Shown here: positions 1 to 64,000 of the stretch, in pieces
How positions within the stretch are numbered: the first letter of the stretch is position 1
Layout: every line of letters starts with the position of its first letter
From: an uncultured Flavobacteriaceae bacterium
GTDB taxonomy: Bacteria > Bacteroidota > Bacteroidia > Flavobacteriales > Flavobacteriaceae
Direction of reading: 5' to 3'
Assembly (NCBI GenBank): GCA_947503105.1
Contig: CANNCM010000001.1
Coordinates: forward strand, 540,221-604,220
Length of the DNA stretch: 64,000 nt
Notes under the pieces: generated by a model
What the model was told of the DNA's origin: nothing
Database searches by the model: none
The model's input: only the letters and a program-made list of their open reading frames with translations
Translations under genes and position numbers: made by a program

Positions 1-1
1 C

Positions 2-808
2 AGACGAACACAAAATCAAAAAGGGCATATAACATTTTTAAAAAATCGCCTTAAAGCAGCAGTAGAAAATGAACAAAATTTCCTGAATCTTATTTACACT
101 TTAAGCCAATATAATTTAAAGCAAGAAGCATTTTCTACGGCTAAATTATTTTTAAAAAATCATCCAAAATCTCACATAGCCCATGTAGCACTCTATAAAT
201 TTTATTTGGATGATAAAGACTATGACAATGCAATTTCCTCAATGAAAATAGTGACAAGCAGCGCTATTTTAGAACCTCACTTGAAAGTGAAAGTGTTAAG
301 CGATTTTATGCAGTTTGTCCAAAAAAACCCAGAATATAAAGCGGTATTACTAGAAGTACAGCCTGCAGAATCTTTAGACACGTCTAACCGTTCAAATTTG
401 GAATGGGCTCGCTATTACCAAGAGCAAAATATGGAGGACAAAGCCTTGCAGTTTTTTGAAAAGGTATTGTCAGAACATCCAGAAAACCTATCGGTCATCA
501 AAACAGTTGCACAGCTTTATTTGAAAACAAAACAATACCAAAAGGCCATCGAATTTACAACAGATCAATTGGAATTATTTCCAACTCAACTTGAGTTGTA
601 TCTAGTTTTTGGGGGCTCTCAAATGGCATTACAACATTGGGATCGGGCTTTAGAACTCCTCGAAGTTGGATTAGACTATATTTTTGAAGAGAACGAAGTT
701 GCAGCACAGTATTACGATTTATTAGCCGAACTTTACAAAAAGCAAAACAATATTAAAAAATCAAAGGCGTTTAGCCATAAAGCCAAAGCAATACAATCGA
801 AGAAATGA
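2..808 (+). CDS. TPR-repeat protein, 5' end outside window
   Basis: Frame of the listed ORF is open back to base 2 (RRTQNQKGHITFLKNRLKAAVENEQ...); TPR-like repeats (ALQFFEKVLSEHPENLSVIKTVAQLYLKTKQYQKAIEF). Confidence 0.75.
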   Translation, partial: RRTQNQKGHITFLKNRLKAAVENEQNFLNLIYTLSQYNLKQEAFSTAKLFLKNHPKSHIAHVALYKFYLDDKDYDNAISSMKIVTSSAILEPHLKVKVLSDFMQFVQKNPEYKAVLLEVQPAESLDTSNRSNLEWARYYQEQNMEDKALQFFEKVLSEHPENLSVIKTVAQLYLKTKQYQKAIEFTTDQLELFPTQLELYLVFGGSQMALQHWDRALELLEVGLDYIFEENEVAAQYYDLLAELYKKQNNIKKSKAFSHKAKAIQSKK

Positions 809-1566
809 GAAAAGTTTTATTCTATCTAATAATAGGTTTCATCTTTAGTTGTAAGAGCACACAAACTATAGCTTCCAAATCGGCGCTTAATTCTAAATTA
901 AAGGCAAAACAAATTCTAAAAACCCACAACAAACAAAAGTCTGATTTTACGACTCTACAATCGCGATTAAAAATTGAACTCATAGAAGGTGCTAAGTCAC
1001 AGTCACATACTGTCACCTTGCGTATGGAGCGCAATCAAACCATTTGGATCAATGCGTTTTTGAATATGGTTCGCGTAAAAATCACACCAGAAAAAGTACA
1101 AATGTACAATAAGCTAGACCGCACTTATTTTGATGGTGATTTTGCCCTGATTAAGGATTTTTTGGGTGTAGAGCTCAACTTTTATCATATCGAAAATTTA
1201 CTTTTGGGCCATGCTATATTTAGCCACAAACCCAATGCTTTGAAAAGGCAACCGCATCCAAAATCTTATGCTCTTAGCCCCAAGCAACAAAACGTTTTAT
1301 TCGATGTATTGTATCTTATCAATCCGGGATATTTCAAATTGGATGGACAGAGTATTATTCAATTCAATCAAAATAGAAAATTGAATGTGGAGTACCAAAC
1401 ATATCAAGAGATAGATGAACAGGTATTTCCCCAAGAAGTGACCGTAAAAGTTGATGAAAATCAAAAGGAAACAATCTTGAAAATGAATTTAAAATCCGTA
1501 AGTTTGAATCAACCCTTGCGCTTTCCATATAAGCGGCCTACTGGATATAAACCGATAGAATTCTAA
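805..1566 (+). CDS. DUF4292-like lipoprotein
   Basis: Lipobox-like N-terminus (LIIGFIFSCKS); 4-bp overlap with upstream TPR gene; position upstream of an M23 peptidase as in other Flavobacteriia. Confidence 0.65.
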   Translation: MRKVLFYLIIGFIFSCKSTQTIASKSALNSKLKAKQILKTHNKQKSDFTTLQSRLKIELIEGAKSQSHTVTLRMERNQTIWINAFLNMVRVKITPEKVQMYNKLDRTYFDGDFALIKDFLGVELNFYHIENLLLGHAIFSHKPNALKRQPHPKSYALSPKQQNVLFDVLYLINPGYFKLDGQSIIQFNQNRKLNVEYQTYQEIDEQVFPQEVTVKVDENQKETILKMNLKSVSLNQPLRFPYKRPTGYKPIEF

Positions 1567-2795
1567 TGCACGATAAGACAAAATATTTAGCATTTATTTT
1601 CTTTACATTTTTGCTGTTCAGTCATTTTGGGGGTTATGCTCAAAGTAAAAGGCAATTACAGCTAGAAGAGCGTCGGCGTGAATTGCAACAAGAAATTAGA
1701 CAAATCACAAACCTATTGTTTGCTGGAAAGCAAGAGAAAAAATCGGTTGTGAGTGTTGTTGAAGATTTGAATTATAAAATTAGTGTTCGAAAAAATTTAA
1801 TTCGCATCACAAATCAGCAGGCCAATTTGTTGACACGAGAGATCAATGCCAATCAAAGTGAGATTTCTAAACGGCGAGACAAGTTGAAGATTTTGAAAGA
1901 CGATTATGCCAACATGATTTTAAAATCATACAAAAACAGAACGAACCAAAGTAAGCTTATGTTTCTGTTGTCATCTTCCAATTTTCAGCAAGCCTACAGA
2001 CGATTACAATACATAAAACAATATGCAGATTATCAAAAGCAGCAGGCAGAAATTATTAAAGAAGAAACAGAAAAATTACAAGTATTAAATAAGGATTTAT
2101 TGCGTCAAAAGAAGGATAAACAAATTCTTGTTGCTGAAAATAAATCGGCAAAAGCGGTTTTGGACAAAGAGCTAGAAGATCAACAATCGCTTATCAACTC
2201 AATTCAGAAAAATTTATCAAAATTTTCGGCACAAATTAAAACCAAACAAAAGGAGTCGAACCAGCTAGATAGAGAAATACAAAAGTTGATTCGAGAAGCC
2301 ATTGCTGCCTCTAATAAAAAAGCGGGGAAGTCTGTAAAATCTGCTACATTTTCTTTGACTCCAGAACAGAAACTTCTAGCTGCAAACTTTACATCAAACA
2401 AAGGAAAATTGCCTTGGCCAGTGGCCAAAGGCGTAGTGAAATTGCGGTTTGGCACGAATCCATCACCCATAGATCCAACCATTAAAATAAAAAGTAATGG
2501 TGTGCGTATTGCAACAAACAAAGGCGAGCAAGTTCGTGCTGTTTTTGAGGGAACTGTACAAGGAATAATGACCCCAAAAAACGGTAATAATGCCGTTATG
2601 ATTCGTCATGGAAATTATATCACAGTGTATAAAAATTTATCGAAATTCTATGTCAATAAAGGCGATAAAGTCAGTACAAAACAAGTGATTGGCGAGGTGA
2701 TTACAAGCAAGGCCTCAGGGGAAACCATTTTAAGTTTTGGGATCTATAAAGACAGTTCTATTCAGAACCCATCGCACTGGATTTATAAACTCTAG
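1566..2795 (+). CDS. EnvC-like murein hydrolase activator (coiled coil + M23 peptidase domain)
   Basis: Signal peptide, long coiled coil, C-terminal LytM-like domain (GVRIATNKGEQVRAVFEGTVQGI...VMIRHGNYITVYKNL). Confidence 0.85.
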   Translation: MHDKTKYLAFIFFTFLLFSHFGGYAQSKRQLQLEERRRELQQEIRQITNLLFAGKQEKKSVVSVVEDLNYKISVRKNLIRITNQQANLLTREINANQSEISKRRDKLKILKDDYANMILKSYKNRTNQSKLMFLLSSSNFQQAYRRLQYIKQYADYQKQQAEIIKEETEKLQVLNKDLLRQKKDKQILVAENKSAKAVLDKELEDQQSLINSIQKNLSKFSAQIKTKQKESNQLDREIQKLIREAIAASNKKAGKSVKSATFSLTPEQKLLAANFTSNKGKLPWPVAKGVVKLRFGTNPSPIDPTIKIKSNGVRIATNKGEQVRAVFEGTVQGIMTPKNGNNAVMIRHGNYITVYKNLSKFYVNKGDKVSTKQVIGEVITSKASGETILSFGIYKDSSIQNPSHWIYKL

Positions 2796-2799
2796 CGCA

Positions 2800-3315
2800 C
2801 TATTTTTTTTTAAAAAGAGCTTTGAGTTCGCTGGCATCACTGGCATTCATTTTCCCTGCCAATACTAAGCTCAACTGACGCCGTCTAAGTGCACCATCAA
2901 AACGCTGTTTCTCTTGTGAACTCTCTGGGATAAGTTCTGGAATTTGTACTGGTTTGCCATTTTCATCAACGGCTACAAATGTAAAAATTGCTTCATTGGC
3001 TTTTTTTGGAGCATTAAAATTATTGTCAGTGTACCACACATCTAAATATACCTCCATAGAACTTTTGAATGCTCGGGAGACTTTTGCTTCTATAGTGACA
3101 ATACTCCCTAGTGGTATGGCGTGATTAAATGCCACATGATTTACTGAAGCTGTTACGACAATACGTTCGGAATGGCGTTGTGCTGTAATGCTTGCTGCTC
3201 GATCCATACGCGCCAATAGCTCGCCTCCAAAAAGGGTGTGAATGGCGTTGGTTTCGCTTGGCAAAACCAAATCGGTAACTATAGTTTTTGAATCTGATGG
3301 ATGTTTTGTATTCAT
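2800..3315 (-). CDS. acyl-CoA thioesterase (hotdog fold)
   Basis: MNTKHPSDSKTIVTDLVLPSETNAIHTLFGGELLARMDRAASITAQRH; start assigned to the internal Met. Confidence 0.8.
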   Translation of the reverse strand: MNTKHPSDSKTIVTDLVLPSETNAIHTLFGGELLARMDRAASITAQRHSERIVVTASVNHVAFNHAIPLGSIVTIEAKVSRAFKSSMEVYLDVWYTDNNFNAPKKANEAIFTFVAVDENGKPVQIPELIPESSQEKQRFDGALRRRQLSLVLAGKMNASDASELKALFKKK

Positions 3316-3368
3316 TATAATTAATTCTATTTGGCAAAGGTACAATTATTAGCTTTTACTTTTTTTAT

Positions 3369-3527
3369 TCATTTTTTCTTTTGCTTTAAGATCATAATGA
3401 TACATAAACAACACCCAAATAATAAGATTCCAATGCTTTTTAATTTCAAATTGTTATTGTAAAAGTACATACATAAGTAGAGTGTTAATGAAAGGGTGAT
3501 CATTAACTTTACCAATAGTGTTTTCAT
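3369..3527 (-). CDS. small hydrophobic hypothetical protein
   Basis: MKTLLVKLMITLSLTLYLCMYF... with two hydrophobic segments; no family recognised. Confidence 0.35.
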   Translation of the reverse strand: MKTLLVKLMITLSLTLYLCMYFYNNNLKLKSIGILLFGCCLCIIMILKQKKK

Positions 3528-3685
3528 GTTGCGGTTGTAGATTTGAGGGTTAAAATCAAAAGTAATATCCAAAAATTAGTTGAAAAACTTCAAAGAAATG
3601 CACAAAAAATGCTCTACATTACATAGTATGCACTGATAATCATAAGATTAAGAAACGTATTTAAAATACTATAAAATGAAAGATT

Positions 3686-4624
3686 TTAAGGCAATGCCTT
3701 AATGAGCAACCAGGCTGAGGAATCTTGTGTTCGCTTGATTTTGTAGAGCGCACGTTGGGCGTCTTGTCGAGATTGGTAGCTATCGTATACAACTTGATGT
3801 AATCCATAGCGGTTTTGACCAATTTTTCGAGCATTGTATCCAAGGCGTTTCAGTTGACGTAACTTTCGGTCGCAGTTGGCCTCTATTCTAAAAGCACCTG
3901 CTACAATATGAAAATTTCCAGCAGATTTATTAACGTCTAAAGTGATGGTTGGTAAAGGCGAACTCACAACAAAAGTAGCTTCTTGAATTTTGGTGTCTAA
4001 AGCATTATTTGCTTCTTCTTGAGCCAAAATATTTTGCTGTTCGATGTGTTGCATATAGGCATTAGATCCAAAAAAACCACCAAGGCCAAGCATAACAACG
4101 GCCACAGCGGCGTATTTAAAAACAGATTGTGTATTTCGTTTTCTAGTAGATAATACAATCGGAATTTTATTTTCAATATCTTCAACGACTTTTAGGTGTG
4201 TATCTCTGGAAATTGCTGGAGATACAAATTGTGAAAGTCCGAAAGCTTCGGTCAAATAGTTTAAGCGATAAGACGGCTCGAAGAGTAATTGTCCATCTTT
4301 AGTATTTTGCAATTCGCCAATATTTTGCAATTCAACAGTTTCTTTATTCTCCAAACGTTGTTTAAGTGTTGCCACTTGTTTTGCAATTTTTGATAGTGCA
4401 TTTTCATAAGAAATATCTTCAATTTCTGAAATATGATTTGCAAGAACCCCATCATTGGATTGCAACTGTGCATTGAAAGACAAGCGTTTTTTTGGAGGGT
4501 AAAACGAATTTGTATTTTCATGAACTTCAGCAGAGATTTTATGCGCCAAAAATGCGCCAAAATCTGGTACCACCACACAGTCATAGCGGTAAAGAAGATT
4601 GCTTATGTAATAACTCAATTGCAT
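3686..4624 (-). CDS. HU-CCDC81-like and SPOR domain protein
   Basis: N-terminal HU-like segment (YISNLLYRYDCVVVPDFGAFLAHKISAE), TM segment, C-terminal SPOR (FHIVAGAFRIEANCDRKLRQLKRLGYNARKI). Confidence 0.75.
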   Translation of the reverse strand: MQLSYYISNLLYRYDCVVVPDFGAFLAHKISAEVHENTNSFYPPKKRLSFNAQLQSNDGVLANHISEIEDISYENALSKIAKQVATLKQRLENKETVELQNIGELQNTKDGQLLFEPSYRLNYLTEAFGLSQFVSPAISRDTHLKVVEDIENKIPIVLSTRKRNTQSVFKYAAVAVVMLGLGGFFGSNAYMQHIEQQNILAQEEANNALDTKIQEATFVVSSPLPTITLDVNKSAGNFHIVAGAFRIEANCDRKLRQLKRLGYNARKIGQNRYGLHQVVYDSYQSRQDAQRALYKIKRTQDSSAWLLIKALP

Positions 4625-4720
4625 AAACTCAAATGTATAAATTTTTTTTGAATTTCCCAGAGTCCAAAAGAAGAAGTTTCTTATCTAGTTTTTATATATT
4701 TACATGCAAATATCCCCCAA

Positions 4721-5821
4721 ATGAAACCTACAGAATTACACTTTGCGTTGGCTTTGCAAGCTGTTCCAAGTATTGGTGATATAACCGCCAAAAAACTTAT
4801 TCAGCACTGTGGCAGTCCAGAAGCGGTATTTAAATCCTCAAAACAAGCACTTCAATCTATAGACGGGATTGGCACTGTAATTATCAATGCTTTGTATCGC
4901 TCCGAGACGATGAACTTGGCAGAAAAAGAACTAGAATTTATTCAAAAAAATGATATTCAAGCATTTTATTTTAATGATGACAATTATCCATACCGCCTAA
5001 AGCATTGTATTGATGGCCCCATTGTTTTATTTCAAAAAGGCAATATCAAATGGGAGGGCTCGCCAGTCATCAGTATTGTAGGGACTCGAAAACTTACATC
5101 TTATGGCAAAAAGCAGTGCGAGAATTTAATTAAGGAGCTTTCTGTATTTAATCCTATAGTAGTTTCGGGTTTTGCCTATGGTGCAGATATTACGGCTCAC
5201 AAAGCGGCAATAGAGTTTAATTTGCAAACGGTTGGTTGTATGGCACAAGGGCTTCAGAAGACGTATCCTGCTGTGCATAAAAAATACCGTAAAGAGGTGG
5301 AGTCAAATGGCGGATTTGTCACAGATTTTTGGAGCACGGCCAAGTTTGATCCTTCAAATTTTATTCGGCGAAATAGACTAATTGCAGGCCTAAGTGAAGC
5401 GACTATTGTAATTGAATCAGGAGCAAAAGGAGGTAGTTTGGCAACGGCCTATTTTGCTTTGGATTATAACCGCGAAGTATTTGCCATTCCCGGACGCACA
5501 AATGATATTCAAAGCATGGGATGCAATACCTTAATTAAAACTAAAAATGCTCATTTGCTTTCTGTGCCAGCCGATGTACCCTATATTCTCAACTGGGATG
5601 TAGAGCTACAACCCAAACCCATTCAAAAAGCACTTTTTATTGATTTAGATTCAGATGAAAAAATAGTTTATGATTTTTTACAAAAACAAGGCAGAACCCT
5701 CTTAGATTTGATCGCATTAAACTGTAAAATGCCGACTTCCAAGGTGGCGTATGTGCTTTTAAATTTAGAGCTTAAAGGTGTAGTTCGTCCTTTGCCAGGA
5801 AAGGAATTCGAATTGATTTAG
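4721..5821 (+). CDS. dprA: DNA-processing protein DprA
   Basis: Rossmann core (SIVGTRKLTSYGKKQCENLI...VVSGFAYGADITAHKAA...PGRTNDIQSMGCNTLI). Confidence 0.92.
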   Translation: MKPTELHFALALQAVPSIGDITAKKLIQHCGSPEAVFKSSKQALQSIDGIGTVIINALYRSETMNLAEKELEFIQKNDIQAFYFNDDNYPYRLKHCIDGPIVLFQKGNIKWEGSPVISIVGTRKLTSYGKKQCENLIKELSVFNPIVVSGFAYGADITAHKAAIEFNLQTVGCMAQGLQKTYPAVHKKYRKEVESNGGFVTDFWSTAKFDPSNFIRRNRLIAGLSEATIVIESGAKGGSLATAYFALDYNREVFAIPGRTNDIQSMGCNTLIKTKNAHLLSVPADVPYILNWDVELQPKPIQKALFIDLDSDEKIVYDFLQKQGRTLLDLIALNCKMPTSKVAYVLLNLELKGVVRPLPGKEFELI

Positions 5822-6786
5822 TACCCTAATTTTTCACGAACACGAGCCAAAACAGTAGTGGCAACTGCACGTGCTTTTTGAGCTCCAAGAGCCAAGGCTT
5901 TTTCTACATCTTCGGGGTGAGTCATATAGTGATTGTAGCGTTTGCGCTCTTCTGAAAAGGTGTCACAAATCAATTCAAATAAAGCTTGTTTGGCATGACC
6001 GTAACCATAATTTCCAGCTTCATAATTTGATTTCATACTTTGTGTGTTTTCCTCTGATGCAAGAAGAGAGTAAATGGCAAAACAGTTGCAAGTTTTCCAG
6101 TCTTTAGGCGCTTCTAGTGGTGTACTATCTGTTTGAATTGACATGATTTGTTTGCGCAAAGCTTTATCATTTTGAAAAATATCGATGACATTATTTTTGC
6201 TTTTACTCATTTTTTGCCCATCTGCTCCAGGAATAAGTTTGGTCTGTTCTTGAATTTTAGCTTCTGGCAAAACAAAAGTGTCACCCATTTTGGCATGAAA
6301 TCTCGAAGCCACATCTCTGGTCATTTCAATGTGCTGCAATTGATCTTTCCCAACCGGGATGATATTGGCATCATACAACAAAATATCTGCTGCCATAAGC
6401 ATAGGATAGGTAAATAATCCTCCATTAACGTCTTCTAACCGGCTGGCTTTATCCTTAAAACTGTGCGCCAACTCTAATCTAGAAAAAGGGAAGAAACAGC
6501 TTAGGTACCATGCAAGTTCTGTGGCCTGAGGAACATCACTTTGTTTGTAAAAAACAGTTTTTTCGATATTTAATCCAAACGCAAGCCAAGTCGCCGCAGT
6601 AGAGAGAGTGTTTTGACGCAGAATTTCGGCGTTTTTAATTTGTGTTAATGAATGTAAATCGGCAATAAATAAAAATGAATCATTCTCACTTTCATTACTC
6701 ATTTCGATTGCAGGTAATATTGCGCCTAAAATATTTCCCAAATGTGGTGTTCCTGTACTTTGTACACCTGTTAAAATTCTGGCCAT
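5818..6786 (-). CDS. trpS: tryptophanyl-tRNA synthetase
   Basis: MARILTGVQSTGTPHLGNILGAI... and KMSKSKNN motif. Confidence 0.95.
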   Translation of the reverse strand: MARILTGVQSTGTPHLGNILGAILPAIEMSNESENDSFLFIADLHSLTQIKNAEILRQNTLSTAATWLAFGLNIEKTVFYKQSDVPQATELAWYLSCFFPFSRLELAHSFKDKASRLEDVNGGLFTYPMLMAADILLYDANIIPVGKDQLQHIEMTRDVASRFHAKMGDTFVLPEAKIQEQTKLIPGADGQKMSKSKNNVIDIFQNDKALRKQIMSIQTDSTPLEAPKDWKTCNCFAIYSLLASEENTQSMKSNYEAGNYGYGHAKQALFELICDTFSEERKRYNHYMTHPEDVEKALALGAQKARAVATTVLARVREKLGY

Positions 6787-6867
6787 GTGGCTGTAGTTTC
6801 TTTGATTTCTATACAAAGGTACTTTTTTTGAGCAAAAGGCTCAATATTTTTAGTAGTTTTGATATCG

Positions 6868-7602
6868 ATGAAGCTGATACAATACCCACTTTGGATATTC
6901 TATAGAGTTTGGTTCTATGTTTTAGTAGGGTTAACCATTGTTATTTTATTTCCTTTATTGCTCGTTTCAATTTTAAAATCTTCTTGGTACCCTTTCTTCT
7001 TTAAATTAGCGCGAATTTGGGCAAAGTGTATTCTGATAGGAATGGGGTTTTATTGGCGTGTAAAATGGACACAGAAACTTGAAAAAGGACAGAGCTATAT
7101 TTTTGTAGCCAATCATACTTCGATGACCGATATTATGTTGATGCTCGTCATTGTAAAAGATCATCCCTTTGTGTTTGTTGGAAAAAAAGAACTGGCACGT
7201 ATTCCTCTATTTGGCTTTTTCTACAAACGCACTTGTATTTTAGTTGATCGGAGCAACGCCAAAAGCAGGCAAGCTGTTTTCAAAAGTGCACAAAAGCGTA
7301 TAGAAAATGGGCTTAGCATTTGTATTTTTCCAGAGGGTGGGGTGCCCGATGAATCGGTGACCTTAGACCGCTTTAAAATGGGCGCATTTCGGTTGGCTTT
7401 AGACCATCAATTGCCTTTGGTTCCGATTTCTTTTCTTGATAATAAGAAACGATTGTCGTACACTTTTTTTAGTGGAAGTCCTGGAAAAATGAGAGCTGTT
7501 GGGCATTCCTTTTTTAACCCTGAAAATTATCAAAAGGAAAGCATAAAAAAAATGAGCAATGAAGTTTATAACCTATTGCTCAATTCTTTAGAAAGAAGTT
7601 AG
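6868..7602 (+). CDS. 1-acyl-sn-glycerol-3-phosphate acyltransferase (PlsC family)
   Basis: VANHTSMTDIMLM (HX4D) and FPEGGVPDE motif. Confidence 0.88.
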   Translation: MKLIQYPLWIFYRVWFYVLVGLTIVILFPLLLVSILKSSWYPFFFKLARIWAKCILIGMGFYWRVKWTQKLEKGQSYIFVANHTSMTDIMLMLVIVKDHPFVFVGKKELARIPLFGFFYKRTCILVDRSNAKSRQAVFKSAQKRIENGLSICIFPEGGVPDESVTLDRFKMGAFRLALDHQLPLVPISFLDNKKRLSYTFFSGSPGKMRAVGHSFFNPENYQKESIKKMSNEVYNLLLNSLERS

Positions 7603-7622
7603 AGTAAATAATAATTCAGCCC

Positions 7623-8630
7623 TTACTCGGATTCTCCTTTTATAGCCGTTTTGATTTTTTCCTCTAACTCATCCATAAGGTCTGGATTGTCTTTAATCAT
7701 TTGCTTTACAGCATCGCGACCTTGACCAAGTTTCGTTTCGTCATAACTAAACCAAGAACCACTTTTCTTTACAATATCAAAATCTACAGCAAGATCTAGT
7801 ACTTCTCCTACTTTGGACACCCCTTCACCGTACATGATGTCAAATTCTGCAAGTTTGAATGGAGGCGCAACTTTATTTTTGACAACTTTCACACGAGTTT
7901 TGTTCCCTCGAACAGTTCCGTCACTATCTTTAATTTGTGTAGATCGTCTGATATCCAGTCGGATAGAGGCATAAAATTTTAGAGCATTTCCACCCGTTGT
8001 TGTTTCAGGATTTCCAAACATGACCCCAATTTTTTCACGCAACTGATTAATGAAAATCATGGTACAATTCGTTTTACTGATAGATCCCGTAAGTTTTCTG
8101 AGTGCTTGAGACATTAATCGCGCATGAAGGCCCATTTTTGAGTCTCCCATTTCACCTTCTATTTCACTTTTTGGTGTAAGTGCTGCCACAGAGTCAATAA
8201 CAATCATGTCTATAGCGCCAGAACGAACAAGGTTGTCGGCAATTTCAAGAGCTTGCTCTCCATTGTCTGGCTGAGAGATGATGAGGTTGTCAATATCGAC
8301 ACCCAAATTTTGAGCATAAAAACGATCAAAAGCATGTTCTGCATCAATGAAGGCTGCAATGCCGCCCGCTTTTTGAGCTTCAGCAATAGCATGAAGTGTC
8401 AGCGTCGTTTTTCCAGAAGATTCTGGACCATAAATTTCTACAACACGACCTTTTGGATAGCCCCCTACACCCAATGCAAGATCTAATCCAAGAGAGCCCG
8501 AAGAAATCACATCTACATCGATGACTGGTGCATCACTCATTTTCATTACAGTGCCTTTCCCATAGGCTTTATCTAATTTGTCAAGCGTTAATTTTAAGGC
8601 TTTGAGTTTTGCTTCTTTTTCGTTGCTCAT
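7623..8630 (-). CDS. recA: recombinase A
   Basis: [62 protein letters not shown]. Confidence 0.97.
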
Positions 8631-8797
8631 CTTATAAATTTTTTAGGTTTGATATAGTCCTGCTAAAATACTATTTCTTTATAAAATCAACAGTAATAAA
8701 AAATGCTTTTTGTACAATTTTAACGTTCATCGGATTATTTTTTTTAAATCAACTGTGCCGATGAGATTGATTGATCATTTCAAATCATAAAAAATAG

Positions 8798-8805
8798 TAC
8801 ATTTG
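8798..8805 (+). promoter_or_regulatory. candidate Bacteroidota -7 element (TACATTTG) upstream of trhO
   Basis: Matches TAnnTTTG; located 37 nt before the ATG at 8842. Confidence 0.4.
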
Positions 8806-8841
8806 TAGCTCAAACATTCATGAACTTAAAACAAGTATAGC

Positions 8842-9936
8842 ATGCAACTGTACAACAACTTAAGCAATAATGAAAGAGCAGAACTTATAAAAAAAGCGGG
8901 CAAAGACCGCCTAACAATCTCTTTCTACAAGTATGCCAAAATAGGCAACCCTGAACTTCTCAGAAACCATTTATTTTTGTTCTGGAATGGAATTGATGTC
9001 CTTGGACGAATTTATGTCGCTCACGAAGGAATTAATGCACAATTATCTGTACCAGCCGAAAACTTTGGAGTTTTTAAAACGCATTTGGATACCATTTCAT
9101 TTCTAAAAAATGTCCGTCTTAATATTGCCATTGAGCAAGACATGTATTCGTTTTTGAAACTCAAAGTAAAAGTGCGAGACAAAATTGTGGCAGACGGGCT
9201 TAATGACGACACTTTTGATGTTACAGACATTGGAACCCATGTTGATGCGGTCAAATTTAATGCACTCATTGAAGACGAAACTACGGTTTTGGTCGATATG
9301 AGAAATCATTATGAAAGTGAAATTGGCCACTTCAAAAATGCAGTCACCCCCGATGTTGATACCTTTAGAGATTCTTTAGATTTGATAGAGGATCAGCTCA
9401 AAGAACACAAAGAAGACAAAAAGCTTGTCATGTACTGCACAGGAGGAATTCGTTGTGAAAAAGCAAGTGCTTATTACAAGCATAAAGGATTCAAAAATGT
9501 TTATCAGCTGGAGGGAGGAATTATTAATTACGCCCGACAAGTAAACGCATTAGGTTTAGAAAATAAGTTTTTGGGCAAAAACTTTGTTTTTGATCAAAGG
9601 CGTGCCGAAAAAATATCTGATGAAATTATTGCACAATGTCATCAATGTGGCGTCCCTGCCGATATTCATGTGAATTGTGCCAATGAAGCCTGTCATTTAC
9701 TTTTTATTCAGTGTGATTCATGCAAAGAAACTATGGAACACTGTTGTTCCACACAATGTATGGAAATCCATCGTTTGCCTTACGAAGAGCAAAAAGCACT
9801 ACGAAAAGGGCAAGGCAACAGCAACGATATTTTTAAAAAAGGAAGAGCAGACCATTTGCCCTATAAAAAAGACCTTAGAAATATTTTTGAAACACTCAAA
9901 AAGACCTCAAAACCTCATGCAGATTCATCTTTGTAA
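8842..9936 (+). CDS. trhO: rhodanese-family tRNA uridine hydroxylase TrhO/YceA-like
   Basis: Rhodanese loop VMYCTGGIRCEKASAYYKHKGFKNVYQLEGGIINYARQ; C-terminal Cys-rich segment. Confidence 0.85.
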   Translation: MQLYNNLSNNERAELIKKAGKDRLTISFYKYAKIGNPELLRNHLFLFWNGIDVLGRIYVAHEGINAQLSVPAENFGVFKTHLDTISFLKNVRLNIAIEQDMYSFLKLKVKVRDKIVADGLNDDTFDVTDIGTHVDAVKFNALIEDETTVLVDMRNHYESEIGHFKNAVTPDVDTFRDSLDLIEDQLKEHKEDKKLVMYCTGGIRCEKASAYYKHKGFKNVYQLEGGIINYARQVNALGLENKFLGKNFVFDQRRAEKISDEIIAQCHQCGVPADIHVNCANEACHLLFIQCDSCKETMEHCCSTQCMEIHRLPYEEQKALRKGQGNSNDIFKKGRADHLPYKKDLRNIFETLKKTSKPHADSSL

Positions 9937-10037
9937 AAACCAATTTTTTTTAAGTTCTTAAATACGCTATATTTACCTATAAAAATTAGTTACAAATAAC
10001 GGCCTGTGTACTACACAAGCCAATTCAAGATAAATGT

Positions 10038-11243
10038 ATGGGGTGTGCAAGTTGTGCAACAAATAAAAGTGGTCAGCCAAAAGGATGTAAAAATAATGGA
10101 ACTTGTGGTACAGATTCGTGCAACAAATTGACTGTTTTTGACTGGCTTTCCAACATGAGCTTACCCAATGATGCCAAACCGTTCAATTGGGTAGAAGTCC
10201 GTTTTAAAAATGGGCGTAAGCACTACTATGAAAACACCGAAAATCTTACACTAAGTATAGGAGACATAGTAGCAACTCAAGCCGATTCTGGTCACGATAT
10301 TGGCATGGTAACTCTTACAGGAGAGTTAGTGAAAGTGCAGATGAAACGCAAGAAAATTTCAGAGGCGCCAGAGAAAAAGTTAAAAATTTATCGTAAAGCT
10401 TCTCAAAGAGACATCGATATATGGGTAGAGTCGAGAGACAAAGAAGAAGCAATGCAAGTCAAAGCGCGCCAATATGCAATAGATTTAAGGCTCAATATGA
10501 AAATTTCGGATATTGAATTTCAGGGCGACGGCAGCAAAGCAACATTTTACTACACAGCCGATGAGCGTGTCGATTTTAGAGAGCTCATTAAGTTATATGC
10601 AAGAGAATTTAGAATTCGCATAGAAATGAAACAAGTTGGATTGCGTCAAGAAGCGGCTCGGCTTGGAGGTATTGGATCCTGTGGTCGCGAATTGTGCTGT
10701 TCTACTTGGTTGACAGATTTCAGATCGGTAAGCACCTCTGCAGCACGCTACCAGCAATTATCTTTAAATCCATTAAAATTGGCAGGCCAGTGCGGAAAAC
10801 TTAAGTGCTGCTTAAATTATGAATTAGACGCCTATTTGGACGCTTTAAAAGCGTTTCCAAAAACAAGCATCAAACTCAAAACAGAAAAAGGCATAGCCGT
10901 ATGTCAAAAAACAGATATTTTCAAAGGCATAATGTGGTATGCCTATGAAGGTGAATGGATGAATTGGTTCAAGTTAACAACAGTACAATCCAACGCTATT
11001 ATTGCATTGAACAAGGCAGGCAAGAAAGCCACGAGTTTAGAAGACTATGCCGACGAACTTTCTGCAACAACAGATACTAAAATTGACTTTGAAAACGTTG
11101 TTGGACAAGACAGTTTAACGCGTTTTGACAAGCCAAAAAGACATAAAAGGCAAAGGAACAACAAACGAAAAAACAATCGAAAACCCCGAAATGATCACAA
11201 CCAAAGAAATAAAAGACCTAAAACTCAAAAAAATGCAAACTAG
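10038..11243 (+). CDS. PSP1/RicT-like regulatory iron-sulfur protein
   Basis: PSP1 core RQEAARLGGIGSCGRELCCSTWLTDF...LAGQCGKLKCCLNYELDAY; Cys-rich N-terminus. Confidence 0.85.
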   Translation: MGCASCATNKSGQPKGCKNNGTCGTDSCNKLTVFDWLSNMSLPNDAKPFNWVEVRFKNGRKHYYENTENLTLSIGDIVATQADSGHDIGMVTLTGELVKVQMKRKKISEAPEKKLKIYRKASQRDIDIWVESRDKEEAMQVKARQYAIDLRLNMKISDIEFQGDGSKATFYYTADERVDFRELIKLYAREFRIRIEMKQVGLRQEAARLGGIGSCGRELCCSTWLTDFRSVSTSAARYQQLSLNPLKLAGQCGKLKCCLNYELDAYLDALKAFPKTSIKLKTEKGIAVCQKTDIFKGIMWYAYEGEWMNWFKLTTVQSNAIIALNKAGKKATSLEDYADELSATTDTKIDFENVVGQDSLTRFDKPKRHKRQRNNKRKNNRKPRNDHNQRNKRPKTQKNAN

Positions 11244-11724
11244 ATTGGCGTTTGGGATTTTAGTTGTTTTTTTGATGACATCTTGTAATCAAAATAATTT
11301 ATTTGATCGCTATACTTCGGTTGATAATGAATGGAATAAAAATCAAATAATTTCTTATAATTTTACCGTCAACGATACGCTTCAAACTAAAAACGTTTAC
11401 ATAAAAGTAAGAACATCAGATAGTTATAAATACAGCAATTTATTTCTTATTGTTGATTTAAAATATCCCAACGGGAAAATTGAAAAAGACACCTTAGAAT
11501 ACATGATGGCACAACCAGACGGCACTATGCTAGGCAGAGGACTTATGTCTATAAAGGAACATAAACTTTGGTACAAGGGGCATGATCAGCCCTTTGTGTT
11601 TTCGGAGGTTGGAGACTATACCATATCTATACATCATGCCATGCGTGCATTAGATGAAGTTTCTGGGATAAGCGCTTTGGAGGGGGTTTTGGATGTAGGG
11701 TTCTGTATAGAAAACTTGGAATAG
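11233..11724 (+). CDS. gldH: gliding motility lipoprotein GldH
   Basis: Lipobox MQTRLAFGILVVFLMTSCNQNN; placed directly after PSP1 gene and before PBP1A, the usual flavobacterial order; start overlaps previous CDS by 11 bp. Confidence 0.8.
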   Translation: MQTRLAFGILVVFLMTSCNQNNLFDRYTSVDNEWNKNQIISYNFTVNDTLQTKNVYIKVRTSDSYKYSNLFLIVDLKYPNGKIEKDTLEYMMAQPDGTMLGRGLMSIKEHKLWYKGHDQPFVFSEVGDYTISIHHAMRALDEVSGISALEGVLDVGFCIENLE

Positions 11725-11734
11725 TAAATTTATA

Positions 11735-14074
11735 ATGACAAAGAAAAAAACAACATCAAAATTAGATTTTTCAAAACCAAAACGTTGGTTTTGGATACTA
11801 TTCCTAGTTGGAATTTTAAGCATTCCATTTGTTTTTCTGTTGGCGTCTTTTGGGGCTTTTGGGTTCATGCCCGATCACACAGCATTAGAAAATCCACGAA
11901 CAAATTTGGCCACAGAAGTCATTTCATCTGATGGATCAACTTTGGGTAAATTTTATTATGAAGACAACCGTACCCCTGTAGGCTATGATGAACTTCCAAA
12001 ACATCTAGTAGATGCATTAATTGCCACAGAAGATATTCGTTATTTTGATCATGCTGGTATTGATGCTCGAGGCACATTAAGAGCGCTTTTTAAGCTCGGA
12101 AAAGGAGGAGGAGCAAGTACTATTTCTCAGCAATTGGCAAAACAACTTTTTCATGGAGAAGGCTCAAGAAATACCCTTGGCAGGATTACTCAAAAAATCA
12201 AAGAATGGGTGATTGCAACACGTTTGGAAAAGCAATACACCAAAGAAGAAATCATTGCACAATATTTTAATATTTATGATTTTGGAAACAATGCCGATGG
12301 TATTCGAAGTGCAGCCCGTATATATTTTGGAAAAGAACCCTCTGCGTTAAATCTCAAAGAGTCGGCAATGTTGGTAGGCATGTTTAAAAATTCATCCTTA
12401 TACAATCCTCGACCAAAACGCAACCCTGTTGGCACAAAAAACCGAAGAAATGTGGTCCTTTCTCAAATGGCAAAGTATAATTTTATTTCTGAGCAGATAA
12501 AGGATTCTTTACAGCAAACCCCATTAGATTTAAATTATACACCTGAGTCGCACAGGGAAGGTATTGCAACTTATTTTAGGGCCTATTTAAAAACGTTTTT
12601 AAAGGAATGGATCAATCAACCAAAAAACAGAAAGCCAAATGGCGAAAAGTATAATATCTATAAAGATGGTTTAAAAGTATATACAACTCTAGATTCGCGA
12701 ATGCAATCTATTGCAGAAGCAGCAGTTACAGGTCATATGAAGGCACTTCAAGCAGAGTTTTTTGTACAAAACACACCACGAAGAAATCGAACAGCCCCAT
12801 TTTTGGATTTAGAAAAAGAAGAAATAGACCAATTGTTAAAAATTGGAATGAAACGCTCTGAGCGCTGGCGTAAAATGCGTTACGATTTAAAGAAGCCAGT
12901 GGACGAAATTGTAGCGTCCTTTAAACAGCCAACGAAAATGAAAATATTTTCTTGGACAGCACCTAATAATGAAATTGATACCATAATGACTCCAATGGAT
13001 TCTATGCGTTACTACAAATCATTTTTAAGAGCAGGAATGATGTCTATGGAGCCTCAAACAGGTTTTGTAAAAGCTTGGGTTGGCGGGTTCAATTATAAAC
13101 ATTTTCAATATGACATGGTAAAGCAAGGTAAGCGTCAAGTTGGCTCAACTTTTAAGCCCTTTGTGTATGCCGCAGCCATAGATCAGTTGCAGTTATCGCC
13201 ATGTGATACGCTTCCAAAAGCACAAATTACAATTCCAGCAAATAAATTTGGAAATGTAAAACCATGGGCTCCAAAAAACTCCAACAAAAATTATTCAGGA
13301 TTTGAAACCCTAAAGTCTGCCTTGGCCAATTCCAGAAACACCATTACCGCAAGATTGATGAACGAAATTGGGCCTCAGCCTGTTATCAATTTGGCAAAAA
13401 GCTTGGGTGTTGAGCAAGATCTTCCTGCTGTTCCTTCTATTGCTCTCGGAACTCCAGATTTGAGTGTCTATGAAATGGTTGCAGCCTATTCTACTTTTGC
13501 CAATAAAGGCGTCTATACTAAGCCTGTTATGGTGACACATATTGAAGATAAAAATGGCACTTTATTGTATCAATTTTCGCCAGAAACTAAAGATGTTTTA
13601 AGTGAAGAAATTGCTTACGTTGTTGTCAATTTAATGGAAGGCGTAACTCAGTTTGGATCTGGTCAAAGATTACGGCATAATTTTGCCAAAAATCAAACTG
13701 TTTATAAAGAAATTGTAACAGGATACCCCTATGAGTTTGACAATCCAATAGCTGGAAAAACAGGAACGACACAAAACCACAGTGATGGTTGGTTTATGGG
13801 GATGGTACCAAATTTAGTCACCGGCGTATGGGTGGGAGGCGAAGATCGCGCAACACATTTTAAAACCATTACTTATGGGCAAGGCGCTTCAATGGCCCTT
13901 CCTATTTGGGCCAATTATATGAAAGGATGTTACGATAATGAAGATTTAGAAATTTCTAAAGAGGAATTTGAAAAGCCCGAAAAACTTAGCATCATGACCG
14001 AATGTGACAACATTACAGCAGAGGATGGCGCCGTCTCAGAACCACCAGAAATTACACCAGACATAGATTTTTAG
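11735..14074 (+). CDS. penicillin-binding protein 1A (transglycosylase/transpeptidase)
   Basis: ATEDIRYFDHAGIDARGTLRAL, GASTISQQLAKQLF, KQGKRQVGSTFKPFVY, GKTGTTQNHSDGWFMG. Confidence 0.93.
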   Translation: MTKKKTTSKLDFSKPKRWFWILFLVGILSIPFVFLLASFGAFGFMPDHTALENPRTNLATEVISSDGSTLGKFYYEDNRTPVGYDELPKHLVDALIATEDIRYFDHAGIDARGTLRALFKLGKGGGASTISQQLAKQLFHGEGSRNTLGRITQKIKEWVIATRLEKQYTKEEIIAQYFNIYDFGNNADGIRSAARIYFGKEPSALNLKESAMLVGMFKNSSLYNPRPKRNPVGTKNRRNVVLSQMAKYNFISEQIKDSLQQTPLDLNYTPESHREGIATYFRAYLKTFLKEWINQPKNRKPNGEKYNIYKDGLKVYTTLDSRMQSIAEAAVTGHMKALQAEFFVQNTPRRNRTAPFLDLEKEEIDQLLKIGMKRSERWRKMRYDLKKPVDEIVASFKQPTKMKIFSWTAPNNEIDTIMTPMDSMRYYKSFLRAGMMSMEPQTGFVKAWVGGFNYKHFQYDMVKQGKRQVGSTFKPFVYAAAIDQLQLSPCDTLPKAQITIPANKFGNVKPWAPKNSNKNYSGFETLKSALANSRNTITARLMNEIGPQPVINLAKSLGVEQDLPAVPSIALGTPDLSVYEMVAAYSTFANKGVYTKPVMVTHIEDKNGTLLYQFSPETKDVLSEEIAYVVVNLMEGVTQFGSGQRLRHNFAKNQTVYKEIVTGYPYEFDNPIAGKTGTTQNHSDGWFMGMVPNLVTGVWVGGEDRATHFKTITYGQGASMALPIWANYMKGCYDNEDLEISKEEFEKPEKLSIMTECDNITAEDGAVSEPPEITPDIDF

Positions 14075-14130
14075 TTTAGATTTTTAGAGTACACTTAATT
14101 TTTAGTAACTTATAATTCTAAAATAGTATT

Positions 14131-14832
14131 ATGATTAATAAACAAGTAGAACATGTACAAGCAGCTCTTGAAGGCGTAAAAAGCGGTATGACCTTACTTC
14201 TAGGCGGATTTGGACTATGTGGGATTCCAGAAAATGCAATAGCTGAGCTCGTTGCAATGAATGTCAACAACCTAACCTGTATTTCAAACAATGCAGGTGT
14301 CGATGATTTTGGGCTAGGGCTATTATTACAAAAGCATCAAATAAAAAAAATGATATCGTCTTATGTTGGAGAAAATGATGAATTTGAACGTCAAATGTTG
14401 TCCGGAGAACTCGATGTAGAGCTTATTCCTCAGGGGACTTTAGCCGAACGCTGTAGAGCTGCACAGGCTGGATTTCCTGCAATTTATACTCCTGCAGGGT
14501 TCGGAACAGAGGTTGCAGAAGGAAAAGAAACCCGCGAATTTGATGGCAAAATGTATGTCTTAGAACATGCGTTTAAGGCCGACTTTTCATTTGTTAAAGC
14601 ATGGAAAGGTGATGCTGCAGGGAATTTAATTTTTAAAGGAACAGCAAGAAACTTTAATCCAAACATGTGTGGCGCCGCCAAGATTACTGTTGCTGAGGTT
14701 GAAGAATTGGTACCTGTTGGCTCACTAGATCCCAATCAAATTCATATTCCTGGAATATTTATTCAACGGATTTTTCAGGGGAAGAATTATGAAAAACGCA
14801 TAGAACAAAGAACCCTAACGCCAAAACCCTAA
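14131..14832 (+). CDS. scoA: 3-oxoacid CoA-transferase subunit A
   Basis: [19 protein letters not shown]...[14 protein letters not shown]. Confidence 0.9.
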
Positions 14833-14843
14833 AACTAAGTGTT

Positions 14844-15497
14844 ATGTTAGACAAAAACGGAATCGCAAAACGCATTGCCAAAGAAGTAAAAAATGGATAC
14901 TATGTCAATCTAGGGATAGGCATACCAACGCTTGTAGCCAACTTTGTTAGAGAGGATATTGAAGTCGAATTTCAAAGTGAAAATGGAATTTTAGGCATGG
15001 GCCCTTTCCCATATGAAGGAGAAGAAGATGCAGATCTAATCAATGCTGGAAAACAAACCATTACCGCTTTGGATGGTGCAAGTTATTTTGACTCTGCCAT
15101 GAGCTTTTCAATGATTCGTGGGCAACACGTTGATTTGACTATTTTGGGCGCTATGGAAGTGGCAGAAAATGGAGATATTGCCAATTGGAAAATACCAGGG
15201 CGTTTGGTCAAGGGTATGGGAGGCGCAATGGATTTGGTAGCAAGCGCAGAGAATATTATTGTTGCTATGATGCACACCAATAAACGCGGCGAATCAAAAC
15301 TTTTGAAACGCTGTAAGTTGCCATTAACGGGCGTTAATTGTGTTAAAAAAATTGTCACAAATCTGGCGGTTATAGAAGTTACACCTCAAGGATTTAAATT
15401 GCTTGAACGTGCTCCAGGGGTAAGCGTAGAAGAAATAGCAGCAGCAACAGAAGGAGAACTTATTGTTCAAGGCAATATTCCAGAAATGACACTATAG
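14844..15497 (+). CDS. scoB: 3-oxoacid CoA-transferase subunit B
   Basis: NGYYVNLGIGIPTLVANF...FQSENGILGMGPFP (SENG motif). Confidence 0.9.
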   Translation: MLDKNGIAKRIAKEVKNGYYVNLGIGIPTLVANFVREDIEVEFQSENGILGMGPFPYEGEEDADLINAGKQTITALDGASYFDSAMSFSMIRGQHVDLTILGAMEVAENGDIANWKIPGRLVKGMGGAMDLVASAENIIVAMMHTNKRGESKLLKRCKLPLTGVNCVKKIVTNLAVIEVTPQGFKLLERAPGVSVEEIAAATEGELIVQGNIPEMTL

Positions 15498-17174
15498 CCC
15501 TTTTGGGATGGCATTGATTAGTCGTTTTGTATACTCTTTTTTTGGGTTTGCATAAACTTCGTCGGCCTCGCCAAATTCTTCAATTTTTCCTTGATTCATA
15601 ATCAGCAATTGATCGGCCATATACTTTACAACGGCCAAATCGTGAGAAATAAAAATATACGTAAATCCAAACTCTTCTTTTAGAGTATTTAAAAGATTTA
15701 ATACTTGTGCCTGAACAGAAATATCCAAAGCAGAAACAGATTCGTCACATACAATCAGTTTTGGCTGCAAGGCAATGGTTCTTGCAATCCCAATACGCTG
15801 CCGTTGTCCACCAGAAAATTCGTGAGGATATCGCTTGAAAGCAGACACCTCTAGTCCTACTTTTTCAAGCAATTCTTTTGTTTTTTGTGCTCTTTCAGAG
15901 GAATCATTGTAGAGCTTATGTACTGCCATAGGTTCCATTATGGCTTCGCCAACGGTTAGTCTTGGATTGAGTGATGCAAAAGGATCTTGAAAAATAATTT
16001 GAATATCTTTCCTTAAATTCCGAATGGTTTTCAAAGCCATTTTATTTAAATCTTTTCCCCTGTAAAAAAGGGTTCCAGAGGTTGCTTTGTCAAGTTGTAA
16101 AATGGCTTTTCCTAAAGTAGATTTTCCACAACCCGATTCGCCAACCAAACCCATTGTTTCTCCTTCATAAAGCTTGAAACTGACGTTGTTAACCGCTTTA
16201 AAAGCTGTTTGCTTACCAAAAACACCAACTTTTGAGTAGTAGATTTTTTCTAAATTTATCACCTCTAAAAGCGGTGGATTGCTATATAATTTTTTGTGGT
16301 TTTCATTTCGGATTTTTTTTGAAATGGTCTCCATAGACATTGTTTTGGATAAAACATCTTCAACAGTTGGCAGTCTTTTTAAACGCACGTCAAGCGCAGG
16401 GCGTGCTGCAATTAATGCTTTTGTATATTCATTTTGTGGGTTTTTAAAAATTGATGCAGTAGGGCCTTGTTCAACAATTTTACCTTTGTACATGACTAGC
16501 GTTCTTTGTGCAATTTCAGAAACTAAAGCTAAGTCGTGACTGATAAATATAACGCTCATTTGCGTTTCTTTTTGCAGGTCTTGAATCAGTTCGATAATTT
16601 CATTTTGAACAGTAACGTCCAAAGCTGTTGTTGGCTCGTCTGCTATTAATACATCAGGTTTGCAGGCCATTGCCATCGCAATCATTACCCGTTGTTGTTG
16701 TCCTCCCGAAAGCTCATGAGGGTATTTGGTGTAAGCTTGCTCAGGGCTTGGAATTTTCACACTTTCAAACAACTTGATCACTTCCAGTTTAGCATTTTTT
16801 GGTGATACAATATGGTGTTGTAAAAGAATTTCTTTTACTTGAGTTCCACAACGCATGGAAGGATTCAAAGCACTCATGGGTTCTTGAAAAATCATACTGA
16901 TTTTATGACCCCGTATGCTTTCCATTTGTCTAGAGGGCGTTTTATTTATGTCGATATCATTATAAATAATTTCGCCATTAATTAGCGGGGTTTTTAGAAG
17001 CCGCATGATCGATAATGCCGTCATTGACTTTCCACTACCAGATTCTCCAACAACTCCTAAAATTTCGTTTTTGTAAAGGTCAAAACTTATACCATGAAGA
17101 ATACGTTTTGTTATGCCATTCTTTTCAAAAGCAATAGATAAGTTTTTTATACTAAGTATAGAGTGGTGGTTCAT
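15492..17174 (-). CDS. dipeptide/oligopeptide ABC transporter, fused dual ATPase
   Basis: Two Walker A (GESGSGKS, GESGCGKS) and two signature motifs (LSGGQQQR, FSGGQRQR); C-terminal half OppF-like. Confidence 0.92.
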   Translation of the reverse strand: MNHHSILSIKNLSIAFEKNGITKRILHGISFDLYKNEILGVVGESGSGKSMTALSIMRLLKTPLINGEIIYNDIDINKTPSRQMESIRGHKISMIFQEPMSALNPSMRCGTQVKEILLQHHIVSPKNAKLEVIKLFESVKIPSPEQAYTKYPHELSGGQQQRVMIAMAMACKPDVLIADEPTTALDVTVQNEIIELIQDLQKETQMSVIFISHDLALVSEIAQRTLVMYKGKIVEQGPTASIFKNPQNEYTKALIAARPALDVRLKRLPTVEDVLSKTMSMETISKKIRNENHKKLYSNPPLLEVINLEKIYYSKVGVFGKQTAFKAVNNVSFKLYEGETMGLVGESGCGKSTLGKAILQLDKATSGTLFYRGKDLNKMALKTIRNLRKDIQIIFQDPFASLNPRLTVGEAIMEPMAVHKLYNDSSERAQKTKELLEKVGLEVSAFKRYPHEFSGGQRQRIGIARTIALQPKLIVCDESVSALDISVQAQVLNLLNTLKEEFGFTYIFISHDLAVVKYMADQLLIMNQGKIEEFGEADEVYANPKKEYTKRLINAIPKGL

Positions 17175-17177
17175 CGC

Positions 17178-17891
17178 TTAAATATAAGCAATTTCGTTTT
17201 TGTCTAATAAGTCTTCGCCTCGAAGTCTTAGTAAAATTTGCGCAACGGCCAGAGTGTCTTTTTCACAATAGGCACCAATACGGTCTATGTTTTTTTCTTC
17301 ATAGAAAACACGATAAATTTCACTCCCATCGATGTCCTCTTTTGGTGAGGGGATACCCAACACATTGGTTAGTAATTTTAATGATGTATAATGTTTAAAA
17401 TCTCCAAATTTCCACAATTCTAATGTATCTAGGTGAGGGACTTCCCATGGTTTTTTCCCAAAAAGATTCAGTTTTGAAGGCAGTTTTATATTATGAACCA
17501 GCATTCTACGGGCGATATATGGAAAGTCGAATTCTTTTCCATTGTGTGCACAAAGCAAATGTTTGGGGTGGTTGAAGTGTGTTTCTAGCAAGGCCTTAAA
17601 TTGTTTTAAAATTGAGATTTCTTCACCAGAAAATGTAGTCATTCTAAATGCTCTTTTGCGTTCTCCAGATGCAAAATAGCCCACCGAAATACAAATGATT
17701 TTTCCAAATTCGGCCCATATTCCTGCTCGGGGGTAGTATTCTTCTGGGCTAAAGTCTTCTTTGCGTTGGTATTGGGATTTTTGGGCCCAAAGGTCTTGTT
17801 TTTCCGACGATAAATCCGAAAAGTGTTCAACTTCTGGAACAGTCTCAATATCTAAAAATAGAATATGTTTAAGGTTGAGTTTGGAGAGCAT
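17178..17891 (-). CDS. DnaQ-like 3'-5' exonuclease (PolB-associated type)
   Basis: LFLDIETVPEVEHF, LCAHNGKEFDFPYIARRM, YCEKDTLAVAQILLRL. Confidence 0.78.
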   Translation of the reverse strand: MLSKLNLKHILFLDIETVPEVEHFSDLSSEKQDLWAQKSQYQRKEDFSPEEYYPRAGIWAEFGKIICISVGYFASGERKRAFRMTTFSGEEISILKQFKALLETHFNHPKHLLCAHNGKEFDFPYIARRMLVHNIKLPSKLNLFGKKPWEVPHLDTLELWKFGDFKHYTSLKLLTNVLGIPSPKEDIDGSEIYRVFYEEKNIDRIGAYCEKDTLAVAQILLRLRGEDLLDKNEIAYI

Positions 17892-19038
17892 CGTTTAACA
17901 TTTTATAGGCTTCTTCGATATAGATGGAGATGTCATCTGAAAAAATTTGACTTGCAGCATTTGGAGATTTTTGATGCCCTAATCGTACAATGATGATATT
18001 ATCTTTGGGCTCCACAATAACATATTGTCCAAGATGACCACGCATCATAAAAAAGGATTTTCCATCGCGTTTTTGCATCCAAAAGCCGTAACCGTATTCT
18101 GGACTTTCAGCAAATCTTGGGGTGATTGATTTTGCAACAAATGTAGAATCCAAAAGTTGTTTGCCGTTCCATTTACCGTGGTCTTTATAGAGTTTGCCAA
18201 AGCGCGCAAAGTCTTTGGCATTACTGGCAATACAACAGTAGGCCTTAACAAGATCATGGCCCTCACTATCCACTTGCCAAAGGGTGGGGTTTTCACTGCC
18301 CAAAGGTTTCCAAAAAGTTTCTGTGAGATAGTTATATAATTTCTTACCGGTAGCTTTTTCAATCACCATGGCCAATAATTGCGTATCACCACTCGAATAT
18401 TTATAGGCTTGACCAGGCTCTTTAACGACTTTTAAGCCAAGGATTACTTTCTCTAGATCATCATCAAAATACGCTCTTGTAGTGATGGATAAAGGCGAGT
18501 AATATTTCTCATCCCAATTGGTTCCAGAAGCCATAGACGACAGGTCGCCCACTGTCATTTTTGCGGCTAAACCCTCACTAAATTCTGGAAAGAAATCACT
18601 GACGGGCTGGTCTAAACTTTTGATGTACCCCTCTTCGATGGCTTTACCCATAAGTCCAGACACATAACTTTTGGCCATTGAAAATGAATTCGTTTTGGAA
18701 TTTTCATCAAAACCATCATAATAATTTTCAAACCAAACGCTGTCATTTTTTATGATGACATAGGCGATAGTGCCGTAAGCTTCATTATATTTTTGAAGAC
18801 GTTCCGTTTCAGAAGCTGTATTATAGTCTTTGTGTTTTGGCCAGGGTTGTGGGGTGTCATTTTGAATTTCTGCATTGTCAAATTCCTTATAATCCTCCAA
18901 ATAAGCAGTGCTATACCCTTTTGCGTAAATGGTTCTTACCGCTTTAAGGAGGTAGTCTGTATCTGTGATGTAAAGGATAGCAACGACGCCAAGAATAGCA
19001 ACCAAAACCCCTTTTAGAATACGTTTGAATATCTTCAT
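17869..19038 (-). CDS. serine hydrolase, beta-lactamase/class C family
   Basis: SFSMAKSYVSGLMGKAI (SxxK), YKYSSGDTQLL (YxS/N-like), signal-anchor N-terminus. Confidence 0.87.
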   Translation of the reverse strand: MKIFKRILKGVLVAILGVVAILYITDTDYLLKAVRTIYAKGYSTAYLEDYKEFDNAEIQNDTPQPWPKHKDYNTASETERLQKYNEAYGTIAYVIIKNDSVWFENYYDGFDENSKTNSFSMAKSYVSGLMGKAIEEGYIKSLDQPVSDFFPEFSEGLAAKMTVGDLSSMASGTNWDEKYYSPLSITTRAYFDDDLEKVILGLKVVKEPGQAYKYSSGDTQLLAMVIEKATGKKLYNYLTETFWKPLGSENPTLWQVDSEGHDLVKAYCCIASNAKDFARFGKLYKDHGKWNGKQLLDSTFVAKSITPRFAESPEYGYGFWMQKRDGKSFFMMRGHLGQYVIVEPKDNIIIVRLGHQKSPNAASQIFSDDISIYIEEAYKMLNDALQTQP

Positions 19039-19236
19039 TTTGTTTGTAATTTGGGTTAAAGATAATCAAAAAAAAAGCTTTGTATTTTAAGCTCTTTATT
19101 TCACGGAAATTTCCGTCAGACTCCTTTCGTGTGGTTCATAAAATGTCTTTGGAACGAATGGATTTGCGCAACGTTTTGGCTAAGCTGCGTTTTAATGTAG
19201 TTTGGGTTTTGTTGTGTTAAGTACTTTTTTATTGAG

Positions 19237-19803
19237 TCAAATTTCTGACATTAACTTTTCAAAGTTCCATACTGTCGCAAATTCCAGATTCAAACTGGCA
19301 AGAGTTGTTAAATGAATTGTTTCAGAATCATATTTTTCTCCATTAATTCCAATTCTGTCAAAAGTTGCTGTTGCATCTGAAATTAGATAGGTTTTATATC
19401 CAAAATTCCCTGCCATCCGAGTTGTAGTTGACACACAGTGATTTGTCGTTAAACCCACAATAACAAGTGTATCAATATTTAAATCATCCAATTGCTCTTT
19501 TAAGTTAGTACCGATAAAAGCACTATTGACATTTTTTGTAATTATCGTTTCATTTTTCATTGGCAATACAGCGTCATTGAATTCAAATCCCTTGTCTAAC
19601 GGGTTTAATTTGGATTTTAAATTTTTTGAGCTGTGTCGAATGTGAAATAAAGGTAAATTTAATTCTCTCCATTTCTCCAAAATCTTACCACAAAGGGCCT
19701 CGGCATTTTTATTATTCTTATTTCCTCCCCAGTAGTCTTCGTTTAAAAATGCTTTTTGTACATCTATTAATATTAATGCAGGTTTCTGGTTCCTTAATTT
19801 CAT
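19237..19803 (-). CDS. isochorismatase-family cysteine hydrolase
   Basis: ALILIDVQKAFL...LVIVGLTTNHCVSTTTRMAGNFGYKTYLISDAT. Confidence 0.88.
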   Translation of the reverse strand: MKLRNQKPALILIDVQKAFLNEDYWGGNKNNKNAEALCGKILEKWRELNLPLFHIRHSSKNLKSKLNPLDKGFEFNDAVLPMKNETIITKNVNSAFIGTNLKEQLDDLNIDTLVIVGLTTNHCVSTTTRMAGNFGYKTYLISDATATFDRIGINGEKYDSETIHLTTLASLNLEFATVWNFEKLMSEI

Positions 19804-19814
19804 TATTACTTTAA

Positions 19815-19928
19815 TTATAGACAACAACGGTCTGGTTCTTCTACTTCTAAATTATTAAAAACAGATACGTTACTTTTTACTGCTTGTGTTTGATATTGAA
19901 GGTTTTTTTCAAAATTAAATCCCTTCAT
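19815..19928 (-). pseudogene. 5' relic of a Type III restriction enzyme (Res) gene
   Basis: Not in the ORF track. MKGFNFEKNLQYQTQAVKSNVSVFNNLEVEEPDRCCL*; resembles Res/DEAD-helicase N-termini; its ATG overlaps the rhuM stop (ATGA). Confidence 0.5.
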
Positions 19929-20743
19929 AATACTTCAATATTTAGTTTGCTAAATGCGAAGATTTTTTTGCCTAAGTCTTTTAAACTTGCTCCAATATGG
20001 TAGGTTTGGTTATCGATAATTAGAAAACGATCGTGGTACTTTTGGCTTGTTTTTACTGTTACCTTTTTGTATTGGTGGTTGTATTTATCAATATCTAATT
20101 GCAGTTGTTTTGACACCTGTTTTGTTATTAGTGTAAACTCTATGTCTGGATATTTAGTAAAAAGAGTTAATACCGTTTCATCTATATAATTATCGATTAA
20201 CAGCACCTTTTTTACTGCTGTTTTTAGTAGGTTGTTTACCAATACATAAGCATCAAATATTTGTCCCTCAAAAAATACACCTTGATTAGGCGGTAAATTG
20301 GTTTCTAACTTTAAAGCTATTTGATTTACTTTTTCGTTTAATTGTCCTACATTATTTTCAATTTCATTAATTCTATGATTAACGGCATACCCTTTTAATA
20401 AAATAGCTTTTAAAATTTTATTTGCCCAAATTCTAAATTGAATACCTTGTGACGATTTTACGCGATACCCTACAGAAATAATAACATCTAAATTATAATG
20501 TTCTATTTGCCTTGTAACGGTTCTGCTGCCTTCTTTTTGAACTGTCGCAAAATTTGCGACAGTTGCTAATTCTTTTAGTTCTTCTTTTAATGCATTGTTT
20601 ATATGCTTACCAATGGTTTTTATATCCCGATTAAAAAGAGTTGCTATCTGATGTCTGTTAAGCCACACTGTTTCATTTTCGATGCGAACCTCTATTTTAT
20701 TTGTAGTTTTGTGTGCTTGATATAAGATGATTTCATTTTTCAT
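19925..20743 (-). CDS. rhuM: RhuM-family protein with C-terminal phospholipase-D-like segment
   Basis: EVRIENETVWLNRHQIATLFNRDIKTIGKHINNAL...VISVGYRVKSSQGIQFRIWANKIL; C-terminus YHDRFLIIDNQTYHIGASLKDLGKKIFAFSKL. Confidence 0.82.
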   Translation of the reverse strand: MKNEIILYQAHKTTNKIEVRIENETVWLNRHQIATLFNRDIKTIGKHINNALKEELKELATVANFATVQKEGSRTVTRQIEHYNLDVIISVGYRVKSSQGIQFRIWANKILKAILLKGYAVNHRINEIENNVGQLNEKVNQIALKLETNLPPNQGVFFEGQIFDAYVLVNNLLKTAVKKVLLIDNYIDETVLTLFTKYPDIEFTLITKQVSKQLQLDIDKYNHQYKKVTVKTSQKYHDRFLIIDNQTYHIGASLKDLGKKIFAFSKLNIEVL

Positions 20744-20744
20744 A

Positions 20745-21195
20745 TTAATACCGTGTTATAAAGTCAATATCAATACTTTTCTTATTGACATAAGACCTAA
20801 TATTTTCGCTTATTTCACGCAAGTTTTTACTCTAAAAATTATAGCCAAATGCAATAATGGTGGTGGGGTTAAAACTTTTATCGCTATCAATTTTTTCTAA
20901 TAAAGTTTTTAAGTTTTCAGTTGTAAAACCTTTATTCATTAAATATAATTTCTCATTACTGTATGTGCTGTGTAGCCGTTTAAGTCGGTTTCTTGTGTTG
21001 TTTTAGTAAGTGGACACCATCATAGGTTTTCCAAGTAAATAACAGTGCTTTTAGGTCTGCTTTGGTAAGTTTGCTTTCATCAAACAAAGTGGTTTGTTTT
21101 TCTAGTTCTTCGGATTCAAAATTATAATCTTCCCAAATCGGAAGGGTTTCAAATACCTTGTATTTTATTTTTATTTTTTCCCTTATTACTACCAT
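20745..21195 (-). pseudogene. degraded 3' portion of an adenine-specific DNA methyltransferase (Type III Mod-like)
   Basis: Stitching frames gives ...KVFETLPIWEDYNFESEELEKQTTLFDESKLTKADLKALLFTWKTYDGV/PLTKTTQETDLNGYTA/YSNEKLYLMNKGFTTENLKTLLEKIDSDKSFNPTTIIAFGYNF*SKNLREISENIRSYVNKKSIDIDFITRY*; needs two frameshifts and one nonsense codon; stop lies 1 nt before rhuM ATG. Confidence 0.55.
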
Positions 21196-21397
21196 TAATT
21201 AATTTTAAGTTCAAACGTAATTTGTGTAGCAGATTGCTTGCTTTTTGTACTCCTTCTTTTTGAGTAAGTTTATTTGGATTGTAATACAATTTCTTCCATT
21301 CTTTGTTATTTAAATTGAAATTTAAATATCTATTATAAACACCTTGAAGGTCGCTTATGTGCTTAAAATCAGTTAGTTCAAGATAATCAGTGTTTTT

Positions 21398-21847
21398 TTA
21401 TGTTTCCCATGCAATAAGACTCAAATCCCGCCCTATTAGGCTGTTAATGTCGTGCATAATTATTACATAATATTCAATTTCAATAGAATCCCTGATATTT
21501 ATCTTGTTTTTTATAGGGAAGAAAGAAGCGGCTTTATTATTGTAAGTTTCTATCGAATCTTTATGAATCATTACTTTATCTCCTCTAAAGGAGCTTAATA
21601 GATATTTAAGACTCTCGTCCAATCTAACAATTTGCTCTTTATATTCGGTTAACATCTCATTGTTACTTTCGATTTCTTTGCTAATCAATCCTAAAGCTAT
21701 ATCTCTATTTTTTAGTTTACTTCTTGACGTGTAATAATCAGTTATTACAAGACCAAATACAACTCCTAAAATGGTAGAGGTAAAAGTAATTAGCCAATTG
21801 GATCTCAATGCTTTACTCTTCTGTAATTTTAATTTATTTTTTTTCAT
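21398..21847 (-). CDS. hypothetical membrane-anchored protein, possibly truncated by in-frame stop
   Basis: N-terminal TM helix (WLITFTSTILGVVFGLVITDYY) then coiled coil; same frame stays open from the TAA to 21149. Confidence 0.45.
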   Translation of the reverse strand: MKKNKLKLQKSKALRSNWLITFTSTILGVVFGLVITDYYTSRSKLKNRDIALGLISKEIESNNEMLTEYKEQIVRLDESLKYLLSSFRGDKVMIHKDSIETYNNKAASFFPIKNKINIRDSIEIEYYVIIMHDINSLIGRDLSLIAWET

Positions 21848-22131
21848 TTTCCGCCTAATGTAAAATTGTACTTCAAAAAAGTACTAGTTTCCAAGTATTT
21901 TGCCCCAACTGCTTTACAGAATTAAAATCGTGTTTGTTCCCTTTGCGAGCAAATGCACATTAAATAAAAGACCTATCGAATCAACCAAAATAGTAACGGG
22001 CTCTTCTACTTTCAAAAAAATATGTGGTCTAAAAATACCGGGGATGAGCCATAGGTTTTTCATGGTTGTAGATTAGATGGGGGCTGTGTTCTCTCTACAA
22101 AACTAATAAAATTCAGGAATTTGCCAAGATT

Positions 22132-23121
22132 CTAACCAAGAAGTTTCACCACATCTTTAGCAAAATAGCTGGCAATGCTATCAGCGCCAGCACGTTTAAA
22201 CGCCATGGTGGTTTCTAGCATCACTTGATCGTGATCGAGCCATCCTTTTTCGCTTGCCGCCTTGATCATGGCATACTCGCCACTCACTTGATAGGCTGCA
22301 ACAGGCACATCAAATTCATTTTTTACCTCTCTGATGATATCCAAATAGGCCAATCCAGGTTTGACCATCACAAGGTCTGCACCTTCATCAATATCCATTT
22401 CGGTTTCGCGGAGGGCTTCAAAGCGGTTGGCATAGTCCATTTGGTAGGTTTTTTTGTCCTTCGGAATATGATCTTTTGCTGCTGGTGCAGAATCCAGTGC
22501 ATCTCTAAACGGGCCATAAAATGAGGAGGCATATTTGGCACTGTAGCTCATAATGCCAGTATTTGTAAATCCATGGTCTTCAAGCGCTTCTCGAATGGAT
22601 AAAATGCGGCCATCCATCATATCGCTAGGCGCCACAAAGTTGGCACCAGCTTCGGCGTGAGACACACTCATCTCTGCCAGAACATCAACGGTAGTGTCGT
22701 TAACGATTTTTCCGTTTTCGATAATGCCATCGTGGCCATATATAGAATAGGGATCCAACGCAACATCTGTCATAACCAACATGTCTGGGCAGGTATTTTT
22801 TATGGTTTTTATGGCGCGTTGCATCAACCCATTGGGGTTCAGTGCTTCTGTACCCCGATTGTCTTTAAGGTTGTCATCAACTTTTACAAATAATAAAACC
22901 GCCTTAAGCCCCAAAGACCATAAGAGTTTTACCTCTGCTTGAAGTGTATCCAAACTAAAACGGTAATAATTGGGCATGGATGGAATTTCATCCTTCACCC
23001 CTTTGCCTTCAACTACGAAAAGAGGGACTAAAAAGTCATTTGGTGTAATGCTGTTTTCACGCACTAAACTTCGAATCGATGCGTTGGCGCGTAAACGTCT
23101 GTTTCTTCTTAATGGATACAT
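22132..23121 (-). CDS. hemB: delta-aminolevulinic acid dehydratase
   Basis: LAYLDIIREVKNEFDVPVAAYQVSGEYAMIKAA; VMTDVALDPYSIYGHDG. Confidence 0.95.
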   Translation of the reverse strand: MYPLRRNRRLRANASIRSLVRENSITPNDFLVPLFVVEGKGVKDEIPSMPNYYRFSLDTLQAEVKLLWSLGLKAVLLFVKVDDNLKDNRGTEALNPNGLMQRAIKTIKNTCPDMLVMTDVALDPYSIYGHDGIIENGKIVNDTTVDVLAEMSVSHAEAGANFVAPSDMMDGRILSIREALEDHGFTNTGIMSYSAKYASSFYGPFRDALDSAPAAKDHIPKDKKTYQMDYANRFEALRETEMDIDEGADLVMVKPGLAYLDIIREVKNEFDVPVAAYQVSGEYAMIKAASEKGWLDHDQVMLETTMAFKRAGADSIASYFAKDVVKLLG

Positions 23122-23152
23122 AATTAATAGTTTTAAGCTTTAAGCCAAAAGC

Positions 23153-23512
23153 TTAAAGTGATTTTTTAATGGTTTTGATTAATGAAAATAACATTTTTTT
23201 AATTTCATCTATTTTTTTCAATAGTGTTTTAGAATCTTTTGTAGAGATAAAGTTTAATTCACTTGACACCAAAATCAAGTACTCTAACTCATGAGCAGAA
23301 CCTGATGAAATATAGAGGAATCTTATTAACTCTTTCTGAGTTTCTCTACCACAACCCTCTACAATATTGGTGGGTACAGACAAGCTTGCACGGTTAATTT
23401 GTGAAACAAGATTGAATTGCTCAGACTTTGGAAAAGTTGAAGTGATCTGATATATATCAAGCACAAGTTCATGAGACTTTTGCCATACTTTGTAATTTTT
23501 ATAATCGACCAT
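23153..23512 (-). CDS. four-helix bundle protein (23S rRNA intervening-sequence protein family), copy 1
   Basis: MVDYKNYKVWQKSHELVLDIYQITSTFPKSEQFNLVSQINRASLSVPTNIVEGCGRETQKELIRFLYISSGSAHELEYLI; family hallmark sequence. Confidence 0.9.
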   Translation of the reverse strand: MVDYKNYKVWQKSHELVLDIYQITSTFPKSEQFNLVSQINRASLSVPTNIVEGCGRETQKELIRFLYISSGSAHELEYLILVSSELNFISTKDSKTLLKKIDEIKKMLFSLIKTIKKSL

Positions 23513-23550
23513 AACTTTTATCTTTAAACTTACAGCTTTAAGCCAAAAGC

Positions 23551-23910
23551 TTAAAGTGATTTTTTAATGGTTTTGATTAATGAAAATAACATTTTTTTAA
23601 TTTCATCTATTTTTTTCAAAAGTGTTTTAGAATCTTTTGTAGAGATAAAGTTTAATTCACTTGACACCAAAATCAAGTACTCTAACTCATGAGCAGAACC
23701 TGATGAAATATAGAGGAATCTTATTAACTCTTTCTGAGTTTCTCTACCACAACCTTCTACAATATTGGTGGGTACAGACAAGCTTGCACGGTTAATTTGT
23801 GAAACAAGATTGAATTGCTCAGACTTTGGAAAAGTTGAAGTGATCTGATATATATCAAGTACAAGTTCATGAGACTTTTGCCATACTTTGTAATTTTTAT
23901 AATCGACCAT
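23551..23910 (-). CDS. four-helix bundle protein (23S-IVP family), copy 2
   Basis: Protein identical to copy 1 (119 aa). Confidence 0.9.
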   Translation of the reverse strand: MVDYKNYKVWQKSHELVLDIYQITSTFPKSEQFNLVSQINRASLSVPTNIVEGCGRETQKELIRFLYISSGSAHELEYLILVSSELNFISTKDSKTLLKKIDEIKKMLFSLIKTIKKSL

Positions 23911-23948
23911 AACTTTTATCTTTAAACTTACAGCTTTAAGCCAAAAGC

Positions 23949-24308
23949 TTAAAGTGATTTTTTAATGGTTTTGATTAATGAAAATAACATTTTTTTAATT
24001 TCATCTATTTTTTTCAAAAGTGTTTTAGAATCTTTTGTAGAGATAAAGTTTAATTCACTTGACACCAAAATCAAGTACTCTAACTCATGAGCAGAACCTG
24101 ATGAAATATAGAGGAATCTTATTAACTCTTTCTGAGTTTCTCTACCACAACCTTCTACAATATTGGTGGGTACAGACAAGCTTGCACGGTTAATTTGTGA
24201 AACAAGATTGAATTGCTCAGACTTTGGAAAAGTTGAAGTGATCTGATATATATCAAGCACAAGTTCATGAGACTTTTGCCATACTTTGTAATTTTTATAA
24301 TCGACCAT
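23949..24308 (-). CDS. four-helix bundle protein (23S-IVP family), copy 3
   Basis: Protein identical to copies 1 and 2 from MVDYKN; the longer listed start (24377) lies inside hemF. Confidence 0.9.
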   Translation of the reverse strand: MVDYKNYKVWQKSHELVLDIYQITSTFPKSEQFNLVSQINRASLSVPTNIVEGCGRETQKELIRFLYISSGSAHELEYLILVSSELNFISTKDSKTLLKKIDEIKKMLFSLIKTIKKSL

Positions 24309-24354
24309 AACTTTTATCTTTAAACTTATAGCTTTAAACTTACAGCTTTTAGCT

Positions 24355-25266
24355 TTAAACTGAAGCAGCCCATTCAACAGGGTTTTTTAAGACTTCAATT
24401 AATTTTTCTTCTTCACTACCTTCTTCAGGGTGATGGTCATAAACCCATTGTACATGCGAAGGTAAACTCATCAAAATACTTTCAATTCTACCATTAGTTT
24501 TTAGGCCAAACAAGGTCCCTTTGTCATGCACTAAATTGAATTCCACATAACGCCCTCGCCTGATTTCTTGCCAATCGCGTTGAGCTTCTGTGTATGTTAG
24601 GTGTTTTCTTTTTTCAACAATGGGGGTGTAAGCTTCCAAGAAACTATCGCCAACTTCTGTAACAAAAGCATACCATTGTTGCATATTCATCTCGTTGTTG
24701 GCTTTACAATAATCAAAAAACAAACCGCCTATACCGCGGCCTTCGTTTCTGTGGCTGTTATAGAAATATTCGTCGCAACGTTTTTTGTAATCTTCATAAA
24801 AGGTTTTATTGTGTTTATCACAAGCTGTTTTACATACGCTATGGAAATGCTTTGCGTCGTCTTCAAACAAATAATAAGGGGTTAAATCTTGTCCGCCACC
24901 AAACCATTGATCTACGATAGTTCCTTTTTTGTCATACATTTCAAAATAGCGCCAATTGGCATGGACGGTGGGCACCATTGGATTTTTTGGGTGTAGGACT
25001 AAACTCAAACCACAAGCAAAAAAATCAACCTCACCTACATTAAAATAAGCTTGCATGGCTTTAGGAAGTGGGCCATGGACTTTAGAAATATTGACGCCCC
25101 CTTTTTCAAAAACATTACCGTTTTGAATGACTCGTGTGCGACCTCCACCGCCTTCTTTGCGTTGCCATAAATCTTGCTTAAAAACGGCCTCACCATCAAT
25201 AGCTTCTAACGCAGAAGTAATCTGATCTTGAAGAGTTTCTATATAGTTGTAAAAGCGGTCTTTCAT
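24355..25266 (-). CDS. hemF: oxygen-dependent coproporphyrinogen III oxidase
   Basis: GGVNISKVHGPLP, WFGGGQDLTPYYLFEDDAKHFH, RRGRYVEFNLVHDKGTLFGLKTNGRIESILMSLP. Confidence 0.95.
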   Translation of the reverse strand: MKDRFYNYIETLQDQITSALEAIDGEAVFKQDLWQRKEGGGGRTRVIQNGNVFEKGGVNISKVHGPLPKAMQAYFNVGEVDFFACGLSLVLHPKNPMVPTVHANWRYFEMYDKKGTIVDQWFGGGQDLTPYYLFEDDAKHFHSVCKTACDKHNKTFYEDYKKRCDEYFYNSHRNEGRGIGGLFFDYCKANNEMNMQQWYAFVTEVGDSFLEAYTPIVEKRKHLTYTEAQRDWQEIRRGRYVEFNLVHDKGTLFGLKTNGRIESILMSLPSHVQWVYDHHPEEGSEEEKLIEVLKNPVEWAASV

Positions 25267-25277
25267 TGCTATGGCGA

Positions 25278-26303
25278 TTAAGCGTTATATGATTTTACGG
25301 CATCAATAAACGCTTTGGCATGATCTACAGGGATGTTAGGCAATATCCCATGACCAAGATTTACAATGTATTTATCTTTACCAAAAGCATCAATCATTTG
25401 ATGCACCATCGTCTTAATTTCTGAAGGGGGAGACAGCAATCTAGAAGGATCAAAATTTCCTTGAAGTGTGATATTCCCTCCTGTCAAATAGCGAGCATTT
25501 CTAGCCGAGCATGTCCAATCGACACCCAAGGCAGAAGCATTTGATTTTGCCATTTCACCCAATGCAAACCAACACCCTTTTCCAAAGGCAATCACTGGAG
25601 CATCGTCTTTGAGCGCTTCAATTATTTGATTGATGTATTGCCACGAAAATTCTTGATAATCTGTAGGAGACAACATACCCCCCCATGAATCAAAAATTTG
25701 TATGGCATTGACGCCCGCTTTTATTTTTTCTTTTAAATAAGCAATAGTGGTGTCGGTAATTTTTTGCAATAGCTGATGCGCTGCAACAGGGTTTGAAAAA
25801 CAGAACGCTTTTGCTTTGTCAAAATTTTTGCTGCCTTGACCTTGTACACAATAACACAAAATGGTCCATGGCGATCCTGCAAAACCGATAAGAGGAATTT
25901 CATCATCGAGCAGCTCTTTGGTGGCTGTAATGGCTTGATAGACATAGTCTAACGCTTCTTTTACATCTGGAATGATAACATTGTCGACATCTTTTTGCGT
26001 ACGAATAGGGTTTGGCAAATAGGGGCCAAAATTGGGCTTCATCTCTACTTCGATATTCATGGCTTGCGGAATGACTAATATGTCGCAAAACAAGATGGCG
26101 GCGTCCATGCCAAACCGTCGAATGGGTTGAACCGTAATTTCACTGGCGAGTTCCGGTGTTCTACAGCGTGTAAAAAAATCATACTTTTCTCTAATGGCCA
26201 TAAATTCTGGCAAATAACGCCCTGCTTGACGCATCATCCATACTGGCGGCCTTTGTACAATTTCTCCTTTTAAAGCTCTTAAAAATAAATCGTTTTTAAT
26301 CAT
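25278..26303 (-). CDS. hemE: uroporphyrinogen decarboxylase
   Basis: [37 protein letters not shown]. Confidence 0.95.
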
Positions 26304-26309
26304 TCTTTT

Positions 26310-27893
26310 CTATTTAGAAATATAATTTTCATTCACCAATTCGATGACGCTTTCAACCGTAGGAATCTTAGCGACTCTTACATCTTTAAAGTGTTTTGTG
26401 GCCTCTCTGGCTGTGGTTTCACCAATGCAATAAGCAATACAAGATGGGGTGTTATTTTTTAAAAAACTATGAATCGTTGAAGGGCTGTAAAACATTACGC
26501 CTTCTACAGATTCGGGAAGTTTTGGCGCCTCGAGTTTTGTACTGTAGGCCGCTATTTCATTTACTTTGATATTGTTTTTTGTTAAAATTGTAGGGAGATC
26601 ATCCATTCTAATATCACTACAGAAATAGGAAACTTCCGTTCCGTCTAAAAACTCAACAAGATGTTCAGCGAGTATTTTTGCGTTTTTGGCACTGTGCTTA
26701 ACAGGGCCAATTTTTTGTTCAATTCGTTTTTTTGTACGCCGTCCTACACAATATATTGTTTTGAACTTTAGGTCTTCAGCCGCACAATTATTCAAAAGTG
26801 CTTCAACACCATTTTTACTTGTGATGATGACGTTGTCGTGAGGTTTTTTGAGGAGTGAGGTTTTAATCCTATTCGGAGTGGTTTTTATAAAATCGGAGCT
26901 TTCAACTTTTATGCTTTTTACAAACAAATCTTTCTGACCTTCACTCAAAATTTTTGATGAAAAAATAGAAGTCTCTTGTTGTTGTAGTGTAGTTTTACCA
27001 ATTAAATTCTTTCCTCCACGAGCTATAATAAATTCTAAACACTCCTCTACAAGAGTGTGATGTTTACCAAGCGGCGCACTGCGTTTTGCTTCTACTTTCT
27101 TGGTGCCGTCTTCACTTAAAACGATGCCATGAAAGTGTACTTCTTCATTTTTTATAAAAGCTAATGCTCCAATAGGGGCACTACAGCCACCTTCCATTTT
27201 GTTGAGAAAAGTGCGCTCCATAGTGGTGCAAATCTGTGTGTCTTCGTCATTTAGTGTTGCACAAGCTTCAAAGGTTTCGCGCTCCGATTCAAGACAAGCA
27301 ATCATGATAGCACCTTGTGCTGGTGCAGGAACCATCCACTCCAAGTTGACAGCATTTTCTGGAGTAAGACCAATTCTTCCTAAACCCGCTGCTGCAAAAA
27401 CAGCACCATTCCAGTCGCTGTTTTCTTCTAGTTTTTTTAGTCTTGTATTGACGTTTCCTCTGAGACCCACAACGGTATGTGTTGGATATCTGTCAAGCCA
27501 TTGCGCTTTTCTTCTTAGACTTCCAGTTGCGACAATAGCATTTTTTTGAGCCAAAAATTCTTCATTGTTTTTAAAAACGAGTGTATCTCTAACATTCCCA
27601 CGTTTTAAAACAGCCGCTTGTAGGATGCCTTTGGGAAGTAATGTTGGAACATCTTTTAGAGAATGGACTGCAATATCAATCTCCTCGTTGAGTAACGCAA
27701 TATCCAAAGTGCGAGTAAAAACACCAGTAATACCAAGTTCATAAATAGGTTGATTTAAGACTAAATCTCCAGTTGATTTTACCGCAATTATTTCTGTAGT
27801 ATGCCCCAAATGCTCTAATTGTGATTGTACAGTTTTTGCTTGCCACATTGCAAGTTGACTATCTCGTGTTCCTATGCGAATGGTTTTGGGCAT
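26310..27893 (-). CDS. hemC: fused porphobilinogen deaminase / uroporphyrinogen-III synthase
   Basis: N-terminal HemC (RIGTRDSQLAMWQAKTV...MEGGCSAPIGALA) continuous with HemD-like C-terminus (NVIITSKNGVEALL...VMFYSPSTIHSFLKN...CIGETTAREA). Confidence 0.88.
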   Translation of the reverse strand: MPKTIRIGTRDSQLAMWQAKTVQSQLEHLGHTTEIIAVKSTGDLVLNQPIYELGITGVFTRTLDIALLNEEIDIAVHSLKDVPTLLPKGILQAAVLKRGNVRDTLVFKNNEEFLAQKNAIVATGSLRRKAQWLDRYPTHTVVGLRGNVNTRLKKLEENSDWNGAVFAAAGLGRIGLTPENAVNLEWMVPAPAQGAIMIACLESERETFEACATLNDEDTQICTTMERTFLNKMEGGCSAPIGALAFIKNEEVHFHGIVLSEDGTKKVEAKRSAPLGKHHTLVEECLEFIIARGGKNLIGKTTLQQQETSIFSSKILSEGQKDLFVKSIKVESSDFIKTTPNRIKTSLLKKPHDNVIITSKNGVEALLNNCAAEDLKFKTIYCVGRRTKKRIEQKIGPVKHSAKNAKILAEHLVEFLDGTEVSYFCSDIRMDDLPTILTKNNIKVNEIAAYSTKLEAPKLPESVEGVMFYSPSTIHSFLKNNTPSCIAYCIGETTAREATKHFKDVRVAKIPTVESVIELVNENYISK

Positions 27894-27896
27894 ATT

Positions 27897-29144
27897 TTAG
27901 GTGTCTAATTGAAAAATTTTCTGAATCAATTCCAAGCTGGTTTCGCTAGAATTGTTTTCGTCCTTAAGGTGGTGCGCAAAATGATTGGTAATTTTTTGAA
28001 CGATCTGAGTACTCAGCAAGTCGGCCTGAGATTGATTGAAGTTTTCAAGTTTTTTGCGTTGAGTTTCAATTTCTGCTTCCGCAAAAACATTTAATTTAGC
28101 TTTTAGGGCCTTAATCGTTGGTGCAAATTTTCGGTGTTCTAACCACGCTAAAAACTCACTTTTGATGTCTTCAATAATAGCTTCGGCAACAGGAACAAAC
28201 TTTTTTCTTTTTGCAAGGGTCTTATCTGTAATATTAGATAATTCGTCTAAATGAGTAAGTGTAACATTTGGTAGACTATTAACGTTCTCATCTACATTTT
28301 TTGGAATGGATAAATCAAGAATTAATAGCGCTTTTTGATTTTGAATAATTTGTTTGTCAATAGTAGGATTTTGTGCGCCAGTGGCTACAATCAAAATGTC
28401 AGCTTTATCAATTTCTTCATGAAGTTGGCTGTAATCTTTGACTAACACTTTAAATTTTCCAGCAATTTTTTCGGCACGTTCTCGAGTTCTATTGATAAGG
28501 GTAATGTGTTCGTTTTTGGTATGCTTGATGAGATTTTCACAAGTATTTCTTCCAATTTTTCCTGTTCCAAAAAGAAGAATATTTTTTGAATTAACATCTT
28601 CTATAGAATTGAGAATATACTGCACAGAAGCAAATGAAACAGAAGTCGCTCCAGACGATAGTTTTGTCTCCGTTTTGATGCGTTTACTGGCTTGAATAAC
28701 GGAGTTGATGAGCCGTTCTAAAAAGGCATCAAGAAGGTTGTATTTTTTTGAAACTCGAGCACTTGATTTTAATTGACTTATGATTTCAAAATCTCCAAGA
28801 ATCTGACTGTCTAGCCCTGCACCAACCCTAAACATATGCTCGACGGCATCATCATCCTTAAGAATGTAGGCTACAGATTCGAACGCTTTTGCACTACCAG
28901 AAGTGTTTTCACAAAGTAAATGAATAAGCTCTGAAGGGTGTTGAACAAAACCATAAATTTCGGTGCGGTTGCAAGTCGATGTTGCAACAATACTTTTTAT
29001 ACCTTTAGTCTTGGCTTGATCCAAGAGCGCCGCTTTTTTGGTAGGACTCAAACTAAAATCTCCACGCAATTTTGCATCTGCTTTCTTGTAGCTGATACCA
29101 ATAACATAAAAAGAAATTTTTTTATCGCCCTTGTGTTGCTCCAT
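27897..29144 (-). CDS. hemA: glutamyl-tRNA reductase
   Basis: IVATSTCNRTEIYGFV, SSGATSVSFASVQYIL, GTGKIGRNTCENL. Confidence 0.93.
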   Translation of the reverse strand: MEQHKGDKKISFYVIGISYKKADAKLRGDFSLSPTKKAALLDQAKTKGIKSIVATSTCNRTEIYGFVQHPSELIHLLCENTSGSAKAFESVAYILKDDDAVEHMFRVGAGLDSQILGDFEIISQLKSSARVSKKYNLLDAFLERLINSVIQASKRIKTETKLSSGATSVSFASVQYILNSIEDVNSKNILLFGTGKIGRNTCENLIKHTKNEHITLINRTRERAEKIAGKFKVLVKDYSQLHEEIDKADILIVATGAQNPTIDKQIIQNQKALLILDLSIPKNVDENVNSLPNVTLTHLDELSNITDKTLAKRKKFVPVAEAIIEDIKSEFLAWLEHRKFAPTIKALKAKLNVFAEAEIETQRKKLENFNQSQADLLSTQIVQKITNHFAHHLKDENNSSETSLELIQKIFQLDT

Positions 29145-29319
29145 TTATTTGGGATAATACTTGCGGTTGCGTGCAAAAATAAGATCTATGTTAAATAAAA
29201 AATAACGCTAGAGGAACTTTATTTGTCGTTTAGGGGTTAGTCTGTAATAATTCCTTATTTTTGCAATTCAAATTTTATCAACAGGTTTAAATAGAGATTT
29301 ATTTCAAAATTTATTTATA

Positions 29320-30240
29320 ATGAATCTAAATAAAGAAAATTTAAGCGTTTCCAACTCCAACGAGAAAAATGTCGCTACAGGGACTTTTTTGGAAACATCC
29401 ATTGAGCCCGGCTTTTTTGTTATGACCTTTCAGAATGAAACTGACGCACCACAGCTTCTGGAAAAAGCAATTGATAATTCATTTATACAGCTTCATTTTT
29501 GCTTAAAAGGATCAACACAATTTTGCTTCAATAACAACACTTATACACTAGATATTCCTGAAGAAAACTCGTTGCTATTGTACAATCCACAACGAGATTT
29601 GCCCATACACATGATTGTTCAGCCAAAAACTTGGGTAGTTTCTGTATTGATTTCAATAAAAAAATTTCATGCATTATTTTCTCATGAAGCGAATTACATC
29701 ACTTTTTTAAAAGACGATAATAAGCAAAAAAAATATTACAAAGACGGTTATATTTCGCCCTCAATGGCAATTGTTCTCAACCAAATAATAAATTACAATT
29801 TGAACTCAAACCTTCGCGAGCTGTATTGCAAGGCAAAGGTATATGAGCTTTTGAGTTTATATTTCAATAGAGGCGAAGACGCAAATGTAGAACAATGTCC
29901 ATTTTTGGCCGATGAAGCGAATGTTATAAAAATAAAACAAGCAAAAGATATCATAATTCAAAGAATGGCCGAACCCCCAACGCTGACAGAACTTGCGGCG
30001 GAAATAGATATTAGTTTAAAAAAGCTGAAAGAAGGTTTTAAGCAAATTTATGGCACAACTGTTTATGGTTTTTTATTTGATTATAAAATGGAGGTGGCCC
30101 GTAAGTTATTAGAATCTGGGACCAACAATGTCAACGAAGTTGGGCTAAAAGTAGGCTACAGTACAGCAAGCCATTTTATTTCTGCATTTAAAAAACAATA
30201 TGGTACAACTCCAAAAAAATATATCCAATCTTTAAATTAA
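29320..30240 (+). CDS. AraC-family transcriptional regulator
   Basis: C-terminal double HTH: PTLTELAAEIDISLKKLKEGFKQIYGTTVYGFLFDYKMEVARKLLES...VGYSTASHFISAFKKQYGTTPKKY. Confidence 0.9.
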   Translation: MNLNKENLSVSNSNEKNVATGTFLETSIEPGFFVMTFQNETDAPQLLEKAIDNSFIQLHFCLKGSTQFCFNNNTYTLDIPEENSLLLYNPQRDLPIHMIVQPKTWVVSVLISIKKFHALFSHEANYITFLKDDNKQKKYYKDGYISPSMAIVLNQIINYNLNSNLRELYCKAKVYELLSLYFNRGEDANVEQCPFLADEANVIKIKQAKDIIIQRMAEPPTLTELAAEIDISLKKLKEGFKQIYGTTVYGFLFDYKMEVARKLLESGTNNVNEVGLKVGYSTASHFISAFKKQYGTTPKKYIQSLN

Positions 30241-30252
30241 TCACAATAAAAA

Positions 30253-31284
30253 ATGAAAGGTGTTTTATTAGTCAATTTAGGTTCACCAGAAAGTCCAAAT
30301 CCAAAAGATGTCAAGAACTATTTGGGGGAATTTCTTATGGACGAACGTGTTATTGATGTTCCGAAATGGGCGCGAACATTATTGGTAAAAGGTATTATTT
30401 TGAATACTCGCCCAAAGGCCTCAGCAAAAGCATACAAAAAAATATGGTGGGAAGAAGGCTCTCCATTAATAGTTCTCTCAGAACGCTTAAAAGAAAAGCT
30501 TCAAAAAGAAATAGATTTACCCATTGCTTTGGCGATGCGCTACGGAAGTATGTCTATAAAAAATGGGCTTCAAGAGTTGAGTGACAAAGGGGTTACAGAT
30601 GTCTTTATGATTCCTCTATATCCACAATTTGCAATGGCAACCACTGAAACCATTTTGGTTTTGGCGGATCAATTGCAGCAAGAATTTTTTCCGCATATGA
30701 ACTTAGAAAGTTTACCGCCTTTTTACAATAATCCAGAATACATCAAGGTGCTTTCTGAGTCCATTAAGTCCTATTTAAAGGGGAAAGATTATGAGCATTT
30801 GTTATTTTCTTATCATGGTATTCCAGAGCGCCATATTCGAAAAAGTGATATCACAAAGTCTCATTGTAAAATGGATAAGTCCTGTTGCAGTACACCCTCA
30901 GAAGCTCATGCCTATTGTTATAAGCATCAGTGTGTAGAGGTCACACGATTGGTAGGCGAATACCTTAAGCTAGACCCAGATGCTTTTTCTACATCGTTTC
31001 AATCTCGTTTGGGCTTTGATCCGTGGCTACGACCCTATACAGACCGCACCATAGAACGTTTGGGAAAAGAAGGCATAAAAAATATGGCCATCGTTACTCC
31101 AGCATTTGTAAGTGATTGTTTAGAAACATTAGAAGAAATTGCCATGGAAGGCGAAGAGATTTTTCATGAAGCCGGTGGAAAAAATTTCACTACAATTCCA
31201 TGTTTGAATGACAATTCGGAATGGGTGAAGTTACTTGCAAAATGGATTGAAGAGTGGAACAAAAAAGCACTAATATCGCATTAA
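30253..31284 (+). CDS. hemH: ferrochelatase
   Basis: GVLLVNLGSPESPNPKDVKNYLGEFL; LLFSYHGIPERHIRKSD; TSFQSRLGFDPWLRPYTD. Confidence 0.95.
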   Translation: MKGVLLVNLGSPESPNPKDVKNYLGEFLMDERVIDVPKWARTLLVKGIILNTRPKASAKAYKKIWWEEGSPLIVLSERLKEKLQKEIDLPIALAMRYGSMSIKNGLQELSDKGVTDVFMIPLYPQFAMATTETILVLADQLQQEFFPHMNLESLPPFYNNPEYIKVLSESIKSYLKGKDYEHLLFSYHGIPERHIRKSDITKSHCKMDKSCCSTPSEAHAYCYKHQCVEVTRLVGEYLKLDPDAFSTSFQSRLGFDPWLRPYTDRTIERLGKEGIKNMAIVTPAFVSDCLETLEEIAMEGEEIFHEAGGKNFTTIPCLNDNSEWVKLLAKWIEEWNKKALISH

Positions 31285-32631
31285 ATGACCAAACCATTAG
31301 TTTCAGATTTTGGAACAGAACCCATAGGGAAATTACTTATTCGTCAGGCTGTACCTGCTTCTATTGGGATCTTGGTGATGTCACTCAATATTTTAATTGA
31401 CACCATTTTTGTGGGGCATTGGATTGGCTCTCAAGCCATTGCTGCTATAAATGTAGTTTTGCCTGTTTCCTTTTTTATTGCAGCCCTTGGGATGTCCATT
31501 GGTGTTGGAGGGTCTTCAATAATATCACGAGCTTTGGGCTCAGAAGTAAAAGCCAAAGCTCTAAAAACTTTTGGTAATCAAATTACCCTCACCCTTGTTT
31601 TGACTTTGACCTTTATAACCTTTGGTCTATTTTTTATTGATGAAATTATCCCCGTTTTTGGAGGTAAAGGCACTATTTATAAGCCCGCAAAAATCTACTA
31701 TAGAATTGTATTGTATGGTGTTCCTCTTTTGGCACTTTGTATGATGGGCAATACTGTAATTCGGGCAGAAGGCAAGCCAAAATTTGCAATGTATGCCATG
31801 ATGATTCCATCCGTTTCAAATTTAATTTTGGATGTTGTTCTTATAAACATTTTTGACTTAGGAATGACTGGCGCAGCATGGGCAACAACATGTTCCTATG
31901 CCTTTTGTTTTGCCTTTGTTTTTTGGTTTTTTAGCTCTAAACATTCAGAAATGAAAATTAAATGGAGTCATTTTGGATTAGATAAAAAAATTGTTTCAGA
32001 AATTGGCAGTCTGGGTTCCGTAACACTAACGCGTCAAGCAGTGGTGAGTGTCACCTATTTATTAATGAATACTATTTTATTTGATTTTGGCGGTGAAACT
32101 TCGGTAACCGCCTATGCCATTGTCTCTAGGATGCTAATGTTTGCTTTATTTCCAATTTTCGGAATTACGCAAGGTTTCATTCCCATTGCAGGTTACAATT
32201 ATGGCGCACAAAATTACGCACGTGTCAAGCAAACTATTGGAATTGCTATTCGGTATTCTATGATTTTGGCGACGATAATATTTATACTTCTTATTGGTTT
32301 TCCAGAACTGATTACAAAGGGATTTACAACAGACACTTCTGTTATAGAAAAGACTCCAAATGCAATGCGCTGGGTTTTTGCGGCAACACCAATTATTGCT
32401 ATCCAACTGATTGGAGCAGCCTATTTTCAAGCTGTAGGAAAAGCAACTCCAGCAGTGCTGCTTACACTTTCTCGGCAAGCATTTTTCTTTATTCCTCTAA
32501 TTTTTATATTACCTTTATGGTATGGAGAGTTGGGAGTTTGGATGGCATTTCCTGCCTCCGATGTACTTTCGACAATTGTGACAGGTTATTTTTTAAGGAA
32601 AGAACTCAAACATAATTTAAAACAATCCTAA
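31285..32631 (+). CDS. MATE-family efflux transporter
   Basis: Polytopic; PASIGILVMSLNILIDTIFVGHWIGSQAIAAINVV; GFIPIAGYNYGAQNYARVKQT. Confidence 0.9.
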   Translation: MTKPLVSDFGTEPIGKLLIRQAVPASIGILVMSLNILIDTIFVGHWIGSQAIAAINVVLPVSFFIAALGMSIGVGGSSIISRALGSEVKAKALKTFGNQITLTLVLTLTFITFGLFFIDEIIPVFGGKGTIYKPAKIYYRIVLYGVPLLALCMMGNTVIRAEGKPKFAMYAMMIPSVSNLILDVVLINIFDLGMTGAAWATTCSYAFCFAFVFWFFSSKHSEMKIKWSHFGLDKKIVSEIGSLGSVTLTRQAVVSVTYLLMNTILFDFGGETSVTAYAIVSRMLMFALFPIFGITQGFIPIAGYNYGAQNYARVKQTIGIAIRYSMILATIIFILLIGFPELITKGFTTDTSVIEKTPNAMRWVFAATPIIAIQLIGAAYFQAVGKATPAVLLTLSRQAFFFIPLIFILPLWYGELGVWMAFPASDVLSTIVTGYFLRKELKHNLKQS

Positions 32632-33167
32632 TGGAATATTACAACTATATTAAATCATTACATTTGATCTTTGTCATCACATGGTTTGCAGGATTATTTT
32701 ATATACCACGCTTGTTTATCTATCATATTGAAGCAAGTCATAAACCATCACCAGAAAAAGAAATTCTTTCAGAACAGCTGAAGTTGATGTCAAGACGATT
32801 GTGGTATATTATCACATGGCCATCGGCAATTTTAGCCACAATTTTTGCCTTATGGCTTTTGCATTTGGCCCCCTATTGGCTAGAGCAACCATGGATGCAT
32901 GTCAAACTTGCCTTTGTAGTTTTACTCTTTGCATATCACTTTAAAACCCATATGATTTTTAAAACACTTCAGCGCAATGAAATTAAATATACCTCAAACT
33001 TTATGCGTATTTGGAATGAAGGCGCAACATTAATTCTGTTTGCCATTGTCTTTCTGGTGATTCTAAAAAGCACCCTTAATATGGCCTATGGCCTTTTGGG
33101 ACTTGTTGGGCTTGGCGTAGTGTTGATGTTAGGCATTCGGCTTTATAAAAAGACACGCCGCACCTAA
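32631..33167 (+). CDS. hemJ: HemJ-like protoporphyrinogen oxidase (CopD/UPF0093 family)
   Basis: MEYYNYIKSLHLIFVITWFAGLFYIPRLFIYH; small membrane protein beside heme genes. Confidence 0.82.
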   Translation: MEYYNYIKSLHLIFVITWFAGLFYIPRLFIYHIEASHKPSPEKEILSEQLKLMSRRLWYIITWPSAILATIFALWLLHLAPYWLEQPWMHVKLAFVVLLFAYHFKTHMIFKTLQRNEIKYTSNFMRIWNEGATLILFAIVFLVILKSTLNMAYGLLGLVGLGVVLMLGIRLYKKTRRT

Positions 33168-33215
33168 TTTTTGGACTGCTTCATTTTCATTATATTTATA
33201 AAAAAGTAATTCAAT

Positions 33216-34667
33216 ATGACAAAACGCAATCTGTCATTAAGCTCCAGAATATTTTTCTACATGATTCTATTGGTTGTGTTGGCCTCAATTTTGATTGCGG
33301 CCGTAACGGTTTATCAATACAACGAGCAATCTCAAGACTATCATAGAATGCGACTGGAGCGAAAAGAAGCACAGCTTGTCTCTAGTATAAATTATGTTTT
33401 AAAAGAATCTAGCTGGGAAATTAAAACAGAAACCTTAGCTTTAATTTTTAAAGACAAAATTTATGAAATCGCCAATATTCAAAATGTAGCGTTTAACCTC
33501 TATGATTTAAAAGGGGATTTGATAAAATCCTCTAAACCTTGGCTTAAAAATGATTCTGTACCAGAACAATTGCCCAATTATATTCTAGACACTTTAGGTC
33601 GAATTACCTCCAAACGATTTGTAGAAAAAAACAAATTATTGGATGGTAACTATAGGTCGTCATATTCGATTCTAAACGATCAATATTCAAAACCCTTAGC
33701 GATTTTAAATGTTCCTTATTTTGATGACGATTCATTAAATTCAGGCGAGTTAAAAGAGTTTCTTGGGCGTCTTGGATATGCGTATATTATCATGATGTTG
33801 GTGGCCATTGCGTTCGCTTATTTTATGTCTAAATTAATTACAAAATCTATCAAAACCATAAGTGATAAAATGTATGAAACACGTTTCGAAAAGCGAAACA
33901 AAAAAATTGCTTTGGAAGGTGAGACTACAGAAATTAAATTACTAGTAGAGTCGTACAATAATATGATTGATGCATTGGAGGAAAGTGCTCAAAAACTGGC
34001 CTCAAGTGAACGCGAACAAGCATGGCGAGAAATGGCAAAACAAGTTGCCCACGAAGTCAAAAACCCATTGACGCCCATGCGTTTGAGTGTTCAAAGTTTT
34101 CAGCGAATGTTTGATCCAAAAGATCCCAATATTCACAAAAAAGTAGAGGAATATAGCAAAACACTCATACAACAAATAGATACAATGAGTAAAATTGCAG
34201 AGGCTTTTTCGAGCTTTGCCAAAATGCCTGCACAAAAATTAGAACAATTGGATATTGTTCAGGTTGTTGAGCGCGCTTTAGAAATTTTCCCGGCTGATAT
34301 GATTAAATTCAACGCGTCATCAAGGCAAATAAACGCCACAGTCGATAGAGATCAGTTGAATCGAATTGTCACGAATTTGGTAAAAAATGCCATTCAGTCT
34401 GTTCCAGAGCAAACGACTCCTAATATAGAGGTTAAATTATCAGAGAAAGTAAGCAAAATATATATCCAAGTAAAAGATAATGGAAGTGGAATAGATGACA
34501 CTATAGGCGAGAAAATATTTGAGCCAAAATTTACCACCAAAACAAGTGGAATGGGCCTTGGGTTACCAATGATTAAAAATATTATTGAAACATATAACGG
34601 AGAAATTAGCTATAAAACCACCTTGGGACAAGGAACGGAATTTACAGTATCTTTCCCAAAAAAATAA
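33216..34667 (+). CDS. sensor histidine kinase (NtrY-like, HAMP + HATPase)
   Basis: QVAHEVKNPLTPMRLSVQ (H box), VTNLVKNAIQSVPE (N box), DNGSGIDD, TSGMGLGLPMIKNI. Confidence 0.9.
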   Translation: MTKRNLSLSSRIFFYMILLVVLASILIAAVTVYQYNEQSQDYHRMRLERKEAQLVSSINYVLKESSWEIKTETLALIFKDKIYEIANIQNVAFNLYDLKGDLIKSSKPWLKNDSVPEQLPNYILDTLGRITSKRFVEKNKLLDGNYRSSYSILNDQYSKPLAILNVPYFDDDSLNSGELKEFLGRLGYAYIIMMLVAIAFAYFMSKLITKSIKTISDKMYETRFEKRNKKIALEGETTEIKLLVESYNNMIDALEESAQKLASSEREQAWREMAKQVAHEVKNPLTPMRLSVQSFQRMFDPKDPNIHKKVEEYSKTLIQQIDTMSKIAEAFSSFAKMPAQKLEQLDIVQVVERALEIFPADMIKFNASSRQINATVDRDQLNRIVTNLVKNAIQSVPEQTTPNIEVKLSEKVSKIYIQVKDNGSGIDDTIGEKIFEPKFTTKTSGMGLGLPMIKNIIETYNGEISYKTTLGQGTEFTVSFPKK

Positions 34668-34674
34668 TAGAAGT

Positions 34675-35457
34675 ATGCAGTTTAAAACTCTTTTAGTACA
34701 GCTAGAGAATAAGATTTCAATCATCACTATAGACCGCCCAAAGAAGCTAAATGCACTCAATAGAGAAACGATTTCAGAGCTACATCACGCTTTAAAAGAT
34801 GCTGATACAAACCACAATGTTCGCGCTATTATTCTTACAGGACATGGCCAAAAAGCATTTGTTGCTGGCGCTGATATAAGTGAATTTTCAGATTTTGATG
34901 TCCAGCAAGCGGCGCAGCTTTCTAGAGAAGGTCAAACACTATTATTCGATTTTATAGAAACTTTATCGACACCAGTTATTGCAGCCATCAACGGTTTTGC
35001 ATTAGGTGGGGGGCTGGAACTTGCTATGGCTGCGCATTTTAGAATAGCAAGCACCAATGCTCTAATGGGGCTTCCAGAAGTCAGTTTGGGAGTTATTCCA
35101 GGGTATGGCGGTACACAGCGGCTGGCCCAGTTGGTGGGTAAAGGCCGTGCGATGGAAATGATTATGACTGCACAAATGATAGACGCTTCTAAAGCCGAAC
35201 AATGGGGCTTAGTCAATGCGGTTACTCCACAAGAAGAACTTATGACCTACTGTATGTCGATGGCCGAAAAAATAAAACGCAATGGGCCATTGGCAATTTC
35301 TGCAGCTATAAAGTCTGTCAATGCAAATTTTAAAAACGACACCAATGGTTATGATGTTGAAATTTCTGAGTTTGCAAAATGTTTTGGCACAGCAGATTTT
35401 AAAGAAGGTACAACTGCTTTTCTAGAAAAACGCAGGGCTAATTTTTCGGGAGAATAA
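34675..35457 (+). CDS. enoyl-CoA hydratase/isomerase
   Basis: KAFVAGADISEFSDF; AINGFALGGGLELAMAAHFRIAS; GVIPGYGGTQRL. Confidence 0.93.
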   Translation: MQFKTLLVQLENKISIITIDRPKKLNALNRETISELHHALKDADTNHNVRAIILTGHGQKAFVAGADISEFSDFDVQQAAQLSREGQTLLFDFIETLSTPVIAAINGFALGGGLELAMAAHFRIASTNALMGLPEVSLGVIPGYGGTQRLAQLVGKGRAMEMIMTAQMIDASKAEQWGLVNAVTPQEELMTYCMSMAEKIKRNGPLAISAAIKSVNANFKNDTNGYDVEISEFAKCFGTADFKEGTTAFLEKRRANFSGE

Positions 35458-35469
35458 TTCTTGAAAACA

Positions 35470-35498
35470 AAAAACCCTACAACTGTTGTTGCAGGGTT
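35470..35498. terminator. hairpin terminator between convergent genes
   Basis: AAAAACCCTACAAC-TGTT-GTTGCAGGGTT: near-perfect stem (one mismatch/wobble). Confidence 0.6.
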
Positions 35499-35521
35499 AA
35501 TGTTATAGTTTTTCAAGAAAC

Positions 35522-35797
35522 TTAATCTGCTAGAACGATAATTTTGTTGGCATTCATTTCAATCGTTCCAGAGTTGATGGCAAGCCAAAAGCTTTTATCT
35601 TTTTGTTCAAATTTAGAAGCATTTTCTTCGCTAATATTAATGTTACCACTAATTTTCACAAAGCCTTCTTTTAGAATAGAGACAATTGGTGCGTGATTGT
35701 TGAGCATTTCAAAATCACCATTGACTCCTGGAACAGAAACACTATCGACTTCGCCTTTAAAAAGAGTGGTTTCTGGTGATACAATTTCTAAATACAT
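35522..35797 (-). CDS. atpC: F0F1 ATP synthase epsilon subunit
   Basis: MYLEIVSPETTLFKGEVDSVSVPGVNGDFEMLNNHAPIVSIL. Confidence 0.92.
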   Translation of the reverse strand: MYLEIVSPETTLFKGEVDSVSVPGVNGDFEMLNNHAPIVSILKEGFVKISGNINISEENASKFEQKDKSFWLAINSGTIEMNANKIIVLAD

Positions 35798-35808
35798 AGT
35801 TTTCAGTA

Positions 35809-37341
<1,533 letters not shown>

Positions 37342-37399
37342 CTAAAATTATATTTAAAAAACCAGTGGTTTTTGCGCTGCAAAGATAGAGAATATAATT

Positions 37400-37431
37400 A
37401 AAAAACCCAGAGCAAATGTCTGGGTTTTTTT
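37400..37431 (-). terminator. intrinsic terminator after the SGNH/TonB-receptor unit
   Basis: AAAAAACCCAGA-GCAAATG-TCTGGGTTTTTT. Confidence 0.8.
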
Positions 37432-37452
37432 TAATTGATTTGTTATTGTTTT

Positions 37453-38979
37453 TTATTGCAATAGTGGACTGTATGCCACAGGGTAATCATCTGCTTTAGC
37501 AAGGCTACCAGAAGCCACAAAATTTGACCCATAATACATGTCAATAGCTTCTAAGAAAGAGTTGGCCATATAGGCATACCCTCTTGCGGTAAGGTGAACA
37601 CCGTCTAAACTTACCAAACCTCCAGTGACTAAACTCGCATTTAGTAAGTAGTCATCAAACATTATTCCAGTAGAAGAGGCCTCTGCAAGAATAGATTGTA
37701 AATCAACATAAGCGATTCCAAAACTGTTTGCAGCAGCTTCTACACTTGCATTCATGGCATCGGTTGCCGTAATGATTTCGTCAATTTCAGTTTCAGTAAC
37801 AACCCATTTGTCGGCTAAAGGTACCGCAACACCGTTAATTGATGTTGGGTTATTTGGATCAGCTAATGTTCCAATAAATGATCCACTTGTGAGCACCAAT
37901 AAGTCATTTTCTGTTGCTTGTCTATATTGTGGAATAGCTGCAAATGCAGGGTTAATTGCACCAAGATCCGTAAGATTTTCATCTATAATAACAACAGCAT
38001 TCTGACCCTCGCTAAATGAAATTGTTCTTTGGGCAACCTCTTCAGCTGTAAAAAGACCAGTTCCTTGTAGTGCAGCCAAAGCAGCTTGCAAACCTCCATT
38101 GTAGGCCGCATATCCTTGATTAAGTAAACTTGCCGTAGCCGCATCAAGTGGAACAGCGTTATATGGTACAGCCGTAAAATAAGGCAAATCTGTAACGTGA
38201 GGCGTTCCAGAAACTACGCCTTTAGCACCGTTGGCTGTCATGGCTGTCAAAGCGCCGTTTAGCGCAGCTTCAAATGTTGCAAGTGGCGTTATAGCGTCTG
38301 TTGCTTGGTCTGCACCACCTGTGGCATACCCTAAAACATCATTTCCACCAAATAATGAAAGTGTAAAAAAGCTAGGATTTTGAGCCGCAGCGAGTTCTAT
38401 AATTGATGCGTTTGGTGTTGATCCTGTTAAACGTGTAGCATATGGATTGGCCAATCCAGCTGCTAAATTTGCAAGGTTTCCATATCCTGGGGCAACAAAA
38501 TGAAAACTACGTGCGCCTGGTACGCCTAGGTTGTTAAATGGTCCTGTTGGAGGATTTAATAAGTCTGTTTGAACCGTTACTGGCCCAACAACTGATTCTA
38601 AAGGAACTGGTCCAGAACCACCAAATACAAGTCTAGGGCCTACAATTCGTGTTCCGCCAAGGGATAAACCTCCGTAATTGTCGTCCATTGTGGGTTGTTT
38701 AAACTCTCCACCACCAACTTTTGCAAATTCCATAGACATGATATTTGGCCATGAATTATTTTGACTGGCTAAAAACACAGTGCCATCGGAGACTCCTGCG
38801 GAAAAAGAAGGCCCTACTGCAATATAATTAGAAAAGTCTAATCCTGTGCCTTCAATAGATAATGCTGGAAGATCATCTGGTGTAGAGACACCGTTATCCT
38901 CTAAAACATCTTCAACTTCGTTACAGGAGTATAATCCAATAAGAAGAAATGAGAAAAATATATATTTTAAGTTTTTCAT
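37453..38979 (-). CDS. SGNH/GDSL-type outer-membrane lipoprotein
   Basis: Lipobox (LLIGLYSCNE); block I-like AVGPSFSAGVSDG, block III LFGGNDVLGY, block V DGVHLTARGYAYMAN. Confidence 0.75.
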   Translation of the reverse strand: MKNLKYIFFSFLLIGLYSCNEVEDVLEDNGVSTPDDLPALSIEGTGLDFSNYIAVGPSFSAGVSDGTVFLASQNNSWPNIMSMEFAKVGGGEFKQPTMDDNYGGLSLGGTRIVGPRLVFGGSGPVPLESVVGPVTVQTDLLNPPTGPFNNLGVPGARSFHFVAPGYGNLANLAAGLANPYATRLTGSTPNASIIELAAAQNPSFFTLSLFGGNDVLGYATGGADQATDAITPLATFEAALNGALTAMTANGAKGVVSGTPHVTDLPYFTAVPYNAVPLDAATASLLNQGYAAYNGGLQAALAALQGTGLFTAEEVAQRTISFSEGQNAVVIIDENLTDLGAINPAFAAIPQYRQATENDLLVLTSGSFIGTLADPNNPTSINGVAVPLADKWVVTETEIDEIITATDAMNASVEAAANSFGIAYVDLQSILAEASSTGIMFDDYLLNASLVTGGLVSLDGVHLTARGYAYMANSFLEAIDMYYGSNFVASGSLAKADDYPVAYSPLLQ

Positions 38980-38991
38980 TGTATTATTTTT

Positions 38992-41772
38992 TTAATTGTT
39001 AATTGTCCATCCGACATAGTACATCGAACCGATAAATCCTGTACCAAAAGCTGTAAAGTATTCATCACCTAAAAGGTTTGTTGCTCCTGCCTTGAATGTA
39101 GATTTAAAGCTAGGTACTTTTAAGCTCACTTGAGCATCAAGCACGTGGTACTCTGGCACGACACCATTTCCAAACGTTGCTTCCCAATAATAATCATCAC
39201 TATAACGGTATGCAATATTGAATCCAAAGTTTTCGAATACTTCTGTGTTTCCAAAAGAGGCTTTAAATTTATGCTCTGGCGTGTTGAAGTTAGTTGTAAA
39301 ATCTGGATAGGTATCACGGTCAAAATCTAATTTTGCATAAGTATAACTACCACCTAAGTCATAATTTCCAAAAACTTTAGTTGAAACTCCTAAAGATGCA
39401 CCATATGATTTAACAGGCGCTTTAGAATTTGTGTAGGTGCTGTAGGCCTGGTAGTCGCCATTGGCAATAGCAGCGACAGACAGAGCATTATCTCCAACAG
39501 TTCCATATAATGGTGCTACAACAACTTCTTGAGAAATAAAGTCTTCATAGGTGTTGTGGTAGGCACTAAAATCTACAATTAATTTTCCGAATTTTCCTCG
39601 GTATCCCACTTCAATAGAAGTAACTTTTTCAGGTTTTACAACCTCTGGGTTTCCAACTTCTAAAACTGCAGGGTTTCCAGTAGCTGCTAGAGCGTTTACG
39701 GAAGATAAAGTATATGAGTTATTGTACGCTGCAGCTCCCGTTTGAGCAACACTTGCTGGTAACCCTAATGCTTGCCCTGAGGCAGAAATCTCATAATCTC
39801 TAGTCCAACGGTCAAGGTTTGCTGGCGCAGAACCTACCAAAATGGCACGACCAGCATCCAGTCCTATGAATAAATCTTGTGTTGTTGGGTTTCTAAAGCC
39901 CGTTTGTACAGAAGCTCTAATGTTATGGTCTCTGTTTACAGTTAAACCAGCAGATAAACGTGGCGAAAAGAAGCCATCAAAAAATTCTGATTTATCATAA
40001 CGCACAGAACCTGTTAATTTTAATTTCATAGCTGATGATAGTTCCAAATCTTTTTGCACCTGAGTATACACTCCATATTCTGAGTAATCTATTGTTCCGT
40101 CATAATCGGTGTAAATTGTCCCTGAAGAATTCAAGCTGTACTGTCTAGCTGATCCTCCAATTTGTATATCAGCAAAATCTATTAGATGACTAAAGTTGTA
40201 ATTAAAATCACCATGATAATATTTAGACTCATCCTGGAATTTTGAACCTGTAGATAAATCAGGGTCATTTACACTTCTATTAAAAGCAGCTTCATATTCT
40301 GGAGTTCCAGGTAAATAACGTCCTGTATCTGCAGCAGCTCTTGCCGCAGCATGCGCTTGATCGTTGGTTGCGCCGCCCAATGTTTGGAGCACATAAGCTC
40401 CAGCATACTCACCAAACCATGTTGTATCGTCTTTCCATGCTCTATTGATATTTATACCCGTAAATACCATATCATAGGAATCTCCAGCATTATCACTTAC
40501 AACATATCCACGGACAAAGAAATTATCATTTCTTAATTCAATTTTGTGTTGCTGTTGGAAGAAATTTTTGATGTTGTAGCGGTTGGTTCCTTGATAGATG
40601 GTATTACCTGTTCCTACTTTTCCAACGTACGAAATTTCAAAATCATTTTCAAAAGGGCGGTAGTATAATCCCCAATCCGCTTTAATGCTTTCTGCGTTGT
40701 AGTTTGTAAGGTGTCTTTCATTATAACCTGTTCTACTGACATTAACATCTGGAAGAAGTGCGTTAGCTCCAGCAGGAAGAAGGCCTAAGCCTTCAAGAGC
40801 AACACCTACTTCTTTGATGTTGGTCGCCACTTCATCTCCATAGACATTGATACCATTATAATTAGGATTAGTCGCTCTTGTTCCACCAATCATATCACTA
40901 TCGACTTCGCTAGTAGCGGCCCAATCCGTTCCTTTCAAGTATCCAAAATTCACTTTACCGGCAAATTTTTCACTGAATTTGTGTGCCATTCTAATTCCAA
41001 GGTCTGTGTAGGCATTGTCTCCGGCAGCTTCTTGAGAAGTTATACCGCGCTTAAAGCTTACACTAATACCTTCATGATCAAAAGGGTTTTTACTACGCAT
41101 GAATAAAATACCATTAAATGCATTTGCACCATAAAGTGCAGAAGATGCACCCGGTAGCAATTCTACACTTTGAACGTCTGGATCAATCATTCCCACTAAG
41201 TTTCCGATAGGGAAGTTTAACGCCGGTGTAGAGTTGTCCATACCATCTACCAATTGCATGAATCTGTTGTTCGCAAAGGTGGCAAAACCTCTTGTGTTGA
41301 TGGATTGAAATGTTAAACTGTTGGTATTGACATCAACCCCTTTTAGGTTTTCAAGCCCGCCATAGAAATCAGCGGAAGCTGTATTTTTAATTTCTTTGAT
41401 TCCAAAACGCTCCACAGTTACTGGAGATTCGAAAATTCGCTCTGGAGTTCTAGAAGCAGAAATAACAACTTCATCTAAAACACTACCTTCTTTCAAAGCG
41501 ACAGTAATGTCTTGATTGTTTGAAGTAATTTCTTGTGTTAAAGTTTCAAAACCAACGCTACTTACTTGTATTGTAAATGGTGGATTTTGACTTACTGTGA
41601 GTGAAAATTTCCCATCAAAATCTGAAATGGCTCCAGATGATGTGCCGACAACTATGATATTTGCTCCTGGCAAAGGTAATCCGCTATCGTCATTGACAGT
41701 CCCTGTTACGGTCGTCTGTGCAAAGGATAATACACTAAACAGTAAAGTAAAAATTTTAAAAAATGTTTTCAT
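38992..41772 (-). CDS. TonB-dependent receptor with carboxypeptidase-regulatory-like N-domain
   Basis: VTGTVNDDSGLPLPGANIIVVGTSSGAISDFDGKFSL; plug (FMQLVDGMDNSTPALN...VELLPGASSALYGANAFNGILFM); C-terminal barrel. Confidence 0.93.
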   Translation of the reverse strand: MKTFFKIFTLLFSVLSFAQTTVTGTVNDDSGLPLPGANIIVVGTSSGAISDFDGKFSLTVSQNPPFTIQVSSVGFETLTQEITSNNQDITVALKEGSVLDEVVISASRTPERIFESPVTVERFGIKEIKNTASADFYGGLENLKGVDVNTNSLTFQSINTRGFATFANNRFMQLVDGMDNSTPALNFPIGNLVGMIDPDVQSVELLPGASSALYGANAFNGILFMRSKNPFDHEGISVSFKRGITSQEAAGDNAYTDLGIRMAHKFSEKFAGKVNFGYLKGTDWAATSEVDSDMIGGTRATNPNYNGINVYGDEVATNIKEVGVALEGLGLLPAGANALLPDVNVSRTGYNERHLTNYNAESIKADWGLYYRPFENDFEISYVGKVGTGNTIYQGTNRYNIKNFFQQQHKIELRNDNFFVRGYVVSDNAGDSYDMVFTGININRAWKDDTTWFGEYAGAYVLQTLGGATNDQAHAAARAAADTGRYLPGTPEYEAAFNRSVNDPDLSTGSKFQDESKYYHGDFNYNFSHLIDFADIQIGGSARQYSLNSSGTIYTDYDGTIDYSEYGVYTQVQKDLELSSAMKLKLTGSVRYDKSEFFDGFFSPRLSAGLTVNRDHNIRASVQTGFRNPTTQDLFIGLDAGRAILVGSAPANLDRWTRDYEISASGQALGLPASVAQTGAAAYNNSYTLSSVNALAATGNPAVLEVGNPEVVKPEKVTSIEVGYRGKFGKLIVDFSAYHNTYEDFISQEVVVAPLYGTVGDNALSVAAIANGDYQAYSTYTNSKAPVKSYGASLGVSTKVFGNYDLGGSYTYAKLDFDRDTYPDFTTNFNTPEHKFKASFGNTEVFENFGFNIAYRYSDDYYWEATFGNGVVPEYHVLDAQVSLKVPSFKSTFKAGATNLLGDEYFTAFGTGFIGSMYYVGWTINN

Positions 41773-42036
41773 TAGTAATAATTTTTTGGTTTTGCTTGTG
41801 TTTTGTTTATTTAATAATTAATAAATATAGACAATAAATTTAACAATTTCTTATTTTTAGGCACAATATAATACAAATATGGACTGAAAGCGAAGCGCTT
41901 TGGCCTCTTGTTTTGTCATCTTTTGTGAAGAACGATACTTTTTGGTAAAGTTTTTTTGGCTATTCTACCGTGAGGGAATAATCTTGTGGGTTGGAAATTG
42001 TAACCTGTATCTAATTCTTAAGAATTACATTAATTT

Positions 42037-42603
42037 TTATGATAACAATTCCAATAAATCATTAAGTGGTTTTCCCTTTAACTCAATCAAATTTTCCTTG
42101 TTATCGTACCAATTTGAAGGGGTTTGAAGGGAATTGTTTATCAGTATTAATAATTTGTTGTCATTTGTTTTCTTTACAAAAAAGTTTGTTCCACAATATT
42201 CATAATAATATTTCTGATTTCTCACACCTTCAATATAAGTTACTTCTTTAGACAACTCTTCATCATTTAAATTAATATCTTCTCTGTATCCTAATTCTTC
42301 TTCGTAATAATAAACACATACTTTCAATTCTTGACCTTTATTCATTTTAGAAATACTTTCGAAGGATTTTGAGTTTAAAAATAGGGTCTGAAAGACTTCT
42401 TGATTATCATTCCTTCTTGATGTCAGAATGTAAAAATTCTCATCTTTAAAATTTGATTTGGAAATACTAAAGTTATTAGAAGTGAAAACATTTTCTGTAG
42501 GTAATGAACTTTCAATCTTAAATTCTTTTACGGTTAAAATTTTCGGGTGATTATCCAAATCGGAATTCAAAAAAAATGAAATGATAAAGAAAACATATAA
42601 CAT
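42037..42603 (-). CDS. hypothetical secreted protein
   Basis: Signal-peptide-like N-terminus (MLYVFFIISFFLNS); no family recognised. Confidence 0.45.
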   Translation of the reverse strand: MLYVFFIISFFLNSDLDNHPKILTVKEFKIESSLPTENVFTSNNFSISKSNFKDENFYILTSRRNDNQEVFQTLFLNSKSFESISKMNKGQELKVCVYYYEEELGYREDINLNDEELSKEVTYIEGVRNQKYYYEYCGTNFFVKKTNDNKLLILINNSLQTPSNWYDNKENLIELKGKPLNDLLELLS

Positions 42604-42666
42604 AAAATTTGTTTTAATAATTTACCTTTCAAAAATAAATAAAATAGAACTTTAGATAAAACTTTT

Positions 42667-42945
42667 CTAATAAACCTTTATTATTGGTTGAGAAATTTTA
42701 ACAACGTCTTTTCTATAAACTCTTACCTCTCTAATTTTTCCCTTCTTGTAAATGGAATTAACATGGTTATTCTTAAACACATTTCCACGTGGTGTTTTTA
42801 ACCCTTCTTTATTGAATATTTTAGATATTTTTCTGTATCCAACAGGGGTTACACTTTTTTCTTTATACTCACAAATACGATTGTATAAATACTGTTGATA
42901 TTCGGAGTAATTTGAACTCCAAAGTTTAGTAGTAGTAATTGATAT
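42667..42945 (-). pseudogene. relic/small ORF resembling a serine-recombinase 'recombinase' domain
   Basis: Not in ORF track; no clear start codon: ...TTTKLWSSNYSEYQQYLYNRICEYKEKSVTPVGYRKISKIFNKEGLKTPRGNVFKNNHVNSIYKKGKIREVRVYRKDVVKISQPIIKVY*. Confidence 0.45.
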
Positions 42946-42995
42946 TGAAAAACTAATAATTATGATTTTGGGGTTACAACTTCCATCCCATAATC

Positions 42996-44843
42996 TTACT
43001 CCACTGTGACGGATTTCGCTAAGTTTCTTGGTTGATCTACATTTTTATCCAACAAAACAGCGATGTAATACGATAGCAGCTGTAATGGAACAGTAGTAAG
43101 AAGTGGTGACAACAGCTCCGAAGTTTCAGGAATTTCAATAACGTGATCTGCAATAGCTCTTACTTCGGTGTCTCCTTTTGTTACAATACCAATAATTTTT
43201 CCTTTTCTAGATTTTATCTCTTGAATATTACTGACAATTTTTTCGTAATGGCCATATTTTGTAGCAATGACCACAATAGGCATATTTTCGTCAATCAATG
43301 CAATTGGGCCGTGTTTCATTTCTGCTGCAGGATAGCCCTCTGCGTGGATGTAAGAAATTTCTTTGAGTTTTAGAGCGCCTTCAAGAGCTACAGGGAAATT
43401 GAAGCCTCTTCCTAAATATAGAAAGTTAGGAACATCTTTGTAAATGTCAGCTATTTGTTTACTTAACTGGTCTGACTTCAAAACGTCTTCAACTTTTTCT
43501 GGAATGGCTTCCAATTCTACCAAATAACGTTTGTAATCAGTGTTTGATATAGAGCCTTTTGCTTTTGCAAGTTTCAAAGCAATGAGTGAAAGCAGTGTAA
43601 TTTGGGTTGTAAATGCTTTGGTAGAGGCAACGCCTATTTCTGGTCCAGCATGTGTGTAGGCTCCTGCATGAGTTTCTCTAGAAATAGAAGACCCTACAAC
43701 ATTACAAATTCCAAAAACAAATGCCCCCTTTTCTTTAGCTAATTTTATGGCCGCTAATGTATCTGCGGTTTCTCCAGATTGAGAAATCGCAATGACAATA
43801 TCTTTATTAGAAATTACAGGGTTTCTGTATCGAAATTCTGAAGCATATTCAACTTCAACAGGGATGCGTGCTAAATCTTCAAAAATATACTCAGCTACCA
43901 ATCCCGCATGCCAAGAAGTTCCACAAGCAACAATTGTAATTTTTTGAGCATTAAGGAATTTTTCTAAATTGTCCTCAACACCAGCCATTTTAACGATCCC
44001 TTTGTCAACGTTCAACCGTCCTCTATAGGTGTCTTTTATGGCACTGGGTTGTTCAAAAATTTCTTTAAGCATAAAATGTTCATACCCCCCTTTTTCTATT
44101 TGTTCTATATTCAATTTTAATTCTTGAATGTAAGGGCTTACTAGGCTGTCATTTTTTATATTTCGAACTTTAGTTTCTTTGTGTAAACGAATAATTGCCA
44201 TTTCTTCGTCTTCCAAATACATAGCATTATTGGTGTATTCTATAAATGGCGAGGCATCACTTGCAATAAAAAATTCGCCTTCTCCCACACCTACAGCCAG
44301 CGGACTTCCCAAACGAGCAGCGACGATTTCATTGGGCTTTTTGACATCAAAAACAGCAATTGCATATGCGCCAACAACCTCATTTAGAGCTATTTGAACC
44401 GCTTTTCCAAGCTTGTAATTTCCGTTTTTTTGAATTTCTTCAATCAAGTTGACCAGGACTTCAGTATCTGTATCCGATTGAAATACATATCCTCTGTTGA
44501 TGAGCTCTTTTTTTATGGAAGCATAGTTTTCAATAATGCCATTGTGTATAATGACTAAATCTCCAGAATTTGAATAATGTGGGTGTGAGTTAACATCATT
44601 TGGTACACCATGTGTTGCCCAACGCGTATGCCCAATACCAATAGTACCACTAGTATTTTGCTCAGAGTTTATCTTCTCTTGAAGATCACTTACTTTCCCT
44701 TTGGTTTTGGTGATATTGACGTCTTTTCCATCAAAAAGCGCTATTCCTGCACTATCATACCCTCTGTATTCTAGACGTTGAAGTCCTTTGATGATAATTG
44801 AATGGGCGTCTCTGTGACCAATATATCCTACAATGCCACACAT
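42996..44843 (-). CDS. glmS: glutamine-fructose-6-phosphate aminotransferase
   Basis: MCGIVGYIGHRDA...GHTRWATHG; SIS domains; C-terminal NLAKSVTVE. Confidence 0.97.
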   Translation of the reverse strand: MCGIVGYIGHRDAHSIIIKGLQRLEYRGYDSAGIALFDGKDVNITKTKGKVSDLQEKINSEQNTSGTIGIGHTRWATHGVPNDVNSHPHYSNSGDLVIIHNGIIENYASIKKELINRGYVFQSDTDTEVLVNLIEEIQKNGNYKLGKAVQIALNEVVGAYAIAVFDVKKPNEIVAARLGSPLAVGVGEGEFFIASDASPFIEYTNNAMYLEDEEMAIIRLHKETKVRNIKNDSLVSPYIQELKLNIEQIEKGGYEHFMLKEIFEQPSAIKDTYRGRLNVDKGIVKMAGVEDNLEKFLNAQKITIVACGTSWHAGLVAEYIFEDLARIPVEVEYASEFRYRNPVISNKDIVIAISQSGETADTLAAIKLAKEKGAFVFGICNVVGSSISRETHAGAYTHAGPEIGVASTKAFTTQITLLSLIALKLAKAKGSISNTDYKRYLVELEAIPEKVEDVLKSDQLSKQIADIYKDVPNFLYLGRGFNFPVALEGALKLKEISYIHAEGYPAAEMKHGPIALIDENMPIVVIATKYGHYEKIVSNIQEIKSRKGKIIGIVTKGDTEVRAIADHVIEIPETSELLSPLLTTVPLQLLSYYIAVLLDKNVDQPRNLAKSVTVE

Positions 44844-44849
44844 ACGTTT

Positions 44850-46466
44850 TTAATTGGTTGGTTCGGTATAATATACCTTAAGTTTAACTTTCTTGAGCTC
44901 ATCACTTGAATTGCTTCCATGTAAGATCACACTTTTGGGTGAAAGGATTGTTCCCGTCGGAATAAACTCAACATTTTCGTCATACTGCTGTAGCGTTCTC
45001 ATGTCTGCAGCTCCCACGTTTGAAGACACCAAAAGACCAATTTTCACATTAGTGGAATCTTTAGTGACAATATTGTTCAAATGCCCCGTTAGGCGTACTT
45101 TATATTTTTTGTGCTCTGTGCCTTGATCATCAGTTTCAGTGCTTACAGGAACAAGGTGAGTGTATTTTGAATCCGATGTTGTGGTGTTTACAGTGTTGTC
45201 CAAGAAGTAATCTACAAGGGGAGTGTTATTATTCAAATCGTAAACAAAAATTCGGTTTGGATGATCTGCATCTGAACCAGTTGCAGCCTCATCAATATAA
45301 AACTCCAAATAGGCCTCGTTGACTAATCTTTTTATTAATATCTCATCACCACTATTTTCTCTAAAATCTGTAATAAAATCATCAAAATCATTTCCTGACT
45401 CATCTTCAGAGAAAAGCTCTACCACAGCCATTGAGCCTTCGCCGCCTTTGAGGTACAAACGCTCATCTCCGTCTTGTTCATTGGCATTTGCAATGGATTG
45501 AAGAATACTAGCGTCAAAATCATTTTCATATATACTAACACGATTGCCGCTAAATGCCATATCATAGGTGCTGTACTTGGTTGTTGTTCCTCCATCAGAC
45601 CCGGTGTTTTCATAATTATAAAACAGCTTCACATGTGCATTGGCAGAAGCAAAATCTAACTGTATCAAATGACCATTATCTGGATCTACTGCCTCAACTT
45701 TGAAGTATAGTCCTCTGAAGTAGTTGTAAAAATTATTAGCACTTGAAAGTTCATCACTATCTTCTTTTTCAAGGATTAGATCTTCCCAAAAGTTTTCTGG
45801 TAATGACGATAATTCATCCAGTTTTAGGCGAAGGCTAGGCGTTAAGGTTGCAGAAGTTTCTGTTTCTCCTTCGTCATTTACTTCGGTGAGTATAATTTCT
45901 TCATTACTTGGGAAAAACTCCGATGTTGTGTAGAGTAGTTGACCCTCCATGTCTGCGGCGTTAAGTTGCTCAGAACTTGATAAACTACCGTCAGAAAAAT
46001 AACGTTGATTTTCATCTAAGTCGCTATTAGGATCAAAATCACGCAATAAAAAATTGTTTTTAAAAATGGATAATTTTACAGGATGTTCACCATAAAGTGA
46101 ATCAATAGTATATTCATCGTCAGATTTTTTCACAGCGTAAGGAATCGTTAAAACTACAGAATCCAAAACAGGATTGTCACCAAAATTTACATTATAATTT
46201 CTTGGAGTTAGCTGCGCTAAAAAATGAACCGTTGTTGGTCCAAATACAGGGTCTTTGTGGTAGCCCAATAAATTTTTTGGGAGACCATTAGATTGAAACG
46301 GGGTGATGCGCTTGTTGTAGGATTTTACTGGGTATGATTGAGTTTTTATTTCGATGTTTGGAGCACCAACAATTCCAGAACCTAATTCAGAAAATTCTTT
46401 TTCGCAAGCAAAGAACAGGGATAAGATCAAACTGAGGCTAAATAATTTTGATAAATTATGTTTCAT
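44850..46466 (-). CDS. DUF4270-like lipoprotein
   Basis: Lipobox LILSLFFACEKEF; position between glmS and the GT5-like gene as in other Flavobacteriia. Confidence 0.7.
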   Translation of the reverse strand: MKHNLSKLFSLSLILSLFFACEKEFSELGSGIVGAPNIEIKTQSYPVKSYNKRITPFQSNGLPKNLLGYHKDPVFGPTTVHFLAQLTPRNYNVNFGDNPVLDSVVLTIPYAVKKSDDEYTIDSLYGEHPVKLSIFKNNFLLRDFDPNSDLDENQRYFSDGSLSSSEQLNAADMEGQLLYTTSEFFPSNEEIILTEVNDEGETETSATLTPSLRLKLDELSSLPENFWEDLILEKEDSDELSSANNFYNYFRGLYFKVEAVDPDNGHLIQLDFASANAHVKLFYNYENTGSDGGTTTKYSTYDMAFSGNRVSIYENDFDASILQSIANANEQDGDERLYLKGGEGSMAVVELFSEDESGNDFDDFITDFRENSGDEILIKRLVNEAYLEFYIDEAATGSDADHPNRIFVYDLNNNTPLVDYFLDNTVNTTTSDSKYTHLVPVSTETDDQGTEHKKYKVRLTGHLNNIVTKDSTNVKIGLLVSSNVGAADMRTLQQYDENVEFIPTGTILSPKSVILHGSNSSDELKKVKLKVYYTEPTN

Positions 46467-46489
46467 TTGTTTTTTAAAATATAGGGGGC

Positions 46490-47299
46490 TTAACTTAAAA
46501 TTTGAGTCGCGTAAAAATCGGTGTAAGCTTCTGCAAACTCTTCGGGGTATTGATACTCCAATACGGGGTTTTCATACTCATTAATGTAACTCTCCAATTC
46601 CTTTGGAAGATCTTTTGACCCTTTGATCAGTCCATCTGAAAAATCAATAGCCGTTTTCATTAGATTGATATAATTTGGTGTACTCAAGTTTTCAAGGTGA
46701 GAATCCTCAATTTCATCAAACTTAACTTTATTTATTAATTCATTATTTAGCGTATCATCAAAGCTTTGCTCATAGATAGAAGTCACAATTTTACTATCAT
46801 TAAAAAGAGGTTCATCCTTGTAATATTCTTTCAAATACAGCGGTAATAATGATGCCATCCAACCGTGAACATGAATAATATCTGGTGCCCAATTGAGTTT
46901 TTTTACGGTTTCAATAACGCCTTTGGCAAAGAAGATTGCACGTTCGTCGTTGTCTTCAAACAATTTGCCATCTTCATCTGTAAAAGTTGCCTTTCGTTTG
47001 AAATAGTCCTCATTATCAATAAAATACACTTGAATTCTTTCTTTTGGGATAGACGCTACTTTGATGATTAGTGGCATATCCAAATCATTTACAACCAAGT
47101 TTATTCCAGACAAGCGGATAACCTCGTGAAGTTGATGACGACGCTCATTGATATTGCCATAGCGCGGCATGAATATTCGTATTTGGCCTCCTTGTTTGTT
47201 AACCATTCTTGGGGCTTCAAAGGACATAGAAGAAATCTCTGTTTCTGGTAAATAGGGAATTACTTCTGATGACACGTACAATATTCTCTTGTCTTTCAT
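46490..47299 (-). CDS. glycogen/starch synthase N-terminal (GT5) domain protein
   Basis: RILYVSSEVIPYLPETEISSMSFEAPRMVNKQGGQIRIFMPRYGNINERRHQLHEV; WAPDIIHVHGWMASLLPLYLK; ends after the N-terminal domain. Confidence 0.8.
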   Translation of the reverse strand: MKDKRILYVSSEVIPYLPETEISSMSFEAPRMVNKQGGQIRIFMPRYGNINERRHQLHEVIRLSGINLVVNDLDMPLIIKVASIPKERIQVYFIDNEDYFKRKATFTDEDGKLFEDNDERAIFFAKGVIETVKKLNWAPDIIHVHGWMASLLPLYLKEYYKDEPLFNDSKIVTSIYEQSFDDTLNNELINKVKFDEIEDSHLENLSTPNYINLMKTAIDFSDGLIKGSKDLPKELESYINEYENPVLEYQYPEEFAEAYTDFYATQILS

Positions 47300-47404
47300 A
47301 TATTCTTCTTCTTAGTTGTTCTCAACAAAAATCATGCAAAACTACAAAAATTTATGCAGATTAACGCTAATAGCTTAAGTTTGCAGGCCGTTAATTTTCA
47401 AAAA

Positions 47405-48256
47405 ATGAAAGTTTTTGCAACTAAAATTGCGCTAAAAAATGTAATAGCTCAAAAAAAACAAGAAGGCTCTTTGCTTGGTTTTGTACCAACAATGGGTGCT
47501 TTACATAAAGGACATTTGTCATTGATTCAAAACGCCCTAAAAGAAAATGACAGTGTTGTGGTTAGTATTTTTGTAAACCCAACACAATTCAATAACACCT
47601 TGGATCTAGAGCACTATCCTAGAACTTTAGAGGCGGATATAGACAAATTGAAAACACTATCACCGTCTAAAATTGTCGTCTATGCGCCCAATGTGAATGA
47701 TATTTATGAAGGTGCTGTTTCAAAGGAGCATTTTGATTTTGAGGGGCTAGAATACCAAATGGAAGGCAAATTTAGACCTGGCCATTTTGACGGTGTAGGA
47801 ACAGTTGTTCAACGTCTATTTGAAATTGTTCAGCCCCATAATGCTTATTTTGGAGAGAAAGATTTTCAGCAATTGGCGGTGATTAAAAAACTGGTAAGTA
47901 TTAAAAAATTATCTGTAAAAATTATAGGATGTCCAATTGCAAGAGAACAAAACGGCTTGGCAATGAGCTCTAGAAATGTGCGCCTAACAGAAGAAGAGCA
48001 AAAGCATGCTGCGATGATCTATAGAGTTTTACAAACGGCTAAAGAAAAATTTGGCACAGAACAGGCCACTAAAATAAAGGAATGGGTAGTTCATCAGTTT
48101 GAAAACAACTCCATTTTGACATTAGAATATTTTGAAATTTCAAATGAATCGACGCTCGAACCAATGCAGAAAAAGCAAAAAAACACAAAGTATCGTGCCT
48201 TTATTGCGGCCTATATTCGAGACGTTCGATTGATTGATAATATCGCATTAAATTAA
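47405..48256 (+). CDS. panC: pantoate-beta-alanine ligase
   Basis: [40 protein letters not shown]; upstream in-frame ATG at 47354 also possible. Confidence 0.95.
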
Positions 48257-48269
48257 TTACCTTTGTATC

Positions 48270-48620
48270 ATGCAAATACACGTTGTAAAATCAAAAATTC
48301 ACCGCGTCAAAGTAACTGGCGCAGATTTAAATTATATTGGCAGCATAACTATCGATGAAGATTTGATGGATGCCGCTAATATTGTACAAGGAGAAAAAAT
48401 ACAAGTTGTCAATAACAATAATGGCGAACGCCTAGAAACGTATGTCATTCCTGGGCCTAGAACATCTGGCGAAATCACGCTGAATGGAGCAGCCGCCCAC
48501 AAAGTAAATATTGGAGATGTTTTGATTTTGATCACGTATGCTGTAATGACTCAAGAAGAAGCGAAAACATTTAAACCTTCGCTGGTTTTCCCTGACGAAG
48601 CGACCAACCTTTTGAAATAA
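48270..48620 (+). CDS. panD: aspartate 1-decarboxylase
   Basis: [53 protein letters not shown]. Confidence 0.95.
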
Positions 48621-48625
48621 ACACA

Positions 48626-49588
48626 TTGAATACATCCATAAAGTCCATCCTAAAAATTGTTTTACCACTTTTATTAGGAGGTATTTTGGTCTGGTATTCT
48701 CTTCAAAAAACACCCATTGAAACTCTTACAAGCTACTTTAAAAATGCGAATTATTTTTGGATAGGATTAGGTGTTTTTTTAGGCATTTTAAGTCATATAT
48801 CTCGTGCATATCGTTGGAAGTTTATGATCGAACCTTTGGGCTACACTTTGCGCTTTCCCAACAGTCTTATGGCGGTGTTTTCTGCCTATCTCATAAATTA
48901 CACCGTCCCAAGAGCTGGAGAAGTTTCTCGTGCTACACTTATAACAAATTATGAGGGTGTTCCCTTCGAAAAAGGCTTTGGGACTATTGTTGCAGAACGC
49001 GTGGCAGACATTTTTATGATGCTTGTGATTATAATCATCACCTTTTTTTTGGAATTTGATGTGATATATAATTTTTTCTTCAAGGATATACATATCCAAA
49101 AACAGTTATGGTTGCTTGTTTTTTTTGTAGTTGGTATTTTCACAATCTATATGATATTTAAAAAAGGGAAACACCCATTTTTAGGTCAATTAAAAACCCT
49201 TGTCAAGGGATTTTTGGAAGGCCTATTGAGCATCGTCAAAATGCAAAACAAATGGGCCTTTATTGCCCACACATTTTTTATATGGATCATGTATGTCTTG
49301 ATGTTCTATGTAACTTCATTTTCTATTGATGGTATTGCAAACTTGCCATTTTCGGCTCTTTTAATGGGGTTTATTGCAGCGAGCTTTAGCATTGCAGCAA
49401 CAAATGGGGGTATTGGTTCCTATCCTTTGGCTATTTATGCCGCTTTTTCTCTATTTAATATTGCCGAAGCCCCTAGTCTTGCATTTGGCTGGATCATGTG
49501 GACTTCCCAAACCATTATGATCGTTGTTTTAGGCGGATTGTCTCTTATTTTATTGCCCTTTTTTAATACATACAATCCAAAGCAGTAA
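48626..49588 (+). CDS. lysylphosphatidylglycerol synthase-like membrane protein (YbhN family)
   Basis: Polytopic; INYTVPRAGEVSRATLITNYEGVPFEKGFGTIVAERVADIFMM; non-ATG start. Confidence 0.83.
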   Translation: MNTSIKSILKIVLPLLLGGILVWYSLQKTPIETLTSYFKNANYFWIGLGVFLGILSHISRAYRWKFMIEPLGYTLRFPNSLMAVFSAYLINYTVPRAGEVSRATLITNYEGVPFEKGFGTIVAERVADIFMMLVIIIITFFLEFDVIYNFFFKDIHIQKQLWLLVFFVVGIFTIYMIFKKGKHPFLGQLKTLVKGFLEGLLSIVKMQNKWAFIAHTFFIWIMYVLMFYVTSFSIDGIANLPFSALLMGFIAASFSIAATNGGIGSYPLAIYAAFSLFNIAEAPSLAFGWIMWTSQTIMIVVLGGLSLILLPFFNTYNPKQ

Positions 49589-49665
49589 GCAAAACAAACT
49601 TCGGTTTAACTTCTTTTTTTTTACTTATTTCATTACCTTGGCAATTCAAATTAATAGCCAATTTA

Positions 49666-50805
49666 ATGAGACGTTTAATCCTTTTTGCAATGTTTTGCAC
49701 AACACCTTTATATGCACAAACTCAATACGAATATATCGAATCGGATCGGCTAGGAACACGTGAGCTGAAAATTCAATTGCCTAGAAATTATGAAGAAAAC
49801 ACAGAAAAGTACTACCCCTTAATTTTAGTTTTAGATGGCGATTTCCTTTTTGAAATTGTAGCAGGAAATGTTGATTATACCTCCTATTGGGCCGACATGC
49901 CGGAAGCCTTAGTTGTAGGAATCAATCAAGTGGAAACCCGTTCCGAAGATTTATTTGTCTCTGACGCCACTTTTTTTCCAACACAAGACGGTGCAAAATT
50001 CTACGAATTTTTAGGAGCAGAATTGATGCCCTACCTTGAAGAAAACTATCGCTTAGGAACATTTAAAGTTGCGGTAGGACATGGAGCATCTGCCAATTTT
50101 ATTAATTTTTACAGTTTTCGAAAAACACCACTATTTCAGGCATATATTGCTTTGAGCCCAAGCATGTCGCCATACATGGATTCAAATCTTACAGAACAAT
50201 TGGCAGATTTAAAATCTCCTCTTTTTTATTACATGTCCACAGCCAGTGAAGATTTTCGAGACCATCGCAAAGATATTACGGCACTAAACACCAAATTAGA
50301 AGCCATAGATTCAAACCATTTATTTTATGCTTTTGATAATTTTGATGGATTAGATCACTACGGATTAGTCAATACATCTATACCAAAAGCATTACAGCAT
50401 ATATTTTTGGTCTTTCAACCAATTTCTCGATCAGAATACAAAAAATACATACTCCCATTGGAAACCTCACCAGTAGCGTATTTGACTGAAAAATACGATA
50501 GGATTGAAACGCTTTTTGGTATCGAAAAACAAATATTACTGAACGATTTTCGAGCCATTGCATCGGCTTTGGACAAAAAGGAGCAGTTTGAATATTTTAA
50601 GGATTTAGCAAAATTAGCACGAGAATCATATCCAGACTCTGTTCTACACAATTATTATATGGGCCGTTTTTATGAAGCTACTGGAAACCCAAAAAAGGCC
50701 ATGAAAACCTATCGCGAAGCGTATATTTATCAAGAAATAGACGGTATTACAAAAGACGATTTGCTAGATAAAGCCGATCGAATTAAAGTAGAATATGGAT
50801 ACTAA
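49666..50805 (+). CDS. esterase-like alpha/beta-hydrolase fold protein with C-terminal TPR; nucleophile apparently lost
   Basis: LPRNYEENTEKYYPLILVLDGDFLFEIVAGNV; GHGASANF at the position of GHSxxG; C-terminal TPR. Confidence 0.75.
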   Translation: MRRLILFAMFCTTPLYAQTQYEYIESDRLGTRELKIQLPRNYEENTEKYYPLILVLDGDFLFEIVAGNVDYTSYWADMPEALVVGINQVETRSEDLFVSDATFFPTQDGAKFYEFLGAELMPYLEENYRLGTFKVAVGHGASANFINFYSFRKTPLFQAYIALSPSMSPYMDSNLTEQLADLKSPLFYYMSTASEDFRDHRKDITALNTKLEAIDSNHLFYAFDNFDGLDHYGLVNTSIPKALQHIFLVFQPISRSEYKKYILPLETSPVAYLTEKYDRIETLFGIEKQILLNDFRAIASALDKKEQFEYFKDLAKLARESYPDSVLHNYYMGRFYEATGNPKKAMKTYREAYIYQEIDGITKDDLLDKADRIKVEYGY

Positions 50806-52163
50806 TGGCTAAGGTTAAAACAACATTTTTTTGCCAAAATTGTGGGGCTCAGTTTGCCAAGTGGCAAGGGCAATGTACGTCCTGTAAATCTTGGAACACC
50901 ATTGCCGAGGAAGTGGTTCAAAAACCAAATAAAACCGATTGGAAGTCTTCCGCAACCTCATCCAAAGAACGCGCTTCCAAACCCTTGAAAATTTCTGAAA
51001 TAGACACGAGCAAAACACCAAGATTAAATACGACTGACAAAGAGCTCAACAGAGTATTGGGGGGTGGTATTGTTCCTGGATCACTGATACTTCTAGGAGG
51101 AGAACCAGGCATTGGAAAAAGCACGCTCATGCTGCAGTTGTCATTAAAACTGCCCTATAAAACCTTATATGTTTCTGGAGAGGAAAGTCAAAAACAAATT
51201 AAACTTCGTGCAGAACGCATTCATCCAAATGGAGAACATTGTTATATTCTAACAGAAACCAAAACACAGCATATTTTCAAACAAATTGAAAGTCTAGAAC
51301 CAGATATTCTTGTGATTGATTCTATTCAAACACTTCAAAGTGATTTTATAGAAGCTTCGGCTGGAAGTGTTTCTCAAATTAAGCAATGTACTTCTGAATT
51401 GATGAAATTTGCCAAAGAAACCGCCACACCAGTGATTCTTATTGGGCATATTACAAAAGACGGAAGTATTGCAGGCCCAAAGATTTTAGAGCATATGGTT
51501 GATACGGTCTTGCAATTTGAAGGCGACAGGAACCATGTTTTTAGAATATTACGTGCGCACAAAAACCGTTTTGGATCTACTCATGAATTGGGAATTTATG
51601 AAATGCAAGGCAGCGGGCTTAGAGAAGTTCAAAACCCTTCCGAAATTTTAATTTCTAAAAAAGACGAAACCCTTTCAGGGAATGCCATAGCCGTTACATT
51701 GGAAGGAATGCGTCCGCTATTAGTCGAAGTTCAAGCTTTAGTCAGCTCAGCTGTCTATGGAACACCCCAACGAAGCACAACGGGCTTCAATGCCAAGCGC
51801 CTAAATATGTTGTTGGCTGTTTTGGAAAAACGCGCAGGATTTAGACTTGGCGCAAAAGATGTGTTTTTAAATATTACTGGAGGGATCTCTGTAGATGATC
51901 CTGCAATAGATTTGGCAGTTGTAGCAGCTATCTTATCATCTAATAACGATGAAGCGCTTACACAAAATTTTTGTTTTGCTGGAGAAGTTGGCTTGTCTGG
52001 AGAAATACGTCCTGTTCAACGCGTAGAACAGCGCATCATGGAGGCCGAAAAACTTGGGTTTGAAGCCATATTTATTGCAAAACATAACAAATTTAGCATG
52101 AAATCCAGCAAAATTGAAATTCACTTGCTCTCCAAAATAGAGGATTTATTGAATTTTATTTAA
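50805..52163 (+). CDS. radA: DNA repair protein RadA
   Basis: FFCQNCGAQFAKWQGQCTSCKSWNT zinc finger; GGEPGIGKSTLMLQ; HKNRFGSTHELGIYEM. Confidence 0.96.
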   Translation: MAKVKTTFFCQNCGAQFAKWQGQCTSCKSWNTIAEEVVQKPNKTDWKSSATSSKERASKPLKISEIDTSKTPRLNTTDKELNRVLGGGIVPGSLILLGGEPGIGKSTLMLQLSLKLPYKTLYVSGEESQKQIKLRAERIHPNGEHCYILTETKTQHIFKQIESLEPDILVIDSIQTLQSDFIEASAGSVSQIKQCTSELMKFAKETATPVILIGHITKDGSIAGPKILEHMVDTVLQFEGDRNHVFRILRAHKNRFGSTHELGIYEMQGSGLREVQNPSEILISKKDETLSGNAIAVTLEGMRPLLVEVQALVSSAVYGTPQRSTTGFNAKRLNMLLAVLEKRAGFRLGAKDVFLNITGGISVDDPAIDLAVVAAILSSNNDEALTQNFCFAGEVGLSGEIRPVQRVEQRIMEAEKLGFEAIFIAKHNKFSMKSSKIEIHLLSKIEDLLNFI

Positions 52164-52174
52164 ATAAATTTTTC

Positions 52175-52217
52175 CCGAATATTACGTCAAATGGCCGAAT
52201 ATTACGTCAAATGGCCG
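52175..52217. repeat. 20-bp tandem direct repeat (2.15 copies)
   Basis: CCGAATATTACGTCAAATGG | CCGAATATTACGTCAAATGG | CCG. Confidence 0.9.
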
Positions 52218-52289
52218 TTTGTTACATGAGGTTTTTAATTTCCATTTATTATTTATTAATTGCGCCTTGAAAGCATTAGAAAAAATTTT

Positions 52290-53120
52290 ATGTCCCAAAA
52301 ATTTTATATCTGTCTTTTTGTTGTTTTGTGTTCAACAACACTAAAGGCACAAGTCGGAATCGGAACACCACAGCCCAACCCCTCTTCACAATTAGAAGTT
52401 ATTGCAAATAATAGAGGCGTATTGCTTCCAAATGTTAAACTTACAAGTTCTACAGACCAACAAACGATTACGAATGGCAATGTAGTAAGTTTACTTGTAT
52501 ATAACACTGCTGCGGTTGCAGATATCAAGCCTGGTTATTATTACTGGGACGGTGCAAAATGGAATCGCCTTGGTAAAGAATTGGAAATTTTTACTGGTAG
52601 TGGTGCCCCTTCAGCAAATACTCCTAGCGGCGCTGTTGCTGGCAATATTTATGTCGATCAAGTCACTGGAGATTTATACACCTTCAATGGCACAACTTGG
52701 CAAAAGCAGTCTATAAATTATAAAAACGGGCTGTCCATTACAAATGATGAAGTCATGTTGGGAGGAGCTCTTGATCAACCTACAACCCTAACAACCAATA
52801 CTATTAATACATTATCTATAGAAGGACTGGAAGACACTTCTAAACCAGAAGAAATTATGGTCGTTGAAAAACAAACAGGAAAGCTACAAAAAACAGCAGT
52901 TTCAAACCTTTTTAAAGAAGAAGTTGTACTTCGCATTGCTGCTCAAGATGGACAAAAGCAGTTTCAAACCCCTATGGCCATCACAGATCCCAAAAAAGTA
53001 AATGTTTACAGAAACGGCGTACGAATAGATTTTAAAGCAATTAGCGCAACGGTTATAGAACTAGAACAAGAAGCCACGTGCTATAAAGACGATGAAGTGA
53101 GAATCGTCCAATTCAATTAA
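52290..53120 (+). CDS. secreted flavobacterial surface protein, hypothetical
   Basis: Signal peptide (MSQKFYICLFVVLCSTTLKAQ), QVGIGTPQPNPSSQLEV start typical of flavobacterial surface proteins; C-terminal module shared with next gene. Confidence 0.65.
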   Translation: MSQKFYICLFVVLCSTTLKAQVGIGTPQPNPSSQLEVIANNRGVLLPNVKLTSSTDQQTITNGNVVSLLVYNTAAVADIKPGYYYWDGAKWNRLGKELEIFTGSGAPSANTPSGAVAGNIYVDQVTGDLYTFNGTTWQKQSINYKNGLSITNDEVMLGGALDQPTTLTTNTINTLSIEGLEDTSKPEEIMVVEKQTGKLQKTAVSNLFKEEVVLRIAAQDGQKQFQTPMAITDPKKVNVYRNGVRIDFKAISATVIELEQEATCYKDDEVRIVQFN

Positions 53121-53147
53121 AAAATATAACAATTAAATATAACTACA

Positions 53148-53957
53148 ATGAAACAAATGAAACCCCAAAAACTACACTTAAATGCATTAACACTATTATT
53201 TGCGTTTTTATGCGCATCAACAATTTATGCACAACAAACTACAGGTGATGTTCCAAAACAAGATGATGCTACTCTTGGTAAAGTGACTACATCTAAACCG
53301 CTTACGCCACATACAACTGACCCTAATACTAAAGCAGGAACACCAGGTGCTACAGATCAAGGTGGTGCCATCCGTGTTATTGACAATAAAGGAACCAAAA
53401 AATACCTACAAGTTCAAAACGGTTTGACGCAAGTGACAAATACTGCACCAGCAGGAGGTATTGTAACAACATGGCAACTTGGCGGACAGCTAGTCGATGA
53501 TACCGATATCGATTTTAATGCCAAGGCATTATCTTTTGATAATGTACTTCAAGTTACTGGTGCCCCTGCCACTTCTGCAACATTAAAGGCTGGTACCGGA
53601 ACAGGTTGGGCATTGCTTGTTAGAGATGAAAATTCTGGAGACATAAAAAAACTTCTTGCATCCGATTTGATTGTTAGTGGTCATACTGTCTTTACAGCAA
53701 CAGCAACTCAATTGAAATTTGACGTTGCAACTGCAGGGGTTTATAACGGGGGGGCTCCAATTACAGGCCTTACAGGTGTTAAAATCCCATTACCAGACTA
53801 TGAAAAAGTATGGGTCTATAGAAATGGGGCTAAATTGATTGCTGGTGTGGATTATACCATTGCTGGATCCGAAGTGACTTTAGTTCCTATTGCAACTGGT
53901 CCAAATAGCTGGACAGTTTATGCAGGAGATGTAATTGAAGTACAATATTTCAAATAA
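53148..53957 (+). CDS. secreted hypothetical protein
   Basis: Signal peptide (LLFAFLCASTIYAQQ); C-terminus VWVYRNGAKLIAGVDYTIAGSEVTL...GDVIEVQYFK. Confidence 0.65.
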   Translation: MKQMKPQKLHLNALTLLFAFLCASTIYAQQTTGDVPKQDDATLGKVTTSKPLTPHTTDPNTKAGTPGATDQGGAIRVIDNKGTKKYLQVQNGLTQVTNTAPAGGIVTTWQLGGQLVDDTDIDFNAKALSFDNVLQVTGAPATSATLKAGTGTGWALLVRDENSGDIKKLLASDLIVSGHTVFTATATQLKFDVATAGVYNGGAPITGLTGVKIPLPDYEKVWVYRNGAKLIAGVDYTIAGSEVTLVPIATGPNSWTVYAGDVIEVQYFK

Positions 53958-53973
53958 AAAACTTACAATAACA

Positions 53974-54007
53974 TAAAAAAAAGCCCTGAATTTCAGGGCT
54001 TTTTTTT
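53974..54007. terminator. bidirectional intrinsic terminator
   Basis: AAAAAAAAGCCCTGAA-TTTCAGGGCTTTTTTTT between convergent genes. Confidence 0.85.
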
Positions 54008-54009
54008 GT

Positions 54010-54420
54010 TTAGCAGTATTCGTTATATGCATTTATCAGATTTTCTGCAATGAGCTCTGCAGGGCGTCCTTCAATATGATGGCGTTCTAGCATATGCACC
54101 AATTCACCGTCCTTAAACAAGGCCATACATGGCGAGCTTGGAGGAAAAGGAATCATATGTTCACGTGCTTTGTCCACAGCTTCTTTATCAACGCCAGCAA
54201 AAACAGTAACCGTTTGTGTTGGGCGTTTTTCATTTTCTAAACTTTGTATGGCGCCTGGGCGTGCATTGGCGGCCGCACATCCGCATACAGAATTGACAAC
54301 AACAAGTGTAGTTCCTGATTTTGCCAAAGCAGCGTCAACGGCTTCAGCACTATATAACTCTTCAAATCCTACTTGTGTAAGATGTTCACGCATCGGTTTT
54401 ACTAACTCAGCTGGATACAT
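54010..54420 (-). CDS. BrxA/BrxB-family bacilliredoxin
   Basis: MYPAELVKPMREHLTQVGFEEL...LVVVNSVCGCAAANARPGA (CGC motif). Confidence 0.9.
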   Translation of the reverse strand: MYPAELVKPMREHLTQVGFEELYSAEAVDAALAKSGTTLVVVNSVCGCAAANARPGAIQSLENEKRPTQTVTVFAGVDKEAVDKAREHMIPFPPSSPCMALFKDGELVHMLERHHIEGRPAELIAENLINAYNEYC

Positions 54421-54562
54421 AAATTTATTTTTAAAATTGAAATACAAAGATACATAATTGCATTTCAAATTGCATAGCTTGATATAAGTTATAAATGTTA
54501 AATTCAATTTAAAAAAATAAACTTATTTGCGTAGGTTTGAATATGAAATTTTAATTTGAGTT

Positions 54563-55288
54563 ATGAGTTTTGCAAAATGGATAGGTGCTTCTTTGGGTTG
54601 GTCTTTTGGGGGTCCTATAGGGGCTATTATTGGATTGGCCTTGGGAAGTTTAATCGACGGTTCATCATCAAAATCAAAAACATATTCTAGGAGGTCGCCA
54701 CAAACACAGTCTGGCGATTTTGAAGTGAGTTTATTGATTTTGGCTTCATTGGTCATCAAGGCAGATGGGAAACAAGACCAGCGAGAATTGGACTTTGTAC
54801 GCCGTCAATTTGTACAAATGTATGGTAAAGATCGTGCCAATCATGCCTTTAAGCTGTTTAAAGAAATAAATAAACAGTCCAATATTTCTTTACGACAGGT
54901 GTGTTTGCAGATTCAGCAAATGATGGATCATGCATCGCGATTGCAATTGCTTCATTTTTTGTTTGGCATTGCCAAGTCCGATGGTCATGTTGCAGCAAGT
55001 GAAATCTCAGTGATAGAGCGTATAGCCAATTACCTACGAATCAACCATAGAGATTTTGAGAGTATAAAAGCGATGTTTTATAGCTCTAGTCACAATGCGT
55101 ATAAGATATTAGAGCTCGAAAAAGGGGCTACTCCACAAGAGGTAAAAAAGGCCTACAGGCGTATGGCGAAAAAATTTCATCCAGACAAGGTTCAGCATTT
55201 AGGCCCTGAGCATCAAAAGGGAGCAGAAGAAAAATTTAGAAAAGTTCAAGAGGCTTACGAACAGCTTCAAAAAGAACTTCATTTTTAA
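54563..55288 (+). CDS. DjlA-like protein (TerB domain + J domain)
   Basis: TerB-like middle; C-terminal KKAYRRMAKKFHPDKVQHLGPEH (HPD). Confidence 0.85.
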   Translation: MSFAKWIGASLGWSFGGPIGAIIGLALGSLIDGSSSKSKTYSRRSPQTQSGDFEVSLLILASLVIKADGKQDQRELDFVRRQFVQMYGKDRANHAFKLFKEINKQSNISLRQVCLQIQQMMDHASRLQLLHFLFGIAKSDGHVAASEISVIERIANYLRINHRDFESIKAMFYSSSHNAYKILELEKGATPQEVKKAYRRMAKKFHPDKVQHLGPEHQKGAEEKFRKVQEAYEQLQKELHF

Positions 55289-55308
55289 ATATTTAGGCAA
55301 GACTAAAA

Positions 55309-55334
55309 ATTTATTTATATTTGTATAAATAAAT
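55309..55334. promoter_or_regulatory. perfect inverted repeat enclosing a candidate -7 element; probable operator
   Basis: ATTTATTTATA-TTTG-TATAAATAAAT (11-bp arms); TATATTTG at 55316-55323 matches TAnnTTTG; 6 bp before the next CDS. Confidence 0.65.
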
Positions 55335-55340
55335 AGAGTT

Positions 55341-55997
55341 TTGGTTACATTATCTGAGGAGAATTATTTAAAAGCAATTTATCATTTGGCCCTGGGCGAT
55401 GCGCAGTTGGTTAGCACGAATGCGATTGCCAAAAAAATGCATACCAAAGCATCTTCTGCAACAGACATGATAAAAAAATTATCAGAAAAAGGTCTTGTTA
55501 ATTATCAAAAATATAAAGGGGTTCAATTGACAGAAAAAGGGAGATTGGCTGCGGTTTCAGTGATACGAAAACACAGATTATGGGAGGTTTTTTTGGTCAA
55601 AAAACTAAATTTTTCTTGGGATGAGGTTCATGAGGTAGCCGAACAATTGGAGCACATCAAATCGGAAAAGCTAACCCAACAATTGGATGAATTTTTAGAG
55701 TTTCCAACAAAAGATCCTCATGGCGATCCCATTCCTGATTGTGATGGAAATATGCCTTCTACTCAGAAGGTAATTTTGGCAAAAATCGAAATCAATAAAA
55801 GCTGTATGTGTATTGGTGTCAAGGATTCTACAGCAGAATTTTTACGATATTTAGATAAGCATCATATTGCTTTGGGAACAAAAATAACAGTCGTATCAAA
55901 AGAATCTTTTGACGAATCCATGACTATAAAAATTAATGAAACACCATTGGTTATTTCGAAGGAGGTAACCCATAATTTATTTGTAAAAATCAATTAA
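55341..55997 (+). CDS. DtxR/MntR-family metal-dependent regulator
   Basis: SEENYLKAIYHLALGDAQLVSTNAIAKKMHTKASSATDMIKKLSEKGLVNYQKYKGVQLTEKGRLAAV; TTG start. Confidence 0.92.
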   Translation: MVTLSEENYLKAIYHLALGDAQLVSTNAIAKKMHTKASSATDMIKKLSEKGLVNYQKYKGVQLTEKGRLAAVSVIRKHRLWEVFLVKKLNFSWDEVHEVAEQLEHIKSEKLTQQLDEFLEFPTKDPHGDPIPDCDGNMPSTQKVILAKIEINKSCMCIGVKDSTAEFLRYLDKHHIALGTKITVVSKESFDESMTIKINETPLVISKEVTHNLFVKIN

Positions 55998-55998
55998 T

Positions 55999-56823
55999 AT
56001 GTTAGATCAAATCATTCAATATTTTGAATCCATAGACCCAGTTTTGGCAGCATTTTATGCGTCTCTTTTTACGTGGATTTTAACAGCTCTTGGGGCATCA
56101 TTAGTCTTTTTCTTTAAAAAAATGAACAGAGGTTTACTCGACGGTATGTTGGGGTTTACAGGTGGTGTGATGGTTGCTGCAAGTTTTTGGAGTTTACTTG
56201 CTCCTGGGATAGAAATGAGTCCAGGGGAAGGGTTTGTAAAGGTCATTCCAGCCGCAGTTGGTTTTGGTCTAGGAGCCTTATTTTTGTTTGGTTTGGATAA
56301 AATTCTACCACATTTACACATCAATTTTAAAGAAAATGAAAAAGAGGGTGTCAAATCGCCATGGCACAGAACAACTCTTTTAGTTTTGGCCATTACCATG
56401 CACAATATTCCTGAGGGTTTGGCTGTTGGGGTTTTATTTGGGGGTGTAGCAGCAGGAATTCCAGAAGCGACTATTGGTGGCGCGGTGGCTTTAGCCCTTG
56501 GTATTGGGATTCAAAATTTTCCAGAGGGGATTGCTGTTTCCATGCCTCTTAGACGTCAAGGTGTTAGTCGTTTTAAAAGTTTTTGGTATGGTCAATTGTC
56601 GGCCATTGTAGAGCCCATTGCTGCAGTAATTGGCGCCTTGGCCGTAACATTTTTCACGCCTATTTTGCCTTATGCTTTAGCATTTGCAGCAGGGGCTATG
56701 ATTTTTGTTGTTGTTGAAGAGGTGATTCCAGAAACACAACGCGATAAGTACACCGATGTGGCTACACTTGGTTTTATTGGGGGTTTTATTGTGATGATGA
56801 CGCTTGATGTTGCTTTGGGTTAG
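55999..56823 (+). CDS. ZIP-family metal transporter
   Basis: TMHNIPEGLAVGV and GIQNFPEGIAVSMPL motifs. Confidence 0.92.
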   Translation: MLDQIIQYFESIDPVLAAFYASLFTWILTALGASLVFFFKKMNRGLLDGMLGFTGGVMVAASFWSLLAPGIEMSPGEGFVKVIPAAVGFGLGALFLFGLDKILPHLHINFKENEKEGVKSPWHRTTLLVLAITMHNIPEGLAVGVLFGGVAAGIPEATIGGAVALALGIGIQNFPEGIAVSMPLRRQGVSRFKSFWYGQLSAIVEPIAAVIGALAVTFFTPILPYALAFAAGAMIFVVVEEVIPETQRDKYTDVATLGFIGGFIVMMTLDVALG

Positions 56824-56948
56824 CATTTACAGTTCCCGCCGCCACAATTTTTATCATGATTTTTTGAGCGTATTTTTTTTCTAAAAAGAAAAAGAATAGC
56901 TCCTAAAACTGATGCACCAATAATAATGGTTTCGAGAATTGTATTCAC
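56820..56948 (-). CDS. FeoB-associated Cys-rich membrane peptide
   Basis: Below ORF-track cutoff; GTG start: MNTILETIIIGASVLGAILFLFRKKIRSKNHDKNCGGGNCKC*; immediately downstream of feoB. Confidence 0.75.
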   Translation of the reverse strand: MNTILETIIIGASVLGAILFLFRKKIRSKNHDKNCGGGNCKC

Positions 56949-56952
56949 AATA

Positions 56953-59055
56953 TTATTTTAAAATTTGAAATGCAATTAGTGCACAGAGATAAGCAATTAT
57001 ACTCATGCCAATAAGTTGTAAAATAGGCCATTTCCAACTTTTTGTTTCTCTTTTTACAATAGCTAATGTACTCATACATTGCATGGCAAAGGCATAAAAA
57101 AGAAGAAGAGAAATTCCAGAAGCAAAAGTAAATACTTTACTGCCGTCTGCGTAGGTTTCGTTCGACATTTTGGTTTTTATGGTGTCGATACTTTCATTTT
57201 CATTGGCACTACCCACACTGTAAATGGTAGCCAAAGTCCCCACAAAGACTTCTCTAGCAGCAAAAGAGGCAACAAGGCCAATTCCAATTTTCCAGTCGTA
57301 ACCCAATGGTTTAATGGCTGGTTCTATGGTTTTTCCAATTAGACCAATATAAGAATGTTCTAGTTTGTATGCAGCAACCCTATCATCAAGATCAGTTGCA
57401 GAACTATCACTAAATTCATTGGCTACAATGGTTTCGGCATTTTTAAATTTTTGCCCTGGTCCATAGGACGCTAAAACCCATAATATTATTGATATTGCAA
57501 GGATGATTTTTCCTGCTTCTAGCACAAATGTTTTGGTTTTTTCAAACACTGTAATACATACATTTTTTAGCAGCGGAAGTTTGTAGTTGGGCATTTCTAC
57601 AACAAAAAAGGTTTTCCGATTAGTTGTCATAACCCTATCCAGAACATAGGCAGAGAGTACTGCCATTGCAAAACCAATAAGATACAAGAGCATAAGGGTT
57701 AATGCTTGATAGCTAAGTCCAAAAATATAGCCTTCTGGGATGACCAATGCGATAATGATGAGGTACACAGGAAGTCGTGCGGAACAGGTTGTAAAAGGGG
57801 TCACTAGAATGGTAATCAAACGTTCTTTCCAGTTTTCAATATTTCGTGTTGCCATTACGGCAGGAATAGCACAAGCCGTTCCAGAAATTAGTGGTACCAA
57901 GCTTTTTCCGCTCAATCCAAATCGGCGCATTATACGATCCATCAAAAACACAACTCGACTCATATATCCGCTTTCTTCCAAGATGGAAATAAAAAGAAAT
58001 AAAAATGCAATTTGTGGAATAAAAATTACAATCCCACCAATTCCAGAGACAATGCCTTCTGCAACCAAATCGGTAACTTTTCCTCCATTTGGAAAAGCAG
58101 TTTTCACCCACTCTGCAAGCCCTGCAAAGGTGGTGTCAATCAAATCCATGGGAAATGTTGCCCAGTCATAAATAGCTTGAAAAATAGCAAGTAATATGAT
58201 GAAGAAAATAACGTAGCCCCAAACTTTATGGATCAGTATTTTGTCGAGTTTGCTTCTTAAATCACGGGCTTTTGAGCGATCAATATTTTGGCCTTCTTTA
58301 AGGACATTATTAATAAATTGATAGCGTTTTATGGCTTCTTTCTGTTGAAGTCTTTTGAGTTCAGAAGAAGATTTTGTTTTAAATTTTGAAACATCGAGTT
58401 CTTGTCGAGTAATTTTTCCAAAATTTACATCTTGAGTAATAACCAACCAAAGCTTATAGAGGTCCTGATTTGGAAATGCAATTTTTAAGCGATCAAAATA
58501 AGCAGGATCAATGGTTGAAGTGTCCAAACAGTTTTGAGTGGATAAGTTTTTATAGTTTTCAATAAGCGTTTTAAGCTCTTGAATTCCACTATTTTTTCGA
58601 GTACTAACCAAAGCAATTTTGGTGTGCAATTTTTGCTCTAGAATATCAATATCCAAAGAAATTCCTTTTCGTGTCATGACATCACTCATATTGATGACAA
58701 GTATGGTCGGAATTTTCAAATCTTTGACTTGTGTAAAAAGCAGTAGGTTTCGTTTTAAATTTTCAACGTCACTGACAATGACGGCCACATCGGGGTAGTC
58801 TTTATCTTTTTTGTTGAGCAACAATTCAATGACGACATTTTCATCTAAAGACGAGGCGTTGAGGCTGTAGGTTCCTGGCAGATCTAATACATGTGCTTTG
58901 ACACCTCGAGACAATTTACAAACACCTTGTTTTTTATCAACGGTAATTCCAGGGTAATTCCCAACTTTTTGATTGAGCCCAGTAAGGGCGTTGAATACAG
59001 AAGTTTTACCTGTATTTGGATTACCAATAAGCGCAACATTTAATTGTTTACTCAT
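56953..59055 (-). CDS. feoB: ferrous iron transport protein B
   Basis: ALIGNPNTGKTSVFNALTGLNQKVGNYPGITVDKK; VLDLPGTYSL; polytopic C-terminus. Confidence 0.96.
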   Translation of the reverse strand: MSKQLNVALIGNPNTGKTSVFNALTGLNQKVGNYPGITVDKKQGVCKLSRGVKAHVLDLPGTYSLNASSLDENVVIELLLNKKDKDYPDVAVIVSDVENLKRNLLLFTQVKDLKIPTILVINMSDVMTRKGISLDIDILEQKLHTKIALVSTRKNSGIQELKTLIENYKNLSTQNCLDTSTIDPAYFDRLKIAFPNQDLYKLWLVITQDVNFGKITRQELDVSKFKTKSSSELKRLQQKEAIKRYQFINNVLKEGQNIDRSKARDLRSKLDKILIHKVWGYVIFFIILLAIFQAIYDWATFPMDLIDTTFAGLAEWVKTAFPNGGKVTDLVAEGIVSGIGGIVIFIPQIAFLFLFISILEESGYMSRVVFLMDRIMRRFGLSGKSLVPLISGTACAIPAVMATRNIENWKERLITILVTPFTTCSARLPVYLIIIALVIPEGYIFGLSYQALTLMLLYLIGFAMAVLSAYVLDRVMTTNRKTFFVVEMPNYKLPLLKNVCITVFEKTKTFVLEAGKIILAISIILWVLASYGPGQKFKNAETIVANEFSDSSATDLDDRVAAYKLEHSYIGLIGKTIEPAIKPLGYDWKIGIGLVASFAAREVFVGTLATIYSVGSANENESIDTIKTKMSNETYADGSKVFTFASGISLLLFYAFAMQCMSTLAIVKRETKSWKWPILQLIGMSIIAYLCALIAFQILK

Positions 59056-59281
59056 TGGTTTTTTCTATAATTATTTGTGCTGCGGTTTCTTTGCGAATGG
59101 CCAAATAGCTGTCGTTTATATTGAGATACATTGGATCGGAAAAAGGGGCCAATTGAAGTAATTTCACTCTATTGCCTGGCAAGCATCCCATCTCCAAAAG
59201 TTTCAGAGGGATGTTTTTTGAAGAACTATCGGTGATGATACCCTGCTCTCCTTTTTTAAGATCTGCTATCGTTAGACCCAT
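59048..59281 (-). CDS. feoA: ferrous iron transport protein A
   Basis: MGLTIADLKKGEQGIITDSS...LKLLEMGCLPGNRVKLLQLAPFSDPMYLNINDSYLAIRKETA. Confidence 0.9.
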   Translation of the reverse strand: MGLTIADLKKGEQGIITDSSSKNIPLKLLEMGCLPGNRVKLLQLAPFSDPMYLNINDSYLAIRKETAAQIIIEKTNE

Positions 59282-59324
59282 GCTTATTTAGATTCGTTTT
59301 AAAGAAGCAAAAATAATAAAAAGA

Positions 59325-59999
59325 TTAGTTATTGTAGCTTGCTTTTAACACTTTTATATCCTCCAAAAGTTTTTTGATGGCTTCGGGATCGGTTCCATCA
59401 TAATATCCTCGTATTTGTTTTTTCTTATCGATGAGCATAAAATTTTCGGTGTGGATCATATCATATGGACCACCGTCTCCATTTGTTTTTACAGCCAAAT
59501 AAGAGGTTCTTGCTAGATTGTAAATTTGTTTTTTGTCGCCCGTCACCAAGTTCCATTTACTAGCATTTACCAGCTTCCTTTTCGCATAGCGATTCAACTG
59601 TTCTACACTATCAATTTCTGGGGTTACTGTATGTGATAACAACAAAACTTCTGGATCAGAAATGGTTTGTTTTTGAATGTCATACATGTGATCTGTCATA
59701 ATTGGGCAGATGGTTTGACAGGTTGTAAAAAAGAAATCTGCAACATAAATTTTATCCTTGTAAAAGTCTTGAGTTATTGTATCTCCATTTTGATTAATCA
59801 AACTAAAATTGGCAATAGTATGGTATTTTTTTTTGTGCTGAATAGTACTGTCCACGAGTTCAACATTCACTTGAGCGGGTTGATATATAGGAAGTACCTT
59901 ATTGGGTTTTAAAATGTTATAAAAAGCAGTGATAATGATGATGGATAGCACTATCATTGTGGTTATAAAAAGCTTATATTTTTTTAGAAAGGCGCTCAT
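59325..59999 (-). CDS. SCO1/SenC-family protein
   Basis: YVADFFFTTCQTICPIMTDHMYDIQ (CxxxC); FLLSHTVTPEIDS; His in DMIHTENFMLID. Confidence 0.9.
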   Translation of the reverse strand: MSAFLKKYKLFITTMIVLSIIIITAFYNILKPNKVLPIYQPAQVNVELVDSTIQHKKKYHTIANFSLINQNGDTITQDFYKDKIYVADFFFTTCQTICPIMTDHMYDIQKQTISDPEVLLLSHTVTPEIDSVEQLNRYAKRKLVNASKWNLVTGDKKQIYNLARTSYLAVKTNGDGGPYDMIHTENFMLIDKKKQIRGYYDGTDPEAIKKLLEDIKVLKASYNN

Positions 60000-60135
60000 A
60001 CTTTTCAAGTGAATGACAAAGGTACAACAGAATCTATAAAATGGAAATGCAACAGACGAAAAATATGAGGAGTTAAAGGTTTTGTTACTAATATGAAAAC
60101 TGCTACATTTGTTACCCAAAATAGATCTTATACCC

Positions 60136-61479
60136 ATGGAATTTGTAATCAAAATATCTCAGTTTTTATTAAGCTTATCTCTTCTCATTGTTTTGCACGA
60201 ACTGGGGCATTTTATTCCTGCAAAATTATTTAAAACCCGCGTTGAAAAATTTTACTTATTTTTTGATATCAAGTATTCTTTATTTAAAAAGAAAATAGGC
60301 GAAACGGTATATGGCATTGGATGGCTTCCTTTGGGAGGATATGTCAAAATTTCTGGGATGATTGACGAAAGTATGGACACTGAACAGATGCAACAAGAGC
60401 CTCAGCCTTGGGAGTTTCGTTCTAAACCGTCTTGGCAGCGCTTGATTATTATGTTGGGTGGTGTTACGGTTAATTTTATTTTGGCGGCTATCATTTATAT
60501 ATTGATGGCTTTTGCTTATGGTTCTGTAGATGTTGACGCTAGTAGCGTTCGTGGAGGTTATGATATTTCCAATGATGTTCTTCAAGAGATTGGACTTAAA
60601 AATGGCGATAAAATTTTGGCCATCAACGATCATCAAATCGAGTATTTTTCTGACATACGAAAGTATATTCTTGAGGCAAAAACCATGCGTATTGAGCGCG
60701 AAGGAGTACAAAAAACTATCGATTTTCCAGTAGATTTTCTAGGGCAATTAAGCACCAGTAAAATAAAGGGACGGCCTATAGATTTGAGAGAACCTTTTAT
60801 TTTCAAAGCGTTTCAAGACAGTTCAATAAATGGAAGTGTTGATCTTCAAAAGGGTGACATCCTCAAAACAATTAATGGGCAATCTGCTGAATTTTTTAAG
60901 GCAACAACATCATTGCTACAAACACTTAATAATCAGTTAATTACAGTTGAATTTGAGCGTAATGGAGCACTAATATCTCGTGAGCTTCGTGTTACAGAAG
61001 AAGGAACACTTGGGGTTATTATTTCTAAGTCTATGAAAGAATTTGAAGCTGCGGGGTATTTTGATATTATACGAAAGGAATATGGTTTTGGAGAAAGTGT
61101 AGGCGTAGGTTTGGATCGCTTTGTGAGTCAAGTTTCTAGCTACTGGGTGCAATTGAAATTAATTTTCTCGCCAAGTACTGGCGCATACAAAGGAGTGGGT
61201 GGTTTTAAAGCCATTTTTGATATTTTTCCAGACACATGGAGCTGGGAATCATTTTGGAACATTACAGCTTTTTTATCTATTATGTTGGGGGTTTTAAACC
61301 TGTTGCCGATTCCTGCATTGGACGGAGGTCACGTCATGTTTTTAATTTATGAAATGATTTCTGGGCGTAAGCCAGGAGACAAGTTTATGGAGTATGCACA
61401 AACCGCTGGATTTTTCATCTTAATAGCTTTGGTATTGTTTGCTAATGGGAATGATATATTTAAGGCAATATTTGGATAA
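60136..61479 (+). CDS. rseP: site-2 protease RseP (M50)
   Basis: LIVLHELGHFIPAKLF (HExxH), PDZ-like repeats, LNLLPIPALDGGHVMFLIYE. Confidence 0.93.
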   Translation: MEFVIKISQFLLSLSLLIVLHELGHFIPAKLFKTRVEKFYLFFDIKYSLFKKKIGETVYGIGWLPLGGYVKISGMIDESMDTEQMQQEPQPWEFRSKPSWQRLIIMLGGVTVNFILAAIIYILMAFAYGSVDVDASSVRGGYDISNDVLQEIGLKNGDKILAINDHQIEYFSDIRKYILEAKTMRIEREGVQKTIDFPVDFLGQLSTSKIKGRPIDLREPFIFKAFQDSSINGSVDLQKGDILKTINGQSAEFFKATTSLLQTLNNQLITVEFERNGALISRELRVTEEGTLGVIISKSMKEFEAAGYFDIIRKEYGFGESVGVGLDRFVSQVSSYWVQLKLIFSPSTGAYKGVGGFKAIFDIFPDTWSWESFWNITAFLSIMLGVLNLLPIPALDGGHVMFLIYEMISGRKPGDKFMEYAQTAGFFILIALVLFANGNDIFKAIFG

Positions 61480-61497
61480 TTATTTTTAGTTTTCTAT

Positions 61498-61527
61498 TTG
61501 TGTAAACTAAAAAATGCTATATATTTG
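61498..61527 (+). promoter_or_regulatory. candidate Bacteroidota promoter for tRNA-Asn
   Basis: TTG at 61498-61500, 19 nt, TATATTTG (TAnnTTTG) at 61520-61527. Confidence 0.6.
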
Positions 61528-61549
61528 CGCTCGCATAAGCGAAAAACAG

Positions 61550-61623
61550 TCCTCCTTAGCTCAGTTGGTTAGAGCATCTGACTGTTAATCAGAGGGTCCT
61601 TGGTTCGAGCCCAAGAGGAGGAG
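61550..61623 (+). tRNA. tRNA-Asn (GTT)
   Basis: Cloverleaf: TCCTCCT/AGGAGGA acceptor, D loop AGCTCAGTTGGTTAGAGC, anticodon loop CTGTTAATC, T loop GGTTCGAGCCC. Confidence 0.96.
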
Positions 61624-61649
61624 CAACACAACCCACTAAGTACTTGGTA
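61613..61649. repeat. 37-bp direct repeat, copy 1 (overlaps tRNA-Asn 3' end)
   Basis: AAGAGGAGGAGCAACACAACCCACTAAGTACTTGGTA; identical to 63264-63300. Confidence 0.95.
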
Positions 61650-61670
61650 TTCAGTGGGTTACTTATTTTT
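61630..61670 (+). terminator. probable tRNA-Asn terminator hairpin
   Basis: AACCCACT...AGTGGGTT stem followed by ACTTATTTTT. Confidence 0.6.
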
Positions 61671-61929
61671 AGGGCATTTCTTATCCCATATTTTATCCCA
61701 AAAATTTCAAGAAAAGTATAAAAAGAATTGAAGACATTTAAAGTTTATATATTGTCAGGTTCATTTTTTTATTAAACGACAGACTAGAACATAAGTTCTA
61801 ATTGTCTGGAACAGGAGTATACAAACAAGGAATTTATTCTTAAAAGAACTAGAAACCTTCAATTTAAATAACTCATTAGCTAATTTAAATTTTCAATGTA
61901 TATTGATAACATAATTTAAATTAAAAAAA

Positions 61930-63186
61930 ATGAAATATCGAATCGTATCTCTACTACTTTTTGTAACGCCTTTAATGATAAATCAACATGCAATAGCACA
62001 AACAACTGTGTCCCAAACAGAGCATTTTCAAAATCGAATAGTGGATTCCATCTTTTCTAAAACTTTAAATGAAAATCGTGATTTTTGGATAAGATTACCA
62101 GAAGATTTCAATCCAGCTAATGAAAAAAAATATGCAGTGATTTATCTCATGGATGGATTTTCACTTGAAAACACATTGAAAGCTGTTTATGATAATTATT
62201 GGGGGCATTACCTCCCACATATGATACTCGTTGGAGTTTCTAATCGCAGCAACCGTACAAGAGATTTAACAACTTCAAAGGTGAAAATGAGACGCGGCAG
62301 CGCAATGAACCTTGAAACAGGAGGCGCAGAGACCTTTACTAGATTTATGGAGAATGAACTAATCCCATATATTGACAGCAAGTATCCAACCATCGCCTAT
62401 CGTACCTTAATTGGTCATTCTTATGCCGGTTTATTTACTATAAACATGTTGTTTAATCATAAACACTTATTTCAAAACTATATAGCTATAGATCCTAGTT
62501 TGGATTGGGACGACCAAAAATTATTGAAGCAGGTAAAAGAAAAGTTGATTACAGAAAGTTATGAAGGCAAATCCCTTTATGTATCTTTAGCAGCAGAACA
62601 GCTACATATGTGGAATGAAAATATAACCATAGATAATATTATGGACGACTCTTCAGAATTCACTTTGTTTGCACGTTCAATCATTGACTTTTCAACTTTT
62701 GCTAAATCTCAAAAACAGAGTGGATTAAATTTTTCGTGGAAGGTTTACAATGAAGATTTACATGGTACAGTTCCGTTACCATCAATAAGAGATGGGCTGA
62801 TATTTCTTTTTGAATGGTACCAGTTTAAATCTCCTCAAAAATATAATAATCCAGAAACATCTATAGAAGAATTGGTTACACTATTAATGGAGCAGGAACA
62901 AATCTATACTGCACATTTTGGTGTCCCCACTGCACCAATGATAGACGAAATGCTAAATGGCTATGGCTACATGAATATGCAAATGGGACAACCTGAAAAG
63001 GCACTCTTGTTTTTTGAAATGAATATTAAGTATAATCCAAAAAGTGCAAATGCTTATGATTCAATGGCTGAGTATTATGAATCTCAAAACGACAAAGAGA
63101 ATGCCTTAAAATACTTGAGAAAGGCCTATGAATTAAGCGGTGATAATTTGTATAATAAAAGAATTGAAGCATTACATAAAATGTAA
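61930..63186 (+). CDS. esterase (alpha/beta hydrolase, Fes/IroE-like) with C-terminal TPR
   Basis: Signal peptide; YAVIYLMDGFSLENTLKAVYDNYW; TLIGHSYAGLFTINMLF nucleophile elbow; C-terminal TPR. Confidence 0.87.
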   Translation: MKYRIVSLLLFVTPLMINQHAIAQTTVSQTEHFQNRIVDSIFSKTLNENRDFWIRLPEDFNPANEKKYAVIYLMDGFSLENTLKAVYDNYWGHYLPHMILVGVSNRSNRTRDLTTSKVKMRRGSAMNLETGGAETFTRFMENELIPYIDSKYPTIAYRTLIGHSYAGLFTINMLFNHKHLFQNYIAIDPSLDWDDQKLLKQVKEKLITESYEGKSLYVSLAAEQLHMWNENITIDNIMDDSSEFTLFARSIIDFSTFAKSQKQSGLNFSWKVYNEDLHGTVPLPSIRDGLIFLFEWYQFKSPQKYNNPETSIEELVTLLMEQEQIYTAHFGVPTAPMIDEMLNGYGYMNMQMGQPEKALLFFEMNIKYNPKSANAYDSMAEYYESQNDKENALKYLRKAYELSGDNLYNKRIEALHKM

Positions 63187-63263
63187 GATAGGTAAAAAAA
63201 AATATTTGATAGTTAACTTTACTTTCGATTTTTTTATCAGCCTAAAGTGTTTTGATCTCTCCT

Positions 63264-63300
63264 AAGAGGAGGAGCAACACAACCCACTAAGTACTTGGTA
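63264..63300. repeat. 37-bp direct repeat, copy 2 (tRNA-free)
   Basis: Exact copy of 61613-61649. Confidence 0.95.
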
Positions 63301-63442
63301 CTGACCATGGACCTTGCTCATCTGCTCTTTCTACAGTATCTTCTAGAATAGTAATAGTTGTTTAATGTTTTCTATTTGCTTCTGCTAATTCTATAATAGT
63401 TACGTTATAATAATAGAACGTTAATCTAACATACTATATCAT

Positions 63443-63724
63443 ATGCCATTTAATAGCGATACTGCAAGAGAGGCTGGTAAGAAGTCTAAGCGAGGAAAAG
63501 CCAGATTAGGACAAGAGTTAAAGGAAAGATTAGAACAGCTCTCTAACGAGCTAATAGAGTCTATAAAAATAGAGGAATTAAGCAGTAGTGATAGAGTTAG
63601 ACTACTTGGAATAGTCTGCTCTTATATTCTACCAAAATACAAGGCTACTACAGCGCCTATCAAAGACGAGCCTCAAGAGTTTGTTATTCAGATTATTGAT
63701 AGCAACGGAAAAGAAAGAAGCTAA
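63443..63724 (+). CDS. small basic protein resembling Bacteroidota phage terminase small-subunit-like ORFs
   Basis: MPFNSDTAREAGKKSKRGKARLGQELKERLEQLSNELIESIKIEELSSSDRVRLLGIVCSYILPKYK. Confidence 0.45.
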   Translation: MPFNSDTAREAGKKSKRGKARLGQELKERLEQLSNELIESIKIEELSSSDRVRLLGIVCSYILPKYKATTAPIKDEPQEFVIQIIDSNGKERS

Positions 63725-63789
63725 TAAGTACTAAACTTGGACTAATACTTTGAAATATTTTTTTTAGTTTTAAAGAAAATTAAAATACT

Positions 63790-64000
63790 TTGAAAAAACT
63801 ACTCTTAATCTCTGCCTTAATTATTTTTAGTTTTGGGTTTTCCCAGACCCTTACCGTTGTTGATGGCAGCAGTATCAGCGTGACAGAAAGTAGTTCCATT
63901 TTCATTGACGGTCTTGAGTTAGCACCAAGTTCTACTTACACTATTGCCGGTCCAAATGCATTTGATCGTACATCAACGCCTATTGTCGTAGGGGGTAATA
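63790..64000 (+). CDS. secreted surface protein, 3' end outside window
   Basis: TTG start: MKKLLLISALIIFSFGFSQTLTVVDGSSISVTESSSIFIDGLELAPSSTYTIAGPNAFDRTSTPIVVGGN...; signal peptide. Confidence 0.65.
   Translation, partial: MKKLLLISALIIFSFGFSQTLTVVDGSSISVTESSSIFIDGLELAPSSTYTIAGPNAFDRTSTPIVVGGN

What the first reader, a model, noticed from the sequence alone, without database searches (positions are those of the whole stretch)
23153..24308. Three tandem four-helix-bundle (23S-IVP-type) genes with identical proteins and only synonymous differences
Seen directly: three 360-bp coding copies at an exact 398-bp period. Reading the copies against each other, I find three variable sites (CTA/CTT Leu, GAG/GAA Glu, GTG/GTA Val), all at third codon positions, so all three 119-aa products are identical. 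Established: this family is encoded in 23S rRNA intervening sequences of some bacteria and also as free-standing genes of unclear role. Inference: either very recent amplification with a few silent changes, or selection/gene conversion on the protein. Triplication of such a gene inside a biosynthetic operon suggests a mobile or dosage-related element.
Basis: partly seen in the sequence, partly recalled or inferred. Interest (0 to 1): 0.68.

Follow-up and report, generated by a model that had tools for sequence, protein, structure and literature searches.

The report
Tripled S23 cassette with mirrored 7-mers
Three near-identical copies of a small four-helix-bundle gene sit in a heme-making operon of a flavobacterium, and they belong to a widespread kind of patchily distributed gene cassette that is bracketed, in many bacterial phyla, by mirror-image arrays of short repeats (about 7 bases) private to each site, resembling the intervening sequences of ribosomal RNA but found between ordinary genes.

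Summary
Three 360-bp ORFs at a 398-bp period encode identical 119-aa S23/four-helix-bundle proteins (PF05635); they differ at three third-codon positions. They lie between hemF and hemB. The same subfamily occurs as a single copy in the hem operon of about 30 Flavobacteriaceae, at several hem junctions. It is absent from most species, reduced to a relic in G003, and to a bare repeat scar in G006/G007. The triplication was seen only in this genome and was made by recombination inside the flanking repeats.

Across 137 S23 genes from many phyla, and in 12 held-out cyanobacterial plasmid loci, the ORF is bracketed by degenerate arrays of 7-nt (sometimes 8-nt) repeats. The downstream array is the reverse complement of the upstream one. 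The repeat sequence is private to each locus, even within one genome (permutation 0/10,000). Most cassettes sit co-directionally inside operons. In the window's clade the gene's synonymous divergence is several-fold below that of hemF/hemB, so the cassette travels between species independently of its neighbours.

Best reading: an IVS-like mobile cassette living between operon genes. Arm pairing is supported; RNase III cutting and binding of the arms by the Avd-like protein are inferred.

The parts
23949..24308 (-). S23/four-helix-bundle gene, copy 1 (hemF-proximal), 119 aa
   Evidence: ORF list; PF05635 E 4e-39 for the identical protein
23551..23910 (-). S23 gene, copy 2; GTA at codon 17, silent
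23153..23512 (-). S23 gene, copy 3 (hemB-proximal); GAG at codon 52 and CTA at codon 97, silent
24309..24354 (-). outer upstream arm: heptad array AGCTAAAAGCTGTAAGTTTAAAGCTATAAGTTTAAAGATAAAAGTT (WWAAGYT type)
   Evidence: sequence; pairs with the outer downstream arm at -17.8 kcal/mol
23122..23152 (-). outer downstream arm: GCTTTTGGCTTAAAGCTTAAAACTATTAATT (reverse-complement heptad type), ending at the hemB start codon
23911..23948 (-). junction of copies 1 and 2: downstream arm fused to upstream arm through AAAGCT
23513..23550 (-). junction of copies 2 and 3, same fusion (38 nt)
24355..25266 (-). hemF, oxygen-dependent coproporphyrinogen oxidase; upstream neighbour, its stop codon lies at the start of the heptad array
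   Evidence: PF01218, NF003727
22132..23121 (-). hemB, porphobilinogen synthase; downstream neighbour
   Evidence: PF00490, NF006762
25278..29144 (-). hemE, hemDC, hemA: rest of the heme operon upstream
   Evidence: ORF list; order compared in 100 relatives

Best explanation
The three genes are tandem copies of an IVS-like intergenic cassette: an S23 four-helix-bundle ORF in the loop between two complementary arrays of degenerate ~7-nt repeats. Shown by sequence: (1) the arms are inverted, locus-private and heptameric across the family; (2) the window's copies were multiplied, and relatives' copies deleted, by recombination between repeats of the two arms; (3) in this clade the ORF with its arms has moved between species independently of hemF and hemB while staying at the same junction. 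Inferred: in the operon transcript the arms fold into a stem with the ORF in the loop, RNase III cuts it as in 23S rRNA intervening sequences, and the break is harmless because it falls between genes. Also inferred: the basic, Avd-like, probably homopentameric protein binds the repeat arms and helps the cassette persist or move. Triplication is then a by-product of repeat recombination with the protein held constant by selection, not evidence for a heme-dosage role.
For: Arms: 137 genes, cognate inverted score 13.1 vs 7.4 for non-cognate pairs, permutation 0/10,000; 37% of S23 loci vs 0.9% of 538 control ORFs exceed the 99th percentile. Within one genome 12.9 vs 7.3, best in 60 of 73. RNA duplex -24.1 vs -15.4 kcal/mol for GC-matched mismatched pairs, p 6e-19. 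Whole-cassette folds pair the arms with at least 12 bp in 72% vs 41%. Hold-out of 12 cyanobacterial plasmid loci: 16.8 vs 8.2, 0/10,000. Period 7 is the best lag in 99 of 137 loci, 8 in 23. Operon position: 121 of 137 between two co-directional genes. Recombination: fused-arm junctions, heptad scar in G006/G007, relic in G003. Horizontal spread: S23 pS 0.10-0.33 vs 0.44-0.76 for flanks, Fisher 3e-8 to 9e-15, with 14 baseline pairs mostly near parity. Fold: TM 0.93 to S23 2gsc, 0.81 to DGR Avd 4dwl and 0.78 to Avd in the DGR ribonucleoprotein 8ub7; pI 9.2.
Against: No transcript or binding data. Only 51 of 137 loci pass the strict inverted-arm threshold, and 16 pass it for direct rather than inverted repeats. 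About 12% of S23 genes are not in a co-directional sandwich, and two plasmid copies are antisense to both neighbours; neither fits an mRNA-processing-only reading. The antisense strand of the arms pairs about as well as the sense strand, so pairing does not tell RNA from DNA. Some empty hemF-hemB sites carry heptads without the gene; these could be scars or pre-existing targets.
Confidence: 0.45

Rival explanations
1. DNA-level homing element. The inverted arrays act as DNA (palindrome or cruciform ends, or short homology for recombination with incoming DNA), and the S23 pentamer or a host recombinase/RT moves the cassette between identical junctions of different species; RNA processing is irrelevant.
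For: Cassette-only low synonymous divergence at the same hemF-hemB junction; antisense copies exist; the fold is that of Avd, the accessory protein of DGR reverse transcriptase; arms act as recombination substrates.
Against: Arms are not shared between loci, unlike transposon ends; no transposase or integrase accompanies the cassettes in general; 121 of 137 sense-oriented operon positions is unexpected for a DNA-only element.
Confidence: 0.27
2. Host-beneficial heme-operon gene. hem-S23 is a small regulator, assembly factor or RNA chaperone for heme synthesis, kept by selection; triplication raises its dose.
For: 27 of 27 fetched relatives of at least 66% identity (L034-L060) lie in the hem operon at several different junctions, as do homologues down to about 54%; dN/dS 0.05-0.12.
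Against: Very patchy: 3 of 11 genomes in the genus, few of 400 sampled in the family; pseudogenes and relics; other S23 subfamilies occupy fad, met, cas and nrd operons with the same architecture, so the common factor is the cassette, not heme.
Confidence: 0.15
3. Passive repeats. AT-rich intergenic heptanucleotide arrays expand by slippage everywhere, and the apparent complementarity follows from their near-palindromic units (AAGCTT, GTTAAC).
For: Heptad arrays such as TAACTGA repeats are known without S23 in Beggiatoaceae, cyanobacteria and some Bacteroidetes (PMC4679880); some empty sites carry heptads.
Against: Complementarity is to the cognate arm, not to other arms of the same genome or GC; clear in GC-rich non-palindromic arrays (L075, L081) and in GGGAACA or GGGGAGT arrays; other intergenics of this window have no period 7.
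Confidence: 0.08
4. The triplication is an assembly artefact of a single-copy locus.
For: 31-contig assembly; every relative seen has one copy or none.
Against: The copies carry distinct private differences and the outer arm differs in length; the contig runs through into both flanks.
Confidence: 0.05

Closest known systems
23S rRNA intervening sequences (IVS) with S23 ORF (Leptospira, Coxiella; PMC4990558)
   Same: S23-family ORF inside an element bordered by complementary sequences; sporadic distribution; conserved insertion sites; horizontal acquisition
   Different: Here the cassette sits between protein-coding genes of operons, not in rRNA helices; arms are repetitive ~7-nt arrays private to each locus; cleavage by RNase III is untested here
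Free-standing S23 / four helix bundle proteins (PF05635, TIGR02436; PDB 2gsc, 2rld)
   Same: Sequence family and fold
   Different: Known structures carry no statement about flanking arrays; the hem-operon subfamily and its triplication were not found described in the held literature
Avd / bAvd of diversity-generating retroelements (4dwl, 8ub7)
   Same: Fold (TM 0.81 and 0.78)
   Different: 12% identity, below the family cut-offs of bAvd and DGR Avd; no RT seen beside the cassette in the window ORFs or the annotated plasmid loci
Heptanucleotide repeats of cyanobacteria, Beggiatoaceae and Bacteroidetes (STRR, TAACTGA; PMC4679880)
   Same: Intergenic 7-nt arrays, lineage- or locus-specific, often just upstream of start codons
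   Different: Reported mostly as direct repeats, one indirect set in BOGUAY; S23 is not mentioned in that paper
23S_rRNA_IVP genes inside cas loci (PMC3936711)
   Same: S23 genes found within operon-like gene clusters
   Different: That paper treats them as CRISPR-associated functions; here the cas loci are one of many operon types in which S23 cassettes with mirrored arms occur

Membership tests
S23 / 23S rRNA-intervening sequence protein (PF05635, TIGR02436) | profile match over the curated cut-off along the whole protein | tested here: met
   133.4 bits vs 33.8; 131.7 vs 24
S23 / 23S rRNA-intervening sequence protein (PF05635, TIGR02436) | four-helix-bundle fold of the S23 structures | tested here: met
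   AF2 pLDDT 97; TM 0.93 to 2gsc, 0.82 to 2rld
S23 / 23S rRNA-intervening sequence protein (PF05635, TIGR02436) | homopentamer | not tested
   Known for 2gsc from the literature (PMC4990558); only a monomer was modelled
Intervening sequence (IVS) | located in an rRNA gene | tested here: not met
   Lies between hemF and hemB
Intervening sequence (IVS) | bordered by complementary sequences able to form a stem | tested here: met
   Family-wide statistics; outer arms of the window -17.8 kcal/mol
Intervening sequence (IVS) | excised from RNA by RNase III without ligation | not testable with these tools
   Needs RNA from a living carrier
DGR accessory protein Avd / bAvd | over family cut-off and next to a DGR reverse transcriptase with template/variable repeats | tested here: not met
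   36 bits vs 40; 41 vs 80; no RT among the window neighbours
Classical transposon / insertion sequence | terminal inverted repeats shared between copies at different loci, with a transposase | tested here: not met
   Arms at different loci are no more alike than background; the ORF is not a transposase
Mobile (horizontally transferred) element | divergence discordant with flanking genes | tested here: met
   for the window clade; the other subfamilies tested look mostly vertical

The most novel reading that the evidence does not exclude
S23 proteins are the agents behind heptanucleotide repeat arrays: the ring-shaped Avd-like pentamer reads and helps copy or maintain mirrored ~7-nt arrays around its own gene, making an RNA- or RT-assisted homing cassette that colonises intergenic junctions of operons across bacterial phyla. 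This would join rRNA intervening sequences, cyanobacterial STRR repeats and orphan S23 genes into one system.
Probability: 0.17. Interest if true: 0.88.

Novelty: new variant of a known kind. Interest (0 to 1): 0.7.

Why it matters
S23 genes are common and unexplained. A family-wide, locus-private, mirrored ~7-nt repeat architecture gives a testable handle on what the protein binds and how the gene moves. It extends the IVS idea from rRNA to ordinary operons, and suggests why heptanucleotide repeats occur beside these genes. The window's triplication, the relatives' scars and the single-copy homologues at one junction form a small natural experiment on gain, loss and transfer.

Tried and rejected
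Chance or low-complexity origin of the arms: rejected by GC-matched, within-genome and held-out controls. In the cyanobacterial loci 15 neighbouring CDS gave mean 8.9, with one at 26 (the outlier was not examined). Classical TIR transposon: arms are not shared between loci. Phage carriage: no match in 50,697 phage records. Known RNA family: none in Rfam up to E = 1. Host genome-wide heptad abundance: one exact match to the pattern in the genome, at this locus. Strictly vertical conserved heme gene: rejected by patchiness, relics and the dS contrast. Strict 7-nt period: some loci are 8 nt. First attempt at all-against-all RNA duplexes timed out, repeated with sampled controls. Literature searches for S23 with heptamer or inverted repeats found no description in the held library; most subscription journals are not held, so prior description elsewhere is possible.

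Full report
WHAT IS THERE. The window holds a heme operon on the minus strand: hemA-hemDC-hemE-hemF-[S23 x3]-hemB. The three S23 ORFs (23949-24308, 23551-23910, 23153-23512) encode one identical 119-aa protein and repeat with a 398-bp period. They differ at three third-codon positions, plus one site between genes. The protein is a full member of PF05635/TIGR02436. A confident AlphaFold model (pLDDT 97) matches the S23 structure 2gsc at TM 0.93 and the DGR accessory protein Avd at TM 0.81, with only 12% identity.

THE LOCUS IN RELATIVES. All 27 fetched flavobacterial relatives L034-L060 lie in the hem operon: mostly hemF|hemB, some hemE|hemF, some directly after hemE with another gene downstream, and some with an extra gene between hemF and S23. 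L061 and more distant homologues down to about 54% identity also lie there. All of these are single copy. Yet most genomes lack the gene: of 11 genomes in the genus three carry it, and only this one has three copies; among 400 sampled family members few have it; around hemB in about 100 relatives it is rare. In the genus, G003 keeps only the first and last few codons of the gene between the repeat arrays, while G006 and G007 keep only CAGCTTAAAGCTTAAAACTATTAATT, the product expected from recombination between the two 15-bp copies of AGCTTAAAGCTTAAA that G004 has in its two arms. The tandem junctions of the window are the reciprocal kind of product: downstream arm joined to upstream arm through AAAGCT. 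So gain and loss both run through the arms.

THE ARMS ARE A FAMILY FEATURE. The flanks of 89 and then 137 non-identical S23 genes, mostly Bacteroidota but including Planctomycetota, Deltaproteobacteria, Nitrospinota, Omnitrophota and others, show a period of 7 nt on both sides (lag-7 match about 0.44 against about 0.28). It is the best lag in 99 of 137 loci, with lag 8 best in 23. The downstream array is complementary to the upstream one of the same locus: score 13.1 against 7.4 for mismatched pairs, 0 of 10,000 permutations, and control ORFs 7.6. In genomes with several S23 genes, own arms score 12.9 against 7.3 for arms of the same genome. Sense-strand RNA duplexes are -24.1 against -15.4 kcal/mol for GC-matched mismatches, and folding the whole cassette pairs the arms with at least 12 bp in 72% against 41%. 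At the hem locus itself the repeat type switches on both sides together between genera, for example AAGCTTA to CAGTTAA/TTAACTG (hem set permutation p 0.0002). Twelve cyanobacterial plasmid loci, not used to form the idea, repeat the result (16.8 against 8.2, 0 of 10,000), with arms such as (GGGAACA)n or (GGGGAGT)n mirrored across the ORF. Limits: only 51 of 137 loci pass a strict per-locus threshold, 16 pass it for direct repeats instead, loci share ancestry, and one of 15 cyanobacterial neighbour genes also scored high.

POSITION AND MOVEMENT. 121 of 137 S23 genes lie between two genes of the same direction (neighbours called by a simple longest-ORF rule), at recurring junctions: hem, fadB|fadA, fadA|acyl-CoA dehydrogenase and a methionine-synthase operon (enzyme names read from the sequences), and cas6|cas4 or cas10|cmr3 on cyanobacterial plasmids. 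Two plasmid copies are antisense to both neighbours. In the window's clade the S23 gene is far less diverged at synonymous sites than hemF and hemB on either side: window-L036 0.30 against 2.9 and saturation, L036-L056 0.06 against 0.97 and 1.36, L036-L037 0 of 73 against 0.33 and 0.31. Fourteen S23 pairs of other loci are mostly near parity, with a few exceptions, so this is not a general slow rate of S23 genes. The cassette therefore travelled between species recently while keeping the same junction. Selection has kept the protein (dN/dS 0.05-0.12), although several copies are broken.

HOW IT MAY WORK. Shown: complementary locus-private arms, operon position, arm-mediated duplication and deletion, horizontal movement in one clade. 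Inferred: arms pair in the operon transcript and are cut as in 23S rRNA intervening sequences, where RNase III excision is established (PMC4990558); an intergenic cut would be tolerated. Inferred: the basic protein, with the fold of Avd, which is part of the DGR reverse-transcriptase ribonucleoprotein, binds nucleic acid, plausibly its own arms. RNA and DNA readings cannot be separated by sequence alone, because both strands of the arms pair about equally well.

RELATION TO KNOWN THINGS. The protein is a plain S23 family member. The element is not an IVS by location, not Avd by score, and not a classical transposon because its ends are not shared. Heptanucleotide arrays are known from cyanobacteria, Beggiatoaceae and Bacteroidetes (PMC4679880; that paper does not mention S23), and S23 genes in cas loci were noted before (PMC3936711). 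I found no earlier statement that S23 genes are bracketed by mirrored heptad arrays, but the held library is incomplete.

VERDICT. Observation confirmed. The triplication itself is a modest, lineage-specific event with a clear molecular cause. The cassette architecture behind it is the interesting part, well supported statistically and mechanistically open.

Noticed in passing
window 19925-20743 (-): RhuM-like protein that strongly matches PADLOC candidate defence family PDC-S05 (E 6e-113), in a gene-poor stretch near hemB.
   Followed up: partly
L004 (own genome, contig 2, 399075): A fourth, truncated S23 gene in the same genome; its upstream flank resembles the fadB end, the junction used by another S23 subfamily in many relatives.
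   Followed up: partly
L017, L021, L022, L023, L025, L028, L032, L194, L220: A separate S23 subfamily recurs between fadB and fadA of the fatty-acid oxidation operon; L194 and L220 have a second S23 gene after fadA.
   Followed up: partly
L271, L276, L280: S23 genes lie between CRISPR genes on cyanobacterial plasmids (cas6|cas4, cas10|cmr3).
   Followed up: partly
L275, L272: S23 genes lie antisense between two ribonucleotide reductase genes and between two ABC-transporter-type genes; L275 has strongly mirrored GGGGAGT arms, so orientation in the operon is not absolute.
   Followed up: no
L095, L120, L123, L128, L142, L174: hemF-hemB intergenic regions without an S23 gene but with heptad periodicity, possibly scars of lost cassettes (L095 is a clear relic).
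   Followed up: partly
L043, L087, L259: Apparently broken hem-operon S23 genes (in-frame stops or frameshift), suggesting that the gene is dispensable.
   Followed up: no
L270 (own genome, contig 1, 402701-403273): Reverse-transcriptase domain with an internal stop in the same genome; no link to the S23 cassette tested.
   Followed up: no
window 52175-52217: Two perfect copies of a 20-bp unit in tandem (CCGAATATTACGTCAAATGG).
   Followed up: no
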